The notes under the pieces were generated by a model. The model was not told the DNA's origin. It searched no databases and was given only the letters and a program-made list of their open reading frames with translations. Positions 1 to 58,007 of a stretch of DNA of 58,007 nt are shown here, piece by piece. Within the stretch, counting starts at the first letter, position 1, and every line of letters starts with the position of its first letter. Origin of the DNA: a virus; the IMG/VR virus record IMGVR_UViG_3300010370_000041, positions 1-58,007 of that record; one strand, 5' to 3'. The position numbers and the translations under genes are program-made.

Positions 1-438
1 GACTTCAAGGTTAAAAATGGACTTATCGTCACTGGTGGCGGAAGTTTCGGAGGTACAGTAGATGTAGCAACTCCTACATTAGGTACCCACGCTGCTACTA
101 AGGCATATGTTGACTCAGTAGTAGGCGGTATGGAAGTTGGGGCTACCGCTCCCTCTACACCAGAAAATGGTGATTTATGGTTTGACACATTGACTTCAAG
201 AGTTAATGTTTATTATTCTGGATCATGGATTACAATGGCATCTATTGATGACACATTAAATCTACCCCAGCATATTCACGATACCGCTATCGATGGAACT
301 GGTTTCATAGTATCCCAGTTTATTACTGGCGGTAGTTTTAATGACCCACAAGGCTCTCCAGTAGATGGCGGATCCTTTAACACCAACTCATGGACCTTGG
401 TTTATGATGGTGGTAGCGCAGTAGATAACTTCAATTAA
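1..438 (+). CDS. Tail fibre-like protein, C-terminal part (5' truncated by window edge)
   Basis: The frame is open from base 1 to the stop at 436-438, so the gene begins upstream of the window; 145 residues are visible. An ATKAYVDSV motif near residue 37 is typical of phage tail-fibre/collar proteins, where it recurs between beta-structured repeats, and the same motif type recurs in the next gene. The rest is Gly/Ser/Thr-rich with APSTPENGDLWFD, a phrase common near the ends of fibre proteins. It is probably a virion surface component. The family assignment rests on motif style only; the exact role (fibre, collar, chaperone) cannot be told. Confidence 0.7.
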   Translation, partial: DFKVKNGLIVTGGGSFGGTVDVATPTLGTHAATKAYVDSVVGGMEVGATAPSTPENGDLWFDTLTSRVNVYYSGSWITMASIDDTLNLPQHIHDTAIDGTGFIVSQFITGGSFNDPQGSPVDGGSFNTNSWTLVYDGGSAVDNFN

Positions 439-447
439 AACTGATGT

Positions 448-453
448 TATAAT
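448..453 (+). promoter_or_regulatory. Extended -10 promoter upstream of fibre gene
   Basis: TGT-TATAAT lies ten bases after the stop of the preceding gene and about 44 bases before the next ATG. No good -35 hexamer sits 16-18 bases upstream, but the TG extension can compensate. The leader then carries the AAGGAG ribosome binding site at about 485. It matches the recurrent TGN-TATAAT motif of this genome. Confidence 0.5.
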
Positions 454-496
454 AAGCACAGAAATAAAACGGTAGAAATACCACAAGGAGAGATAA

Positions 497-2638
497 ATGG
501 CAACAAGAATGCAACAGCGCAGAGGAACCGCAGCACAGTGGACTGGCGCAAACCCAATTTTAGCAGCAGGTGAAATCGGTTTTGAAACCGATACAGGTAA
601 ATTTAAGATAGGTAATGGATCATCCACGTGGTCAGCCTTAAACTATTATGTAGATGCAAATGCAATTGTCGATGGTGCACCAGGACTACTTGATACTTTA
701 AATGAACTTGCAGCAGCCCTTGGCGATGACCCAGATTTTCTTGCTGATTTAGCACCAAAAGACTCTCCAACATTTATAGGTCAGCCAACAGCACCAACAC
801 CAGACTCAAATGACTCTTCTCAAAAAATTGCAACAACTGCATATGTACAAGCAAAGATTGATTATTTGATTAATGGTGCCCCTGGAGCATTAGATACACT
901 AGGTGAATTAGGTGATGCACTTAATAATGATCAAGCATTTTCAGTAACTGTAACCAATTCTATTGCAGGAAAAGTTGCTAAGAGTGGCGACACAATGACT
1001 GGCGCATTAACTCTTCCTGGAGATCCAACTTCTGATTTAGAGGCAGCAACAAAGGGATATACAGATACAAAGGTTGCTAAAACTGGAGACACAATGACAG
1101 GACCATTATTCCTTTCAGGTGCTCCAACACAAAATTTACATGCAGCAACAAAGGCATATGTAGAATCTTATTCTGATCAATCAGAATCCGATGCAAATAC
1201 CTATGCAGATAGTAAAATCTCTGAACATAATTCTGATACCACAAACGTACATGGAATTGTAGACACAACTTTGCTTGCTACACAAGCAGATATTACAGCA
1301 CATAATAATGATACAACAAATGTACATGGAATTGCTGATACTACTGTATTAGTAACAACTTCTGATTTATCTAGTCATACATCAGCAACAACAAACGTAC
1401 ATGGAATTGCAGATACATTAGCATTGGCTACAAAAACTTATGCTGATGATGCAGTATCAGTACACAATACAGATACAACAAATGTACACGGAATTGCTGA
1501 TACAGCAGATCTTGTTCTTACAGATGATGCTCGTCTATCTGATACAAGAACACCAACAGACAATACAGTTTCAACAGACAAAATTGTTAACTCTGCAGTA
1601 ACTGCAGTAAAACTTGCTGGTGACTCTGTAACAACTGCAAAAATTGAAGATGGCGCAGTAACTTCTGCTAAAATTGCAGACGGAACAATTGTAAATGATG
1701 ATATTAATGCTTCAGCAGCAATTGCACAGTCTAAGATTGCAGATCTCACTACAGATCTTGCTGCAAAGGCTCCACTAGAATCACCAACATTTACTGGTAC
1801 CGTTGCAGGTATCACAAAGTCTATGGTAGGACTTGGAAATGTTGATAACACATCTGATGCTAATAAGCCAGTTTCAACTGCTACACAAACAGCACTTGAC
1901 CTAAAGGCTGACAAGGCAGCACCAACATTTACTGGAACAGTTACAGCATCAAACGACCTTGTTGTTGATGGAAACCTAACTGTTAACGGTACAACATTCA
2001 ACGCATCATCAACATCTATCGTAATTGAAGATAACATGGTTCAACTTGCTCACCAGAATGCTGCTAACGCAGTAGACCTTGGTCTTGTTGTAGCATACAA
2101 CGATGGTGCAGCAAAGCACTCAGGTATCGTAAGAGACGTATCTGATGATAAGTGGAAGTTGTTTAAGGGTGTAACTTCAGAGCCAACAACAACAGTTAAC
2201 TTTGGTCAGGGATCACTTGACAACCTTGCAGTTGCAGCACTTGAAGCAACAACTGTAACCGCTTCATCTGGTGTAGTGTTCTCAGACGGTACACAGACAA
2301 AGGAAGGCGTTCCTTCAAGAACTGCAATTACTCAGGTAACAGCAGCATACAACTTGTCTACAGGTGGTTTAGCACTAAGAGACGGTTTAATTGAAGTTAG
2401 CCATACTGGTGGATCAGCAGTTACATTAACAATTCCTGCAGACTCTACAACTAACTACCCAGTTGGAACATCCATCGATGTTTTGAGAACAAATACAGGT
2501 GGAGTTACAATTGCTGGTGCAGCAACCGTAACAGTTAATGCTACACCAGGCTTAAACCTAAGAGCACAATGGTCTTCTGCAACTCTATTCAAGAGAGCAG
2601 CAAACCTTTGGGTAGTAATGGGCGACCTCTCAGCATAA
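497..2638 (+). CDS. Tail fibre protein with repeated collar and VHGI motifs
   Basis: This 713-residue protein begins with RRGTAAQW...GEIGFETDTGKFKIG (residues about 8-40), the signature of the N-terminal domain of phage tropism-determinant/tail-fibre proteins. ATTAYVQ/ATKGYTD/ATKAYVE motifs recur at about 112, 185 and 217. Four DTTNVHGIADT-type repeats occupy residues 243-334, followed by DDARLSDTRTP, PTFTGTV and GLGNVDNTSD phrases, all common in phage fibres. The C-terminus is Thr/Ala-rich and beta-like. AAGGAG precedes ATG 497 at good spacing. It is likely a receptor-binding or adhesin fibre; the exact virion position is unknown. Confidence 0.82.
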   Translation: MATRMQQRRGTAAQWTGANPILAAGEIGFETDTGKFKIGNGSSTWSALNYYVDANAIVDGAPGLLDTLNELAAALGDDPDFLADLAPKDSPTFIGQPTAPTPDSNDSSQKIATTAYVQAKIDYLINGAPGALDTLGELGDALNNDQAFSVTVTNSIAGKVAKSGDTMTGALTLPGDPTSDLEAATKGYTDTKVAKTGDTMTGPLFLSGAPTQNLHAATKAYVESYSDQSESDANTYADSKISEHNSDTTNVHGIVDTTLLATQADITAHNNDTTNVHGIADTTVLVTTSDLSSHTSATTNVHGIADTLALATKTYADDAVSVHNTDTTNVHGIADTADLVLTDDARLSDTRTPTDNTVSTDKIVNSAVTAVKLAGDSVTTAKIEDGAVTSAKIADGTIVNDDINASAAIAQSKIADLTTDLAAKAPLESPTFTGTVAGITKSMVGLGNVDNTSDANKPVSTATQTALDLKADKAAPTFTGTVTASNDLVVDGNLTVNGTTFNASSTSIVIEDNMVQLAHQNAANAVDLGLVVAYNDGAAKHSGIVRDVSDDKWKLFKGVTSEPTTTVNFGQGSLDNLAVAALEATTVTASSGVVFSDGTQTKEGVPSRTAITQVTAAYNLSTGGLALRDGLIEVSHTGGSAVTLTIPADSTTNYPVGTSIDVLRTNTGGVTIAGAATVTVNATPGLNLRAQWSSATLFKRAANLWVVMGDLSA
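1225..1498 (+). repeat. Four coding repeats (H..DTTNVHGIADT) in the fibre gene
   Basis: Four copies of a roughly 75-85 base unit encode histidine, three to five variable residues, then (A/D)TTNVHGI(A/V)DT. The core acaacaaa(c/t)gtaca(t/c)ggaattg is almost identical between copies, with differences mostly at third positions. This is a coding repeat, not a CRISPR: there are no equal unique spacers and the frame is kept throughout. Confidence 0.85.
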
Positions 2639-2669
2639 CAAAATTTAATATAAGAAAAAGGAGAATAGC

Positions 2670-3734
2670 ATGGCATCAAGCAAAAAGAGAGGTATCAAAT
2701 CCTCAGCACAGGATAATTTCTTACAACCAGATCCCGTAACAGGTTTGAGTGGTACTGATGTTGGAACAAACAGATCATTCGGTAATGGTGCTGTTAATTT
2801 ATCTTGGTCTTTGCCTGCCACTTCTCCTGCAGCAACTTCATATACTATTACAACTTCACCAGCAACAACAACTGTAACTACTGGTAACTCAAACACCTCT
2901 TATACATTTACTGGTTTAGCAGCAGGATCTTACACATTTACTGTAGTTGGCACAAATGCTGCAGGTACGGCAAACCCAACAACTAGCGCATCAGTTGATG
3001 TAACTACCGTTCCAGGAACTCCAACTGGTGTAAGTGCATCTGCAACATCAGCAAATACTAATACTATATCTTGGACTGCCCCAGCAACAGGTGGTAAAGC
3101 CATCACTTCCTATACAATTACTGGTTCTGACGGATCAAGTTATACAGGTATTTCTGCTGGAGCAACATCATATGCTGCTAATGACCCAGGAGTAAACCCA
3201 GGATCTCAGACATACACAATTGTTGCTATAAATGCTAATGGTACAGGTGCAGGTGCCACTACTGGCTCTGTTACAACTACCCCGCCATTCTTCCCATTCT
3301 TCCCACCATTCTTCCCACCATTCTTCCCATTTTTCCCACCATTCTTCCCACCCTTCTTCCCATTCTTCCCACCATTCTTCCCACCCTTCTTCCCATTCTT
3401 CCCATTCTTCCCACCGTTCTTCCCATTCTTCCCATTCTTCCCATTCTTCCCACCGTTCTTCCCATTCTTCCCATTCTTCCCACCGTACTTCGTACCACCA
3501 TTCTTCCCACCGTTCTTCCCATTCTTCCCATTCTTCCCACCGTACTTCGTACCACCATTCTTCCCACCATTCTTCCCATTCTTCCCATCGTTTACAGGTT
3601 CTTCACTAACCTATTGCCCGACACTGGGTCGTAACGTACCGACATCTGGATATCCAGGAAACTGCCCAGGTATGAGATTCGATGAAGACTCTTTACAAAA
3701 TGGAGGAGAAATTCCAGGATCTCAAGTTTGGTAA
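2670..3734 (+). CDS. Fibronectin type III protein with Phe-Phe-Pro repeat tract
   Basis: This 354-residue protein has two fibronectin type III-like domains at about residues 20-108 and 110-202 (NLSWSLP, SYTITTSP, YTFTGLAAGSYTFTVVGTN; TISWTAP, SYTITGSDG). Residues 205-306 are a low-complexity tract of FFP and FFPP units with two YFVPP interruptions. The C-terminal tail holds two cysteines (TYCPTL, GNCPG). AAGGAG precedes ATG 2670. FN3 domains are common on phage tails and capsids, so a virion-surface role is likely. The FFP tract matches no family I recognise. It is the last gene before the oxygenase island, which makes it a candidate modification substrate (inference). Confidence 0.75.
   Translation: MASSKKRGIKSSAQDNFLQPDPVTGLSGTDVGTNRSFGNGAVNLSWSLPATSPAATSYTITTSPATTTVTTGNSNTSYTFTGLAAGSYTFTVVGTNAAGTANPTTSASVDVTTVPGTPTGVSASATSANTNTISWTAPATGGKAITSYTITGSDGSSYTGISAGATSYAANDPGVNPGSQTYTIVAINANGTGAGATTGSVTTTPPFFPFFPPFFPPFFPFFPPFFPPFFPFFPPFFPPFFPFFPFFPPFFPFFPFFPFFPPFFPFFPFFPPYFVPPFFPPFFPFFPFFPPYFVPPFFPPFFPFFPSFTGSSLTYCPTLGRNVPTSGYPGNCPGMRFDEDSLQNGGEIPGSQVW
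3282..3587 (+). repeat. TTCTTCCCA-type repeat tract coding (FFP)n
   Basis: About 300 bases are built of 9- and 12-base units (ttcttccca, ttcttcccacca). The tract is almost pure pyrimidine on the + strand and encodes about 26 Phe-Phe pairs separated by one or two prolines. A 57-base unit encoding YFVPP plus FFP units occurs twice, starting at 3486 and 3543. Phe is TTC in all but one codon although the genome is AT-rich, which points to expansion by unit duplication or to strong codon selection. Confidence 0.9.
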
Positions 3735-3750
3735 AATAAAAATATAAAAG

Positions 3751-3787
3751 TTATACCACATCAATAATATGGTGTGGTATAATTTTT
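3751..3787 (+). terminator. Hairpin terminator, 3' arm containing a -10 box
   Basis: A perfect 10-base inverted repeat, ttataccaca (3751-3760) and tgtggtataa (3773-3782), with a 12-base loop, is followed directly by ttttt. This fits a rho-independent terminator for the fibre genes. The 3' arm also contains TGG-TATAAT, so the element may end one transcript and start the next. Confidence 0.65.
3778..3783 (+). promoter_or_regulatory. Extended -10 promoter of the oxygenase island
   Basis: TGG-TATAAT is embedded in the 3' arm of the preceding hairpin, 36 bases before ATG 3820, leaving a short leader with an aaggga ribosome binding site at about 3809. It is the only promoter-like element before the first oxygenase gene, and the genes that follow overlap or nearly abut. 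Confidence 0.55.
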
Positions 3788-3819
3788 ATATAGTGTTTTT
3801 TTGATGCAAGGGAGTAATT

Positions 3820-4542
3820 ATGAATATTTATGATGAAAATTCTAATCCATGGTTTACAAAAGATAGATCAGAAACAGCATCTAATAGAATGAATATAAAA
3901 ACAATATCAAACAATATCATTGTTGAAAATCCAGGATTAGGCTTAAATGTATATAGAAATGTTTTCTCAAAAGAAGATTCTGAAAGATATATATCTATAC
4001 TTGAGTCAAACTTAGGTGGTAACGGCAAATATGTTTGGTCAGAGGCTCAGGTAACAAACTCAAATACGCCAATTAAAAGAGCAAGGGATTGTGTTGATTT
4101 TAAATATAAGCAAGAAAATTTAGGTCCAAGAGATGAGCATAACGCAGAACTTATTGATCTACATCAAGAGATATATGAAAAGTTAAAATTTTGTGTAGAT
4201 GATTATGCTAGGTATTGGGGCATTAATGTTATTTATTATGAAGCCTTTAACTTTGTAAAGTATGAGGGCGAGGGCAAACACTTCAATATTCACGCAGATC
4301 ATGGTCCAGCATATAATGCTACTGTTTCTGCAGTTATATATATTAACGACGACTACGAGGGCGGAGAGATACAATTTCCAAGACTAGATGGCTATACTCT
4401 TACCCCAAAGGTTGGAGATATTGCTATCTTTCCATCTAACTACATTTATGAGCATGCATCTTTGCCAATGAAAAGCGGTACAAAGTATTGCGTAGTTATT
4501 ATGACTGACATTAATGAGTTAGGTCATAAACATGTCGTTTAA
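3820..4542 (+). CDS. 2OG-Fe(II) oxygenase 1 (prolyl-4-hydroxylase-like)
   Basis: This 240-residue protein ends in a complete 2-oxoglutarate/Fe(II) dioxygenase core: iron ligands H158 and D160 (NIHADHG), a YINDDYEGGEIQFP strand-turn, distal ligand H212 (YEHASLP) and K222 as the likely 2-oxoglutarate carboxylate ligand (SGTKYCVV). Family members hydroxylate protein side chains or small molecules using O2 and 2-oxoglutarate; the substrate here is unknown. It shares RDCVDFK and the core with the oxygenase at 5315, so the two are close paralogues. Its end overlaps the next gene by 11 bases. It is first in a seven-oxygenase array just after the Pro-rich repeat protein. Confidence 0.88.
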   Translation: MNIYDENSNPWFTKDRSETASNRMNIKTISNNIIVENPGLGLNVYRNVFSKEDSERYISILESNLGGNGKYVWSEAQVTNSNTPIKRARDCVDFKYKQENLGPRDEHNAELIDLHQEIYEKLKFCVDDYARYWGINVIYYEAFNFVKYEGEGKHFNIHADHGPAYNATVSAVIYINDDYEGGEIQFPRLDGYTLTPKVGDIAIFPSNYIYEHASLPMKSGTKYCVVIMTDINELGHKHVV

Positions 4543-5305
4543 TCTTGCTATATTTAAATCATACAGGCCGTGGCTTAATAAAGAAAGTGCATCTGTTCCA
4601 GTGCCAACACAAGATGTTATACCACAATGGTATAAAGAAGCAGATAGATTTGCAAAAAATCCTTTTACAAATGAATATTATAAGGCACCTAAAGAGGTTT
4701 GTCCTTTTCCAAAAGAAGGCACTGTAGACGACTACGGAAAGATTCCTACATGGAAAGCATGTCCAGCAATAATGGATGCTTTTATGACTGGGTATGTTTT
4801 CAAAACTCCTTGTGACATAACATTTTTTAAAGATAGTCGTGGCGTAATTAGTGTTAAGGTTAGTGACCCAAGATGTAATGATTTTGTAAGTTATAGACCA
4901 CCCATGCCACAGTTTGAACACCCTAAAGGATTTTATAAAGATCATTTTGCATGGATGCCAGATTGGGGATTAGAATTACCAGAAGGATATAGTGCTTTAT
5001 TTATGACCCCAATGAATAGGTTTGATTTACCATTTATAAATACAACTGGAGTTGTTGATTCAGATAAGGTCGGTATTTTAGGAAGTTTTCCATTTTTCAT
5101 AGCAGAAGGTTGGGAAGGAACAATACCTGCAGGCACTCCATTTTTACAGGTATTGCCATTTAAAAGGGAAAACTGGGAGCATAATATTGAAATTTTAGAT
5201 CAGTCAAAGATATATGCTAAAATGGTAGATAACGCAAACTTTTATCGTCAACCAGATGGCGGGGTATATAAAAGTAAAATATGGACAAGAAGAGAGTATA
5301 AATAG
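4532..5305 (+). CDS. DUF6065-like protein 1
   Basis: This 257-residue protein is of unknown biochemical function. The phrases MTPMNRFDLPFINTTGVVDSD and TIPAGTPFLQVLPFKRENW resemble a family of phage and bacterial proteins I know as DUF6065. The name is from memory and should be confirmed. It has no signal peptide or membrane segment. It overlaps the first oxygenase and is followed nine bases later by a second one. Its homologue at 5998 sits in the same place behind the second oxygenase, so oxygenase and DUF6065-like protein look like a functional pair, perhaps enzyme plus substrate-handling partner (inference). Confidence 0.6.
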   Translation: MSFNLAIFKSYRPWLNKESASVPVPTQDVIPQWYKEADRFAKNPFTNEYYKAPKEVCPFPKEGTVDDYGKIPTWKACPAIMDAFMTGYVFKTPCDITFFKDSRGVISVKVSDPRCNDFVSYRPPMPQFEHPKGFYKDHFAWMPDWGLELPEGYSALFMTPMNRFDLPFINTTGVVDSDKVGILGSFPFFIAEGWEGTIPAGTPFLQVLPFKRENWEHNIEILDQSKIYAKMVDNANFYRQPDGGVYKSKIWTRREYK

Positions 5306-5314
5306 GAGCAACAC

Positions 5315-5998
5315 ATGAAAACATGGACAAGTAAAGAAAATCTTGGTAGCGGTATAACTTGCTATAGAGGTGTTATAAATAAAGATATAGACACCATTAA
5401 TAGATTAGAAAATATATTAGGAGAAGTTGCTCCATATGGCGAACTTTCTCCAGACGGGAAAAGATATCATTGGAACCCAGCATATGTTGGATATCAGCAA
5501 CTTATGCCAGAGTATAGAGATTGTGTGGATTTTAAGTTTAAAAAAACTGATATCGAAAGTGATACCTCTGAAGAGTCTTTAAAATTACAGGCATTGTGGC
5601 AAGATATTTATGATGTTCAGTTTCCAGCAGTAGAAGATTATAGAAGAGACTATAACATTATGGATTTAAAGTATTGGGAGGCGTTTAACTTTATAAAGTA
5701 TGGTCCAGGACAACACTTTCAAGAGCACCATGATCATGGATTTTCGTACAATTGTACAGTCTCACTTGTAGCATATGTTAATGATGACTACGATGGAGGA
5801 GAGTTGTTTTTTAGATTACAAAATTTAAATATAAAACCTCAAGCAGGAGATCTTTATATTTTCCCTTCAAACTATATGTATCCTCATAGAGCAATGCCAG
5901 TACACTCTGGAACAAAGTATTCTATAGTGACTATGCTAGACTACAGTGGTAAATATCATACTCCAGATATGTATGATCCAAAGTGGGCAAATGAGTAA
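5315..5998 (+). CDS. 2OG-Fe(II) oxygenase 2 (paralogue of oxygenase 1)
   Basis: This 227-residue protein has its iron-binding triad at H138, D140 (EHHDHG) and H191 (YPHRAMP), with K201 in SGTKYSIV as the 2-oxoglutarate ligand. YVNDDYDGGELFF and RDCVDFKFK match oxygenase 1 closely. AGGAGC precedes ATG 5315. It ends one base into the next ATG (overlapping TAATG), so translation is coupled. The substrate is unknown; the prolyl-hydroxylase-like fold suggests hydroxylation of a peptide or similar ligand. With the following gene it repeats the two-gene arrangement of 3820-5305. Confidence 0.88.
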   Translation: MKTWTSKENLGSGITCYRGVINKDIDTINRLENILGEVAPYGELSPDGKRYHWNPAYVGYQQLMPEYRDCVDFKFKKTDIESDTSEESLKLQALWQDIYDVQFPAVEDYRRDYNIMDLKYWEAFNFIKYGPGQHFQEHHDHGFSYNCTVSLVAYVNDDYDGGELFFRLQNLNIKPQAGDLYIFPSNYMYPHRAMPVHSGTKYSIVTMLDYSGKYHTPDMYDPKWANE

Positions 5999-6705
5999 TG
6001 TTTAATATTAAGGTAGAAAAAACTCCAGATTCAATTTTTAATATAAATCCAATGTCTATAAAAAGAGATTGGATGGACGATACATCAGAGAAACATGCAT
6101 ATAGGTGTTTTCCAGTAACACAGGCAAATGTAATAGGCTGGAATCTTTCTTGTACAGAAGATATAATTTTTATGTGGGATGGCATTAATGATCGAACCGA
6201 TCAGCATGTTCAGATTACAAGTCCAAAAGGCTCTTATGGGGGAAGAGGTCAGTCTTCTATAAGCCTAAATACTGGATTAATTTTTAGAACAGATAAAGAT
6301 GTTAGTTTATGGACAATCAATCCAGTTAACTACTTTAATGATGATTTTGAAACTTTATCTAATTTAATAAGTACTTCATTTTATGATAATCCATTACCTT
6401 TAGCAATTAAGGCTAGACGAGCAAATGAAGAAGTAATTATTAAATCAGGAACCCCAATTGCTACAATTATACCAATATCTCTGGCTAATCTTAATAATAC
6501 TTCAATTGAAATATTTGATTATTCTGATTTAGATCAATCAAGAAATAAAGCAAACATGGAATATGGAAAAGCAGCACAGGTAGTAAATTCTTCAGGTCAA
6601 TGGACTGATTGGTACAGAGATGCTGTAAATGAAAAAGGTGAGTCTCTAGGATCTCACGAAGTAAAAACATTGAGGCTATCTGTAAAAGATAATAGGATAC
6701 GGTGA
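5998..6705 (+). CDS. DUF6065-like protein 2
   Basis: This 235-residue protein carries YRCFPVTQANVIGWNLSC near residue 40 and IKSGTPIATIIPISLANL near residue 160. The second region aligns with the IPAGTPFLQVLPFKRENW region of the product at 4532, so I regard them as divergent homologues (DUF6065-like; name from memory). The function is unknown. It starts in the stop of oxygenase 2. Its TGA stop forms the TG of an extended -10 box (TGA-TATAAT) that probably drives the next oxygenase. Confidence 0.58.
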   Translation: MFNIKVEKTPDSIFNINPMSIKRDWMDDTSEKHAYRCFPVTQANVIGWNLSCTEDIIFMWDGINDRTDQHVQITSPKGSYGGRGQSSISLNTGLIFRTDKDVSLWTINPVNYFNDDFETLSNLISTSFYDNPLPLAIKARRANEEVIIKSGTPIATIIPISLANLNNTSIEIFDYSDLDQSRNKANMEYGKAAQVVNSSGQWTDWYRDAVNEKGESLGSHEVKTLRLSVKDNRIR

Positions 6706-6711
6706 TATAAT
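6706..6711 (+). promoter_or_regulatory. Extended -10 promoter inside the oxygenase island
   Basis: TGA-TATAAT begins with the stop codon of the preceding gene and ends only three bases before the first of three consecutive ATG codons (6715, 6718, 6721). A transcription start 6-8 bases downstream would fall on the second ATG, so the mRNA is probably leaderless. There is no Shine-Dalgarno sequence here. Confidence 0.5.
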
Positions 6712-6714
6712 ATT

Positions 6715-7473
6715 ATGATGATGCCAGAAGAAGCAGTTACTGTAGTAAGAAAGCCATCCATAACTCCATCAGGATTTTTTGGTAGCGGTCCAGAAAATAT
6801 AATTGAATTAGAAAATTTTATGACTGAAGAAGAGGTTAATTTTTTAGATAAAGCAGCAAGAAGCATCACTGTTTGGGATGTAACGCAAAGTCATAGAAAT
6901 GAAAATGGAACAATAATTTATGATGCTGGGTTTTGGAAGGATAGGGTTGCAAGTGCACCGTCTTTAAATGAAAATGATCCAAGAATTGTTCCTGTTATCG
7001 TAGGTCTGTTTAATAGACTACAGCCAATTATCGAAGACTTTTTTAAAGTAAAAGTTCGTCCGACTGGACAAACAATTGTAAAGTGGAACCCAGGTCAGTT
7101 CCAAATGCCACATGCAGATAAAGAGTTGCATCAAGGAAAAGATGCTGGATTGCCAAATGACTTTCCTAATTATGATATAGCAAGTTTGTTCTATATTAAT
7201 GACGATTATGAGGGCGGTGAATTATACTTTCCACATCAAAAAATTCAATTTAAGCCAAAAAGAGGATCGGCATATTTTTTCCCAGGCGATATGAACTATG
7301 TGCATGGAGTTACTGAGGTGCAGAAATCAATGAGATACACCTGTCCATTTTTTTGGGAAATTTTAGAGCATACTGGAGAAGTTAAGCCAGATTTTTCTAA
7401 AAAGTATAATAGAATTTTCCCTACAGATGAAGAAATATCTAGTTGGGATCCTAGAAGAGGTATAAAAAAATGA
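6715..7473 (+). CDS. 2OG-Fe(II) oxygenase 3
   Basis: This is a 252-residue protein counted from the first of three ATGs; 6718 or 6721 may be the real start if the transcript is leaderless. The triad is H133, D135 (PHADKE) and H197 (YVHGVTE), with R207 (MRYTCPFFW) as the 2-oxoglutarate ligand. YINDDYEGGELYFP marks the family. It uses Arg where oxygenases 1 and 2 use Lys, and its N-terminal half is different, so it is a separate lineage. It overlaps the next gene by four bases (ATGA). The substrate is unknown. Confidence 0.88.
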   Translation: MMMPEEAVTVVRKPSITPSGFFGSGPENIIELENFMTEEEVNFLDKAARSITVWDVTQSHRNENGTIIYDAGFWKDRVASAPSLNENDPRIVPVIVGLFNRLQPIIEDFFKVKVRPTGQTIVKWNPGQFQMPHADKELHQGKDAGLPNDFPNYDIASLFYINDDYEGGELYFPHQKIQFKPKRGSAYFFPGDMNYVHGVTEVQKSMRYTCPFFWEILEHTGEVKPDFSKKYNRIFPTDEEISSWDPRRGIKK

Positions 7474-8225
7474 ATTTAACTAATAAAAATAGAATAACAA
7501 AAGATATAGTTATTTACGAAAATTTTATTGATAAGGATGTTGCTGCTAAGTTAGTCAATGTTTTAGACAAGCATGCAAAATTAGGCACAATTAACTGGAT
7601 GCCAATATCATTCTACGAATCATATTCTTCGGTTTTGCCACAAGATGACGATGAGCATGTTATTGCAGAAGGTTTGCCTGCAGATATATTTTCACAAATG
7701 AAGCAAGGCATTATTGAGGCAGTTGCAAGTGTTCATGACCTTGACCCAAAGATAATTTCTCAAATTGGATACCATACTCAAAAATGGGAGCCAGGCGCTT
7801 ATGCAAGAAAACATTCTGATAATACAGATGAGCACGGAAAATCTGGAGCATTTACAAGAAGTAGATATGCTGCGTTTTTATATCTAAACGATAATTTTGA
7901 GGGCGGATTATTACAATTTCCAGATCAAGACATAACAATACAGCCTAAAGTTGGAATGCTTGCCGCATTTGACGGTGGATTTAATAATATGCATGAAGTA
8001 ACCCTAATCACTAGCGGGGTTAGATATACAATAGGTTCATTCTGGGATGATCGTGAAGAAGATGCATACCCACAAGAACTCAGAGATGCCTGGGCTAAAG
8101 AGATGGAAGAAACCAGAGCATATCAAGAAAAAGAAAGAGCAGAATGGCAGAGTCTTTTAAAAGAAGGATATAAGATAGATATAAATGGAAATAAGTATAG
8201 AGTTGAGGATAGTCTAAATGATTGA
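7470..8225 (+). CDS. 2OG-Fe(II) oxygenase 4
   Basis: This 251-residue protein has triad H115, D117 (RKHSDNT) and H175 (NMHEVTL), with R185 in GVRYTIGSFW. YLNDNFEGGLLQFP is the family phrase. The C-terminal 60 residues are charged and helical (repeated Glu/Lys/Arg), extending past the catalytic core. It overlaps both neighbours by a few bases and is surely co-translated. Active-site residues are intact, so it should be catalytic; the substrate is not predictable from sequence. Confidence 0.87.
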   Translation: MNLTNKNRITKDIVIYENFIDKDVAAKLVNVLDKHAKLGTINWMPISFYESYSSVLPQDDDEHVIAEGLPADIFSQMKQGIIEAVASVHDLDPKIISQIGYHTQKWEPGAYARKHSDNTDEHGKSGAFTRSRYAAFLYLNDNFEGGLLQFPDQDITIQPKVGMLAAFDGGFNNMHEVTLITSGVRYTIGSFWDDREEDAYPQELRDAWAKEMEETRAYQEKERAEWQSLLKEGYKIDINGNKYRVEDSLND

Positions 8226-8877
8226 AAACTTAAAATCAATACTCAAACAAAATAATATTCAATTTGATGAAATTACTGATGAACTAATTTCTATAGACAA
8301 CTACTTAACCGATGAAGAATTAGATTTTATATGGGATAAAATAAACTCATCTGTTCAGGCTGACTGGGAAATTGAATACATGTCAAATTTAAAAAATTTC
8401 TGCATGGAAAAATTTGGTAGAGATGATGTAGATAATTTAGTTGCAGAGGGAAAGTTTGAAATTACTCAAAATTGGTATGACAAAAACCTAAATATTAGTC
8501 ATTATCCAGAATATAGAATATTTTACGAACGTCTAAACTCTATGATAAGAGAGTCTGATAAAGATTTAGAATTAAGCGGATTTGCAACAATACAAAGAAT
8601 GCAGCCTGGAGTTGAACTAAAATCTCATACAGATCAGCATACTGATCCATCAATTAAGTATGCAGCAATTTTATATATTAATGATGACTATAAAAAAGGT
8701 GAGTTATTCTTTAAAAATCTTAATCTAAAGTTACGGCCAAATCCTAAATGCTTATTGATTTTTCCAGGAAACGAAAAATATGAGCATGGAGTAGAGCATG
8801 TTGCTGAAGGTCCAATACGGTATGTTCTTGTCGGTTTTATAAAAGAAGTAGGTCACTACATAAGAAATAGGTATTAA
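8218..8877 (+). CDS. 2OG-Fe(II) oxygenase 5
   Basis: This 219-residue protein, the shortest of the array, has triad H137, D139 (KSHTDQH) and H190 (YEHGVEHV), with R201 in IRYVLVGF. YINDDYKKGELFFK departs from the EGGE phrase of the others (KKGE), a change in the loop beside the iron site that may alter substrate choice. The start overlaps the previous gene by eight bases. The gene ends ten bases before the next start, which has its own AAGGAG site. Confidence 0.86.
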   Translation: MIENLKSILKQNNIQFDEITDELISIDNYLTDEELDFIWDKINSSVQADWEIEYMSNLKNFCMEKFGRDDVDNLVAEGKFEITQNWYDKNLNISHYPEYRIFYERLNSMIRESDKDLELSGFATIQRMQPGVELKSHTDQHTDPSIKYAAILYINDDYKKGELFFKNLNLKLRPNPKCLLIFPGNEKYEHGVEHVAEGPIRYVLVGFIKEVGHYIRNRY

Positions 8878-8887
8878 AGGAGACAAT

Positions 8888-9619
8888 GTGAAAAGAGAGA
8901 TACTAGATCCAAAAGTATATTATTATACAGACGCTATTGATAATTTTGATGTGTTTGAGCAAACACTAAAAGAATTAGATAATATTGAATATAAAAATGA
9001 TTTTAATGTAAACATTTGGAATCCTTGGACATCGTCTAATGATAAAAATTTTATTTATGGAGAAACTAAAACTTTTGATCTTAATGCAATCAATAGTATT
9101 AAAAATGAAGTAGGAGAAAAAAGCAAATATATATATGATGCGGTAATGAATACCTTTTATAATGTTTGCAAAGATTATGCAGAATCTCTAGGAGATTTTG
9201 ACGAACCAAGACTTTTCCCAACATTTAATATTAAAAAATACTATAGCGGTATGGCAATGGGTGCACATTTTGATCAACTAGATGGAGATAAAACTTTAAG
9301 ATATTCTCTAGTTATGTATTTAAATGATGACTGCGAAGGCGGAGAAATATCTTTTCAATTAAAAGATTATGATGGTGGTTGGAATAGCCAAGATGGGTGG
9401 GTGCGTGGAGCACCAGCAGTAGACTTAGATTATGATTTAGCAGTTGCAAATAAAAGTATAGATTTTGGTGTTAAGCCAAAAGCAAATAGTGTTATTATAT
9501 TTCCAGCAGATGCTCCCTACTTTCACACAGCACATACAGTCAAATCTGGTGTAAAATATATGGTTCCAGGACATTGGATACATAATAGTATGGAACTTAA
9601 TCGGCACGAGGGAATGTAG
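8888..9619 (+). CDS. 2OG-Fe(II) oxygenase 6
   Basis: This 243-residue protein starts at GTG 8888 behind AAAGGAG. Iron ligands are H127, D129 (GAHFDQLD) and H213 (YFHTAHTV), with K223 in GVKYMVPGHW. YLNDDCEGGEISFQ carries a cysteine in the conserved turn. Between turn and distal histidine it has an insertion of about 35 residues (GGWNSQDGWVRGAPAVDLDY), longer than in its neighbours, which could shape a different substrate pocket. The gene ends on the first base of the next GTG start. Confidence 0.86.
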   Translation: MKREILDPKVYYYTDAIDNFDVFEQTLKELDNIEYKNDFNVNIWNPWTSSNDKNFIYGETKTFDLNAINSIKNEVGEKSKYIYDAVMNTFYNVCKDYAESLGDFDEPRLFPTFNIKKYYSGMAMGAHFDQLDGDKTLRYSLVMYLNDDCEGGEISFQLKDYDGGWNSQDGWVRGAPAVDLDYDLAVANKSIDFGVKPKANSVIIFPADAPYFHTAHTVKSGVKYMVPGHWIHNSMELNRHEGM

Positions 9620-10467
9620 TGAAAGATTTCGATATAGAGAAAATTCATCAAACTATATGGGTTTTTAAAAATGCATTTAAAAATTCAGATAGATTAATTG
9701 ATTATGTTAATAATAATAAAGAGTGGACTGATTGGTATACCTTTGGCACTAAGGCTCAAGTCACTGGATTTATATATAGGTTTAATAACTTTCCAAGTTT
9801 AGAAGAGTGGCAAAATAAAAATACAACTGATGAGGCAAGTAATATAAACTTTAATGATCTTGAAAATGAAATTAATGATTTATTTTATGAGACCACAAAA
9901 CTTTATGTTGAAGGCAATAATATATCTTTTGATAATTGGATATACCAAGGGTGGGATTTAGCAAAATATAATGCAACGCCAGATTCAGAAGGTGACTATG
10001 TTATGATGCATCATACAGACTTTCAGAGAAATGTTGCATATTCTCCAGGAGAAAAATTTGGAATAACGGCAGTATTCTATTTAAATGATAATTATTCTGG
10101 TGGCGAGGTAATGTATAGATTTTTAAATGATAAAGATATCAATATAGTTGAAGAAGATTATATGTATAAGCCACAAACAGGAGATATTGTGGTTTTTATG
10201 TCAGGTCATCCTCACTACCACGGAGTAAAGATAGTAACTGAGGGAGAAAAGTATATTATAAGGAATTATTGGAGATATGATTATTCAGGGCACCCACTTT
10301 GGCTTAAGTTAGAAGAAAAACATGGAAAAGAACTTTGGAAAGAAAAAGAAAAAGAAAGAAAAAAATTTAACGAAAATCCACAAAATATGACAATTATTAA
10401 TAATATTCCATTTTGGGTTTCTTTTGAAGATTATTACGAAAAAGATATAAAGGATATAGAGATATGA
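9619..10467 (+). CDS. 2OG-Fe(II) oxygenase 7
   Basis: This 282-residue protein, the longest of the array, starts at GTG 9619, overlapping the previous stop region. The triad is H132, D134 (MHHTDFQ) and H201 (HYHGVKI), with K211 or R215 as the 2-oxoglutarate ligand (GEKYIIRNYW). YLNDNYSGGEVMYR is the family phrase. A Lys/Glu-rich C-terminal segment follows the core. It overlaps the dehydrogenase start by four bases (ATGA), which ties the array to that enzyme. Confidence 0.86.
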   Translation: MKDFDIEKIHQTIWVFKNAFKNSDRLIDYVNNNKEWTDWYTFGTKAQVTGFIYRFNNFPSLEEWQNKNTTDEASNINFNDLENEINDLFYETTKLYVEGNNISFDNWIYQGWDLAKYNATPDSEGDYVMMHHTDFQRNVAYSPGEKFGITAVFYLNDNYSGGEVMYRFLNDKDINIVEEDYMYKPQTGDIVVFMSGHPHYHGVKIVTEGEKYIIRNYWRYDYSGHPLWLKLEEKHGKELWKEKEKERKKFNENPQNMTIINNIPFWVSFEDYYEKDIKDIEI

Positions 10468-11129
10468 AAACTGCTATTGTTACAGGAGCAAGTAAGGGTG
10501 TGGGCTATGCAACAGTTAAACTTTTATCTGAAAATGGCTATAAAGTAATTGCGCTCTCTCGTAACTTAACAAAAATTTCTGAATTAGTATGTGAAAATGT
10601 TGAGGTTTATCAATTAGATATAACTCAACCAAATGCAATAAAAGAATTTTATGAAAAATATAAAGATATTACTTTAGATCTTTTGGTTAATAATGCAGGA
10701 GGCGGTTCAGGCCCAACTAATATAATAAAAGAAACAATGGATAACTTTAGAATCGCATATGAAATAAATGTATCTGGACCAATGTATCTTTCTCAACTTT
10801 TTGTTCAGTCAATGCAAAAGTCCAAGTCTCCAACTATTATTTTTGTCAGTTCTCTTGGAGGAAAATTTGCTTATCGTGGTGGCGGAAATTACACTAATGC
10901 TAAGAGAGGAATGATGGCTCTTGTGGACACTATGAGGTTAGAATTTCCAGATTACGGAATTAAAGTAACTGAAATTTGTCCAGGAACAATAGATACTCAG
11001 TTAGAAAAAAGAGATATTGCTGTAACAGCAGAAGATATAGCAGAATGCATTAGATGGGTTTCAGAACTACCAAGTCATGTTAATATAAATCATATAGAGA
11101 TAAACCATTTGCTTAGTGGCAAATACTAA
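10464..11129 (+). CDS. Short-chain dehydrogenase/reductase
   Basis: This 221-residue classical SDR has the nucleotide-binding TGASKGVG at residues 7-14, NNAG at 76-79, and catalytic S130, Y143 and K147 (YTNAK). ICPGTIDTQL after the active site is also typical. Members oxidise alcohols or reduce carbonyls with NAD(P)(H); the second glycine-motif residue pattern does not settle the cofactor. It overlaps the last oxygenase by four bases and ends the island. A reasonable inference is that it converts a hydroxyl made by an oxygenase to a keto group, or supplies a substrate. No direct evidence names the compound. Confidence 0.9.
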   Translation: MKTAIVTGASKGVGYATVKLLSENGYKVIALSRNLTKISELVCENVEVYQLDITQPNAIKEFYEKYKDITLDLLVNNAGGGSGPTNIIKETMDNFRIAYEINVSGPMYLSQLFVQSMQKSKSPTIIFVSSLGGKFAYRGGGNYTNAKRGMMALVDTMRLEFPDYGIKVTEICPGTIDTQLEKRDIAVTAEDIAECIRWVSELPSHVNINHIEINHLLSGKY

Positions 11130-11150
11130 CCGTAAACTATAACTTAAGGT

Positions 11151-11175
11151 AGAGTTTTGTTTTTTACAAAACTCT
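11151..11175 (+). promoter_or_regulatory. Perfect 10-base palindrome before the reductase promoter (operator or terminator)
   Basis: AGAGTTTTGT (11151-11160) and ACAAAACTCT (11166-11175) are exact inverted repeats around TTTTT. No T-run follows, so it is not a standard terminator for the + strand. It covers the -35 region of the TGC-TATACT promoter that follows at once. A repressor-type operator is therefore at least as likely as a transcript hairpin. Confidence 0.5.
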
Positions 11176-11177
11176 GC

Positions 11178-11183
11178 TATACT
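11178..11183 (+). promoter_or_regulatory. Extended -10 promoter of the ribonucleotide reductase gene
   Basis: TGC-TATACT directly follows the palindrome and lies 33 bases before ATG 11217. The leader contains a taggag ribosome binding site at about 11206. Confidence 0.55.
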
Positions 11184-11216
11184 TAGCATCTAACAGTTTT
11201 TAAATAGGAGAAATAC

Positions 11217-13247
11217 ATGTCAGATTTTTTTAGTTTTCGTTTGTCCGAAGAGTTCATAAGTGAGTATAAAACAAAGGAACCTCCATTTGGTTTTGCAGAT
11301 GCAGGTGGTAATTCATTAGGAGAGATTACATTTATTCGTACCTATTCCCGAATGAAGGAAGACGGAACTAAAGAAAGATGGTATGAGGTTTGTCGTCGAG
11401 TAATCGAGGGTATGTATTCTGCACAGAAGAATCACGCAAAAGAAAACAGACTACCATGGAACGATTATAAGGCTCAATCATCTGCCAAGGAAGCCTTTGA
11501 TAGATTGTTTAATCTAAAGTGGACCCCACCAGGACGAGGCCTATGGTCTTTTGGCACGGGACTTACAATGGAAAAGAAAAACTCTGCAGCACTACAAAAC
11601 TGCGCTATGGTATCTACAAAAGACATTGATAGAAACGATCCAGGTCAACTATTTGGCTGGGTCATGGATGCTCTAATGATGGGTGTAGGTGTAGGGTTTG
11701 ATACTTTGGGCGGGGAGAAAAAACTTTCTATTTACAGTCCAACAGAACCACCACAAGTATATGAAATTCCAGATACTCGTGAGGGTTGGGTAGAATCTGT
11801 TAGATTATTAATTAATTCATTTTTAAAGCCTAATATGTATATTCAGGAGTTTAACTATGACCTTATTCGCCCTCTAGGAGCACCTATTAAGGGTTTTGGA
11901 GGCACAGCAAGCGGTCCTGCACCACTTATCCAGTTGCATAAGCAGATAAGGGCTGTAATCGGCGGGAGAGCAGGAGAGACCCTTGATTCAAGAGCAATAG
12001 TAGATATTGTTAATCTTATTGGCACCTGTGTGGTATCAGGAAATGTTAGAAGATCCGCAACCCTGGCTTTAGGTAATGCTGATGATCAAGACTTTATGAA
12101 TCTTAAGAATTCTGAGGTTTTTCCAGAAAGAAATTCATTTGATCCAGAAAATCCAGGATGGGCATGGATGTCAAATAATTCGGTTTCTGCGACGGTAGGT
12201 ACAAAGTACGAAGACTATGTAGACCTTATCGCTAATAACGGAGAACCTGGTTTTATATGGTTAGATGTAGCAAGAAATTATGGGCGTTTAAAAGATCCAG
12301 CAGACGGCAAAGATTATCGTGTCATGGGCTTTAACCCCTGTGCTGAACAACCATTGGAATCATATGAACTATGTACCTTAGTTGAAGTACATCTAAATCG
12401 CCATGAGTCTAAAGAAGATTTCTTGCGGACATTAAAGTTTGCATATTTGTATGGCAAGACGGTAACACTGATACCAACGCACTGGCAACAGACAAATGGA
12501 ATTATGCAGCGTAATCGTCGTATTGGTACATCATTGACAGGAATTGCTTCATTTTCAGACAAATTTGGTTTGCCTGTTGTGCGTGAATGGATGGACGAAG
12601 GATATGAGACTATTCGTAAATATGATCATTCATATTCTGAGTGGCTATGCGTTCGTGATTCCATTAGAGTCACAACTGTTAAACCATCAGGGTCTGTATC
12701 AATTCTTTCTGGCGCAACGCCTGGAGTTCACTGGGCACCTGGCGGAAATTATTTCTTGAGAGCAATTCGTTTTGGGAATACCGACCCAATGATTCATCTG
12801 TTCAAGGCTGCTGGATATAAGATGGAGGCTGACCTTGTATCTGCGAATACAACTGTCGTATATTTCCCAGTACATTCTGGCCACGCAAGATCTGAAAAAG
12901 ATGTAACATTATTTGAGAAGATTGCGCTTGCTGCTACTGCTCAGAAATACTGGTCTGATAATGGCGTGTCTGTAACGCTTTCATTTGACAAAGAAACTGA
13001 AACCAAGCATATTGCGCCTGCACTTCATATGTACGAAGGACAACTAAAAGCAGTATCATTCTTGCCGATGGGAAATAAGGTGTATCCGCAACAGCCATAC
13101 ACTGAAATTACCGAAGAAGAATATAACAGTTATATTGGTCAAATTAAGAAGATCGACTGGTCTGCTATTTATGACGGAGCAGAAAATCTGGAAGCACAGG
13201 GCGAAATGTACTGTACCACAGACGCTTGCGAAATAAAAATCTCTTAG
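11217..13247 (+). CDS. nrdJ: Class II (adenosylcobalamin-dependent) ribonucleoside-triphosphate reductase
   Basis: This 676-residue monomeric-type RTPR reduces ribonucleotides to deoxyribonucleotides for DNA synthesis. Visible residues: C129 (QNCAMVS), C375 in NPCAEQPLE as the thiyl-radical cysteine, C386 (YELCTLVEV) as redox partner of C129 with the expected 11-residue spacing, and a C-terminal C666/C671 shuttle pair (YCTTDAC). SGNVRRSA and TVKPSGSVSILSG complete the barrel motifs. The length is close to the Lactobacillus enzyme. It needs host or environmental B12. It sits alone behind its own palindrome and promoter, away from the replication block. Confidence 0.95.
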   Translation: MSDFFSFRLSEEFISEYKTKEPPFGFADAGGNSLGEITFIRTYSRMKEDGTKERWYEVCRRVIEGMYSAQKNHAKENRLPWNDYKAQSSAKEAFDRLFNLKWTPPGRGLWSFGTGLTMEKKNSAALQNCAMVSTKDIDRNDPGQLFGWVMDALMMGVGVGFDTLGGEKKLSIYSPTEPPQVYEIPDTREGWVESVRLLINSFLKPNMYIQEFNYDLIRPLGAPIKGFGGTASGPAPLIQLHKQIRAVIGGRAGETLDSRAIVDIVNLIGTCVVSGNVRRSATLALGNADDQDFMNLKNSEVFPERNSFDPENPGWAWMSNNSVSATVGTKYEDYVDLIANNGEPGFIWLDVARNYGRLKDPADGKDYRVMGFNPCAEQPLESYELCTLVEVHLNRHESKEDFLRTLKFAYLYGKTVTLIPTHWQQTNGIMQRNRRIGTSLTGIASFSDKFGLPVVREWMDEGYETIRKYDHSYSEWLCVRDSIRVTTVKPSGSVSILSGATPGVHWAPGGNYFLRAIRFGNTDPMIHLFKAAGYKMEADLVSANTTVVYFPVHSGHARSEKDVTLFEKIALAATAQKYWSDNGVSVTLSFDKETETKHIAPALHMYEGQLKAVSFLPMGNKVYPQQPYTEITEEEYNSYIGQIKKIDWSAIYDGAENLEAQGEMYCTTDACEIKIS

Positions 13248-13252
13248 TATGA

Positions 13253-13258
13253 TAAAAT
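13253..13258 (+). promoter_or_regulatory. Extended -10 box for a probably leaderless gene
   Basis: TGA-TAAAAT lies five bases after the reductase stop and ends nine bases before ATG 13268. The start site expected 6-9 bases downstream falls at or next to the ATG, and no Shine-Dalgarno sequence is present. Confidence 0.45.
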
Positions 13259-13267
13259 AGACTCATA

Positions 13268-16200
13268 ATGTCTATCCCATCCAATCTATACGCAGAGAAA
13301 GCCTTCGCAGAACATCCAATAGCCTTGTGGTCTTTAGATGATGCTGCTGATTATATTTCTTTACTTTCAGAGTCAAACCGTAACGTATATGAATGGAATC
13401 CAGAAAACTGTTCTGTTGAACAAGTAACTTCTGTAATTGGAGAACCATTTGTTGATAGCAGTGTAACTAGAATAAGTGGAAACGTAATAACAGAGGATAG
13501 CGGTTCTTTCTCTTGTACAAGTTCAGATATTTTAGACTTTAGCGAAATAAATAAAGATCTAGGAACCTTCTGTATTGGCGCACATATATACTCAACTAGC
13601 CCATATATAACAAGTTATGAAATAGGATACGAGTACTACGATGTCCCACTTGGTGAGTGGATTCAAAAAACTAAAACATTTAACATAACTATAATGGATA
13701 AATGGATGTTCTTATCTAACTCATTTACTGTTCCAAACAACGAAGGCTCGATGCGTTTATTTTTAAAGGCAAACTTTTTAGGTGGTTATCAAGACACATC
13801 AGAAAATTCTATACTAGTTAACGGATTTACACTAGGTCAATGGTCAGAAGAGTTTGCTTCTACTTCACTCGGTGTTACACCAATCGAATTGCCATCTGGA
13901 ATTTTTAATGAAACAACTTACGGCTATCCAGCAAGGTCGTATGGTTTAGAAGATAATGATGGATATTATCTTGTTAAAGATAATTCTTTTGTTGCAAAAA
14001 ATTCTGGTGCACCAATGGTTTACGGTACATCTAATTGCACAGTGATAACTCCAAATAATAACAAGCCATCATTAATTATTCCTTCTATGGGATTTTTAAA
14101 TGATACTGGGAAATATAGAACCTATACAGTAGAAATGTGGATGAGAATTAACTGTGATTCTATAGAACCTAAAAAGATTTTTGGAAGTTTAGAAAATGAA
14201 AGTGGTCTTTATGCTGAAGGTCCATTTTTAGTTTTAAGAATTGGGAATAAGTCTGCGTCACACTATATTGGCGAATGGTCTAGGCCAATGCTTATTCATA
14301 TTTTATATTTTGAAAATACATCAAAGATGTACATTAATGGTGAAGAGGTATTATCTATAACATACAATCAGAATGAAATTGATTTTAATTCAACAAACAA
14401 TTGGCTTGGTTTTTGGTCATATGATGATATCTCTCCAATTGAATTAGACTGTGTTGGTATTTATCCATACAAGGTTTCTAATATTGTTGCAAAAAGAAGA
14501 TTGGTTTTTGGACAGGGAGTAGAGTCACCAGACAATATTAATACGGCATATAGCGGTCAATCGCTTTTAATTGACTATGCATTTGCTGACTATACCAATA
14601 ACTATTCTTATCCAGATATAGGAAGATGGAATCAGGGAATTAACGACAATCTGTCTTCAGAAAATAATATTCTATCTACAGTAAATTATACGCTTCCATC
14701 ATTTTTAATTAATAATGAAGAAGGCAATTATGCAAACTGGCTTACTGCTAATTCTAACTTACCACAAGAAATTGAGGATGAGTATTTTAAAGTCAGGCCT
14801 AATTCATCTTATAGTGGACAGATATATTTTAATAATTTAAATTTTTTACAGCAGCAGATTAAAAGTATTTATGGAGTATTTAAAAGAACTGGAACATCTA
14901 CGCATGATATGACATTGTTTAAAGTTGTAGATCCAAATAACAATTACTTTCATGTCCATATACCAGAAAATAGTAATATGGTTACTTATTCAGTAAAATT
15001 TAATAATATATTAACTGAAAATATTCTATATTCTAATGAAACTTATATAGGATATTTAGATGGCTCAATTAATCAAGTACAAGCAGGTGAAAAGTTTTAC
15101 GCAGGATTTAATATTGATAATATAGTTAAATGGTTCGGTGGACCTGTGGCATCAATTCTTGGAAATATTTCACAGTGCAGACTTTATATTGGAAATGATC
15201 AAAGTGGAGAAACTTGGTTTGACGGAAATATATATAAAGTTTCTCTTTGTAATTCAAGAAATCATTCTTTAATTGCTCCTGCATTTGGAGAAGATGGTTT
15301 GCCAGCAGACTATGAATTATATATTGCTGGTAATTGGAATCAACAATTCTGGGATAGGTATGCTGATAGCGAAGACTATGATCAAGCATTTTGGGATTAT
15401 ATTATTGATGGAGGAAGTCCAGGAGGAATGCTGTTTGATAAAATCTTAGATCATACCGCTAGTTACACACTGGTTGCCTCTAGATATTTTGATGATTATC
15501 AATTAGACATCGATACTATGGGATATTGGGAAGATTATCAACCATTAACATATTATGCACAATTTGTTGATGATGAAGATGGAGATCGTTCTTATGACTT
15601 AGACTTTTTACAATTTAATATTAATTATCCAGCACCATCTAAATTTTATGAAATCGAAACGCCAGGCGAAGAGTGGAGTTATGCAGAGTTATATAACAGA
15701 TATAACTATCCAAGAAAAAGAACATATGATTCGTTAGACAACTTTTTATTTACTGGATACAGAGACTATGAAGACTTACAGTACAATATAACAAGAAGTT
15801 ATAAATATGATACATCAAACTCATTAGTTAGATCATATGTAAGTTTTCAATATATTGAGGCAGGCGCAAGTCAAAATAATAAGTTTTTTACAAATACTGA
15901 GCCAGCAGCAAAAGAAGGAACGGTAATTCCAGATAGCACTTGGTTAACAACAAAGTATGAAGTTATAGATAATATGATTATATATCCACCTTCAGGTGTA
16001 GACTTTAATGACCTATCTTTGGTAACTCATTTAGAATTTAAAGTTAAAAATATTTTAAGAAATAAAGTAAAAGTAAAGAAACTTGAGTATTGCTCTCAGT
16101 CTTTTAACCACTATAGCAATCCTATTGGAACTAACCCATTCGTTAAGATGTATCCATATAAAAAGTCTGGAATTTATTATAATTATAAAGGTAGAAACCC

Positions 16201-16987
16201 ATATAGCATTTATAAAAAGACATCGCCATATCTTTATATGACAAGAACAAGTGGTGTGCAGTTAAGAGGAGTTCACGATCCTTTAATTAATAGAGGCTTA
16301 ATGATTCCTATTAATGAAAATAAAACTTTAGACTTTGACAAGATTATGGCTATGCAATTAGCATTAAGGTTTGACGAAGACTACTTTCCATATGCTCCAA
16401 CACAAATATTTGAGATAGAAGCAAAAAATGCTTATATTAAATTTTATATAGTTGCAAATGATCAGACGGGTAAGCGTGGAAAAATTTATGCAGTAAACTC
16501 CTTAACTGGTAGATTAGAAAATGGAATAAGTTTTTATCTAAATGGTAAAATTGTGAGAGACCCAGTTCTGACAATCAAGCAATGGGCATTTTTAGGTATA
16601 TCTTTCTCCAACCTTTTGGATATCTCAGGAGTACTTGGCTCAATTAAACTTAATGGACCCATGCTATTTAATAATATTTCTTATTATCAGTCTACTAATT
16701 TACAAGAAGTTCAAAAGGTATCCACAAGGCCTTGGTTCCAAGTTAAAAGATCTGGTCCACTAACCCTAGACTGGGAGTATTGGATTCCTGACTTCTTCCT
16801 ATGGAACGGTGTGCTAGTTCAGTCGTCTATCAGTTATTATGGTGTAGATCCAGAAGATGTATATCAAAGTTATGTAGGAACTAATAAAATAATAACAGGG
16901 ACAGACAAGATTCTTGGTATTGGTCAATGCGAGTATAACGTATATCAGCAGGTATCTTGGCAACAAACAACCTCGTCAGCAGTATAA
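13268..16987 (+). CDS. Large virion/minor tail protein with LamG-like domains
   Basis: This 1239-residue protein shows at least two concanavalin/LamG-like regions: about 285-400 (YTVEMWMRINC, KMYINGEEVLSI) and about 1025-1135 (MQLALRFDED, GISFYLNGKIV, QWAFLGISF). Such domains bind glycans in phage tail and fibre proteins. The sequence is Tyr/Asn/Ser-rich and has no signal peptide. It precedes the portal operon rather than the tail-tip genes, so it may be a decoration or side-fibre protein. It has weak similarity in style to the 1419-residue tail protein at 36330. The start at ATG 13268 has no ribosome binding site but a -10 box next to it. Confidence 0.7.
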   Translation: MSIPSNLYAEKAFAEHPIALWSLDDAADYISLLSESNRNVYEWNPENCSVEQVTSVIGEPFVDSSVTRISGNVITEDSGSFSCTSSDILDFSEINKDLGTFCIGAHIYSTSPYITSYEIGYEYYDVPLGEWIQKTKTFNITIMDKWMFLSNSFTVPNNEGSMRLFLKANFLGGYQDTSENSILVNGFTLGQWSEEFASTSLGVTPIELPSGIFNETTYGYPARSYGLEDNDGYYLVKDNSFVAKNSGAPMVYGTSNCTVITPNNNKPSLIIPSMGFLNDTGKYRTYTVEMWMRINCDSIEPKKIFGSLENESGLYAEGPFLVLRIGNKSASHYIGEWSRPMLIHILYFENTSKMYINGEEVLSITYNQNEIDFNSTNNWLGFWSYDDISPIELDCVGIYPYKVSNIVAKRRLVFGQGVESPDNINTAYSGQSLLIDYAFADYTNNYSYPDIGRWNQGINDNLSSENNILSTVNYTLPSFLINNEEGNYANWLTANSNLPQEIEDEYFKVRPNSSYSGQIYFNNLNFLQQQIKSIYGVFKRTGTSTHDMTLFKVVDPNNNYFHVHIPENSNMVTYSVKFNNILTENILYSNETYIGYLDGSINQVQAGEKFYAGFNIDNIVKWFGGPVASILGNISQCRLYIGNDQSGETWFDGNIYKVSLCNSRNHSLIAPAFGEDGLPADYELYIAGNWNQQFWDRYADSEDYDQAFWDYIIDGGSPGGMLFDKILDHTASYTLVASRYFDDYQLDIDTMGYWEDYQPLTYYAQFVDDEDGDRSYDLDFLQFNINYPAPSKFYEIETPGEEWSYAELYNRYNYPRKRTYDSLDNFLFTGYRDYEDLQYNITRSYKYDTSNSLVRSYVSFQYIEAGASQNNKFFTNTEPAAKEGTVIPDSTWLTTKYEVIDNMIIYPPSGVDFNDLSLVTHLEFKVKNILRNKVKVKKLEYCSQSFNHYSNPIGTNPFVKMYPYKKSGIYYNYKGRNPYSIYKKTSPYLYMTRTSGVQLRGVHDPLINRGLMIPINENKTLDFDKIMAMQLALRFDEDYFPYAPTQIFEIEAKNAYIKFYIVANDQTGKRGKIYAVNSLTGRLENGISFYLNGKIVRDPVLTIKQWAFLGISFSNLLDISGVLGSIKLNGPMLFNNISYYQSTNLQEVQKVSTRPWFQVKRSGPLTLDWEYWIPDFFLWNGVLVQSSISYYGVDPEDVYQSYVGTNKIITGTDKILGIGQCEYNVYQQVSWQQTTSSAV

Positions 16988-16992
16988 TATGG

Positions 16993-16998
16993 TATACT
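16993..16998 (+). promoter_or_regulatory. Extended -10 box for a leaderless gene before the portal
   Basis: TGG-TATACT ends exactly seven bases before ATG 17006, so transcription is expected to start on the initiator codon. The six-base-upstream GTG at 17000 would then lie outside the transcript, which favours ATG 17006. Confidence 0.5.
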
Positions 16999-17005
16999 GG
17001 TGGTT

Positions 17006-17410
17006 ATGAAAAGCAAAAATCAATCACCTTTTAGCAAAAACGGTAAGCCTAGAATGCCTGGCCAGATAGGCGAAACAAAAGTTACTTTGATTGATAAGAA
17101 GTATGACTGGGGCCTATATGTTTGGAAAAGATCAAATGGTAGATGGTTTACTGATGGAGATGGAAATATTTTAAATATACCATCTATGAAGGGTGATATT
17201 TCTAAAATTGCAGAATTAAAGCAAGCAGCAGCATACTACGGTGAACCAGAGGGAGAGGCTATATTTTTCCCAGGTCTTGCCAGAGTTACTGACGAAGAAT
17301 ATTCTGAGCAAAAGCAGAGAATGCTTGAAGGTTGGATTCCTAACCTTAATGATATGGGTTCAGTCTATGATGCCCAGCAAACTATTAAAAAGTATGGAGC
17401 ACAAGATTAA
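17006..17410 (+). CDS. Conserved hypothetical protein preceding the portal
   Basis: This 134-residue protein is not one I can assign. The N-terminus is basic (KSKNQSPFSKNGKPR), a central part has GLYVWKRSNGRWFTDGDGN, which looks like a small beta domain, and the C-terminal 60 residues are helical and charged. ATG 17006 is chosen over GTG 17000 because the -10 box lies seven bases upstream. It overlaps the portal start by one base (TAATG), so it is translated with it and may be a minor head component or packaging accessory (inference). Confidence 0.7.
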   Translation: MKSKNQSPFSKNGKPRMPGQIGETKVTLIDKKYDWGLYVWKRSNGRWFTDGDGNILNIPSMKGDISKIAELKQAAAYYGEPEGEAIFFPGLARVTDEEYSEQKQRMLEGWIPNLNDMGSVYDAQQTIKKYGAQD

Positions 17411-18996
17411 TGAGCGATCAAGAATTTTTTATTAATGCAAGAATTGATAACCCAACAGATATCCTGCAGCAATTTAAGGAAGAAGATCCTTTTAATAAAT
17501 CATGGAATGAGTTAAAGAATTTAATTGGGCTTGATAATAACTTCAAGCGTAGGGCAGGAAGATTGGCAGAAAAAGCAGTTGCTCCAGAAAATATGAATGG
17601 GTATTTGAATAATGCCAAAGCACAGCCTTCAGGTGTAGACGGAGCACAATCAAAAGAGATTAACCCAGGATCAGTTTATAGAAATGCCTACGGACTATTT
17701 GATGTAATCACACCACCATGGAATCTTTATGAGTTAGCAAACTACTATGACACTTCGTTTGCAAATCATGCTGCGATTGATGCAAAGGTAGAAAACATTG
17801 TTGGCCTTGGTTATGACTTTGAGGTTTCTCCATCGACGATGCTTCGTCTAGAGTCTAATCAAGATAAGGATCAGGTATCAAGAGCAAGAAACAGAATTGA
17901 AAGAGCAAAGATAGAATTACATAATTGGATTGAATCTTTAAATGATAATGATTCTTTTACAACTACCATGACTAAAGTTTATACTGATATGCAAGCAACA
18001 GGAAACGGATATCTAGAAATAGGTAGAACAACTCGTGGAGAAATTGGATATGTTGGACATATTCCAGCAACCACAATGCGTGTTCGTCGTTTGCGTGATG
18101 GATATATTCAGATCATTGGTCAGAAGGTAGTTTACTTCCGTAACTTTGGGGCAAAGAATCCAAACCCAATTACTGCTGACGCTAGACCTAATGAGATTAT
18201 TCACTTTAAGCAATACTCACCTCTAAATACATTCTATGGAGTACCAGATGTACTATCTGCAATCAACTCCTTGCATGGAGATCAGTTAGCATCACAATAT
18301 AACATTGATTATTTTAGCAATAAGGCTGTTCCAAGATATGTTGTTACATTGAAGGGTGCTCGTCTTTCTGCTGATGCTGAAGACAAAATGTTTAGATTCC
18401 TTCAGACAAACTTGAAGGGTCAGTCGCATAGAACTCTTTATATTCCACTTCCAGGAGATAGCGATAGCAATAAGGTAGAGTTCAAGATGGAGCCAATTGA
18501 AAACGGCGTACAAGAGGGATCATTTGAAAAGTACCGTAAGCAGAACCGTGATGATATTTTGGTAGCGCACCAAGTTCCGCTATCTAAGATTGGTGGAGGA
18601 GAGTCTGGCGGTATTGCAGCAGCATTGGCACAGGATCGAACATTTAAAGAGCAGGTAGCAAGACCTGCACAGCGAGAACTTGAAAAAACATTAAACAAGA
18701 TTATTAAAGAAAAGACTGATATTTTAGTACTTAAGTTTAATGAATTAACCCTAACTGACGAAAACGTACAATCTCAAATACTTGAAAGATACGTTAAGAA
18801 TCAGGTTATGCTTCCAAATGAAGCAAGAAATATTTTAGGACTTCCACAACGGGAAGGAGGAGATGAGCCTTTCCAGCCAAAGCCACAGGATACAGCAAAC
18901 AGAGCAAGGGACGGAGAAAGAATGAATAATCAATCCGACAGTACTGCAACAGTTTCTGGTAGAAATCCAAAGGGCGAGGGCAGGGCAACCGAATAA
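17410..18996 (+). CDS. Portal protein
   Basis: This 528-residue protein forms the dodecameric ring at the capsid vertex through which DNA is packaged and ejected. Portal-family features are ANHAAIDAKVENIVGLGYDF near residue 117, ATGNGYLEIGRT near 198, PATTMRVRRLRDGY near 220, and the clip/stem segment IIHFKQYSPLNTFYGVPDV near 258 followed by SAINSLHGDQLASQYN. Length and order fit HK97/PBSX-like portals. The C-terminal tail is polar and probably disordered. It is coupled to the preceding gene by a one-base overlap and followed by protease and capsid genes in canonical order. Confidence 0.92.
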   Translation: MSDQEFFINARIDNPTDILQQFKEEDPFNKSWNELKNLIGLDNNFKRRAGRLAEKAVAPENMNGYLNNAKAQPSGVDGAQSKEINPGSVYRNAYGLFDVITPPWNLYELANYYDTSFANHAAIDAKVENIVGLGYDFEVSPSTMLRLESNQDKDQVSRARNRIERAKIELHNWIESLNDNDSFTTTMTKVYTDMQATGNGYLEIGRTTRGEIGYVGHIPATTMRVRRLRDGYIQIIGQKVVYFRNFGAKNPNPITADARPNEIIHFKQYSPLNTFYGVPDVLSAINSLHGDQLASQYNIDYFSNKAVPRYVVTLKGARLSADAEDKMFRFLQTNLKGQSHRTLYIPLPGDSDSNKVEFKMEPIENGVQEGSFEKYRKQNRDDILVAHQVPLSKIGGGESGGIAAALAQDRTFKEQVARPAQRELEKTLNKIIKEKTDILVLKFNELTLTDENVQSQILERYVKNQVMLPNEARNILGLPQREGGDEPFQPKPQDTANRARDGERMNNQSDSTATVSGRNPKGEGRATE

Positions 18997-18997
18997 G

Positions 18998-19040
18998 TTA
19001 TACACAACTTTATCCACAGTTTATTAACATTTGTGTAAAA
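18998..19040 (+). promoter_or_regulatory. Cluster of three DnaA-box-like 9-mers
   Basis: TTATACACA (18998-19006), TTATCCACA (19010-19018, the exact consensus) and, on the other strand, TTTTACACA (19032-19040) all match TTWTNCACA within 43 AT-rich bases between portal and protease. DnaA boxes mark replication origins and DnaA-regulated promoters. The cluster ends eight bases before the protease -10 box. Confidence 0.55.
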
Positions 19041-19047
19041 AAGGCCA

Positions 19048-19053
19048 TATAAT
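19048..19053 (+). promoter_or_regulatory. -10 box of the protease-capsid operon
   Basis: TATAAT ends ten bases before ATG 19064, with no Shine-Dalgarno sequence between, suggesting a leaderless or nearly leaderless mRNA. The third DnaA-like box lies where a -35 element would be. Confidence 0.5.
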
Positions 19054-19063
19054 ATATTCTAGT

Positions 19064-20434
19064 ATGACTATATCTAAAGCCCATTGGGACACCAATGGCG
19101 ACTCAGTAAGACTTTCCCTTCCATTTGCGAAGGTTGATAAGGAGAGACGTATCGTCTCAGGTTTTGCATCCCTTGATAATTTAGATAAGCAAGGAGATAT
19201 AGTAACATCAGAAGCATCAATGAAAGCATTTGCAAATTTCCGTGGAAACATTCGTGAAATGCATCAACCACTCGCTGTTGGCAAGATGGTAAATTTTAAA
19301 GAAGATCGTTATTTTGATCCTACATCTAAAAAGTTTTATAATGGCGTTTTTGTTTCTGCATATGTTTCTAAGGGCGCACAAGATACATGGGAAAAAGTTT
19401 TGGACGGTACACTAACAGGATTCTCTATTGGTGGTCGTATGAATAAGTGGGATGACGGTTATGATGAGAAGTCAGATTCCACAATTAGAATTATTAAAGA
19501 TTATGATCTTGTAGAGTTGTCACTTGTTGACTCTCCAGCAAATCAATTTGCAAACATTATGCATGTTGAAAAGGTTGATGGCGTTGCTGTTGTTAAAGGT
19601 CAAGATGTTGAGTTAGAAAATGTTTTTTATGATCAAGAGTCTGGAATTGTAATGGTTTCAGATCAAGAATCTGCTGTAAGTCCAGTTACTGGCGATCAGA
19701 TGAAAAATATAGGTTTCGTTGAAAAACAAGACAACGAAAAAATGGATATAGTCAAATTCTTAGTTGATAGTGCTAAAGGCATGAATACTTCTAAGATAAC
19801 AGAGGAGGTAAATCCTATGGCAAAGAAAACAAAGGCTGTTGAAGAAACAGTTGAAGTTACTAAGTCAGAAGAGATCGCTCCTATTGCTGAAGAAACTCCA
19901 GCAGTTGAAACTGAAAAGGCTGATGTTGTTGATGAAACAACTGAAAAGACTGATGTTGTAGAAACAACAGAAGTTGCTGAAACAGAAAAGGCTGCCGCAT
20001 CATCTGGAGCATCTAAAGAGGAAGAAGATTCCGAAGAAGATGCAAAAGAAGATGAAGAAGAGATGAAGGCAAAGAAGAAGTCAGATGAAGTAGTTGTTGA
20101 CGCAATTGCTGAAATTAAAGAAACTATTACATCGGCCTTTAGCGATCTTTCAAATACTCTTAAGTCCTTGCAGGCTGAAGTAGAAGTACTAAAGTCTACT
20201 GCAATTGACAAGGAGACAGTAAAAAGTTCGTTTGATGCAGTCGCCAGAGATATCGCTGCAACTAATGAACGATTCAGTGAGTTTGGAAAGCGTGTTGACG
20301 CAGTAGAAGCAGATACAGCATTCCGAAAGTCTGGCGATCTAGGCGAGATCGTTCAGGATCGACCACAGGAAACTATGGTTGAAAAATCCTTATGGGGCGG
20401 ACGTTTCCTCAAAACAGCCGACTTATTTAATTAA
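19064..20434 (+). CDS. Prohead protease fused to a scaffold-like domain
   Basis: This 456-residue protein starts at ATG 19064; an in-frame TTG at 19031 would put the -10 box inside the gene and is rejected. The N-terminal half is an S78/HK97-type prohead protease: FASLDNLDKQGDIV, H67 (REMHQPL), S121 (GFSIGG) and E151 in DLVELSLVDSPANQ. It cleaves scaffold and capsid termini during maturation. From about residue 252 a Glu/Lys/Val-rich acidic stretch and a predicted coiled coil (about 345-425) form a scaffold-like region. An internal in-frame ATG with a strong ribosome binding site may produce that region separately. Confidence 0.9.
   Translation: MTISKAHWDTNGDSVRLSLPFAKVDKERRIVSGFASLDNLDKQGDIVTSEASMKAFANFRGNIREMHQPLAVGKMVNFKEDRYFDPTSKKFYNGVFVSAYVSKGAQDTWEKVLDGTLTGFSIGGRMNKWDDGYDEKSDSTIRIIKDYDLVELSLVDSPANQFANIMHVEKVDGVAVVKGQDVELENVFYDQESGIVMVSDQESAVSPVTGDQMKNIGFVEKQDNEKMDIVKFLVDSAKGMNTSKITEEVNPMAKKTKAVEETVEVTKSEEIAPIAEETPAVETEKADVVDETTEKTDVVETTEVAETEKAAASSGASKEEEDSEEDAKEDEEEMKAKKKSDEVVVDAIAEIKETITSAFSDLSNTLKSLQAEVEVLKSTAIDKETVKSSFDAVARDIAATNERFSEFGKRVDAVEADTAFRKSGDLGEIVQDRPQETMVEKSLWGGRFLKTADLFN
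19803..19808 (+). promoter_or_regulatory. Internal Shine-Dalgarno site for a nested scaffold start
   Basis: AGGAGG lies eight bases before ATG 19817, which is in frame with the protease gene. This is one of the best ribosome binding sites in the window although it is inside a gene. Confidence 0.65.
19817..20434 (+). CDS. Nested scaffolding protein (internal start within protease gene)
   Basis: ATG 19817 is in frame with the protease (codon 252) and preceded by AGGAGG at ideal spacing. Translation from it gives a 205-residue acidic protein (MAKKTKAVEE...) with a Glu-rich disordered N-terminal part and a helical, coiled-coil-like C-terminal part, as expected of a capsid scaffold. Phage lambda encodes its scaffold Nu3 the same way inside protease gene C. 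The start site is seen directly; use of it is inferred. Confidence 0.65.
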   Translation: MAKKTKAVEETVEVTKSEEIAPIAEETPAVETEKADVVDETTEKTDVVETTEVAETEKAAASSGASKEEEDSEEDAKEDEEEMKAKKKSDEVVVDAIAEIKETITSAFSDLSNTLKSLQAEVEVLKSTAIDKETVKSSFDAVARDIAATNERFSEFGKRVDAVEADTAFRKSGDLGEIVQDRPQETMVEKSLWGGRFLKTADLFN

Positions 20435-20457
20435 GTACAAAACTCGGAGGTGACAAT

Positions 20458-21600
20458 ATGTCGGAAGAAATAAAGAAAAACCAGCCAGGAGAATCAGGCC
20501 AACTCGGTGGAACAACACCAGGTCTTTATCAGTCACAAGGTGCTTATGCATCTGGTTCTGATGCAGGCTCAAATATCCCTGGCAATTATACTGATGGTGG
20601 TGTTCTTGGAAACATTCCAAACGCTAACCTAGGTCTTACAACAGGACCAAATGCAGTAAATCCTTCAGGTGAGGCTGGAAGCGGTATCCTACGCCCTGAA
20701 CAGGCACAGCGTTTCATTGATTACGTTTGGGACGCCACAGTTCTCGCCCAGGATGGTCGTCGTGTCACAATGAGAGCAAACACCATGGAACTCGAAAAGA
20801 TTAACGTGGGTGAACGAGTAATTCGTTCTGCTGCTCAAGGTGTCGGTGACTACACCAATAGTGGTGCTACATTCAGCAAAGTTGAACTTACAACCAAGAA
20901 GATTCGTCTAGATTGGGAAGTTACTGCTGAAGCACTCGAAGATAATATTGAAGGGGCTGCGCTTGAAGATCATCTAGTTCGCTTGATGACCAACGCATTC
21001 GCTAACGATATTGAAGACCTCGCTATTAATGGTGATGGTTCAACTGGTAACTTCCTTTCAATTATGAAGGGATTCGTCAAGAAGCACAAGGACAATGGAG
21101 ATTCGCATGAAGTTGCGTTGACTGTTGCTGATAATGCTTGGACACCAGAAAAGATGCAAGAGATTATTCTAGGCATGCCACGTAAGTATCGTGCCCTTAA
21201 GAATAACCTTAAGTTCTATGTAGGTACAGACACATTTGCTGGTATCGTTAAGCATAACGGTACTCTTGCTGATGCAATTGCTGAAGCAATGGGTAATCGT
21301 GTTGCTGGTACTGCTGCAAACCGTCAAGCATACCTTGATGGAAACGGCCAGACATTCGGCGGAGCACGTACAACACGTGTTCTCGGAATTGATGTCCAAG
21401 AAGTTCCTTACTATCCAGAAGGATATGTCGATTTGACATTCCCACAGAACCGTGTATGGGGCTTCCAGCGTGATATCGTCGTCAACCGTGAATACAAGGC
21501 GAAGAAGGACACAATTGAATACACAGTATTCGTCCGCTTCGGTATTCAATGGGAAGAAGAAGACGCAATTGCGTGGGCAGATGCTGCTTCAGACTCATAA
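20458..21600 (+). CDS. Major capsid protein
   Basis: This 380-residue protein builds the icosahedral shell. The first 80 residues are Gly/Ser/Pro/Gln-rich and resemble a delta domain or propeptide removed by the protease. The rest has HK97-fold features: LRPEQAQRFIDYVWD, RVIRSAAQGVGDYTNSGATFSKVELTTKKIRLDWEVT (E-loop and spine helix region), EDLAINGDGS, and a C-terminal FVRFGIQWEEEDA strand. GGAGG precedes ATG 20458. Codon use is visibly richer in C-ending codons than in neighbours, as expected for the most highly expressed gene. The position after protease and scaffold is canonical. Confidence 0.93.
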   Translation: MSEEIKKNQPGESGQLGGTTPGLYQSQGAYASGSDAGSNIPGNYTDGGVLGNIPNANLGLTTGPNAVNPSGEAGSGILRPEQAQRFIDYVWDATVLAQDGRRVTMRANTMELEKINVGERVIRSAAQGVGDYTNSGATFSKVELTTKKIRLDWEVTAEALEDNIEGAALEDHLVRLMTNAFANDIEDLAINGDGSTGNFLSIMKGFVKKHKDNGDSHEVALTVADNAWTPEKMQEIILGMPRKYRALKNNLKFYVGTDTFAGIVKHNGTLADAIAEAMGNRVAGTAANRQAYLDGNGQTFGGARTTRVLGIDVQEVPYYPEGYVDLTFPQNRVWGFQRDIVVNREYKAKKDTIEYTVFVRFGIQWEEEDAIAWADAASDS

Positions 21601-21620
21601 TCTGTAAACAGTAACCTTTG

Positions 21621-21662
21621 AGAGGGGGCAGGGGCTAGATCTCCTCCCCCTCTTAACTTTTT
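21621..21662 (+). terminator. GC-rich rho-independent terminator after the capsid gene
   Basis: AGAGGGGG (21621-21628) pairs perfectly with CCCCCTCT (21646-21653), and AGG/CCT extend the stem across a one-base bulge. TAACTTTTT follows. It is the strongest stem in the window and would trim or limit read-through after the abundant capsid message. Confidence 0.85.
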
Positions 21663-21672
21663 AGTATTCTGT

Positions 21673-21678
21673 TATAAT
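21673..21678 (+). promoter_or_regulatory. Extended -10 promoter after the capsid terminator
   Basis: TGT-TATAAT lies 20 bases before ATG 21698, directly after the terminator T-run. AAGGAGG is at about 21685. It restarts transcription for the connector genes. Confidence 0.6.
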
Positions 21679-21697
21679 AGTAACAAGGAGGTAAATA

Positions 21698-22174
21698 ATG
21701 GAAGAAAATAATTTTAATAATGAAACTTATGAAGCACCAATAGAAAATATTGTTGCTCCAGAAGCACCAGTAGAGGTATCAATTGAAGAACCAGTCGTAG
21801 AGGCTTTTATGCCAGAAACCAAGGTTGAAGAAATTGCTCAAGAAAATAGTATTGAGGCATCTATCTCTGCTCCTGAACCAGAAGTTACTGCTATCACTTC
21901 AAGTGATTTAGCAAGTTCTTCTACAGAGCAGGCTTTAGGCTCTGTGGCTAATGGCATTATTGGTGTAACAACAACAGTAAAGCAAGAAAAGCCAAATAAA
22001 CAACCATACAATAAGGTTTGTATTTATTCTCAAAAGAACATTCATGTTCCAGGTTTGGGCAAACTACTTCGTGGATATCAGATGCTTGATAAGACTATTG
22101 CTGACCAATGGTTAGATAAGCCATATGCAAGAATCGCAACTCCAGAAGAAGTTGCAAGGGAGTTTCGTAAGTAA
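21698..22174 (+). CDS. Hypothetical capsid-adjacent protein
   Basis: This 158-residue protein has two parts: residues 1-95 are acidic, Glu/Ala/Pro-rich and probably disordered; residues 105-158 (KVCIYSQKNIHVPGLGKL, ATPEEVAREFRK) look folded. The short folded part resembles small proteins found beside capsid genes in actinophages, but I cannot name it. It has a strong AAGGAGG site and overlaps the next gene by one base. A head or connector accessory role is inferred from position only. Confidence 0.65.
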   Translation: MEENNFNNETYEAPIENIVAPEAPVEVSIEEPVVEAFMPETKVEEIAQENSIEASISAPEPEVTAITSSDLASSSTEQALGSVANGIIGVTTTVKQEKPNKQPYNKVCIYSQKNIHVPGLGKLLRGYQMLDKTIADQWLDKPYARIATPEEVAREFRK

Positions 22175-23094
22175 TGCAAGTTTTGAGAGTTCCACCTTAT
22201 CCTTTAACAACCAAATGGGATTTACCCATTGCTAATTACGATTATGTAGTTTATGTTGAGGATCTGGTGGATCACTCATTTGAAGAAATAGAACTATCTT
22301 CAGATTCAAATGGTAGACTTATTTATGAACTTCCTATATCAAAAATACAATTTGATAGAGATTTTTTAATTAGATTTTATGATACAGAAAAAGAACATAT
22401 TTTATTTGAAAGTGATTTAACAATCACACGCCCATATGTTAACCCAGCAGACATGGGGACCACAGCAACTGAGATTAATGAATATACAATGTACGAACTT
22501 GTTGCTAGATCTATAATTGATACATATGTTGGTGATGGTTTTTATAACCATAAGTTAGTAATTAACACAACTGGAAATGGTGCAGATTATTTTCCTATTT
22601 GGCACGATGCCAATAGAGTATTGAAGGTTTATGAGAATGATATTTTAGTTTATGATATTGATAATGAAAATAATTATGAACAAAAATATAAAATCTTGTT
22701 AGATAACTCTGCTATTTATAAAATTGATAAGGCAACCGAGGGCGAAGAAAGAAACAGAACAGAAAACAATATTACAAAGATTGCAACCGCACATGGAGAT
22801 CTTGGATATGTTGCCTATGTTCCAACAGATTTTCCAAAAGGCGTAGATTATACTTTCATTTTAGATGTCGGCTATCGTGCAGTGCCAGCAGATGTTGAAG
22901 TGGCAACAAAGATGTTGATAGATGATATCAAGTGTGGTAAGTTAGATTACTACAAGAGATATATCTCAGCATATAATACAGATCAATTTAGAATTCAATT
23001 TGATAAGAATATGATGTCTGGAACTGGTAATCTTATTGTCGATAAGATACTTGAGAAGTATATTAACTCAATCACTAAGCCAGGAGTTCTATAA
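22174..23094 (+). CDS. Putative head-tail connector/adaptor protein
   Basis: This 306-residue protein has a beta-rich N-terminal part (WDLPIANYDYVVYVEDLVD, ELPISKIQFDRDFLIRFYD) and a helical C-terminal part with VPADVEVATKMLIDDIKCG, a phrase style seen in gp6/gp15-like adaptors that sit under the portal. It overlaps both neighbours by one base. Its order after the capsid gene and before a small stopper-like protein supports a neck role. The family assignment is tentative. Confidence 0.65.
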   Translation: MQVLRVPPYPLTTKWDLPIANYDYVVYVEDLVDHSFEEIELSSDSNGRLIYELPISKIQFDRDFLIRFYDTEKEHILFESDLTITRPYVNPADMGTTATEINEYTMYELVARSIIDTYVGDGFYNHKLVINTTGNGADYFPIWHDANRVLKVYENDILVYDIDNENNYEQKYKILLDNSAIYKIDKATEGEERNRTENNITKIATAHGDLGYVAYVPTDFPKGVDYTFILDVGYRAVPADVEVATKMLIDDIKCGKLDYYKRYISAYNTDQFRIQFDKNMMSGTGNLIVDKILEKYINSITKPGVL

Positions 23095-23540
23095 TGATTT
23101 GCGAAGAAACAGACTTCGCATTTCCGATGCAAGCAGATGTATATCATCCAATTGTTGAGCAAGGTGCATACGGAGAAGTCAAAAAGACCTGGATTTTAGA
23201 TAGAACAATAGCCTGTTCGTTTGCTTCTGCAGGCACAGCGTTTAAAGAAGAAGTAACCCCTAACATAAATATTACTCAGGAGAAGTTACTGCTTGGTCGA
23301 TGCAAGTCTGATATTAGAATGTCAAGTATGGAAGCAAGAAACTCAATAACCAATGTTATTATTACCAACATTCGTGATAAAAACTGTAACGAAATATACA
23401 AAGAGACATCTGGTCCTCGTGCAGGCAAATCTACTATTTTTGAAATAGCAACCCAGGACCCATTTGCAGGTCCATTTGGCAATGTAGAATATTATAAGTT
23501 AGTTGTTCGTAGGTCAGAAAATCAGGCGGTAGATGTATGA
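23094..23540 (+). CDS. Putative head-closure (stopper) protein
   Basis: This 148-residue, beta-rich protein begins MICEETDFAFPMQADVYHP and contains KKTWILDRTIACSF. Small proteins of this size between adaptor and tail-completion genes usually plug the portal after packaging. No diagnostic motif is visible, so the call rests on position, size and predicted fold. It overlaps the next gene by four bases (ATGA). Confidence 0.6.
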   Translation: MICEETDFAFPMQADVYHPIVEQGAYGEVKKTWILDRTIACSFASAGTAFKEEVTPNINITQEKLLLGRCKSDIRMSSMEARNSITNVIITNIRDKNCNEIYKETSGPRAGKSTIFEIATQDPFAGPFGNVEYYKLVVRRSENQAVDV

Positions 23541-24208
23541 TCGCTTTAAAGTTTGACAATAAAGTTTTTAAAAAACAGATGAGTAACCTAGTAGATTATT
23601 CTATAGGATACCTAGATGGTATGGAATTAGGTAAGCAAGAGTTTTTGGTGAACCTAGGTCAAGATGTGCAGGATATAGCGTATCAATTTATCGATGCTAA
23701 TGCCAGAGTAAGTCCACAAACTTTACACCATGTTTACGAATGGTATCAGACAGGAAGCCCAAATGCAAGATTGTTTGATATAGACTATAGAGTTAGTAAC
23801 CTAGGTTTGTCATTTATAACTTCATTTAAACAATCAAGAACTGTAAAGAGCGGATCTACTGTTCCATTTGAAAATAAAGCAAGCATTATGGAAAATGGAA
23901 TTAGCGTGACCATTAGGCCAAGAAATTCTGAAGTATTAAGGTTTGAAGATAACGGCAACATTATTTATACCAAGAAGGAAGTTGTTGTAGATAATCCTGG
24001 CGGAATAACCCAAGGACAATTCCAAAATACATTTGAAAACTTCTTCCGTAATTATTTTACACAGTCATTTTTAAGATCAAGTAAACTAAAGCAATATTTT
24101 TCTAATCCAGTAAGTTATAAGAGAAACCTGCCTGCAGGTGTTAAGGTCGGTAAGTCTGCTGGTATTCGTGCTGGCTATCGTTGGGTAGCAAATGTGAGGT
24201 TAACATAA
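23537..24208 (+). CDS. Putative neck/tail-completion protein
   Basis: This 223-residue protein begins with a Lys/Phe-rich helix. It lies in the place usually held by HK97 gp10-like tail-completion proteins; the basic C-terminus (KVGKSAGIRAGYRWVANVRL) fits a DNA- or capsid-contacting structural protein. I recognise no specific family motif. It is four bases overlapped with the stopper gene and one base apart from the next ATG. Confidence 0.55.
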   Translation: MIALKFDNKVFKKQMSNLVDYSIGYLDGMELGKQEFLVNLGQDVQDIAYQFIDANARVSPQTLHHVYEWYQTGSPNARLFDIDYRVSNLGLSFITSFKQSRTVKSGSTVPFENKASIMENGISVTIRPRNSEVLRFEDNGNIIYTKKEVVVDNPGGITQGQFQNTFENFFRNYFTQSFLRSSKLKQYFSNPVSYKRNLPAGVKVGKSAGIRAGYRWVANVRLT

Positions 24209-24209
24209 T

Positions 24210-24770
24210 ATGGCTATTTCATATCCACCAGTATTTGTAAATGATTATTTGGCAGAAAAAGGCCTATTGTTATTTAACAATGCTGTTAATTTTTTCCCAT
24301 CAGGACCAAATACAATCGAACAGGTTCAGAATAATGGAATAGATTTCTTTTGTGTATATGACCGAATGTTTAGGATGCGTAGAAAGGCTTTCCCACATAT
24401 TAAGGATGAGCAGTTATTATATTATTTTTATTCTGGTGGAGAAAATCATCAAGCAAACCTAATAGAAAATACACAACTAGTTCAGGATCTTCTCGATAGG
24501 GGAGATGAATCTGGTCAAGAAGTCAATGCTTGGCTTCAGAGCAAATTAAACGAAGATGGACTGTATGTCAAAGGAAACAAGTCATTCCTTCCAGTCTATT
24601 TCCATGAGTTTACAATATATCAGTTAGAAGAGGCACGGGATATAGTCGATTTCGGCACGGCCAGAACATATGCGGGAAATAAGATAATCATCAGTTACTG
24701 CTACCATACCGTCGGGGAAGGTCAAAATGCAGATGGAAAACGCACATACAACGGCACAATAATTTCATAA
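24210..24770 (+). CDS. Putative tail terminator protein
   Basis: This 186-residue protein lies directly before the tail-tube gene, the standard position of the tail terminator that caps the tube and joins it to the head. LEEARDIVDFGTARTYAGNK and a Tyr-rich core suggest a mixed alpha/beta fold. The assignment depends on synteny; no catalytic or binding motif is visible. Its stop codon begins the hairpin/promoter element in front of the tube gene. Confidence 0.55.
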   Translation: MAISYPPVFVNDYLAEKGLLLFNNAVNFFPSGPNTIEQVQNNGIDFFCVYDRMFRMRRKAFPHIKDEQLLYYFYSGGENHQANLIENTQLVQDLLDRGDESGQEVNAWLQSKLNEDGLYVKGNKSFLPVYFHEFTIYQLEEARDIVDFGTARTYAGNKIIISYCYHTVGEGQNADGKRTYNGTIIS

Positions 24771-24808
24771 AAGGCTGTTATACTTATCAATGAGGAAACA
24801 CGCCTTTT
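24769..24808 (+). terminator. Hairpin spanning a -10 box before the tail-tube gene
   Basis: AAAAGGC (24769-24775) pairs with GCCTTTT (24802-24808), extended by TGT/ACA across one bulged base. The loop holds the TGT-TATACT promoter. A transcript from upstream could fold and stop at the TTTT; a transcript started within the loop could not form it. Confidence 0.4.
24779..24784 (+). promoter_or_regulatory. Extended -10 promoter of the tail-tube gene
   Basis: TGT-TATACT lies about 55 bases before ATG 24839, giving an untranslated leader that ends with an AAGAGGTGA ribosome binding site. It sits in the loop of the hairpin at 24769-24808. Confidence 0.5.
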
Positions 24809-24838
24809 AATTTCTAGAAAAATAAAGAGGTGAAATAA

Positions 24839-25441
24839 ATGGCTCTAGGTAGTTCAAGTAATATCATCGTAGGTGCAGCCCAACTTTGGGTGCATAAGGC
24901 AGGACCTTTGGGAGTTGGCGGACAGCCAGCATTCGCATCAGGTACTAAGTATGCAACCACAATGGACGCTGACACTGATTTCCGTAACGTAGGTTACACA
25001 AGCAATGGTTTGGAACTTCAATTCCAACCAGATTTTGGTGAAGTAACTGTTGATCAGATTCTTGACGTTGCTAAGTTATATAAGCAAGGCATGCAGGTAA
25101 ATCTTAATACAGCATTCGCTGAATCTACATTGGAAAATCTCGTTGTTGCAATTGCAGCATCTGAAGATGATCTCAATGCAGGTGTATTAGATCTTCGTGC
25201 AGGTAATCTCGGTGAATGCCCACTCGAAAGAGGACTAGTTGCCGTTGGCCCTGGAACAGGTGATTGCGAGGAAGGTTCTAACAAAGAAAGAATCTACGTT
25301 GCATATCGTGCACTCTCAATTGAGAGCGTAACTGTGTCAGCAAAGCGTGATGAGGCTACAATGTTTGAAGTCTCGTTCCGTTTGCTTCCAGAAGACGGTG
25401 GCTCATACGGTAAGATCATAGATCGTACTGTTTCAGTATAA
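24839..25441 (+). CDS. Major tail tube protein
   Basis: This 200-residue protein polymerises into the tail tube around the tape measure. FRNVGYTSNGLELQFQPDFG, EVTVDQILDVAKLYKQGM and a C-terminal SVTVSAKRDEATMFEVSFRLL fit tail-tube proteins of siphoviruses. Codon use is again biased towards C-ending codons, as in the capsid gene, consistent with high expression. It has its own promoter upstream and a strong terminator downstream, so it is a single-gene transcription unit. Its place before the chaperones and tape measure is canonical. Confidence 0.85.
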   Translation: MALGSSSNIIVGAAQLWVHKAGPLGVGGQPAFASGTKYATTMDADTDFRNVGYTSNGLELQFQPDFGEVTVDQILDVAKLYKQGMQVNLNTAFAESTLENLVVAIAASEDDLNAGVLDLRAGNLGECPLERGLVAVGPGTGDCEEGSNKERIYVAYRALSIESVTVSAKRDEATMFEVSFRLLPEDGGSYGKIIDRTVSV

Positions 25442-25459
25442 TACAACTTAATAACAGAT

Positions 25460-25489
25460 AGCCCAGACCCTTGAAAGTCTGGGCTTTTC
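25460..25489 (+). terminator. Rho-independent terminator after the tail-tube gene
   Basis: AGCCCAGAC (25460-25468) and GTCTGGGCT (25477-25485) form a perfect nine-base stem with an eight-base loop, followed by TTTCTGTTT. Confidence 0.88.
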
Positions 25490-25496
25490 TGTTTGG

Positions 25497-25502
25497 TATA
25501 AT
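25497..25502 (+). promoter_or_regulatory. Extended -10 box for a leaderless chaperone gene
   Basis: TGG-TATAAT follows the terminator by seven bases and ends five bases before GTG 25508. No ribosome binding site can fit, so the transcript is probably leaderless. Confidence 0.5.
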
Positions 25503-25507
25503 AAAGT

Positions 25508-26194
25508 GTGGCTACAGAAATATACAAAATACAAGAAATAACATTATCAGATGATTCTGTTTTAGAGATCTCTCCTTTAAAAATTAAGTATTTAAAAAAG
25601 TTTATGACTAAGTTTGAAGATGTCAAAAATGCAAGGGGAGACCTAGAGGCTATAACAGCCCTAGTAGAATGTGCAAGAATATGCATGCAACAATATAAAC
25701 CATCCATAGCAATAAGTACCGAAGTCCTTGAAGATAATGTTTCTTTGACCGATATATATAAAATACTTGATGTAGGTGCAGGTATAAAGATAAAGCAGGA
25801 CTCGGAAGAAGGAGTGAAAGAACAGGCAACAAAAGGCGGAGCAACCTGGGATGAGTTTGATTTGGCGAAACTAGAGTCTGAAGTTTTTATGCTTGGCATA
25901 TGGAAAAATTACGATGAACTAGAGTCTTCCCTGTGTATGGCCGAATTAACCGCATTATTAACACATAAAAGAGATTCTGACTATCAAGACAAAAAGTTTG
26001 CAGCAGCAATCCAGGGAGTCGATTTAGATAAAAATAATAAAAAAAGTAATGCATGGGAAGATCTTAAGGCCAGGGTATTTAGTAAGGGTAAGGCTACTGA
26101 CGGTAGCGATATTCTCGCTCTTCAGGGTATTAATGCCCAACAGGCAGGCTTTGGAATTGGTATGGGATTAGATTACGAAGAGGTCAAGGACTAA
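25508..26194 (+). CDS. Tail assembly chaperone, long form
   Basis: This 228-residue protein has an N-terminal domain with EISPLKIKYLKKFMTKFEDV and EDNVSLTDIYKILDVGAGI, typical of siphovirus tail assembly chaperones that coat the tape measure during tail assembly. The C-terminal half (SEVFMLGIWKNYDELESSL, LTALLTHKRDSDY) matches the part normally added by a -1 frameshift in other phages, but here it is encoded continuously. The GTG start lies next to a -10 box. The next gene is a paralogue of its N-terminal half. Confidence 0.8.
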   Translation: MATEIYKIQEITLSDDSVLEISPLKIKYLKKFMTKFEDVKNARGDLEAITALVECARICMQQYKPSIAISTEVLEDNVSLTDIYKILDVGAGIKIKQDSEEGVKEQATKGGATWDEFDLAKLESEVFMLGIWKNYDELESSLCMAELTALLTHKRDSDYQDKKFAAAIQGVDLDKNNKKSNAWEDLKARVFSKGKATDGSDILALQGINAQQAGFGIGMGLDYEEVKD

Positions 26195-26213
26195 AAATAA
26201 AAGTCGTTTGTGG

Positions 26214-26219
26214 TATAAT
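26214..26219 (+). promoter_or_regulatory. Extended -10 promoter of the short chaperone/tape measure
   Basis: TGG-TATAAT lies 27 bases before GTG 26247, with AAGGAGG in the leader. The best -35 candidate is poor. It probably drives the short chaperone and the tape measure gene. Confidence 0.55.
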
Positions 26220-26246
26220 TAATTTACTTATTCTTAAGGAGGAATA

Positions 26247-26582
26247 GTGAGTTCAAAAGGTAATAATAATCAAACAACAAAGAATGAATTGTCACTAATT
26301 GACGGTACAAAATTTGAAGTAAAGCCGCTTAAGATTTCTTTGCTTAAGCCGTTTCTAAGTAAATTCGGAACGCTTGCTGAAGTAGCAGACGATAACGAAA
26401 AATCTATGGATATATTACTGGATTGTGTTCAAATTGCTTTTAAGCAATATTTGCCAGGATATGCAGATAACAGAGAGGCAGTTGAAGATAACCTTGACTT
26501 GCCAACAGTATACAAGATCATTGATGCTGCTTCTGGAATGCAACTATCTGATGCAACTGGAATTCTAAATCCAAGTAAGTAG
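26247..26582 (+). CDS. Tail assembly chaperone, short form
   Basis: This 111-residue protein starts at GTG 26247 behind AAGGAGG. KPLKISLLKPFLSKF and EDNLDLPTVYKIIDAASGM align with the N-terminal half of the preceding 228-residue protein, so the two are paralogues. In most siphoviruses the short chaperone comes first and the long one arises by ribosomal frameshifting; here they are two genes, long before short, each with its own promoter. It should bind the tape measure encoded directly downstream. Confidence 0.78.
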   Translation: MSSKGNNNQTTKNELSLIDGTKFEVKPLKISLLKPFLSKFGTLAEVADDNEKSMDILLDCVQIAFKQYLPGYADNREAVEDNLDLPTVYKIIDAASGMQLSDATGILNPSK

Positions 26583-26599
26583 GATTGGGGGTGTCATGA

Positions 26600-29500
26600 T
26601 TGGCTGATGATGTAAGTGCTAATATTAATGTCAACTTTGACACCAGAGAAGCACTAAGAAGTTTACGCCAACTACAGGCTGGGTTAAGCAGATTTAATCA
26701 AGCGTTAACTCAGGGTAATGTCGCAGCAGCAAATGCACAAAAAGGATTAACAGATCAGTTAATACAAAGCATTAATGCTACTGGTAAGTTTGTTGCATCT
26801 CAAAAAGAAATATCCACAAGCACAAAGCAATTTACAGATGCTCTTGAAAAGAATAAGTTTTCTTTGCGAGAGTATTGGAGATATACTGCTGCTACCGCAA
26901 CACAAAACACAAAGGTATTTTCAAAAGCCTGGGCTGCAGAAAGAGAAATTATTACTCGTGCAGCAAAAGATCGTGTAAAACTTTTACAGTCTCAGTATAT
27001 ACAATTAAATAATGCTAATGGAGAATTTGTTAAGGTATTACAGGTTATTCCAAAACATCTAAGAACAGTAAATGGAGAAGTTACAGATTATGCCACACGA
27101 GTTCAACTAGCAGCACAAAGACAACAATTTTTAAATCAATTAATTAAACAAGGCTCTACACAATTGCTCAACTGGGGTAAAAATACTCAGTGGGCTGGCC
27201 GTCAGTTAATGGTTGGTTTAACAATTCCACTAGCAATGCTTGGGTCCACAGCGTCACGAGTATTTATGGATATGGAGCAGGCATTATTAAAGTTCCAAAG
27301 AGTTTATGGAGATACATTTACATCGACTGGTGATGTACAGCAAGCAGTAGAAGATATTCAGCGTCTTGCTAAAGAATTTACTAAGTATGGCATAGCAGTT
27401 GCAGATACCGTTGAAATGGCTTCTAATGCAGCAGCAATGGGTTTAACTGGCGAGGCTTTACAGGCTCAGGTTAGACAGGCTACAAGATTATCTGTTTTGG
27501 GACAGGTAGAACAGCAACAAGCGCTAGAGACAACAATATCATTGCAGAATGCTTTTGGAATTTCCACAGATCAATTAGCACAAAAAATTAATTTCCTTAA
27601 CGCAGTAGAAAACCAAACTGTTCTTTCAATTGAAGATTTAACAATTGCAATTCCAAAGGCTGGACCAGTTGTTAAACAACTAGGCGGTAGCGTAGAAGAC
27701 CTTGCATTCTTCATGACAGCAATGAAGGAAGGTGGAATTAATGCATCAGAAGGAGCCAATGCTCTCAAGTCTGGTCTTGCTTCAATCATTAATCCTACCA
27801 AGAAGACATCCGAAATGCTTGCAGAGTTTGGTATTAATATTAAGGGAATTGTAGAAGCAAATGCTGGAGATCTCAAAGGAACAGTTCTTGGTTTTGCACA
27901 AGCCTTAGATACCTTAGATCCGCTTAATCGTGCAAGAGCAATTGAGCAATTGTTTGGAAAGTTCCAGTTTGCTCGTTTATCAACCCTTTTCCAGAATGTC
28001 GCTAAAGACGGTACACAGGCTGCTAGAGCCTTTAACTTAGCGGGAGCCTCAGTAGAAGAGTTAGCAATTTTATCTGAGCGAGAATTAGGCAAGGTAGAGG
28101 ATGCGACAAGCACTAAGTTTAAGAAGGCCATAGAGCAGTTAAAGGTTGAATTAATCCCAGTAGGTAAAGCATTCCTTCAGGCCGTAACGCCAATCGTAGA
28201 GTTTATTGGAAATATATTAAAGAAATTTAATGGTTTGAGTGACGGAACTAAGAAAGTAGTCACTATCATAACTGCAACTTTAGGAGCGATAGCACCTGTA
28301 GCATTGATGACTATTGGTTTAGTGGCAAATGGTGTAGCAAACCTAATAAAGTTCTTTGGAATGCTAAGATCGGGTATGGCCAAGTTAAATGGTCAAAATC
28401 AAGTATTAGGTGGAGGATTTGATTATTTAACTCAACAAGAAATAGAAAATCTTGCAGAAACTAATGCACTACATACATCACATCAACAATTAATATCTAC
28501 ATTTAATGTTGAGGCTGCAGCAGCAAATGCACTAGCAGCAGCATATGCCAATGCTACATCTCAAGCAAGGGCGTTGGCTGCGTCAGCACCTGGATTATTT
28601 AACACAGTTCCAGGGGCAGGTGGAGCAGTATCAGGATTGCCAAATGCTACAAAATTTGCTGAGGGCGGAGTTGTTCCTGGAACTGGAAATAAAGATACTG
28701 TTCCAGCATTACTTACTCCAGGAGAAGTTGTTTTAACAAAAGATACAGTAAAAGAAAACCCAGAAATAGTTGCAGCACTTCAAAATGATTCTGTTAAGAA
28801 GTATTCAACTGGCACTGGAAGAATGAGAAATGTAACAACATCTCAAAGTGATTTTATATCAACAATATTAAAATCTGGAAATGTTCAGCCAAATGTTGAA
28901 GATCAAATTGCAAAACAGTTTGAACAAATTAATAATGCATCATCTGAAAAATTAATTGCATATGCAAAAGCAACTGGCAAAGCAGTTTCAGACGCATCAG
29001 AAGAATCGTTGGCTGCGCTAAGAGATTCTTTAATAGAGGATGTTAAGAAAGTAATTAAAGATGCAGCAGATGCAGCAGCAGAAAGTGGAAGAATATTAAC
29101 TGGCAATGCAGTAAGATCATCAGTTAAGGAAAAAGGTACTGCTGGAGCAGACTCTAGTTTGCATGAATTCTACAACCCAAGAGCCAAGCAACAATTCTCT
29201 TCACAATTTGGACATGCTGAAAAATCTTCAACATATAGTATTGATGCATTAGAAAGAGTTGCAAATATAACTGATCGTAAGGCAAAAGATGAAGCCAACT
29301 TTATTATTGATGCTATAACTAAGCATAATGCAAAAACTGGTGCAAATGTTGCAATGCCAAAGGTTACTCCAGTCAGTGGCTTCGGCTTTGATCTTTTGGG
29401 TACTATTAATAAGGGTATGAACGATAAGGCTGCTCAGGTTAAGATGCCTGGTGGTCAGATGATGGATACAATTGATGCCTTCATTAAAGACTTCTCAGAG

Positions 29501-32500
29501 CGTGGCCCAGAAAAATGGAGAAAGGCTGTTGAGATCGGTGGCGGTAGTTTTGAACAACTTTCTGCATCAATTAAAGAATATGATGACAAACTGTTATCGG
29601 CAGTACAGGATTGGAAAACACAAAATCCTGGAAAGATTTTCTCAGACGCTGATTTTGCTTCAATTGAGCAACAGGTTAGAGGAGATTTGCTAGATGTACA
29701 GAGCGGATTAGGTGCGGTATTTGAAGAGGCAAAAAGTGTAGTAACTGCTATTAGATTAAAACTAACGCAACAGCAAAAAGAAATATTAAATGCTGCTGGA
29801 GGTAGTTATGATGAAAGCAGATCTACATTCCAAATGGGTGGATCTGAGACAAGAAACAAGGCTGGTAAGGGAAGATTTATTTCTGACGAAGTTAGTGCAG
29901 ATTTAGATAGAGCAGAAGAGATTGCTGAAACAAATTCTCCATCAAAGAGAACAGAAAGACTTGGAAAAGATATTGGCGATGGCTTGGTATCTGGCTTAGA
30001 GCAAAAAGAAAGTGCTGTTAAGTCTCAAGCAGATCAACTAGCAGAAGCAGCAGTACCAAGAAGAAGTGCTGCAGAGACTGCCGAAAAAACCAGAAAGATG
30101 GATCTTACAAATAAAGCATTTTATGATGATATTAATACACCAGAAATGCGTGATCAAAGACAAATATTAAAGTCATTAGATAGACAGCGTAGAAAGAAGG
30201 GAGTAGGCAAAAGATCAGTTGGACCAATAGAAGATATGGTTAGTGGCTCTGGTACTGCTGGCGCATCTATTCGTATATCTACAAAGAAAACAACAAAGAG
30301 CACTAAGGTTTTGGCTGATAAGACAGAAGAGGCAGCCAACACACAAGAAGAAATTGCAGCAGTTCTTAAAGATGATAGAGATGTTAAAATTAAAATTAAA
30401 GGTAATACCATTAATGTTAATGAGGCAACTGCAGAAACTGCACAAGTACAAGAACAAGTCAAAGAGGCAACTCAAGAACAATTAGCATTAGCAGAGCAGG
30501 CTTCGGGCAAAAAAGCAAGTCAGGTTGCACAAAATGCTGAAGATCAGGCTGGTATAACATCAGCAACCACTGATGTAATGACAGATGTAAAAGATAATAT
30601 TACAACTACTGGAGATGTTGTTGAAGGAACTAAAGATAAACTAGTTGCACAAGAACAGATTATTGATGCAATTGGACAATCAGAAATAGAAAGACAGGCA
30701 ACTCTAACAGAGCGTCAAATTATTGAAGAACAAATTAATGATGCTAAACAACAAGAGTTAATGGCTGCTAGACAAAATGCTCAAAATGCTGCAAGTAATA
30801 TGCCTGCCGATGATACAAGGCTTTCTCAAGCAGATGCATTAGCAGAAGCAAGTGACTATGCACGAGATGAAAATGGTCACATCGTCATGGATCAAAATGG
30901 TCCTATGAGCAAAAAGAAATATACAAAGATGAAGCGTGGAATGCGAAGAGAAAAAGTTGGACGAATTTCTGGCAAGGTTTCTGGAGGACTAGGAATGGCC
31001 ACCGTCGCTGCTGGTATGATGGGTGCACCACCACAAGTTACCGCAGCCTTGGGTGCTGCTTCTATGGTTGCACAGTTTGCTCCAATGATTGCTGGAATGG
31101 GTCCAATAGGCCTTACAGTGACCGCTCTGGCTGCTTTAGGTGCAGGTGCATATATGCTCAACCAACACTTTAATAAGATGGCTGCAGAGGCTGCTAAGTT
31201 CGTAACTGCAACATCAGCAACAAGAGAAAGCATGAAGAAGATGGGCCAGATAACTGGTAAGGTTGGCGCATCAGAAATTATGGAACGCCGTAGGCAGAGT
31301 AGTCAATATAATAAATATAATGAATCTGTCAAGATAGACGATACATTTGGAAAGAAGTTCTTATCAGACAAATATGGTCAAGGTGAATTAGAAACATTTA
31401 GAAAAAATATGAAGCAGTTTAGTGCCGAAAAGGCAACATCCGACATGGCACTAAAATTGGCTGCACAGGTTTCCGACGGAGTATTAACATCAGCACAGGC
31501 AGAAAGCATTGCACATGCAATGGCATTAGAACTAGGAAATCAAAGTCTTGAAATGCAAATTGCTGGCAAGGTTAGAACTTTAGTTGGACCAAATGGAGAA
31601 AAATTAGAAAAAGAACCAATGAATGTAAGAATGAATCTTGTAGCAAATGCTAGAGGAAGAAGTGAAAAGATAAGAGCAAATATTAAGACTGGTAACTATG
31701 ATCAAAATCAAAGAAAAGACATAGCAAGTCTTGCATCATACTCAATGAATACGCTTGAACTTGCACAAATGCAAGCAGATGCAGTCGCTTTGGAGCATGA
31801 CGAAGCAAAGAAAAAGTTAGAAACAGAAATAGCATCTACCACTAATCTTGAAAAGAAGGTAGCATTACAAACAGAATTAAAAACATTAACTACAACTCAG
31901 GCACAAGAAACAGCAAAGATGAATAATTTGCTTTTAATGCAAATATATCAGGCTGAACAAGACTTTAGGGCAGTACAAAGTAATAGTGTTTGGGGCGGTC
32001 AAGCAATGCGTGAAGATGCATTTATGGATGCCTCTAGAACTAACGTAACCGAAGCATATAAAGGAACACAGTATGAAGGGGCTGCTAAAAAGTTTTTATC
32101 AAATACAAAGGGATTAGGAACTACACAATATAACGAAAAAACTGGTCAATATCAATCTACAGGATTTAAGACTGGGGCTGATGCAGAAACATTCCAGGCT
32201 AAAATGCAGATGCTTGTTGGCAGCAAGGTTTTAAATCCAGAAGAAGCAAACGCATGGATGAAATTATTTAAGGGAGAATTAAACCAGTTAGACTTCTTGA
32301 TTAATGCTGGTATTAAACTACAAGGTGCTGGCAAGACAAAAGAACTATTTAACCTATTTAGTGATTTTAAAAGCAAGAAATTAGCAAAAGGTATTATTGC
32401 TGATCTTATATTAAGAAAGAAAAATCCAGAAGACTTTGACGCCTCGATGGAAGCGCTAAGAAATCTAAAGTCAATGGACGGATTAAGTATTGATATGGAA

Positions 32501-35500
32501 GTTGTATTAAAATCTGTTGGCTTAGAAGCAATTCAAAAGCAAATGGAAAATATAGAAACATTTAAAAAGACATTAGCAAAAGATGAAAAATATGCAGATG
32601 AAAAGGGTGGAACTGCGGGACTAGATCGTTTAGCGAAAGAAAATCCACAACTACAGGGTGCAGTTGAAGCATTAAAAGCAAATCAAAAAAGAATGGATGA
32701 GTTTAGAAAACTAGACCAGGAATCTCAGACCGAATATCTACAAAAACTTTCTGCTGGTGTAGTATATGAAGCAAATATTAAACAAGAGCAACTAGACGCC
32801 GACGCAGCAACATGGGCAAATATACAACTAGCAATGGACGAAAAGTATCAAAATCTTATAATTGGTAGTGAAAAATGGGAAGAAGCAAGACAAAAATTAA
32901 TGGCAGAATATGCCACCAAAGAAGGAGTTGGAGATGCAAATGCTAGGGCGGTAGAAAAATTAGATCCAGTAGTTGTAAGTAGTATAACTCCTAAGACTGG
33001 TGGCAATACACCACTTGATAATGGTAAGGGAACTAATCCTCTAGATTTCTTAGATGACTTAGCACAAAGATTAAAGAATGTAAGAGATGGTGCGTTCAAC
33101 GCAATGACACCATTAAAGTCTATCTTGGCATTATTTAATAGTAAGAAGGCTAAAAAAGATGTTGCTAATATGGTTACTCTATTTGATGGTTTGCAACATA
33201 GACTACTTAAACTTAAAGTTCCTGCAGAATTTAGAGATTATATTGCTAGTTTATCAAACGAAGATTTTAAGGCTTTAGCAAACCTTAAGGGCGATAAGCA
33301 ACTATTTAAGTTTGCAAAAGATCCTAAAACTGGAAAAGAATTACCAAGAACAAAAGCAAATATTAGAGGACTAACTCGTACTGGTGAAGCAGTAATGCAA
33401 ACCTACAGAGAGGTTCAATTAGGCGATGTTAATGTTGCACAAAAGGCAAAGATTTTAGAAATTCAAGACCAGCAAAAAGCATTTGATATGTTAGTCGCTA
33501 GTGGTATGAGTGCAGAAAATGCATTAGATCAAGTTCAAGATACTGCTATGGCTTCTGCAATTGCAATGGGAGCAGCAGGCAAGGCTGGCTCTAAGGAAAT
33601 GAATCAGTTTGTAAAGGATATTAATTCTGCAACTGAAGCATCAAAGCGTTACGAAGTTATTTCAAATGTAATTAGAAAGAATGAAGAATTTAGAGCACAA
33701 CAATCTATTCCAATGCTTGTATCTTCAATGAAGGCTCTCGGATATTCCACAGAACAAATCGATGAAGTCTTGTCGGATCCAGACTTAGCAAAACAATTAA
33801 ATGAAGATCTTAAAGATGGAAAAATTGATGCACAGGCAATTGCAGATTACATTAACTCTATTCCAGCAAAAAAGATTATTGAAATTCAAACAAATATGAA
33901 TAAGGGCGACTACGCAGCAGCAGCACAAGAAGGTATGGACTATGTAGATAGATTATTCCAGGTTCAAGAAAACTTAATCAGAACTGGTGCTGATTCAAGA
34001 AGTACTAAATTAGTTGATGATTTTAAGGCAAACGAAAGAGCGATTAAAGATAAAAACAAGCAGGCAGAAGGATTGCGTAGACAAATTGAAGGAATTCAAA
34101 AAGAAATAACAAAAATACAAAGAGATATAGATGAAACATTTAACAAGCCAATTGAAAAGATGCAAAAGCAAATTGATGTTAATCAAAGAGCGCTTGAAGT
34201 TGGTGGAGCATATAAGATTCAGGGTAAAGAAATGGTTCTTCCATATAAGTTATCTGGAAGATACATGGAAGAACTTAACCAAGAAAATAGTAAATTATCT
34301 AATGATTTAACTATTATTGGACATAAGTCAGAAGAAATAAATAAAAAGTATGATGATCAGGCTGAAGCATTAAGAAAAGTTAAAGAAGTTAATGATCAAA
34401 TCATTCAACAACAAAAAGATCAACTTGATTTAGCAGATGCGATCACTAGTGGAGATATTTCTGCTGCTGCTCGTGCTGCCCAGCAATCCCGTGCCAATAT
34501 GGCTGCAACATATGCTGACCAACAAATGGCTGCACTAGATCAGGCAAGACAAAATGAATTAGGTGGTTTGACAAATGATCAGGGCATGACTCAGGAACAA
34601 ATTCAAGAAAGACAGTATCAGATAGGACAAGAACTATACAGAATTGAAACTAGCCCAGAACGAATGGCAATCAAGACTGAACAGGTAAGACTTGAAGACG
34701 AAATTTATAAATTAGAGCAACTTCGTGAAATTAAGTTAAAAGAAATTGAAGTAAAAGAAAAAGAAATATATGATATTCAGGTTAATAAACTTGAACCATT
34801 AGAAGAAGAAATAAGAATATTAGAAGATGCAAATGCTGAAATACAGGACCAAATTGATAAACTTGTTGAACAAATTAAAGTTCAGGGAATGTCAAAGGAT
34901 GAGTGGGAAAGAATTAAGGCAAAGATAGAGGCCTCAGATCTTGCTGCCAAAAATATGGATGTTGCTTTAGCAGGACTACTTGCTGCTTCACAAGCAATTA
35001 GCAAAGAGTGGGATGCTATTCTTGCTAAGTTAAGAAGTTATTCAACAGTTTCTGCTAATGTCACAGCACAGGCAAATACATTTACTCAAACTGCAGCATC
35101 AAATGCTACTCAGAATCCAGTTACAGTTGCTCAAACTCAAGCCGAAAAAGATGCAGCCATGAAGGCTGAAATAGATAAATTAAGTAAAGAAGCAAAAGCA
35201 GCAAGTGGAAGAAATTATACAACAGATGCAGAAATGGATCGTATATTAAGTATAGTAGGTTCTCCATACGCTCCAAAAAATGATTCTGCTGCTTCCGCTC
35301 AAATGGATATAGATGAAAAAGCAAAAATTGCTAATATGAGGGCTGCACAGACACCCGTTCTTACTCCAGCAACAACTGTCATAGCAAATAGAAGACAGCA
35401 GTTTGGATATATTTCTAGCGGTGGATTAGTTCCTAAATATTTTGCTAGGGGTGGCTTTGCTAAGGGCACTGATACAGTACCTGCGATGTTAACTCCAGGA

Positions 35501-35710
35501 GAATTTGTTATGAGTAGATATGCAGTAGACTCGTATGGCGTTAATACAATGAAGGCTATAAATGGCGGTACAGCAATAGGCGACTCAGTGTATAATTATA
35601 GTATAAACGTTAATGTAAAGTCTGACGCTAATCCAGATGAGATTGCTCAGGCAGTAATGACAAATATACAGAGAGTTAATTCTCAGCAACTAAGGAGTGT
35701 TAGGTTATAA
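26600..35710 (+). CDS. Tape measure protein
   Basis: This 3036-residue protein sets tail length and is threaded through the tube. The start is TTG 26600: an in-frame stop at 26597 excludes anything upstream, and GGGGGTG precedes it. A TP901-type tape measure core lies at about residues 215-420 (SRVFMDMEQALLKF, SNAAAMGLTGEALQAQ, AFFMTAMKEGGINASEGANAL). Two hydrophobic stretches lie near 560 and 1470-1515. Long helical Glu/Lys/Gln-rich regions follow. GGxxxGTxDTVPAxLTPGExV motifs occur near residue 690 and again near 2950. At about 1.5 angstrom per residue it predicts a tail near 450 nm. Confidence 0.95.
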   Translation: MADDVSANINVNFDTREALRSLRQLQAGLSRFNQALTQGNVAAANAQKGLTDQLIQSINATGKFVASQKEISTSTKQFTDALEKNKFSLREYWRYTAATATQNTKVFSKAWAAEREIITRAAKDRVKLLQSQYIQLNNANGEFVKVLQVIPKHLRTVNGEVTDYATRVQLAAQRQQFLNQLIKQGSTQLLNWGKNTQWAGRQLMVGLTIPLAMLGSTASRVFMDMEQALLKFQRVYGDTFTSTGDVQQAVEDIQRLAKEFTKYGIAVADTVEMASNAAAMGLTGEALQAQVRQATRLSVLGQVEQQQALETTISLQNAFGISTDQLAQKINFLNAVENQTVLSIEDLTIAIPKAGPVVKQLGGSVEDLAFFMTAMKEGGINASEGANALKSGLASIINPTKKTSEMLAEFGINIKGIVEANAGDLKGTVLGFAQALDTLDPLNRARAIEQLFGKFQFARLSTLFQNVAKDGTQAARAFNLAGASVEELAILSERELGKVEDATSTKFKKAIEQLKVELIPVGKAFLQAVTPIVEFIGNILKKFNGLSDGTKKVVTIITATLGAIAPVALMTIGLVANGVANLIKFFGMLRSGMAKLNGQNQVLGGGFDYLTQQEIENLAETNALHTSHQQLISTFNVEAAAANALAAAYANATSQARALAASAPGLFNTVPGAGGAVSGLPNATKFAEGGVVPGTGNKDTVPALLTPGEVVLTKDTVKENPEIVAALQNDSVKKYSTGTGRMRNVTTSQSDFISTILKSGNVQPNVEDQIAKQFEQINNASSEKLIAYAKATGKAVSDASEESLAALRDSLIEDVKKVIKDAADAAAESGRILTGNAVRSSVKEKGTAGADSSLHEFYNPRAKQQFSSQFGHAEKSSTYSIDALERVANITDRKAKDEANFIIDAITKHNAKTGANVAMPKVTPVSGFGFDLLGTINKGMNDKAAQVKMPGGQMMDTIDAFIKDFSERGPEKWRKAVEIGGGSFEQLSASIKEYDDKLLSAVQDWKTQNPGKIFSDADFASIEQQVRGDLLDVQSGLGAVFEEAKSVVTAIRLKLTQQQKEILNAAGGSYDESRSTFQMGGSETRNKAGKGRFISDEVSADLDRAEEIAETNSPSKRTERLGKDIGDGLVSGLEQKESAVKSQADQLAEAAVPRRSAAETAEKTRKMDLTNKAFYDDINTPEMRDQRQILKSLDRQRRKKGVGKRSVGPIEDMVSGSGTAGASIRISTKKTTKSTKVLADKTEEAANTQEEIAAVLKDDRDVKIKIKGNTINVNEATAETAQVQEQVKEATQEQLALAEQASGKKASQVAQNAEDQAGITSATTDVMTDVKDNITTTGDVVEGTKDKLVAQEQIIDAIGQSEIERQATLTERQIIEEQINDAKQQELMAARQNAQNAASNMPADDTRLSQADALAEASDYARDENGHIVMDQNGPMSKKKYTKMKRGMRREKVGRISGKVSGGLGMATVAAGMMGAPPQVTAALGAASMVAQFAPMIAGMGPIGLTVTALAALGAGAYMLNQHFNKMAAEAAKFVTATSATRESMKKMGQITGKVGASEIMERRRQSSQYNKYNESVKIDDTFGKKFLSDKYGQGELETFRKNMKQFSAEKATSDMALKLAAQVSDGVLTSAQAESIAHAMALELGNQSLEMQIAGKVRTLVGPNGEKLEKEPMNVRMNLVANARGRSEKIRANIKTGNYDQNQRKDIASLASYSMNTLELAQMQADAVALEHDEAKKKLETEIASTTNLEKKVALQTELKTLTTTQAQETAKMNNLLLMQIYQAEQDFRAVQSNSVWGGQAMREDAFMDASRTNVTEAYKGTQYEGAAKKFLSNTKGLGTTQYNEKTGQYQSTGFKTGADAETFQAKMQMLVGSKVLNPEEANAWMKLFKGELNQLDFLINAGIKLQGAGKTKELFNLFSDFKSKKLAKGIIADLILRKKNPEDFDASMEALRNLKSMDGLSIDMEVVLKSVGLEAIQKQMENIETFKKTLAKDEKYADEKGGTAGLDRLAKENPQLQGAVEALKANQKRMDEFRKLDQESQTEYLQKLSAGVVYEANIKQEQLDADAATWANIQLAMDEKYQNLIIGSEKWEEARQKLMAEYATKEGVGDANARAVEKLDPVVVSSITPKTGGNTPLDNGKGTNPLDFLDDLAQRLKNVRDGAFNAMTPLKSILALFNSKKAKKDVANMVTLFDGLQHRLLKLKVPAEFRDYIASLSNEDFKALANLKGDKQLFKFAKDPKTGKELPRTKANIRGLTRTGEAVMQTYREVQLGDVNVAQKAKILEIQDQQKAFDMLVASGMSAENALDQVQDTAMASAIAMGAAGKAGSKEMNQFVKDINSATEASKRYEVISNVIRKNEEFRAQQSIPMLVSSMKALGYSTEQIDEVLSDPDLAKQLNEDLKDGKIDAQAIADYINSIPAKKIIEIQTNMNKGDYAAAAQEGMDYVDRLFQVQENLIRTGADSRSTKLVDDFKANERAIKDKNKQAEGLRRQIEGIQKEITKIQRDIDETFNKPIEKMQKQIDVNQRALEVGGAYKIQGKEMVLPYKLSGRYMEELNQENSKLSNDLTIIGHKSEEINKKYDDQAEALRKVKEVNDQIIQQQKDQLDLADAITSGDISAAARAAQQSRANMAATYADQQMAALDQARQNELGGLTNDQGMTQEQIQERQYQIGQELYRIETSPERMAIKTEQVRLEDEIYKLEQLREIKLKEIEVKEKEIYDIQVNKLEPLEEEIRILEDANAEIQDQIDKLVEQIKVQGMSKDEWERIKAKIEASDLAAKNMDVALAGLLAASQAISKEWDAILAKLRSYSTVSANVTAQANTFTQTAASNATQNPVTVAQTQAEKDAAMKAEIDKLSKEAKAASGRNYTTDAEMDRILSIVGSPYAPKNDSAASAQMDIDEKAKIANMRAAQTPVLTPATTVIANRRQQFGYISSGGLVPKYFARGGFAKGTDTVPAMLTPGEFVMSRYAVDSYGVNTMKAINGGTAIGDSVYNYSINVNVKSDANPDEIAQAVMTNIQRVNSQQLRSVRL

Positions 35711-36330
35711 TGGCTACTAGCGCATATATGACAGGTCGTCAAAAATATAGTAGACCACAAGCCATGCTTTGGTCTGACAATTCTGGAAAGTTAGAAAATG
35801 GTTTGTATGTTCCAAACGGGCTTGAAATAGGTTCTAACCCAGGAACAGAGACTGATCCAAATAATCTAGATCAATTTTTAATATTATCAGACCACAACAG
35901 ATCTGCTATTGATTTCAATACCACTAGAATTGAAAAACGAGAAAGAATGATTAATGGTAGAATGAGATCTTACCATGTAGCCGATAAATTATCTATTAGT
36001 TTTAGTTATCAAAATCTACCATCTAGAGGATTTTGGCTTAATCCAGATTTTGATTCTCAAGGAAAAAGCGATAAGTTAAATCATACCGCAGATGGTGGTG
36101 CTGGCGGTGTTGAATTACTAGATTGGTATGAAAATCATAAGGGATCTTTTTGGTGTTATTTAGCATATGATAAATATTCTGTATTTGGAAAAGACGATGC
36201 TGCGTATGGACACTTACCACAATATAATCAATTAGTAGAAGTATTCTTTTCTAACTTTACATATAAAGTAAATAAAAGAGGACCAAATCTTGACCTATGG
36301 GATTTCTCTATTAGTTTGGAAGAGGCATAA
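35710..36330 (+). CDS. Minor tail protein (distal-tail position)
   Basis: This 206-residue protein overlaps the tape measure stop by one base and the next gene by one base. The position directly after the tape measure is that of distal tail proteins, which form the hub at the tail end. The sequence is aromatic-rich (RGFWLNPDFD, GSFWCYLAYDKYSVFG, LDLWDFSISLEEA) and beta-like, which suits a tube-end ring, but it has no motif I can name. The call is from synteny. Confidence 0.6.
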   Translation: MATSAYMTGRQKYSRPQAMLWSDNSGKLENGLYVPNGLEIGSNPGTETDPNNLDQFLILSDHNRSAIDFNTTRIEKRERMINGRMRSYHVADKLSISFSYQNLPSRGFWLNPDFDSQGKSDKLNHTADGGAGGVELLDWYENHKGSFWCYLAYDKYSVFGKDDAAYGHLPQYNQLVEVFFSNFTYKVNKRGPNLDLWDFSISLEEA

Positions 36331-39300
36331 TGTGGCAAAGTGAAGAACTTAAAAAGCACATAGAAAACTCATCTGTTGTTAAAACACAGAGTGCCGTTAT
36401 TGCTGAGTGGAACTTAAATTCACCAACAAATATTTTTAAAATTGGTAACTATAGGTATAGGCCAACAGTAGCAGATTCATTATATAAAACCATACCGTCT
36501 AACTTTGATCCTTTAGAAAATACAGATACACCAGTTAAATTTTACTACGGTGCTACAGATGCAGATGTTGTAATAGATGGTGGTATAGACCCAGAAGATA
36601 ATAATACGCCTTTAACCTTAAAACCAAAAAAGGAAAGCATAAGGATGTTATATTCTTTAGAAGATTGCTTTAAAACTTTTAGGCCACGATCTGGAATAAA
36701 TAAGGCTAGGTTTTTACCAGGCCAGTACTTGCATCACCCAAACATTAATATGTCTAATAGACCAAGATACTATATGCCAGATCCTAAAGATGTGTTTAAA
36801 TACTGGACATCTTTTAGAACAGAGAACGGTATTGAATATGGAATATCTACCCTAAAAAATGGAGAATATTCTATAGAGGATACTGCCCCATTTGTTGTTT
36901 ATAAAGAAGAAATCTCTGCTAATAGGGTAGTTATAAAAATGCAAACACATGTAGGAACTAAAGATTTGGGCACATTTACTTCTGCTTCTGAATCAATCTC
37001 AGACCCTTTTTACGGCAATGATAAAAAATCTACCCCAGTAAGATGGAAGGTTCAGGCATTAAAAAATAACTCGTGGACTGATTTAACTTCATTTACGCAG
37101 TCTTCTACAAGGTCAGACGGAACTCCTATTATCAAGGAAGATGGGTATGTAGAATTATCTTATGGCCTAATAGTTCCAAAGCAATACAGGGATATTTTTG
37201 TTTATGCAGAACAGTATTCATCTGATTCATTTTTACCAGAAAAATCAGTAAATGGTTATGCATATTTTATTGCCGAAAACGAAAACGATATAGGTCAATT
37301 CCATATTTGGCTTGATGAAATAAATGATTATAGAGTTTTTACCCCACAGTACGGATGGTACTTAGAAGAGTCAGAGGTTGATAGATTAACTAACTTTGTG
37401 ACAGATATGACTAATCCTAATAAATATAAAAATGTAAATGGTTTAGATGTTTATAGAGAGTTTGATAAATTTAAGGGTATTAGATTAGTTATTGATACAA
37501 TGAATAAGGCAAATTGTACATTTGATCTAATTGAAATTTCACCAAGGCTAGTAGCAAATATAACTGATAAGGTGCAAAATTTTTCTGTTAGGAAAAGTGC
37601 ATCAGACCTTGGAGTAAGCGGTATGCCAGTTGGACAACTTTTGGCTTCTACTGGGTCTCTTTCTATCTTTGATTATGATGATGCCTTTAATCCAAATAAC
37701 CCTAATAGTATTATTCAAAATTATATTAATAGGCATATTCAAATAAAGTTTTATGACATAGTATTTAATGTAGACGGTTGGGATTATTATGTACCTATTA
37801 AGACATTATATTCTGATGGATTTCCAAAAAAAGAAAATGCATCACAAACTGTTTCCTTAGAGTTAAGAGATTTATTTTTTTATTTTGAAAACTTAACTGC
37901 GCCACAGACATTAATGACAAGCGTATCAATTAGTTCTGCTGTAGCAATGCTACTCGACTCTATTGGGTTTTCTAATTATACTTTTAAGAGAATAGATGGA
38001 GAAACAGAAATGATTATTCCATTTTTCCATATAGAACCAGACAGCAGCGTGGCAGAGATTTTAAGAAACCTTGCAATTTCATCACAGACCGCTATGTTCT
38101 TTGATGAGTACAATAACTTTGTAATGATGAGTAAAGATTATATTATGCCTACCATAGAGCAAAGACCAACAGACCTAGTGCTTTCTGGAAATGATCCTAA
38201 GAATGCTAATGATATTTTGCCAAATATTATGGAAATAGCATCTGAAGATAATCAGGTTTATAATGATGGAAGAATTAATTATCCCGAAAGATATATTCAA
38301 AGATCAGTCGGTAGTATTAAGCAAGCAAGTTTAATTGACATGGATAGAAATTGGATATACAAGCCAGTGCTTCTTTGGGAAGTTTCTGGAACCCAGAATA
38401 CAAAATCAGTTAATAATGAAAGCGGGAATCAATCCACTTACGTACTAAGTGCAATTCCTCTTAACTCTAATTTATCTGATAAAGTTCCTAGCGTTGTCAA
38501 TAGACAGATTGTAGATAATGTTATGGATCTTGGAGAAGGAATTTATTGGATTGCTAGATATAATGGATACTTTTATTCAAATGGAGAAATTATAAAGTAT
38601 GATGCAGTAGAATATAATATTTCTGGAGTTGGAAATGTTTGGGTTAGTAGCACGAGAGAATACGAATATTATTTTTCACAATTACCATTTAATGGAAAAA
38701 TGTATCCTACAGGGCTTGTGAGAATATACTGTGAGTCAAATTATGAAGAAGTTAATGGATTTTTAAAATTAAAAAATGGTGCAGTTGCAAAGCATGGTCG
38801 TGGTCAATTTGGAACAGCAATTACATCGCATAATGCTGGACTAGACCCATATTGGAGAAGTGATGCTAATGTTCGTGGTTGCACAATGGAATCAAAGTAT
38901 TTATTTGAAAATAACTTAACGCTTCCAGCAACTACTACAGGTCCTGCAGGTATTAATAATGACCTGGCCAAAAAGACAACACGAAATGGTGTTATTAGAA
39001 ACTTTATGGCTGCTACATATAATTCTGAATCAGATGTAAATAACTTCGCAGAAACAAAACCTGGAACAATTCAGTCTTCTGCTTTAGTTATGCAGGGGCC
39101 ATCAATTCCAGTAACATTAAATAAAAGAGATTTTATTTCTTATATTTATAAACCATTAAGTAACAAGTTTAAGCATTTTGGCACAAGAATGAGAATTATA
39201 GGAAAGATTGAAAAAAATGCCAATAGATCACAGACAGCAAATGGCAGTACAAACTATATTGTTATTCCAGGACTAACTCCAGATAAAGATATTGCTATCT

Positions 39301-40589
39301 CTGGTGGCGGTGGTGGCTTGGCTATTATGATTAACCCAGAAACTAATAATGGATATTATCTTGAGTTAAGTGCACTAGGCAATTCTAATATATCTGCATT
39401 AGAAAAACAAAATGTTCATAATGTTATGTTCTATAAAATTAAAAAGGATGCTTCTTCCTCAAGTGCTATACCAGTTAAATTATGGGAGGGACTTGGAAAG
39501 ATTATTGTAGATGATGGTAGGTTCACTGGCCAGTATAGAATGGCTGCCGAACAAAATGTCACAGTTTATGATATTGGAATTGAATATGAGGAACTAGGAA
39601 GTTCTAGAGTATTTCATTTATACATGAATGGTTCGCTTTTAACTACAGTTGTTGACCAAGATCCGTTGCCAGTTTATAACAATATGGCTTTGTTCACTAG
39701 AGGCTCTTCAAGATTAATGTTTGAAAACATATATGCTTTAGCAAATAATTATAGCCAAAATGCTGTATTTGCTTTAGACACACCAGTTAATAGTATTTTT
39801 GATGATGAGATTAATGCAACAGAATCGTTTCGTAAATATGCAATGAGCGGAGTTGTTCAAGGCACCTATTTGTCTGGTATTAGCAGTTCTGAGCCACCAA
39901 AATATAGCATGTACTTTGATGAGTTTGGAACCATTATGAGAGAGGCAGCAATATTTAATATTAAATATGATAAGGCTTACCCAGCATTATACGCAAAGAT
40001 GTCTCCCACATTTAATAAAATAAAGGGGTATACCGTCTCTGGATTTAGGGCTGGTTCATATGGAGCAGAGTTTATGGTGTTTAATGCAACTGATACTGCA
40101 CTAAGCCTAGATGAAACTACTGGTAACTACTTAAGAATACAGGGTATAACATTTACACAACAGTCGAATGGCGAGTTAACCGTCGATCAGTATTATTCTA
40201 AAAATAGTTCGTTTTCTGATCCACAAATTGAAGGAACAAATGTTGTTGTTTCTCCATTCAAGATTAAAAAAGATTATGAAGATATTAAGTTAAGCAGAAT
40301 GACTTACGGCAAAAAAGACTTTTCTATATCAACTCCGTACATTCAAACACAAGATGAGGCAAATAATTTAATGAAATGGTTATTGTCAAAAACTATAAAG
40401 CCAAGAAAATCTTTAGGTTTAAAAATTTTTTCTAATCCAATGATTCAGTTAGGAGACATAGTATCTGTTAAATATACTAAGGATAATATTGATAAGGTTT
40501 TAAATTCCAGATATGTTGTTTATTATATGGAATATCAGAAGGGTCAGAATGGCCCAGACATGACGGTATATTTAAGTGAGGTTCTGTAA
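36330..40589 (+). CDS. Large tail-tip protein (tail-associated, baseplate hub-like)
   Basis: This 1419-residue protein is second after the tape measure, where the large tail-associated/hub protein lies in siphoviruses. Residues about 410-620 (VQNFSVRKSASDLGVSGMP, TLMTSVSISSAVAMLLDSI, IEPDSSVAEILRNLA) resemble the beta-rich hub region of minor tail proteins. A LamG-like glycan-binding region lies at about 940-1150 (FKHFGTRMRIIGKIE, FHLYMNGSLLTTV). The C-terminal part (IKPRKSLGLKIFSNPMIQL, YVVYYMEYQKG) returns to a hub-like fold. It probably joins the distal ring to receptor-binding parts. Both ends overlap neighbours by one base. Confidence 0.72.
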   Translation: MWQSEELKKHIENSSVVKTQSAVIAEWNLNSPTNIFKIGNYRYRPTVADSLYKTIPSNFDPLENTDTPVKFYYGATDADVVIDGGIDPEDNNTPLTLKPKKESIRMLYSLEDCFKTFRPRSGINKARFLPGQYLHHPNINMSNRPRYYMPDPKDVFKYWTSFRTENGIEYGISTLKNGEYSIEDTAPFVVYKEEISANRVVIKMQTHVGTKDLGTFTSASESISDPFYGNDKKSTPVRWKVQALKNNSWTDLTSFTQSSTRSDGTPIIKEDGYVELSYGLIVPKQYRDIFVYAEQYSSDSFLPEKSVNGYAYFIAENENDIGQFHIWLDEINDYRVFTPQYGWYLEESEVDRLTNFVTDMTNPNKYKNVNGLDVYREFDKFKGIRLVIDTMNKANCTFDLIEISPRLVANITDKVQNFSVRKSASDLGVSGMPVGQLLASTGSLSIFDYDDAFNPNNPNSIIQNYINRHIQIKFYDIVFNVDGWDYYVPIKTLYSDGFPKKENASQTVSLELRDLFFYFENLTAPQTLMTSVSISSAVAMLLDSIGFSNYTFKRIDGETEMIIPFFHIEPDSSVAEILRNLAISSQTAMFFDEYNNFVMMSKDYIMPTIEQRPTDLVLSGNDPKNANDILPNIMEIASEDNQVYNDGRINYPERYIQRSVGSIKQASLIDMDRNWIYKPVLLWEVSGTQNTKSVNNESGNQSTYVLSAIPLNSNLSDKVPSVVNRQIVDNVMDLGEGIYWIARYNGYFYSNGEIIKYDAVEYNISGVGNVWVSSTREYEYYFSQLPFNGKMYPTGLVRIYCESNYEEVNGFLKLKNGAVAKHGRGQFGTAITSHNAGLDPYWRSDANVRGCTMESKYLFENNLTLPATTTGPAGINNDLAKKTTRNGVIRNFMAATYNSESDVNNFAETKPGTIQSSALVMQGPSIPVTLNKRDFISYIYKPLSNKFKHFGTRMRIIGKIEKNANRSQTANGSTNYIVIPGLTPDKDIAISGGGGGLAIMINPETNNGYYLELSALGNSNISALEKQNVHNVMFYKIKKDASSSSAIPVKLWEGLGKIIVDDGRFTGQYRMAAEQNVTVYDIGIEYEELGSSRVFHLYMNGSLLTTVVDQDPLPVYNNMALFTRGSSRLMFENIYALANNYSQNAVFALDTPVNSIFDDEINATESFRKYAMSGVVQGTYLSGISSSEPPKYSMYFDEFGTIMREAAIFNIKYDKAYPALYAKMSPTFNKIKGYTVSGFRAGSYGAEFMVFNATDTALSLDETTGNYLRIQGITFTQQSNGELTVDQYYSKNSSFSDPQIEGTNVVVSPFKIKKDYEDIKLSRMTYGKKDFSISTPYIQTQDEANNLMKWLLSKTIKPRKSLGLKIFSNPMIQLGDIVSVKYTKDNIDKVLNSRYVVYYMEYQKGQNGPDMTVYLSEVL

Positions 40590-41143
40590 TGGCAGTTAAT
40601 GCAACACCACCAATTCCTAATGCAACATCTAGCACACCCAAGCCACTTCCAGTTAAGGTTGCTACACCAGAATTAATTATTCAGCCATCAGAAACTGTAC
40701 CTATCGAGATAATGACAGATCTAGTATTTGAGGATATCGGTGGTCAAGAATTAATCAATATTGCAAGAAATGACTTGGTTAATGGACAGGACGTTATCTA
40801 TAATCCTATTAAAAATCTTAGTGCCATATTTTTTCAATATAATCCACAAAATGTTTTGGCATTACAAAAAACCTCAGAATCATATTTTAGAAACTTTCCT
40901 ATTAAACTAGGTGACAAAATACCAGAATGTGGTACAGGATATACCCTTAATCCAGAAGATGCAGACCTAGACATAACCAAGCAAAGACAAATTCCAAATT
41001 GTAAGATAGTGTATACAGACCCTATAACAGGAGATCTCATAATTAATGTTATTAATATGAATAAAGAAGAGCAGGTTGAAGTGCAGATTCTGCAGCAAGG
41101 AATCGTACTTAATGCTACAATATATGAGGTGAATGAACTATGA
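40589..41143 (+). CDS. Hypothetical tail-tip protein
   Basis: This 184-residue protein has a Pro/Thr-rich N-terminal linker (ATPPIPNATSSTPKPLP) followed by a mixed fold ending NVINMNKEEQVEVQILQQG. No family is recognised. It overlaps the previous gene by one base and the next by four (ATGA), inside the tail-tip operon, so a structural or assembly role in the tail is likely. Confidence 0.6.
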   Translation: MAVNATPPIPNATSSTPKPLPVKVATPELIIQPSETVPIEIMTDLVFEDIGGQELINIARNDLVNGQDVIYNPIKNLSAIFFQYNPQNVLALQKTSESYFRNFPIKLGDKIPECGTGYTLNPEDADLDITKQRQIPNCKIVYTDPITGDLIINVINMNKEEQVEVQILQQGIVLNATIYEVNEL

Positions 41144-42300
41144 TAACTGACAGTGGTAAAAATATAATAGCAAAATACTTGGTGGGTCAGTCACCAGCCT
41201 ACGCATCCTACATTGCCGTAGGCTGTGGAGCCAAGCCGTTAGACCCAGATCCAGAGGTGCCATTCGGAGATTATTCTAATCAAACCTCGTTGGACTTTGA
41301 AATGTTTCGTGTTCCTATTACATCAAGAGGATATATTAAAGATGAAGATGGGGTTGCCAAAATAGTTTTAACTGCAGAACTTCCAACAGAAGAAAGATAT
41401 GAAATTTCTGAAATTGGTGTTTATTCTGCAGGATCAAATCCCACAGCAGGTGCTTATGATAGTAAAACATTATTTTCATTTTCTGAGTCTGAAAATTGGA
41501 AATACAATAATCAAACAGCGTTAACTCCAAAGTATCAACCATTGGATACAACTGGAACTAGTGGTGAAATTCACATTAAAAATAATGACGGTCAAGATAC
41601 TATGGCGTTTTCTACAAATGCAAATAATAGAATTTTTACTAACCCTGAAAGAGTTGAAAGGTACGAAAGATGTAGATTTTTAAACAACATTGTAATCGCT
41701 AATGGCTCAATGTCAAATTTATCTACAGAAGTTGATTCTAATAATATAACAAGATTAAAGGTAAATGCTGGTAGTAATTATATAGGTATTAAGGGAACAT
41801 CTTTAAACCTTGACAAGAATGCGCCAACCGATCAGATAAGATTGGCGTTTTCTGTTGTAAATAAAAATAAAGTTGATGTAGAGCCAGTTAATCCAAATAA
41901 AGTATATATTTTAATAGAATTTTCTAATAGTGATGTTTATGGCGAGGGACAATGGGCTAGATTTGAAGCAATTGTAGATTCTTATGATTTTGCAACAAAC
42001 AGATATTTGGTTATTTCAAAAGAGTTGCAAAATTTAAGAACCAGTTCAGATGGTTTTAGTTGGGACGCTGTTAATACTGTCAAAATCTATGCCTCAGTTA
42101 TTAAAAATAATCAGATATCTGATGACTTTTACATTTGTTTTGATGCAATAAGATTAGAAAATGTTACATCAATCAATCCACTTTATGGGTTGGTTGGCTA
42201 TTCTGTAATTAAAAATACAGATGCAGCAACAATTATTAAAGAATCTAACACAACTAGTTATATTGAATTTAGATTTGGGATGAATATAAACAATGGCTGA
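41140..42300 (+). CDS. Tail fibre/tip protein
   Basis: This 386-residue protein begins ITDSGKNIIAKYLVGQSPAYASYIAVGCGA and continues with ERYEISEIGVYSAG, phrases that recur in the attachment domain of phage tail fibres and tip proteins. The remainder is beta-rich with a possible carbohydrate-binding-like region (residues about 180-340). It overlaps the next gene by eight bases. It is likely a receptor-binding or fibre-attachment protein. Confidence 0.68.
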   Translation: MITDSGKNIIAKYLVGQSPAYASYIAVGCGAKPLDPDPEVPFGDYSNQTSLDFEMFRVPITSRGYIKDEDGVAKIVLTAELPTEERYEISEIGVYSAGSNPTAGAYDSKTLFSFSESENWKYNNQTALTPKYQPLDTTGTSGEIHIKNNDGQDTMAFSTNANNRIFTNPERVERYERCRFLNNIVIANGSMSNLSTEVDSNNITRLKVNAGSNYIGIKGTSLNLDKNAPTDQIRLAFSVVNKNKVDVEPVNPNKVYILIEFSNSDVYGEGQWARFEAIVDSYDFATNRYLVISKELQNLRTSSDGFSWDAVNTVKIYASVIKNNQISDDFYICFDAIRLENVTSINPLYGLVGYSVIKNTDAATIIKESNTTSYIEFRFGMNINNG

Positions 42301-42733
42301 TCAAGGTATTAAAAAAGTTATTGTCTCAAAATCTTCCTTGCCACCAGCAGGAAAAGATGGTGAATATTTAGTTCGATATAGGATAGTTTCTGAAGATAAA
42401 AATAGATACTCACACTGGTCACCAATTTACAAAGTTTTTGCAAAAACATTACCAGAAAACTTTAATCCACAAAACAATGGCACGATTGAAAAGGTAGGAT
42501 CAATAGTCATGGTTGCTTGGAACATGTTTGAAAATACATCATTATATGATATATTTGTAAAATATGACAATGATACCAATTATGTATACCATGGATCATC
42601 TGTAACTAATTCGTATTCTATTATTAAAGAAATTAATAAAAATACTATTCATATTGCAGTTCAATTAGGCAGAGTTATTAAAGAAGAGGTCGCTAATAAT
42701 ACCGTCTATGCTGGAACTTTAAGTTTGGTATAA
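42293..42733 (+). CDS. Small fibronectin type III-like tail protein
   Basis: This 146-residue protein has the pattern of one FN3-like beta-sandwich: YLVRYRIVSEDKNRYSHWSPIY near residues 24-45 and IVMVAWNMFENTSLYDIFVKYD near 70. Such single domains decorate tail tips. It overlaps the fibre gene by eight bases. Its stop codon lies inside the -10 box of the next promoter. Confidence 0.62.
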   Translation: MADQGIKKVIVSKSSLPPAGKDGEYLVRYRIVSEDKNRYSHWSPIYKVFAKTLPENFNPQNNGTIEKVGSIVMVAWNMFENTSLYDIFVKYDNDTNYVYHGSSVTNSYSIIKEINKNTIHIAVQLGRVIKEEVANNTVYAGTLSLV

Positions 42734-42734
42734 T
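42729..42734 (+). promoter_or_regulatory. Extended -10 box overlapping a stop codon
   Basis: TGG-TATAAT overlaps the TAA stop of the preceding gene and lies 15 bases before ATG 42750; AGGAGGA lies between, so the leader would be only about nine bases long. Confidence 0.45.
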
Positions 42735-42749
42735 ATACTAGGAGGAAAT

Positions 42750-43193
42750 ATGGCAACAATACCACTACCAGAACGAGGACAACCTTTAGATGTCAATTAT
42801 ATTTATGCCTTAGCAAATGCTATTAATGAGGTAACAAGGCAGGTCTCGCCATCATCTTCTAAGTACGTAACTATTGATACTCCTGGGGATGGCCCAAGAT
42901 CAGTCAAGGCTTCAGATACAAGAATTATAGGAACAGAAAAGGTAGTAGTCACCAATGCGTCAAAAAATATAGGTGACGAAGAACCATTTGAATATGTATT
43001 TCCTGCAGAATTTAAGTTTAAGCCAATTGCAACTGCCACACCAGTTAATATTGGACAAACAAATGCTGGAGAAAATGTTTCAGTAGTTTTAAAAAGCGTT
43101 GGCACTTCTAGAGTAGAAGGGTTAGTTAGATTTAATGAAACTGGAAACTTGTCTGTCTCAGTGCACATACTTGTTGTTGGCATACCTCTTTAA
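42750..43193 (+). CDS. Hypothetical structural protein
   Basis: This 147-residue protein begins with PLPERGQPLDVNYIYALANAINEV and ends in a beta-rich part (GENVSVVLKSVGTSRVEGLV). Proteins of this type occur as small head or tail fibres near tail-tip genes. It has a strong AGGAGGA site. Its stop overlaps the next start (TAATG). The function is inferred only from the neighbourhood. Confidence 0.6.
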   Translation: MATIPLPERGQPLDVNYIYALANAINEVTRQVSPSSSKYVTIDTPGDGPRSVKASDTRIIGTEKVVVTNASKNIGDEEPFEYVFPAEFKFKPIATATPVNIGQTNAGENVSVVLKSVGTSRVEGLVRFNETGNLSVSVHILVVGIPL

Positions 43194-43384
43194 TGATAAA
43201 ATGTACAAAATGTTTTCGCAAAATGTTAGTAGACAGGATGTACAGTTCGATTTCTCATTTAGAAATTTATTGTTTAGTATGCGGATCAAGAAAGTTTTTT
43301 CATCCGCCATCTGAGTCGGAGGAAGGCAGATGGCTACTAAAAAAGGAAATAGAACGAGCGAAGAGTACAATGTCGCCCCTGTAA
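43193..43384 (+). CDS. Small zinc-ribbon protein
   Basis: This 63-residue protein has C4-T-K-C7 and C27-L-V-C30, a zinc-ribbon pattern, in the first 31 residues, then a charged helix. It starts in the stop of the previous gene (TAATG), so translation is coupled, and its 3' end overlaps the next gene by 55 bases in another frame. Small zinc ribbons in phages often contact DNA, RNA or host polymerase; the target is unknown. Confidence 0.65.
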   Translation: MIKCTKCFRKMLVDRMYSSISHLEIYCLVCGSRKFFHPPSESEEGRWLLKKEIERAKSTMSPL

Positions 43385-43872
43385 TTCCTGGCAATAAAAA
43401 GGTTTGGTTTTTAAATAAAGATTTAGTTAGAATTGTGCATTATAACAGATCTAATGGCATTATGTCAATCTATAATATTAATAAAGATAGATTAGAGAGT
43501 TGTTTAATTAGTGATTTTAAAACAAAAAGAGAAAGAGCGTATACAGTTGGAGAAACTGCTGATCTTGTTAATAGACATAAAAAGTATATGCCTTCATTAA
43601 TGAAGCGTGGAATTATACCATTTCCTACAGGCTCACAAAAGGGTGGTGCAAGAGGATGGCAGGTAAGATCTTATTATTCTGAATCGCAAGTAAAAGAGAT
43701 TCGTGATATACTGGCTACGTACCATATTGGTAGACCAAGAAAAGATAATTTAATAACAAACGATATCACTCCTACAAAGGCTGAGTTGACTAGACGCATG
43801 GGGGATGGTATACTTACATATACAAAGACTGAAGATGGTAGGTTTATACCTATTTGGGGAGAAAGCATATGA
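43330..43872 (+). CDS. MerR/excisionase-like DNA-binding protein
   Basis: This 180-residue protein has at residues about 75-110 YTVGETADLVNRHKKYMP, LMKRGIIPFPTG and RSYYSESQVKEIRDILA, a winged-helix arrangement as in MerR or excisionase families: helix, turn, helix, then Tyr/Arg wing. It is probably a transcription regulator or DNA-architecture protein. GGAGGAAGG lies just upstream of ATG 43330, so the start is well supported despite the 55-base overlap with the zinc-ribbon gene. It stands between late structural genes and the replication block and may control the switch (inference). Confidence 0.68.
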   Translation: MATKKGNRTSEEYNVAPVIPGNKKVWFLNKDLVRIVHYNRSNGIMSIYNINKDRLESCLISDFKTKRERAYTVGETADLVNRHKKYMPSLMKRGIIPFPTGSQKGGARGWQVRSYYSESQVKEIRDILATYHIGRPRKDNLITNDITPTKAELTRRMGDGILTYTKTEDGRFIPIWGESI

Positions 43873-44546
43873 GTCATATCTTTACTAAAGATGAATTTGG
43901 TAAAGATTTATTGCTAAATGTTGATACTGGATATCAAACAATGATGGAGTGGGAAAAGCCCTACATGAAAGCAATTATAGATGTTCTTAAGCCAACGGGT
44001 CATGTCCTTGAGGTTGGTTTTGGAATGGGTTACTCTGCTGATGAAATCCAAAAACATGATATATTATCACATACTATTATAGAAAGTGACCCTATTGTTT
44101 TAGAAAAATTAAAAAAATGGTCTGTTGCACAAAAAAACAAAGTAATAATAGTTGAAGGAACTTGGCAAAATAAAATACAACATCTTGGAAAATTTGACTC
44201 TATATTTTTTGACGATTCACCAAACGATAACCATCCAGATCCAGATCATAATAGGGTTTACTTATTTTACTACAATGTACTGTCTAACAATGTTAATGTT
44301 GGATGCCGCATGTCCGTATATTGTGACGCTCCAGTATACTGGATATGTGGTCCAGATATTGAATATAGTATGCATAAAGTGAATATAGAAATAGCAGAAA
44401 ATGCTACTTATATACAAGAAAAAAATCATAAAAATACTTTATATATACCTATAATGATTTTTAAATATGGAACAGTAAAAGATTTTGTTCCAATATATTT
44501 AGATAAACAATACAACTCTGGATTCTTTAAAAGTTTGACAAGTTAG
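43869..44546 (+). CDS. SAM-dependent methyltransferase (GAMT/RMT2-like)
   Basis: This 225-residue protein starts at ATG 43869, behind GGGGAGA; the in-frame TTG 43854 is less likely. Motif I is VLEVGFGMGYSADEIQ (residues about 44-60), followed by HTIIESDPIV and FDSIFFDDSP. The VLEVGFGMG...HTIIE combination is characteristic of guanidinoacetate and arginine-delta N-methyltransferases, not of DNA methyltransferases: no (D/N)PPY is visible. The substrate is probably a small molecule or protein side chain. It overlaps the MerR-like gene by four bases and contains the -35 box of the next promoter near its end. Confidence 0.8.
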   Translation: MSHIFTKDEFGKDLLLNVDTGYQTMMEWEKPYMKAIIDVLKPTGHVLEVGFGMGYSADEIQKHDILSHTIIESDPIVLEKLKKWSVAQKNKVIIVEGTWQNKIQHLGKFDSIFFDDSPNDNHPDPDHNRVYLFYYNVLSNNVNVGCRMSVYCDAPVYWICGPDIEYSMHKVNIEIAENATYIQEKNHKNTLYIPIMIFKYGTVKDFVPIYLDKQYNSGFFKSLTS

Positions 44547-44563
44547 GCAATTGGCTGTATACT
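44535..44563 (+). promoter_or_regulatory. Canonical -35/-10 promoter of the replication block
   Basis: TTGACA (44535-44540), 17 bases, TATACT (44558-44563). This is the only full consensus-type promoter I found in the window. It overlaps the 3' end of the methyltransferase gene and lies 19 bases before ATG 44582, with AAGGAG between. It should drive the helicase-to-recombinase operon strongly. Confidence 0.85.
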
Positions 44564-44581
44564 TATAAAAAAGGAGATAAA

Positions 44582-44794
44582 ATGGAAAATGAACTAACAA
44601 AGGTATCAGTAACACTTGGATATACAATCAATCTTGGAAATTTTCAGTCATTAAGATTAGATTTAGGCGTTGTAGATTCAAAGCGTGATGGAGAAAATAC
44701 AGATCAGGCTTTTGAACGTGTATACAAATTTGTTGAAGACAAGTTAACAGAAAAAATATCAGAAGCAAAGGTTGAACTAGAAGAAAGCAATTAG
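44582..44794 (+). CDS. Small conserved hypothetical protein
   Basis: This 70-residue protein has a short beta hairpin (VSVTLGYTINLGNFQSLRLD) followed by a charged helix (FERVYKFVEDKLTEKI). No family name is recalled. It is the first gene behind the consensus promoter and is followed one base later by the next GTG start, so it is probably an early protein linked to replication. Confidence 0.65.
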   Translation: MENELTKVSVTLGYTINLGNFQSLRLDLGVVDSKRDGENTDQAFERVYKFVEDKLTEKISEAKVELEESN

Positions 44795-44795
44795 T

Positions 44796-45104
44796 GTGAC
44801 AGACAAACAGAAGCGACTGGCTCTGTTAAGTAGGTTTGATAAACACTATAAGTTTAAACTAGGACAGAAGCCACAATACAATAAGTGGGTTGAGCAGTGG
44901 TCTGCTGATGCACTTATCGAGTCCTATGGACTTGATCTTTGCTATGAACTACTAGAGTATTATTTTGATGTAACAGAAAATCCAACATGGAGTCATTTTG
45001 CATACATAGCACATGATATACTAGAAGCAAAGCAACAATATGCAAAAGATATAGAAGAACGAAAAGAGCGTCGTAGAAAGGCTAAGGATTGGCTAGATGA
45101 ATAA
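44796..45104 (+). CDS. Hypothetical protein before the helicase (possible loader)
   Basis: This 102-residue protein starts at GTG 44796. It is all-helical by composition, with a Trp/Tyr-rich middle (WSADALIESYGLDLCYELLEYYF) and a basic-acidic coiled tail (EERKERRRKAKDWLDE). It overlaps the DnaB-like helicase by eight bases. Small helical proteins encoded just before phage DnaB helicases are often helicase loaders; no ATPase motif is present here, so the idea is from position only. Confidence 0.6.
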   Translation: MTDKQKRLALLSRFDKHYKFKLGQKPQYNKWVEQWSADALIESYGLDLCYELLEYYFDVTENPTWSHFAYIAHDILEAKQQYAKDIEERKERRRKAKDWLDE

Positions 45105-46323
45105 TACAGAATCAAAACTAATCTCAGCCGTATTAAAAGACAAGCAGGCACATGTTTTGCTTCAGGCTAATATAGAAAATATACTAACCACACATGTAGA
45201 TGTTTGGCAGTTTATTAGAAAATACTATGAAGCAAATGCTACGGTTCCGCCAACAGAGTTAGTTGTAGAAAAGTTTAGAGACTTTGAGCCTATAAGCGGT
45301 GTTGGTGCCACTAAGCATCACCTTGAAGAATTGCAGGCAGAATATTTAACAAATAGTCTTAAAGATATTATTAGGTCTGCAGCAACAGATGTTCAGGGTG
45401 GACAAGGTTTAGATGCATTAGAATCTTTGATTACAAAGACTGCAGAACTTAGAAAAAATACAGCAGCCATTCGTGATATTGATGTAACAGATTTAGACTC
45501 TGCTGTTGCATACTTTGAAAATCTTAAGAAACAACAAGAGGCAGGCGCATTAGGAATTAAGACTGGTCTTCCAGGGTTTGATAACTATTTACCCTCTGGA
45601 ATCATGCCAGGGCAGTTAGGAGTCTTCCTTGCATATCCAGGCATAGGAAAGTCATGGTTGTCTCTCTATTTCGCTGTACAGGCCTGGAAACAGGGTCGTA
45701 GCCCAATGATCATAAGTCTTGAAATGTCTGAGGTAGAAGTTCGTAACCGTGTATTTGCAATCATGGGTGAGGGAGTTTGGTCACATAGAAAACTCAGCGC
45801 TGGAATGGTTGAGATGGACATGCTTAAATCTTGGCACACAAAGCACGTAACTGGAAAACCAGAGTTCCATATTATTTCAAATGATACAGGTGGAGACATA
45901 AACCCTATGGTGCTTCGTGGAAAGATTGATCAATATAAACCAGACTTTGTTATTGTTGACTACTTACAATTAATGTCCCCAAACCAAAAATCTGATAATG
46001 AAACTATCCGTATGAAAAACCTATCTCGTGAACTTAAACTTATGGCTATCGCAGAAGAGGTTCCAATTATTGCTATTTCATCTGCTACACCTGATGATGT
46101 TACTAAGTTAGATACCGTGCCTACACTGGGTCAAACTGCGTGGTCACGACAGATCGCCTACGACGCAGACTGGGTACTCGCTCTGGGCAGGGCATCTAAT
46201 AGTGATATTATTGAATGTGTATTTCGTAAGAACCGTAATGGTTTTATGGGAGAGTTCTTAGTTCAGGCTGATTTTGACAAGGGATATTACAGGTATAAAG
46301 ATTATGAAGATAAGTCAGTATAA
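45097..46323 (+). CDS. dnaB: Replicative DnaB-like helicase
   Basis: This 408-residue RecA-fold helicase unwinds the replication fork. A helical N-terminal domain (about 1-115) precedes the ATPase. Walker A is AYPGIGKSW with K185, Walker B is VIVDYLQLM with D288, and the following SRELKLMAIAEEVPIIAIS is typical. An arginine-finger-region FRKNRNG follows near 375. It is slightly shorter than bacterial DnaB, as in many phages. It lies directly before primase and the single-strand-binding candidate. Confidence 0.92.
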   Translation: MNNTESKLISAVLKDKQAHVLLQANIENILTTHVDVWQFIRKYYEANATVPPTELVVEKFRDFEPISGVGATKHHLEELQAEYLTNSLKDIIRSAATDVQGGQGLDALESLITKTAELRKNTAAIRDIDVTDLDSAVAYFENLKKQQEAGALGIKTGLPGFDNYLPSGIMPGQLGVFLAYPGIGKSWLSLYFAVQAWKQGRSPMIISLEMSEVEVRNRVFAIMGEGVWSHRKLSAGMVEMDMLKSWHTKHVTGKPEFHIISNDTGGDINPMVLRGKIDQYKPDFVIVDYLQLMSPNQKSDNETIRMKNLSRELKLMAIAEEVPIIAISSATPDDVTKLDTVPTLGQTAWSRQIAYDADWVLALGRASNSDIIECVFRKNRNGFMGEFLVQADFDKGYYRYKDYEDKSV

Positions 46324-46324
46324 T
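46319..46324 (+). promoter_or_regulatory. -10 box for a leaderless gene inside the replication block
   Basis: TATAAT overlaps the helicase stop codon and ends exactly seven bases before ATG 46332. No Shine-Dalgarno sequence precedes that ATG, so the gene is either leaderless from here or poorly translated from the longer mRNA. Confidence 0.4.
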
Positions 46325-46331
46325 ATGCCAC

Positions 46332-46658
46332 ATGGAAACATTTCCACACAAGGCCATAAAGCGGTTTGGGCTGGACGGGATCATCGTTGATGACTCAGCC
46401 ATATACAGACTGCAACAAGAATATATCAGATTACTGGTATCAGAAATGCGCCTATCTGGATATGCTCCAAGATTTGACATTAATCCAGAATTTACATTAT
46501 CATATAACGAACAAAAAAATTACTTTGACTTTGAATTAAGCGTATACGGAATATATATAGGGAGAAAAAAGGCAGAATGGATATTAGGGATAGACGGAAC
46601 CAGACCAATTTATACACAGCCAGTCAAGTTAAAAGAGTACTCGCAGGATCTGGCGTAA
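46332..46658 (+). CDS. Hypothetical protein overlapping primase
   Basis: This 108-residue protein begins METFPHKAIKRFGLDGIIVDDSAIYRLQQEYI; the central part looks helical and the C-terminal part beta-like (LSYNEQKNYFDFELSVYGIYIG). No family is recognised. The last 82 bases overlap the primase gene in another frame, an unusually long overlap for this genome. Its start is adjacent to a -10 box with no ribosome binding site. Confidence 0.6.
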   Translation: METFPHKAIKRFGLDGIIVDDSAIYRLQQEYIRLLVSEMRLSGYAPRFDINPEFTLSYNEQKNYFDFELSVYGIYIGRKKAEWILGIDGTRPIYTQPVKLKEYSQDLA

Positions 46659-47521
46659 CTGTAGAAAAAGAAGCAGAGTCTGAGTACATAGTATTTTGTC
46701 CATTTCATTCTAACCATCGTACTCCTGCTGGAGAAATAAATAAATATAGCGGATTGTTTTTTTGTTTTTCCTGTGGCAAAACTGCAGACCTAATAGAATT
46801 AGTTATGCATTTTTCTAACAGAACATATTTTGAATCTGTTAGATTTATTAAAAGCAAAGAGGTCGAAACAGATATCTTATCTGAGATAAATTCTAAGTTA
46901 GTAAATAAAGAAGAGTGGACGGAGTTTGATACCTCTATTGTTCAAAGACTTCATGACCAAGCAGTTGTTTCCGAAAGAGCAAAAGAATATTTTATAAAAA
47001 GAAAAATAACTAAAGAGTCTGCAATAAAATTTAAATTAGGATATTCTGAAACACAAGATATGATATGTATCCCAGTTCATAACAGCGACGGCCTGTGTGT
47101 AGGTTTTGTCGGCAGATCTATTGAAGGAAAAGAGTTTAAGAATACTCCAAAACTTCCAAAGTCAAAAGTACTATTTAATTTAAATAGAGTCAAAACAGCA
47201 TCAAGAGTTTATGTTGTAGAATCCTCATTTGATGCTATTAGGTTAGACCAAGTAGGTTTTCCAGCAGTTGCTACACTTGGTGCCAATGTATCATCAAAAC
47301 AAATAGACTTGCTTCAAAGATACTTTAGTGATATAATAATTATTGCTGATAACGATGAGGCTGGCGGTAACATGAAAGAAAAAATAGTTGAAAGGCTAGA
47401 TGGAAATGTTACTGTAATTAACTTAGATAAACAATATAAAGATATAGGCGATATGGATGATAAGTCAATAAAAGAACTGGAATATCAGTTTGACAAATCA
47501 ATAGTATCTATGCTAAACTAG
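46577..47521 (+). CDS. DNA primase (DnaG-type, zinc-finger and Toprim)
   Basis: This 314-residue protein makes RNA primers. An N-terminal zinc-binding motif CPFH...CFSCG (residues about 40-65) is followed by a Toprim domain with E215 (VYVVESSFDA) and D258/D260 (ADNDEAG). The length matches short phage primases lacking a helicase-interaction domain. The start ATG 46577 lies inside the preceding gene, giving an 82-base overlap; the zinc finger is lost if the start is moved downstream much, so this start is favoured. Confidence 0.9.
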   Translation: MDIRDRRNQTNLYTASQVKRVLAGSGVTVEKEAESEYIVFCPFHSNHRTPAGEINKYSGLFFCFSCGKTADLIELVMHFSNRTYFESVRFIKSKEVETDILSEINSKLVNKEEWTEFDTSIVQRLHDQAVVSERAKEYFIKRKITKESAIKFKLGYSETQDMICIPVHNSDGLCVGFVGRSIEGKEFKNTPKLPKSKVLFNLNRVKTASRVYVVESSFDAIRLDQVGFPAVATLGANVSSKQIDLLQRYFSDIIIIADNDEAGGNMKEKIVERLDGNVTVINLDKQYKDIGDMDDKSIKELEYQFDKSIVSMLN

Positions 47522-47542
47522 AAAAAACAAAGGAGAAAAACT

Positions 47543-48205
47543 ATGAGCGTTATTAAGGGACTAAAAAATATTAATGCCCTGCTCGACAAAAAAGCAGATG
47601 AAACTGGACCAAAGGTTAAGTGGCTTAAACTAGCCGATGGACAGGCAGTCAAAATTAGATTCATTGAAGAATTGGATGAGGATTCTGCAAACTATAATGA
47701 AAAGCGTGGTCTTGCACTTGTTGTTAAAGAACACACAAATCCAAAGGACTATAAGCGTAAGGCTGTAGACACAATGGATACTGAAGGCCGTGACTGGGCT
47801 GAAGAAATGTATCGTAAAGATCCAAGGGGCAATAGTGGATGGCGTGGCCGTCTTCGTTTTTATTGCAACGTACTTGTAGATGATGGAATTGAACCAAATC
47901 CTTATGTGGCTATTTGGTCTATGGGCGTAAGCAAGCAATCATCATTTAATACTATTCGTGAGTATGCTCTCGAAACTGGTAGCATCTCAAATCTAACATG
48001 GAAGTTAAAGCGCAATGGTCAGGGTACAGAAACATCATATACCTTGATTCCATCTGCTCCAGATAAGGAGCCTTTTAACTGGGAAGGTATCGAACCATAT
48101 CAACTAGAGAAGGCTTTGCGTCGTGTTCCATATGCGGAGCAAGAGGCATTCTATCTAGGCTTTGATTCGCCTTCATCTACATCAGCGACGAATATCGACT
48201 GGTAG
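47543..48205 (+). CDS. Putative single-stranded DNA-binding protein (gp32-like)
   Basis: This 220-residue protein has an OB-fold-like region: KWLKLADGQAVKIRFIEEL (about 25-43), then GWRGRLRFYCNVLVDDG and NPYVAIWSMGVSKQSSFNTI. This resembles gp32-type single-strand-binding proteins of T4-like and other phages. The zinc ligands of T4 gp32 are not evident. AAAGGAG precedes ATG 47543. Placement between primase and polymerase is what would be expected. I am confident it is a replication protein, less so of the exact family. Confidence 0.7.
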   Translation: MSVIKGLKNINALLDKKADETGPKVKWLKLADGQAVKIRFIEELDEDSANYNEKRGLALVVKEHTNPKDYKRKAVDTMDTEGRDWAEEMYRKDPRGNSGWRGRLRFYCNVLVDDGIEPNPYVAIWSMGVSKQSSFNTIREYALETGSISNLTWKLKRNGQGTETSYTLIPSAPDKEPFNWEGIEPYQLEKALRRVPYAEQEAFYLGFDSPSSTSATNIDW

Positions 48206-48208
48206 TAG

Positions 48209-51200
48209 ATGAATTACGTACCACTACACTTACATACTCACTTTTCACTGTTCGATGGTATTGGGTTGCCATCTGAATATGTAGATCGTGCTACAAAATT
48301 GGGTATGCCTGCAATAGCGATTACAGACCATGGCTCCCTTTCTGGCCACAGAGAAATGTATCGTGTTGCTAAAGCAAGTGGTATCAAGCCTATTCTTGGC
48401 ATAGAAGGTTATATGTGTGAAGATCGCTTTGATCAAAGAGACAAGGCAGATCGCACTACTCCACTAGACATGGTTTATAACCATATAATCCTTCTAGCCA
48501 AGAATAAGGTAGGTTTAGAAAACCTAAATAAGTTAAATGAAATTGCTTGGACAGAAGGATATTATAAGAAGCCACGAATTGACTTTGAAGTACTCTCTAA
48601 GTATAAAGAGGGCATAATTGTTTCTTCTGCATGCCCAAGTGGTATTGTTGCTAAGTCGATTGAACTTGGTGAACTTGGTATGGCAAAGAAATATATTAAA
48701 TGGTTTAAAGAAGAGTTTGGCGATGACTACTATCTTGAAGTAATGCCACACAATGACTATACTATTAATCAAACAATATTACAATTAGCAGATGAGTTTA
48801 AGATTAAGCCAATAGTAACTCCAGACTGTCATCATGTTGATCCATCTCAAAAAGAAATTCAGGAGTTAAAACTTATCCTGAACACATACTCGAATAAGAT
48901 TCAGAAGGACGCTACATATGAAAAGTCCAAAAAACAAGGCGACTTGATGAAGCGTCTTGATTATTTATACGGTGCAGATAGACAAATGTCATTTAATAAG
49001 TTTGACATTCATCTTCTTTCATATGAAGAGATTCAGGCCGCTATGGAAAAGCAGGCAGTATATAGAACTGATATATATGAAAATACAGTTGAACTTGCAA
49101 ATAAGATTGAGGACTACGATATTAAGGATGGGCTAAATCTTTTACCAGTTCAATATAAAGATCCAGATAAGCAACTTAGGGAGTTGGCAATGTCTGGTTT
49201 GGCAGAGAAGGGTCTTGACACAAATCAAGAATATATTGACAGACTTGATGAAGAGTTAAAAGTAATTCAGGACAAAAAGTTTGGACCTTACTTTCTTGTT
49301 GTGCAGAGTATGATTTCTTGGGCAAAGAAAGAGGGAATCATGGTTGGTCCAGGTCGTGGATCTTCTGCTGGATCTCTACTATGCTACGCACTTGGCATTA
49401 CAGACATTGATCCAATCAAGCATGGACTTTTGTTCTTCCGATTTATTAATCCAGAGCGTAATGACTTCCCAGATATTGATACAGATATTCAAGATTCTAG
49501 GCGTGATGAAGTTAAAGATTATCTTGTTAGACAATACAAGCATGTTGCTTCTATTGCAACATTTCTAGAATTTAAAGATAAAGGTGTAGTACGAGATGTT
49601 GCTCGTGCATTAAATATTCCATTGGCAGATGTAAACAAGGTTTTGAAATTAGTAGATACTTGGGATGAGTATTGCACTTCAAAAACCACTGCATGGTTTA
49701 GAGAGAAATATCCAGAGGTAGAACAATATGGAGAACAACTTCGTGGTCGTATTAGAGGTACTGGCATACACGCTGCTGGTGTTGTCACTAGTAAAAATCC
49801 TATTTTTAGGTACGCACCGATGGAGACACGTAATTCTCCTGGTTCCGATGAGCGTATTCCTGTTGTGGCGGTGGACATGGAAGAGGCTGAAAAAATTGGA
49901 CTCATCAAGATTGACGCACTTGGACTCAAAACATTAAGTGTTATTAATGATACTATTAAAATAATTAAAGAACGAGAAGGCACTGAGATTGATTTGCTAA
50001 AGATTGATATGGAAGATCAAAAGGTATATCAGATGCTTTCTGAAGGATATACAAAGGGCGTGTTTCAATGTGAAGCAACTCCATATACAAACCTTCTTAT
50101 AAAGATGGGTGTAAAAAATCTAGCAGAGTTATCCGCTTCAAATGCTCTTGTGCGCCCAGGCGCTATGAATACCATTGGCAAAGATTATATTGAAAGAAAG
50201 CACGGTAGACAGGCAGTAAACTATCTGCATCAAACAATGAAACCATTCACAGAAGAAACATATGGGTGTATCCTATACCAAGAGCAGGTCATGCAGGCTT
50301 GCGTTCAACTTGGAGGTATGTCTTGGTCTGAGGCTGATAAGGTTCGTAAGATCATTGGTAAAAAGAAAGATGCTAGAGAGTTTGATGCGTTTCGTGATCG
50401 TTTCGTTGACGGTGCTTCTAAGTTTATTAGCCCTAATCAGGCTCGTGATTTATGGCATGACTTTGAGGCGCATGCGGGTTATTCGTTCAACAAGTCTCAT
50501 GCGGTTGCTTATTCTACGCTCTCGTATTGGACGGCATGGTTAAAGTATTATTATCCAATTGAGTTTATGTACTCATTGCTTAAAAACGAAAGGGACAAAG
50601 ATGCGAGAACTGAATATCTTATTGAAGCGAAAAGAATGGGGATTAGCATTAAACTACCTCACATTAACGATTCGGATATTGATTTTAAAATTGAGGGTAA
50701 GGGTATTCGGTTTGGATTGTCGGGGATCAAGTTTATCTCTGATAAAATTGCAGAACGATATCTATCGGCACGACCTTTTAAGTCTTTCGAGGAAGTTAAA
50801 ACCTTTACATTTACGAAAGGTAATGGAGTCAACAGCAGAGCGCTAGAGGCATTAAGAGTTATTGGTGCTGCTACATTTCCAGATAATCCAAGAAATGACA
50901 ATGAGATTCGTGAAAATCTTTATGAGTATTTAGGTTTGCCAGAGTTTACGCAAACAGTTCCTTCACATTTCCATGCCTTTATTAATCCAGTAGAGGATTT
51001 TGAAGAAAAAGGATCATTCATTCTTATGGGTATGGTCAAAGGAATTAAGCGTGGTAAAGGTTGGAGCCGTGTAGAGATATTAGATAAGACTGGAAGCATA
51101 GGGGTATTTGATGAAGAACAAACTACAATTGAGGCTGGACGAAGTTATATTGCACTCTGTTCTGATAATAGAATTGTTTCTGCTGTTCCTGTAGACGAAA

Positions 51201-51487
51201 TAAAAGGTTCTGATGCAGCACTAATTAAGTTTTTAAATTATAGAATGTTGCCATACAAAGATGAAGAGTTATTTGTGGTATCATTTAAACCAAGAGTAAC
51301 GAAAGCAGGAAAGAAAATGGCATCACTGACTCTGGCAGATACCTCCAGAGAATTACACTCTGTGACAGTATTTCCTACGGCATTTCCTAAAGCCTATATG
51401 AAAATACAAGAGGGACAAGCATATAAATTTGAATTTGGTAAGACCAAAGACGGTACCGTAATATTGGAGGATGTAAATGTCGGTTAG
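48209..51487 (+). CDS. dnaE: DNA polymerase III alpha subunit with PHP domain
   Basis: This 1092-residue family C polymerase is the phage's own replicase. An N-terminal PHP domain (about 1-280) has HLHTH at 7-11, AITDHGSLSG and TPDCHHV; the HxH and DxH patterns suggest that it keeps the metal ligands and may proofread. Polymerase motifs: GPGRGSSAGS, PDIDTDIQDSRR (catalytic aspartates), GVFQCEA, YQEQVM and FNKSHAVAYS. An OB-fold region follows at the C-terminus. It overlaps the recombinase gene by 11 bases. This form resembles actinobacterial DnaE1 rather than PolC. Confidence 0.95.
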   Translation: MNYVPLHLHTHFSLFDGIGLPSEYVDRATKLGMPAIAITDHGSLSGHREMYRVAKASGIKPILGIEGYMCEDRFDQRDKADRTTPLDMVYNHIILLAKNKVGLENLNKLNEIAWTEGYYKKPRIDFEVLSKYKEGIIVSSACPSGIVAKSIELGELGMAKKYIKWFKEEFGDDYYLEVMPHNDYTINQTILQLADEFKIKPIVTPDCHHVDPSQKEIQELKLILNTYSNKIQKDATYEKSKKQGDLMKRLDYLYGADRQMSFNKFDIHLLSYEEIQAAMEKQAVYRTDIYENTVELANKIEDYDIKDGLNLLPVQYKDPDKQLRELAMSGLAEKGLDTNQEYIDRLDEELKVIQDKKFGPYFLVVQSMISWAKKEGIMVGPGRGSSAGSLLCYALGITDIDPIKHGLLFFRFINPERNDFPDIDTDIQDSRRDEVKDYLVRQYKHVASIATFLEFKDKGVVRDVARALNIPLADVNKVLKLVDTWDEYCTSKTTAWFREKYPEVEQYGEQLRGRIRGTGIHAAGVVTSKNPIFRYAPMETRNSPGSDERIPVVAVDMEEAEKIGLIKIDALGLKTLSVINDTIKIIKEREGTEIDLLKIDMEDQKVYQMLSEGYTKGVFQCEATPYTNLLIKMGVKNLAELSASNALVRPGAMNTIGKDYIERKHGRQAVNYLHQTMKPFTEETYGCILYQEQVMQACVQLGGMSWSEADKVRKIIGKKKDAREFDAFRDRFVDGASKFISPNQARDLWHDFEAHAGYSFNKSHAVAYSTLSYWTAWLKYYYPIEFMYSLLKNERDKDARTEYLIEAKRMGISIKLPHINDSDIDFKIEGKGIRFGLSGIKFISDKIAERYLSARPFKSFEEVKTFTFTKGNGVNSRALEALRVIGAATFPDNPRNDNEIRENLYEYLGLPEFTQTVPSHFHAFINPVEDFEEKGSFILMGMVKGIKRGKGWSRVEILDKTGSIGVFDEEQTTIEAGRSYIALCSDNRIVSAVPVDEIKGSDAALIKFLNYRMLPYKDEELFVVSFKPRVTKAGKKMASLTLADTSRELHSVTVFPTAFPKAYMKIQEGQAYKFEFGKTKDGTVILEDVNVG

Positions 51488-52490
51488 CCTTGAAGATGTA
51501 TTAGCACAATTAAATCCCAAACTACGTAAAAGTATTTTGGTTGGAGATGAAGTTCCTAAGACTGAGTATGCAGTAACACCAAGTTATGGACTTAATCGTG
51601 CACTAAATGGAGGACTGCCATACGGTAGACAGGTTTTGGTATGGGGAAGCAAGTCAAGCGCCAAGTCGTCATTATGCCTACAAACAATTGCTCTTGCACA
51701 AGCAGAAGGAAAAGTATGCGCTTGGATCGATGCAGAAATGTCATATGATAAAGATTGGGCTTCCAAGTTGGGCGTAGATACATCTAAACTAATTGTTTCT
51801 CAAGCAAGAACGATTAATGAGATGGTTGATATAGGTGTTAGTTTGATGGAGGCTGGTGTAGATATTATTGTGGTTGACTCAATTACATCTTTGCTGCCAG
51901 CCATTTATTTTGAAAAAGATTCTACAGAACTTAAGCAATTAGAAAATACTAAGCAGATAGGTGCTGAATCTCGTGACTTTAGTAACGCATGGAAGATGCT
52001 TAACTATGCAAATAATAAAGTTAAGCCAACCTTACTGCTTTTAATTAGTCAATCACGAAATAATATTAACGCAATGTATACAAGCCAGCAACCTACAGGC
52101 GGTCAGGCTACTAAGTTTTATTCATCCACAGTTGTAAAACTGTTTTCATCTGAATCAGAAAATCAAGCAATAAAGGGGAAGATATATGTTGGCGACAAGG
52201 CTATTGAAGAGAAGATTGGCAGAAAGATTAGATGGGACCTCCAGTTTTCTAAAACCAGTCCTGCTTTTCAGTCTGGTGAATATGATTTCTATTTTAGAGG
52301 CGATACTTTGGGCATTGATGGGATCGCTGATCTTGTTGACACTGCTGAATTAATGGGCATAGTAGAACGCACTGGTGCATGGTATTTATTACCAGATGGT
52401 TCTAAGGTTCAGGGTAGAGATGGATTTATTAATAAAGTAAGAGAGGATCTTGATCTACAGGATATGATTAAGAATAAACTTAGTGGATAA
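51477..52490 (+). CDS. recA: RecA-like recombinase
   Basis: This 337-residue RecA/UvsX-fold protein pairs single strands with duplex DNA for repair and recombination-dependent replication. Walker A is WGSKSSAKSS with K63; Walker B is DIIVVDSITSLLP near residue 137; ISQSRNNINAMY and PTGGQATKFYSS match the L1 and L2 regions. It starts inside the polymerase gene behind GGAGGA. It is shorter than bacterial RecA at the C-terminus, as in phage versions. Confidence 0.88.
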   Translation: MSVSLEDVLAQLNPKLRKSILVGDEVPKTEYAVTPSYGLNRALNGGLPYGRQVLVWGSKSSAKSSLCLQTIALAQAEGKVCAWIDAEMSYDKDWASKLGVDTSKLIVSQARTINEMVDIGVSLMEAGVDIIVVDSITSLLPAIYFEKDSTELKQLENTKQIGAESRDFSNAWKMLNYANNKVKPTLLLLISQSRNNINAMYTSQQPTGGQATKFYSSTVVKLFSSESENQAIKGKIYVGDKAIEEKIGRKIRWDLQFSKTSPAFQSGEYDFYFRGDTLGIDGIADLVDTAELMGIVERTGAWYLLPDGSKVQGRDGFINKVREDLDLQDMIKNKLSG

Positions 52491-52659
52491 ATACTCAATA
52501 TATGAGGGTAAGTTTCCTTGTAAGACCTGCAAAAAAGAAGTTAAAACAATGAGAGTTTATGTGACTACTGGTATGGCTACTTGGATGTGCCCAGACAAAC
52601 ATTTATCCGAAGTTCAATTATTTAAAGTTGGATATAAGAAAGTTAAAAAACATGAGTGA
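52483..52659 (+). CDS. Small zinc-ribbon protein (GTG start, overlapping recA end)
   Basis: A 58-residue frame opens at GTG 52483 inside the recA stop region and ends at TGA 52657-52659, overlapping the next ATG. It carries C-x2-C (PCKTCKKEV) and a third cysteine in TWMCPDKH with a nearby histidine, consistent with one zinc site, and a basic end (KKVKKHE). It exactly fills the 160-base gap between recA and the next gene in the same operon, with short overlaps at both ends as elsewhere. It is easily missed because of size and GTG start. Confidence 0.6.
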   Translation: MDKYSIYEGKFPCKTCKKEVKTMRVYVTTGMATWMCPDKHLSEVQLFKVGYKKVKKHE

Positions 52660-52942
52660 GAGATCTGAAAGTAAAAGAATAGGAGCAAAGCAGCATAAGA
52701 ATTCTGGTAGAAATACTAAGAAGGGCGATGCCACTTGGGAAAACTTTACAGTGGACTTTAAGGAGAACTCAAAATCTTTTACACTAAATCACGAGGTCTG
52801 GGCAAAGGCAGTTACGGATGCCATCAGGAACGGCAACGATCCAGCGATAGTCGTGGTGTTGGGCGAGGGTAACAAGAAAATCAGACTTGCTATAATAGAG
52901 TTAGAACTACTAGAACAGATGGTGAATAATGGAACAGAATAA
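52652..52942 (+). CDS. PDDEXK-type resolvase/endonuclease
   Basis: This 96-residue protein starts at ATG 52652; an in-frame TTG at 52628 would extend it by eight residues but would overlap the zinc-ribbon gene more. RIGAKQHKNSGR...KKGDATWENFTVDFKEN contains D26, D35 and K37, the D...(D/E)xK core of small phage nucleases that cut branched DNA. SFTLNHEVW and AIVVVLGEG follow as in those proteins. Context (recombinase upstream, nuclease and RuvC downstream) supports a branch-processing role. Family call is from motif pattern. Confidence 0.65.
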   Translation: MSERSESKRIGAKQHKNSGRNTKKGDATWENFTVDFKENSKSFTLNHEVWAKAVTDAIRNGNDPAIVVVLGEGNKKIRLAIIELELLEQMVNNGTE

Positions 52943-53234
52943 TACAACGCTTGAAATGGTAAATGGTTTGACCGAAATAGCAGACTACATGAAGGATGAA
53001 GAGTTAACTACTGCCCTTACTTTTATTGCTAAATTAATTATTAAGCCAGATATCCCAATGAATGTTGCGACATTAGAAATAGTAAGGCTGCAGGCAATCG
53101 CAGCCAAAATGGCCTTTAGGGCAACATGGATGGCTAATGTGGATAAGTCAGATCGAGGTAAAAAGAATATTTACTACACGGCAGCAGAGTCTATTAACAG
53201 TCTTGTTTCTGCTCTTAAGTACATCATTAAGTGA
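52929..53234 (+). CDS. Hypothetical helical protein
   Basis: This 101-residue, almost wholly helical protein (EMVNGLTEIADYMKDEELTT, LEIVRLQAIAAKMAFRATWM) has no recognised family. It overlaps the resolvase gene by 14 bases and precedes the nuclease. It ends in the region of the next promoter. An early accessory protein of recombination or replication is the likely class, from position only. Confidence 0.6.
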   Translation: MEQNNTTLEMVNGLTEIADYMKDEELTTALTFIAKLIIKPDIPMNVATLEIVRLQAIAAKMAFRATWMANVDKSDRGKKNIYYTAAESINSLVSALKYIIK

Positions 53235-53241
53235 TATCTGC

Positions 53242-53247
53242 TATAAT
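53242..53247 (+). promoter_or_regulatory. Extended -10 box before the Cas4/RecB-like nuclease
   Basis: TGC-TATAAT lies 21 bases before ATG 53269. A weak AAAGGATAA ribosome binding site is in the leader. No -35 match is seen. Confidence 0.45.
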
Positions 53248-53268
53248 TAAGATAACAAAAGGATAATA

Positions 53269-54132
53269 ATGACAAAAAATTTACTTAAACAAGTAATGAT
53301 TAAAGAAAATAAAAATGTTAATGTCATAAACGAAGATGTTAGTTTTGCGGATGGTTTAGTAGAAAAAATCCAGGCTGGATATACTGCAAATTTAAAACCA
53401 TATTTTCATAAAAAGAAAAATTTTACAGCATCTGGATTAACATACGGTGCTGGAGAGTGTCCAAGATATTGGCATCTTAGTTTTGATGGTGCGGTAGTAC
53501 ACGATGATGCAGACGCATACGGCGTGGCTAATAGAACAAATGGAACATACGGACATCAAAGAATTCAGGATGCAATTGCAGCAACAGATTTATTGGATCC
53601 AGATATGGAATTTGATAAATTACCAAGACCGTCGTATATTAAAGAACAAACACATCCAGCAATGGAATTTAGGGTTAATGGAGATGACCCACCATTTAAT
53701 GGATATGGCGATGTTATGCTTAAACTTAACAACGAGAGAGTTGTTGGAGAAATTAAGACAATGCCAAATGAAGGATTTGAGTACAAAAAGAAAAGCGGAA
53801 AGCCTAAAAAGGCTCATCTTATGCAGTTGCTAATTTATATGAAATTCTGGAAAGTTAGTAAAGGTGTATTAATTTATGAAAATAAAAATAATCATGAGTT
53901 ATTAACTTTACCAGTAGTAGTAAACGATCATTACCGTCGGTGGGTAGACCAGGCATTTGATTGGATGCGAGAGGTATATAAGAATTGGAAAGATCAACAA
54001 CTTCCACAGAAGCCATATCGATCTAATTCTAAAATATGTAAGGCTTGTCCAATTCAAAAAGCATGTGCTGAAGCAGAGACAGGGGTAATTAAACTTAAAC
54101 CTCTGGAGTTGCTGGAAGATGAAGAGTTGTAG
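53269..54132 (+). CDS. Cas4/RecB-like iron-sulfur exonuclease
   Basis: This 287-residue PDDEXK nuclease has C64 (GECPRYW) and C257, C260, C266 (KICKACPIQKAC), the four cysteines expected for a 4Fe-4S cluster. Catalytic residues are D148 (GYGDVML), E161 and K163 (GEIKT), then LMQLLIYMKFW (QxxxY-like motif). Such proteins process DNA ends for recombination in phages and in Cas4/AddB. No CRISPR components are nearby. It overlaps the next gene by 14 bases. Confidence 0.88.
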   Translation: MTKNLLKQVMIKENKNVNVINEDVSFADGLVEKIQAGYTANLKPYFHKKKNFTASGLTYGAGECPRYWHLSFDGAVVHDDADAYGVANRTNGTYGHQRIQDAIAATDLLDPDMEFDKLPRPSYIKEQTHPAMEFRVNGDDPPFNGYGDVMLKLNNERVVGEIKTMPNEGFEYKKKSGKPKKAHLMQLLIYMKFWKVSKGVLIYENKNNHELLTLPVVVNDHYRRWVDQAFDWMREVYKNWKDQQLPQKPYRSNSKICKACPIQKACAEAETGVIKLKPLELLEDEEL

Positions 54133-54415
54133 ATGGTGTGATCACACATTTGAATCTAATATATCCTATCAGATATATTGTTCAGAACAATGTAGAGAAC
54201 AAGCCACCAAAGAAAAAATTGCACAAAGATATATTCAGACTAGACGACAAAAGCGTAAGGGTAAGAATAGAATTTGTAAGCAATGCGGTGAAAAATTATC
54301 TATATATAATGATGAGCCATTATGCAACCAATGTCTAATTAATCCGTCAGATGTTAAAAAGGCTTTAAAACAAGTAAAGGGACTGTCAAATGACAAAGGC
54401 AAAAGAAACAGATAG
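54119..54415 (+). CDS. Two-zinc-finger small protein
   Basis: This 98-residue protein has two cysteine clusters: CRWC...YCSEQC (residues 4-25) and CKQCGEKLS...CNQC (about 59-79), suggesting two zinc ribbons, with a very basic middle and end (RRQKRKGKNR, KGKRNR). It is probably nucleic-acid binding. It overlaps both the nuclease and the RuvC-like gene. Common in actinophage replication modules, function unknown. Confidence 0.65.
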   Translation: MKSCRWCDHTFESNISYQIYCSEQCREQATKEKIAQRYIQTRRQKRKGKNRICKQCGEKLSIYNDEPLCNQCLINPSDVKKALKQVKGLSNDKGKRNR

Positions 54416-55004
54416 ATATGTAAACGGGGTTGTGCCACATATTCCTGGTGTTATCTGTTCAATAGATGCTAGTACCAATAATCTTGCTTTTGCAATCTAT
54501 TCATATAAAAAATTAGATTGTTATGGAAAAATAACATTTGAGGGAAAAGATGTATATCAAAAAATAATTGATGCTTGTAAAAAATCAAAAGCATTATTTG
54601 ACTATTATAATTTAGTAGAGGCTATTGTTATTGAGCACACCGTTTTTATGAATTCCCCTAAAACAGCAGCAGACCTTGCCCTTATTCAGGGAGCAATACT
54701 TGGTGGTGCTGGATCTGCTGGTATTCAGATTATCGGCAAGGTATCCCCAATAACATGGCAAAATTATTTAGGAAATAAAAGACTAACCAAAGAAGAGCAA
54801 ATACAAATTAGATCTGCTAATCCTGGAAAGTCAGACTCTTGGTATAAGTCCTACGAAAGAGATTTTAGGAAACAAAGAACAATAAGATTACTTGATGTTA
54901 TTTATGATAAAAAAATAACAGACAACGATGTTGCAGATGCATGCGGAATAGGCCATTGGTCAATCAATAATTGGGATAAGGCTATTGGGGTTGACAAGGA
55001 GTAG
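54390..55004 (+). CDS. ruvC: RuvC-like Holliday junction resolvase
   Basis: This 204-residue RNase-H-fold resolvase has acidic residues D26 (CSIDAST), E82 (VIEHTVF), and D180/D183 in DNDVADACGIG, the RuvC order. It cuts four-way junctions before packaging. It is longer than bacterial RuvC by a loop at about 125-165 (KRLTKEEQIQIRSANPGKSD). It overlaps the zinc-finger gene by 26 bases. This is a second resolvase besides the PDDEXK protein at 52652. Confidence 0.82.
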   Translation: MTKAKETDRYVNGVVPHIPGVICSIDASTNNLAFAIYSYKKLDCYGKITFEGKDVYQKIIDACKKSKALFDYYNLVEAIVIEHTVFMNSPKTAADLALIQGAILGGAGSAGIQIIGKVSPITWQNYLGNKRLTKEEQIQIRSANPGKSDSWYKSYERDFRKQRTIRLLDVIYDKKITDNDVADACGIGHWSINNWDKAIGVDKE

Positions 55005-55006
55005 TC

Positions 55007-55162
55007 ATGGGTGCTAAACTATATACAAATGAACTATGGCTTAAAAAGAGATATCATTTTGATAAGAAATCTCCAGAGGACATAGCAAAAGAATGTGGGG
55101 TAAGCGTGGAAACTATTTATGTGTACCTTGCTAAATTTGGATTAAGGAAGTCAAAAAGATGA
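55007..55162 (+). CDS. Tiny helix-turn-helix protein
   Basis: ATG 55007 begins a 51-residue frame that fills the gap between the RuvC-like and the next gene and overlaps that gene by four bases (ATGA). SPEDIAKECGVSVETIYVYLAKFG is a clear helix-turn-helix and the ends are basic (LRKSKR). AAGGAG lies just upstream, within the RuvC stop. It is a likely DNA-binding regulator or recombination accessory protein and too small for many gene finders. Confidence 0.65.
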   Translation: MGAKLYTNELWLKKRYHFDKKSPEDIAKECGVSVETIYVYLAKFGLRKSKR

Positions 55163-55515
55163 AGCCAGTATTTCCAGATGTAAAAAATTTTAACTGTCAA
55201 GATTTATATTTATTAACTGTTGGCACCTCTGCTGGAAAAGAGATATGGGAATCATGCCATGAGATAGCACATATGCTAATTAAGAAAAACATAGCCTATG
55301 GCAACTCAGCACTTGAGCCTGTTCGTATTTTTAGTAAAGCAGATGCAAGGGAACAACTTCATGTCCGTATTGATGATAAGTTAAGTAGAATTATGCGTGG
55401 CACAGCCTTTGTTGGCGACAATGATATTGATGACTTGATCGGCTATCTTGTTTTGCTTAAAATAGCAAAAGCAAAAGAGTTAGGATACCAGGAGGATTAC
55501 GGACTTGTCGACTGA
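55159..55515 (+). CDS. DUF1599/MazG-like nucleotide-metabolism protein
   Basis: This 118-residue protein has KKNIAYGNSALEPVRIF, then REQLHVRIDDKLSRI and DDLIGYLVLL, the pattern of DUF1599-type proteins related in shape to MazG-like nucleotide pyrophosphohydrolases. These occur in phages near nucleotide or DNA-modification genes. It is not certain that it hydrolyses nucleotides: the full MazG metal-ligand set (ExxE12-28ExxD) is not obvious. It overlaps the small terminase by 11 bases. Confidence 0.6.
   Translation: MKPVFPDVKNFNCQDLYLLTVGTSAGKEIWESCHEIAHMLIKKNIAYGNSALEPVRIFSKADAREQLHVRIDDKLSRIMRGTAFVGDNDIDDLIGYLVLLKIAKAKELGYQEDYGLVD
55490..55495 (+). promoter_or_regulatory. Shine-Dalgarno site supporting the TTG start of the small terminase
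   Basis: AGGAGG is nine bases before TTG 55505. No ATG or GTG in that frame lies nearby, so this site fixes TTG as the start. Confidence 0.6.
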
Positions 55516-56038
55516 AGAAGATTTAATTAAACATCTTGATGAGATTAATACCGTTGTAGGAGAATATCTAAAAGGTAACGACGCAACTAAAATTTCTAAA
55601 GATCTTGCTATTCCAAGAACTCGTGTAGTTCAGCATATTAATGAGTGGAAAGTCATGGCCTCTGCTAATGATGCTATTCGTGCTCGTGCAAAAGAAGCAT
55701 TAGCAGTTGCAGATACACATTATAATAAATTAATTTCAAAGTCTTATGAAGTTATAGACGAAGCCTCAATGACAAATAACTTAGGTGCAAAAACTCAGGC
55801 AATTAAACTTGTTATGGATATTGAATCTAAAAGAATTGATATGTTACAAAAGGCTGGTTTGTTAGAAAATAAAGAACTTGCAGAAGAAATGTTACAGATA
55901 GAAAAGAAACAAGAAGTTTTAATGGCAATTCTTCGTGATATCGCATCAGAATATCCTCAAGTTCGTGATGAGATTATGCGTAGACTTTCTGATATTGCTA
56001 AAAGGGATGAAGTGATCACAATTGTCCACGATGTTTGA
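55505..56038 (+). CDS. Putative small terminase subunit
   Basis: This 177-residue protein starts at TTG 55505 with AGGAGG upstream. A helix-turn-helix lies at about residues 17-48 (GEYLKGNDATKISKDLAIPR), then long helices (ARAKEALAVADTHYNKLISK) like the oligomerisation region of small terminases, which recognise the packaging site and recruit the large subunit. It overlaps the large terminase gene by eight bases. Call from fold pattern and position; I cannot see a packaging site. Confidence 0.72.
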   Translation: MSTEEDLIKHLDEINTVVGEYLKGNDATKISKDLAIPRTRVVQHINEWKVMASANDAIRARAKEALAVADTHYNKLISKSYEVIDEASMTNNLGAKTQAIKLVMDIESKRIDMLQKAGLLENKELAEEMLQIEKKQEVLMAILRDIASEYPQVRDEIMRRLSDIAKRDEVITIVHDV

Positions 56039-57806
56039 TGATTTTTTGGAGGCACTCAAAGATAATAATTTTGAAGAAAATCCAGTTGATGCAAAAACAT
56101 TTGTTGAGTCTCCAGATTATTTAGGACAACCAGGATTATCTACAATTCAATATGATATTGTTGAGGCAATGAGTCAGATTTATCGTAAAGAAGATCTCCA
56201 GCATATTATGGGCGAAGAGGAAGGCGCAAAGTATTATGAAAAATACACAAAAAACGAAATTATCCTTCAACTTGGGAAGGGCAGTGGTAAGGACTTTACC
56301 TCTACTGTCGCTTGTGCTTATATTGTCTATAAGTTATTATGTCTCAAAGATCCTGCAAGATATTTCGGAAAACCAAGTGGAGATGCCATAGATTTAATAA
56401 ATGTTGCTATTAACGCACAACAGGCTAAAAATGTTTTCTTTAAAGGTTTTAAATCTAAGATTGAAAGATCACCTTGGTTTGCTGGTAAGTATGAGGCAAA
56501 GGTAGACTCAATTAGTTTTGATAAATCAATTACAGTTTATTCTGGACATTCAGAGCGTGAGTCTCACGAAGGTTTAAATCTTTTACTTGCAGTTCTTGAT
56601 GAGATCTCTGGTTTTGCTTCTGAAGTTGCAACAGGAAATGAACAGGGTAAGACTGCTGATAATATTTATAAAGCATTCCGTGGCTCTGTAGACTCTCGCT
56701 TTCCCGATCTTGGCAAGGTAGTTCTTCTTTCATTCCCACGCTATAATGGAGACTTTATTTCTGAGCGGTATGAAGCAGTAATTGCTGACAAAGAAATATT
56801 AACAAGAACACATAGATTTATTATTAATCCACTATTGCCAGAAGACGATAAGGACAATTGGTTTGAAATAACATGGGATGAAGATCATATTAAGTCATAT
56901 AAGTACCCTGGAGTATTTGCATTAAAAAGACCTACTTGGGAAGTAAACCCTACCCGTAAAGTTGATGATTTTAAAATTGCTTTTATGACAGACCTTGGAG
57001 ACGCTATGATGCGATTTGCCTGCGTACCCACATATGCGTCAGATGCATTTTTTAAACAAGCAGATAAAGTTCGTGCTTGTATGACAACTAGGAATCCCCT
57101 GGATCAATTCAGAAGATTTGAAGAAAACTTTAAGCCAGATCCAGAAAAAGTTTATTATGTGCATGCTGACCTTGCACAAAAACACGATAAGTGTGCGATA
57201 GCAATAGCGCATGTTGAGAAGTGGGTCAATGTACAAGTAATAAAAGATTATGAGCAAATATCCCCTATTGTAGTTGTTGATGCCGTAGCATGGTGGGAAC
57301 CAAAGGTGGAAGGTCCAGTTAACCTATCTGAGGTTAAACAATGGATACAAAATCTACGCAGAATTGGATTTAATATAGGACTTGTTACCTTTGACCGTTG
57401 GCAATCATTCGATATTCAGAATGAGTTACAGGCGGTAGGCATGAGAACAGAAACAGTTTCTGTAGCCAAGAAGCATTATGAAGATATGGCTATGCTTGTA
57501 TATGAACAAAGACTAGTTATGCCTGCTATCGAACTTTTATTTGAAGAATTGACCGAACTTAAAATTATGAAAAATGATAAGGTAGATCACCCCCGCAAAA
57601 AATCTAAGGACTTGGCTGATGCCGTATGCGGATCTATTTTTGGTGCTATATCCTACACACCGAGAGATCAAAACCTTGAAGTAGAGGTTCATACCTTTAG
57701 AGATAGGCCTAAAAGAGTTGACACATTGCCTGACAATGTGATACACTATAAACCTAGTCAAATAGAAGAAATTCAAGACTATTTGGATAGGCTAAAAACA
57801 ATATAA
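56031..57806 (+). CDS. terL: Large terminase subunit
   Basis: This 591-residue packaging motor counts from ATG 56031; an in-frame TTG at 56022 is an alternative. ATPase: Walker A QLGKGSGKDFTS with K87, Walker B LLAVLDEISGF with D190/E191. RNase-H-like nuclease: HADLAQKHDKCA with D380, VTFDRWQSFD, and RKKSKDLADAVCGSI near 531 as the last acidic motif. It cuts concatemers and pumps DNA into the head through the portal at 17410. It is separated from the portal, with fibre and accessory genes probably between the two in the full genome. Confidence 0.94.
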   Translation: MFDDFLEALKDNNFEENPVDAKTFVESPDYLGQPGLSTIQYDIVEAMSQIYRKEDLQHIMGEEEGAKYYEKYTKNEIILQLGKGSGKDFTSTVACAYIVYKLLCLKDPARYFGKPSGDAIDLINVAINAQQAKNVFFKGFKSKIERSPWFAGKYEAKVDSISFDKSITVYSGHSERESHEGLNLLLAVLDEISGFASEVATGNEQGKTADNIYKAFRGSVDSRFPDLGKVVLLSFPRYNGDFISERYEAVIADKEILTRTHRFIINPLLPEDDKDNWFEITWDEDHIKSYKYPGVFALKRPTWEVNPTRKVDDFKIAFMTDLGDAMMRFACVPTYASDAFFKQADKVRACMTTRNPLDQFRRFEENFKPDPEKVYYVHADLAQKHDKCAIAIAHVEKWVNVQVIKDYEQISPIVVVDAVAWWEPKVEGPVNLSEVKQWIQNLRRIGFNIGLVTFDRWQSFDIQNELQAVGMRTETVSVAKKHYEDMAMLVYEQRLVMPAIELLFEELTELKIMKNDKVDHPRKKSKDLADAVCGSIFGAISYTPRDQNLEVEVHTFRDRPKRVDTLPDNVIHYKPSQIEEIQDYLDRLKTI

Positions 57807-57832
57807 ATCAAATGAATAATAAAAGGAGAAAA

Positions 57833-58007
57833 ATGAATTCATTTAAGAAGATCGCTCTTGCCGTGGTTGCAGCCATGACTATGAGCACACTCGTAGTGAC
57901 ACCTGCAAGTGCCAATACCGTTTCTGTAGACGTAACAACAGAAATTTCTGGCGCAGGTACTGCAGCCTCACCATTCACAGTTAAGGTTCCATCTGATAAC
58001 GTAGTAA
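57833..58007 (+). CDS. Secreted protein with Sec signal peptide (3' truncated)
   Basis: ATG 57833, behind AAAGGAG, opens a frame that runs off the window; 58 codons are visible. The N-terminus is MNSFKKIALAVVAAMTMS followed by TLVVTPASAN: a basic n-region, hydrophobic core and AxA-type cleavage site (PASA|N). The mature part begins TVSVDVTTEISGAGTAASPF, beta-like. Signal peptides are rare on phage proteins, so it may be an exported host-surface or lysis-related protein, or an acquired host gene. It follows terL by 26 bases without a promoter. Confidence 0.75.
   Translation, partial: MNSFKKIALAVVAAMTMSTLVVTPASANTVSVDVTTEISGAGTAASPFTVKVPSDNVV

Follow-up and report, generated by a model that had tools for sequence, protein, structure and literature searches.

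In an environmental, probably freshwater, family of phages, the slot between the tail-fibre gene fib1 and a class II RNR gene appears to encode a virion stalk with a low-complexity aromatic repeat, together with enzymes that modify this repeat post-translationally. Judging from the sequences, we consider it likely (a probability of about 0.7) that this is a RiPP-like tailoring of virion stalk repeats, which in the window studied here (58,007 nt, positions 1 to 58,007 of the viral record IMGVR_UViG_3300010370_000041) would consist of multi-site hydroxylation of FFP(P) units by an oxygenase array. Substrate, chemistry, virion location and benefit we infer from gene content, catalytic residues, the fold of ox1 and the pairing of repeats with enzymes. 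If true, such phages hold a natural library of repeat polymers, with multiply hydroxylated Phe-Pro polymers perhaps among them, and of the matching enzymes that modify them. DUF6065 and the unannotated family T would gain a functional context, some aquatic-phage 2OG oxygenases now filed as auxiliary metabolic genes would be offered a concrete function, and a new route for the diversification of receptor-binding structures is suggested.

The stalk gene and the enzyme array

The stalk protein (354 aa) consists of two fn3 domains followed by a 102-aa tract of FFP, FFPP and YFVPP units, and the array lies directly after its gene, as a preliminary description of this DNA had stated (Table 1). The enzyme genes from ox1 to the SDR form one operon-like run, beyond which lies the class II RNR gene; at the other edge, the start of fib1, MATRMQQRRGTAAQW, is kept in relatives and marks the slot. 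Since the tract is in frame with the fn3 domains, mixes synonymous codons and occurs in relatives as 145 distinct tracts, it is not a frame artefact. The FFP/FFPP units of these 145 tracts are free of Gly, so that the Gly-X-Y pattern of a collagen-like P4H substrate is absent. The array had also been described as promoter-linked, a claim that finds no support here: promoter-like sites show no excess (47 observed against 46.7 expected), and a terminator-like hairpin separates the FFP gene from the array.

Table 1. Features of the slot and its edges in the window (E-values for profile matches; fractions are complete loci with the gene).
Feature	Position	Strand	Evidence and remarks
fib1, tail-fibre protein upstream of stalk gene	497..2638	+	PHROG tail fibre matches to 1e-27; neighbour kept in relatives
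Stalk gene: two fn3 domains, FFP/FFPP/YFVPP tract, variable C-terminal tip	2670..3734	+	proposed substrate; Pfam fn3 6e-13; tract-bearing homologues in relatives
FFP(P)-tract DNA, 102 residues: FFP/FFPP units and two YFVPP	3281..3587	+	tandem repeats; unit counts across 145 tracts
Terminator-like hairpin (20 bp) followed by a T-run, separating stalk gene from array	3743..3790	+	consensus match only
ox1, P4H-like 2OG-Fe(II) oxygenase (H158, D160, H212, K222)	3820..4542	+	PF13640 3e-11; 54/54
D1, DUF6065-like (phrog_7084), predicted dUTPase-like beta-clip fold	4532..5305	+	54/54
ox2, P4H-like 2OG-Fe(II) oxygenase (H138, D140, H191, K201)	5315..5998	+	PF13640 4e-15; ligands invariant; 54/54
D2, DUF6065	5998..6705	+	PF19541 5e-29; 54/54
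ox3, P4H-like 2OG-Fe(II) oxygenase (H133, D135, H197, R207)	6715..7473	+	PF13640 2e-9; 54/54
ox4, P4H-like 2OG-Fe(II) oxygenase (H115, D117, H175, R185)	7470..8225	+	PF13640 3e-9; 54/54
ox5, P4H-like 2OG-Fe(II) oxygenase (H137, D139, H190, R201)	8218..8877	+	PF13640 8e-9; 41/54
ox6, P4H-like 2OG-Fe(II) oxygenase (H127, D129, H213, K223)	8888..9619	+	PF13640 2e-9; 52/54
ox7, accessory 2OG-Fe(II) oxygenase (H132, D134, H201, K211)	9619..10467	+	PF13640 2e-10; 8/54
SDR, short-chain dehydrogenase/reductase, accessory	10464..11129	+	PF00106 2e-40; 26/54
Class II RNR	11217..13247	+	phrog_367 6e-142; outside system, downstream edge of exchangeable slot

Each of the seven oxygenases scores above the curated threshold of PF13640 (37–57 bits against 27; E 8e-9 to 4e-15), and all carry H-x-D...H together with a 2OG ligand, which is Lys in ox1, ox2, ox6 and ox7 and Arg in ox3, ox4 and ox5. 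Thus the seven intact copies of the preliminary description stand; they are not strictly consecutive, however, being interleaved with two DUF6065 genes. Matches to PF19541, phrog_7084 and PF00106 bear out the two DUF6065-like proteins and the SDR reported alongside them. Metal ligands are essentially invariant in the oxygenase orthologue sets (14–124 sequences each), and of nine enzyme groups eight form a single clade each, which argues that they have long been maintained. The ox1 protein, the one that was modelled (pLDDT 89), is predicted to adopt the double-stranded beta-helix fold of solved P4Hs, with PHD2, an algal P4H, PPHD/EF-Tu and PBCV-1 vCPH as best fold matches (E 1e-10 to 1e-8), in agreement with the prolyl-hydroxylase-like fold first proposed. 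By sequence it is nearest to B. anthracis P4H, LH3 and P3H1, all of them protein hydroxylases, and among phages to the PF13640 families phrog_61, phrog_81 and phrog_2297 of cyanophages and pelagiphages.

Repeats and enzyme cassettes in related phages

Of the 89 testable loci in which the DNA pattern located an FFP tract, 81 have the array after it. When the remaining FFP records were checked whole, all those above 17 kb except one held 1–13 PF13640 genes; the exception (G005), a 38-kb record with FFP and no PF13640 gene, is a fragment. The preliminary description had named array-bearing relatives without any Pro-rich virion protein as evidence against its idea. Among arrays whose upstream gene was available, none lacked an FFP-type tract, and arrays located via D1, or via a D2 only about 19% identical, likewise have FFP upstream. 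Two candidate exceptions were rejected: G060, an apparent array without FFP, has a tract with YFPP units that the exact pattern overlooked, and L165, with FFP beside RNR and no array there, holds six PF13640 genes elsewhere in its record. The presence of accessory genes (ox5, ox7–ox9, SDR) did not clearly follow repeat composition: of two nominal p-values, 0.007 and 0.01, neither survives multiple testing.

That the cluster is due to chance, or is a relic of decaying duplicated oxygenases with no joint function, is scarcely credible and, at the level of sequence, already contradicted by conservation. Phage genes are often duplicated in tandem, and the number of enzymes ranges from five to nine; against this, the catalytic residues are invariant over hundreds of sequences, gene order is kept over divergent clades, and the core of ox1–ox4, D1 and D2 is present in all 54 complete loci.

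Outside viral records, the FFP pattern gave seven matches in 84,980 bacterial and archaeal genomes. Six are chance matches in other contexts, while the seventh is a 5.3-kb contig with FFP and array, filed under a Chitinophagaceae MAG and probably viral. Annotated phages gave no match to the array in a nucleotide search, nor to the N-terminus of the stalk protein or to D2, and thus no isolate was found.

An unbiased, non-redundant survey anchored on the class II RNR extends the pairing to other repeats. The FFP stalk came with the P4H array in 14 of 14 cases, other aromatic repeats came with other cassettes in 24 of 24, and slots without an aromatic repeat held no enzymes (6/6). In sister phages with near-identical RNRs, the fn3 gene of this slot has another aromatic repeat and the enzymes beside it are others too, and about 12 changes between the FFP array and the rest are seen on the RNR tree. 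A single DUF6065 accompanies FGA, family T accompanies FSPFGV, and HYGF comes with DUF6065 as well as family T. As FG-type repeats (FTPFG) occur with more than one cassette, a one-to-one pairing holds for FFP, FGA, FSPFGV and HYGF only. Family T was considered as a possible 2OG enzyme, its conserved W-H-x-H, GHxH and R-x-T motifs resembling PF13759 by eye, but Pfam, PDB and hhalign comparisons gave no detectable homology to 2OG enzymes.

The match of repeat types reaches beyond the slot. A second repeat protein, encoded away from the slot and in many cases bearing a PASTA domain, shares the repeat type of the stalk in 20 of 21 genomes (11 of 12, then 9 of 9 further genomes with a readable tract); the mismatch is G046, where an unlinked (PTF)n protein accompanies an FFP stalk. 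The type-matched proteins lie 6–48 kb from the stalk, a match that simple linkage fails to explain. We hold it fairly probable, with rather less confidence than the tailoring of stalk repeats as such, that this is an interchangeable system in which a stalk repeat (FFP, FGA, FTPFG, FSPFGV, PYSF or HYGF) and a dedicated cassette (P4H array, DUF6065 or family T, to which some add genes for sulfo- or glycosyl-transfer) replace one another as a pair within a single slot. RiPP logic would then operate in a virus particle, and every repeat protein in a genome, the unlinked PASTA-domain ones among them, would be of one type because the enzymes make each repeat a distinct modified polymer.

Joint swapping by recombination would equally be expected of any adjacent stalk and cassette, and hence of an array whose product or substrate is a small molecule or a glycan of the host surface and which stands beside the stalk only through block exchange of the slot. 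The GT2, epimerase and sulfotransferase genes of some other cassettes and the SDR in about half of the arrays fit such a pathway. Linkage, however, predicts neither the type match in distant proteins nor the lack of enzymes wherever the aromatic repeat is lacking, and the solved structures closest to ox1 belong to protein hydroxylases; the repeat–cassette pairing makes this alternative less likely, and we regard it as unlikely. More doubtful still is that the oxygenases act on different proteins of the virion or the host (fib1, EF-Tu, other fibres), with FFP a co-selected partner instead of the substrate. Several fibre genes flank the array, and bacterial P4H-like enzymes can act on EF-Tu (complex 4iw3 is among the ox1 fold matches), whereas fib1 is present under every cassette type and the enzyme set tracks the repeat type. 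The original suggestion that the array acts on the FFP repeat agrees with every comparative test run and is strengthened by the sister-phage pairings, though substrate and chemistry are still what we infer.

The proposed modification and known systems

In the window, the (FFP/FFPP)n stalk would be modified by the P4H-like oxygenases (a core of ox1–ox4, nearly always ox6, and accessory others) with the two DUF6065 proteins and, in some arrays, an SDR. The enzymes would act on the repeat inside the infected cell, ahead of assembly, and separate paralogues may hydroxylate separate FFPP positions; Pro C3 and C4 and Phe C-beta would offer about as many C–H sites as there are enzymes. The product may be an adhesion-fibre stalk that is stiffer and more compatible with water, as Phe makes up about half of the unmodified tract.

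Like RiPP clusters, the slot has an encoded repeat (the core) beside dedicated tailoring enzymes, exchange as a unit, and enzymes that appear to match the core; the tailoring genes adjoin the precursor and co-vary with it. Unlike them, the presumed product stays inside a large structural protein: the precursor is a 250–650-aa fn3 protein with a C-terminal tip instead of a short leader-bearing peptide, no leader, export or release step was seen, nor was a recognition domain noticed, and no protease or exporter gene was recognised in the cassettes. Flagellin, pilin and S-layer glycosylation islands also set a variable surface protein beside its cognate modification genes, mostly glycosyltransferases; here the genes are mostly oxygenases and DUF6065, and in a phage. 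Little is known of phage fibres being modified after translation, and we know of no phage with a cassette of 6–9 oxygenases dedicated to one repeat. A literature search, which covered few subscription journals, found no paper on the repeat–enzyme pairing, on FFPPFFP in a phage context or on DUF6065.

Collagen prolyl and lysyl hydroxylases and their viral and bacterial relatives (PBCV-1 vCPH, mimivirus lysyl hydroxylase, B. anthracis P4H) share fold and catalytic residues with the array enzymes and act on repetitive, Pro-rich or collagen-like proteins; the P4H of one virus family has been tried on viral Pro-rich peptides. In the known cases one enzyme serves Gly-X-Y or Pro-rich repeats, whereas here 6–9 paralogues and two DUF6065 proteins accompany a Gly-free FFP repeat and the pair is exchangeable. 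The chlorovirus P4H has been characterised on peptide substrates, and an unpublished analysis cited in a review found virions without hydroxyproline (PMC7019647), which by analogy would count against a hydroxylated stalk. Several PF13640 oxygenases per genome are also known from cyanophages and pelagiphages, with 24 2OG oxygenase genes in cyanophage S-SCSM1 (PMC9602691) and eight kinds in pelagiphages (PMC9599517). The number of copies, presented earlier as new, is therefore not in itself the novelty. The cyanophage and pelagiphage enzymes have been described as auxiliary metabolic genes or ferrochelatase partners, without a repeat substrate, whereas the array here keeps a fixed order and goes with a single type of repeat.

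The DUF6065 proteins and the RNR gene

D2 belongs to DUF6065 by its PF19541 match (5e-29), whereas D1 has no Pfam match and is placed there only via phrog_7084 (4e-32) and its homology to D2 (hhalign 3.6e-6). The predicted fold of D1 is nearest to dUTPase/dCTP deaminase (fold similarity E 2e-3), though only a motif-3/4-like segment aligns with dUTPase (hhalign E 0.05), with the motif-3-like GVVDSD in register and Lys at the position of the base-stacking Tyr of motif 3. A Pfam search gave no dUTPase (PF00692) match for D1 or D2, and the five catalytic motifs were not recovered. We suggest that DUF6065 proteins, with this dUTPase-like beta-clip fold, may bind or present the substrate and would not hydrolyse nucleotides.

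Modification of DNA or nucleotides, in which dUTPase-like DUF6065 proteins and TET/JBP- or AlkB-like oxygenases feed the adjacent RNR, strikes us as very improbable. The fold and register of D1, the neighbouring RNR, a halovirus in which a DUF6065 relative adjoins thymidylate synthase, and a sub-threshold Tet_JBP match of ox3 would all suit it. Yet the nearest folds and sequences of ox1 are protein prolyl and lysyl hydroxylases, the RNR is retained when the cassette differs or is absent, D1 has Lys instead of the stacking Tyr, and no gene of the array encodes a glycosyltransferase or kinase of the kind used for DNA hypermodification. The DUF6065 profile also matched solved viral nucleoproteins (E 0.002), matches that we judge spurious beside the fold result.

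The stalk gene and its neighbouring enzymes

The uncultivated virus (58,007 bases) has a siphovirus-like gene content that includes a portal, protease, major capsid protein, tape measure, minor tail protein, helicase, primase, DNA polymerase, UvsX and RuvC. Its class II ribonucleotide reductase (RNR) is 64% identical to that of the lake Actinomycetia phage DSL-LC01 and 61% to that of mycobacteriophage Gaia, and its capsid resembles those of Streptomyces phages; these similarities, with the PASTA domains discussed below, suggest that the host is probably an actinobacterium.

The preliminary description had placed an oxygenase array beside a gene with FFP repeats, and this proved correct in substance: the gene order stands (see table), all seven oxygenases (ox1–ox7) pass the PF13640 cut-off, and all retain H-x-D...H plus Lys or Arg. 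The promoter linkage it had proposed for the array found no support, with 47 promoter-like sites in the window versus 46.7 expected. The strong hairpin preceding ox1 could hold expression of the enzymes below that of the stalk protein.

Features of the window and of comparison loci (L numbers)
Feature	Position	Remarks
fib1, tail-fibre gene	497-2638	
Stalk protein gene (+)	2670-3734	after fib1; 354 residues; two fn3 domains, 102-residue tract of FFP, FFPP and YFVPP units
Terminator-like hairpin	3743-3790	between stalk gene and array
Enzyme array	3820-11129	ox1-D1-ox2-D2-ox3-ox4-ox5-ox6-ox7-SDR, tightly packed
DUF6065-type genes	4532-5305; 5998-6705	dUTPase-like beta-clip prediction
Class II RNR		downstream of SDR
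Family T genes	L344:12950-14244; L346:14856-16851	
Cassettes with sulfotransferase or GT2 + epimerase	L366:8394-9176; L449:6443-8559	
Repeat proteins with Hint/intein-like endings	L025:2142-3494; L119:2140-3861; L148:3566-6481; L344:14293-15516; L346:16900-18180; L563	

Both profile and fold relatives of ox1 are peptidyl hydroxylases throughout: the profile matched solved structures of Bacillus anthracis P4H, collagen lysyl hydroxylase LH3, P3H1 and a mimivirus-type lysyl hydroxylase, and the predicted fold (pLDDT 89) was nearest PHD2, an algal P4H, P4H bound to EF-Tu and PBCV-1 vCPH. Fold similarity of the D1 model (pLDDT 92) to solved proteins was weak, with dUTPase and dCTP deaminase the nearest (E 2e-3); a profile alignment set its GVVDSD against the dUTPase motif GIIDSD (E 0.05). 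D1 probably has a beta-clip fold and lacks dUTPase activity, and it might bind substrate or act as a trimeric scaffold; the prediction is also a possible structural hint for the uncharacterised Pfam family DUF6065. Relatives of DUF6065 are also present in haloviruses, unaccompanied by oxygenases. Loci L230, L231 and L204 (halovirus HCTV-6) have neither oxygenases nor aromatic repeats close to the gene, which in HCTV-6 adjoins thymidylate synthase.

Phage 2OG oxygenases have been described as auxiliary metabolism in S-SCSM1, which carries 24 (PMC9602691), and in pelagiphages, which have eight kinds (PMC9599517), and P4H genes of unknown use were noted in Baltic Sea viromes (PMC9301287). Our literature search, thin on subscription journals, turned up nothing about the FFP repeat, DUF6065 or repeat–cassette pairing.

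Pairing of repeat and cassette

Loci with FFP and the array were collected in three independent ways. Retrieval by D1 gave 80 loci, with FFP in 63, too little upstream sequence in 14 and only about 1 kb in three, one of which just reaches the margin of an FFP tract. Searching at the DNA level for PFFPPFFPFFP gave 89 testable loci, of which 81 have array genes within 6 kb downstream; in the whole records of the eight exceptions and most truncated loci, all those longer than 17 kb held 1–13 PF13640 genes except G005, a 38-kb fragment with an FFP tract and no PF13640 gene. The third route, a very divergent D2 (~19% identical to that of the window), led to loci that keep the order FFP-ox1-D1-ox2-D2-ox3-ox4-ox6-ox9 wherever sequence extends. 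Gene content was tallied in 54 non-redundant loci that extend at least 8.5 kb downstream: ox1 to ox4, D1 and D2 were universal, ox6 was present in 52 and ox5 in 41, and ox7, ox8, ox9 and SDR were optional, giving 5–9 oxygenases per locus. Each of ox2 to ox9 is monophyletic, so these are separate enzymes with a long history; the ox1 group could not be resolved, as the outgroup root falls inside it.

Two further observations concern such loci. A 333-aa radical-SAM-like protein (CNVGCWFCPVR), possibly an additional tailoring enzyme, sits between the FFP gene and ox1 in L006 and L007. An FFP gene and array also lie on a 5.3-kb contig assigned to a Chitinophagaceae MAG (L202, JAFMJX010000128.1), which is probably viral and was binned with the bacterium.

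FFP is often absent from phages whose capsid protein is 80–97% identical to that of the window. Three of these retain the fn3 gene with a tract of (FGFTPFGAFG)n or (FGA)n, and in place of the array they have either one DUF6065 gene or a tandem set of two or three genes from a family without annotation, here called T. To examine this substitution while avoiding selection for repeat or enzyme, we anchored a survey on the RNR gene; throughout, repeat classes were assigned by pattern counts and enzyme classes by profiles built here. Of the 44 non-redundant loci with a readable slot between fib1 and RNR, 14 combine FFP with the P4H array; another aromatic repeat goes with DUF6065 alone in 12, with T alone in nine and with both in three; and six have neither aromatic repeat nor enzymes. 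No locus departed from this pattern. A larger, partly enzyme-selected set paired FFP with the array (13/13), FGA with DUF6065 (12/12), FSPFGV with T (9/9), HYGF with DUF6065 plus T (12/12) and PYSF with DUF6065 (2/2, one also with a sulfotransferase); FTPFG was accompanied by T in 11 cases, by a larger mixed cassette in nine and by DUF6065 in one. The compared loci are related and most records are fragments; on the RNR tree the class changes about 19 times, about 12 of them between FFP-array and the rest, counts that are rough because branches inside close clades are poorly resolved.

Family T comprises 82 distinct sequences of about 215–240 aa with strictly conserved His and Arg residues (alignment A3), and has neither a Pfam or PDB match nor a profile match to the ox families; it may represent a new tailoring-enzyme family. 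Its conserved W-H-x-H, GHxH and R-x-T motifs tentatively look 2OG-like. In other cassettes a sulfotransferase accompanies the Tyr/Ser-containing PYSF repeat, and GT2 and epimerase genes accompany HYGF repeats, which suggests sulfation or glycosylation of the repeats.

Unlinked repeat proteins and the proposed modification

Stalk and cassette, being neighbours, might be exchanged as a block even if neither acts on the other. However, many genomes encode a second repeat protein at another location, in many cases one with a PASTA domain, and in 11 of the 12 genomes where both proteins were readable it carries the repeat type of the stalk (FFP seven, FTPFG two, FSPFGV one, PYSF one) despite lying 6 to 48 kb away; the exception, genome G046, has an FFP stalk and a (PTF)n second protein. 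A PASTA search of 28 further records added nine genomes in which the second tract was readable, and all nine match; four proteins had no clear tract. The 20 matching genomes are related and hence not 20 independent events, though the match spans four repeat types. Such a match is expected if a genome's enzymes determine which repeat is usable, and linkage alone is insufficient to explain the pairing.

We propose that the stalk repeat is synthesised and then acted on by the cassette enzymes, presumably before assembly, and that the modified stalk would bear the variable tip on the virion. For FFP, several oxygenases may divide the hydroxylation of Pro and Phe carbons among themselves; because Phe makes up about half of the tract, this would alter how soluble and how stiff the tract is, a possible benefit. 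The comparison itself establishes the genes present, their catalytic residues, the fold class and the pairing, whereas substrate, chemistry, timing, location in the virion and benefit are inferred. The nearest precedent, chlorovirus PBCV-1, advises caution: an unpublished analysis cited in a review (PMC7019647, its reference 162) detected no hydroxyproline in its virions.

The 145 distinct FFP tracts hold 2,778 units, mostly FFPP (1,328) and FFP (1,185), in which Tyr replaces the first Phe about 200 times and the second once. Codons are mixed, and the repeat is strictly constrained at the protein level. C-terminal to the tract, the tip is extremely variable, as expected for a receptor-contacting tip, and often short and Cys-rich, e.g. 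GGCTCGYCWRCSVCCPGRSCGC (L018, L021, L039, L052, L062, L064). Many stalk and PASTA repeat proteins, with the exception of some FFP stalks, terminate in a Hint/intein-like domain with Cys at its start and the ending ...WFIAGDYLVHNK, which suggests that the end of the stalk cleaves itself or becomes covalently attached.
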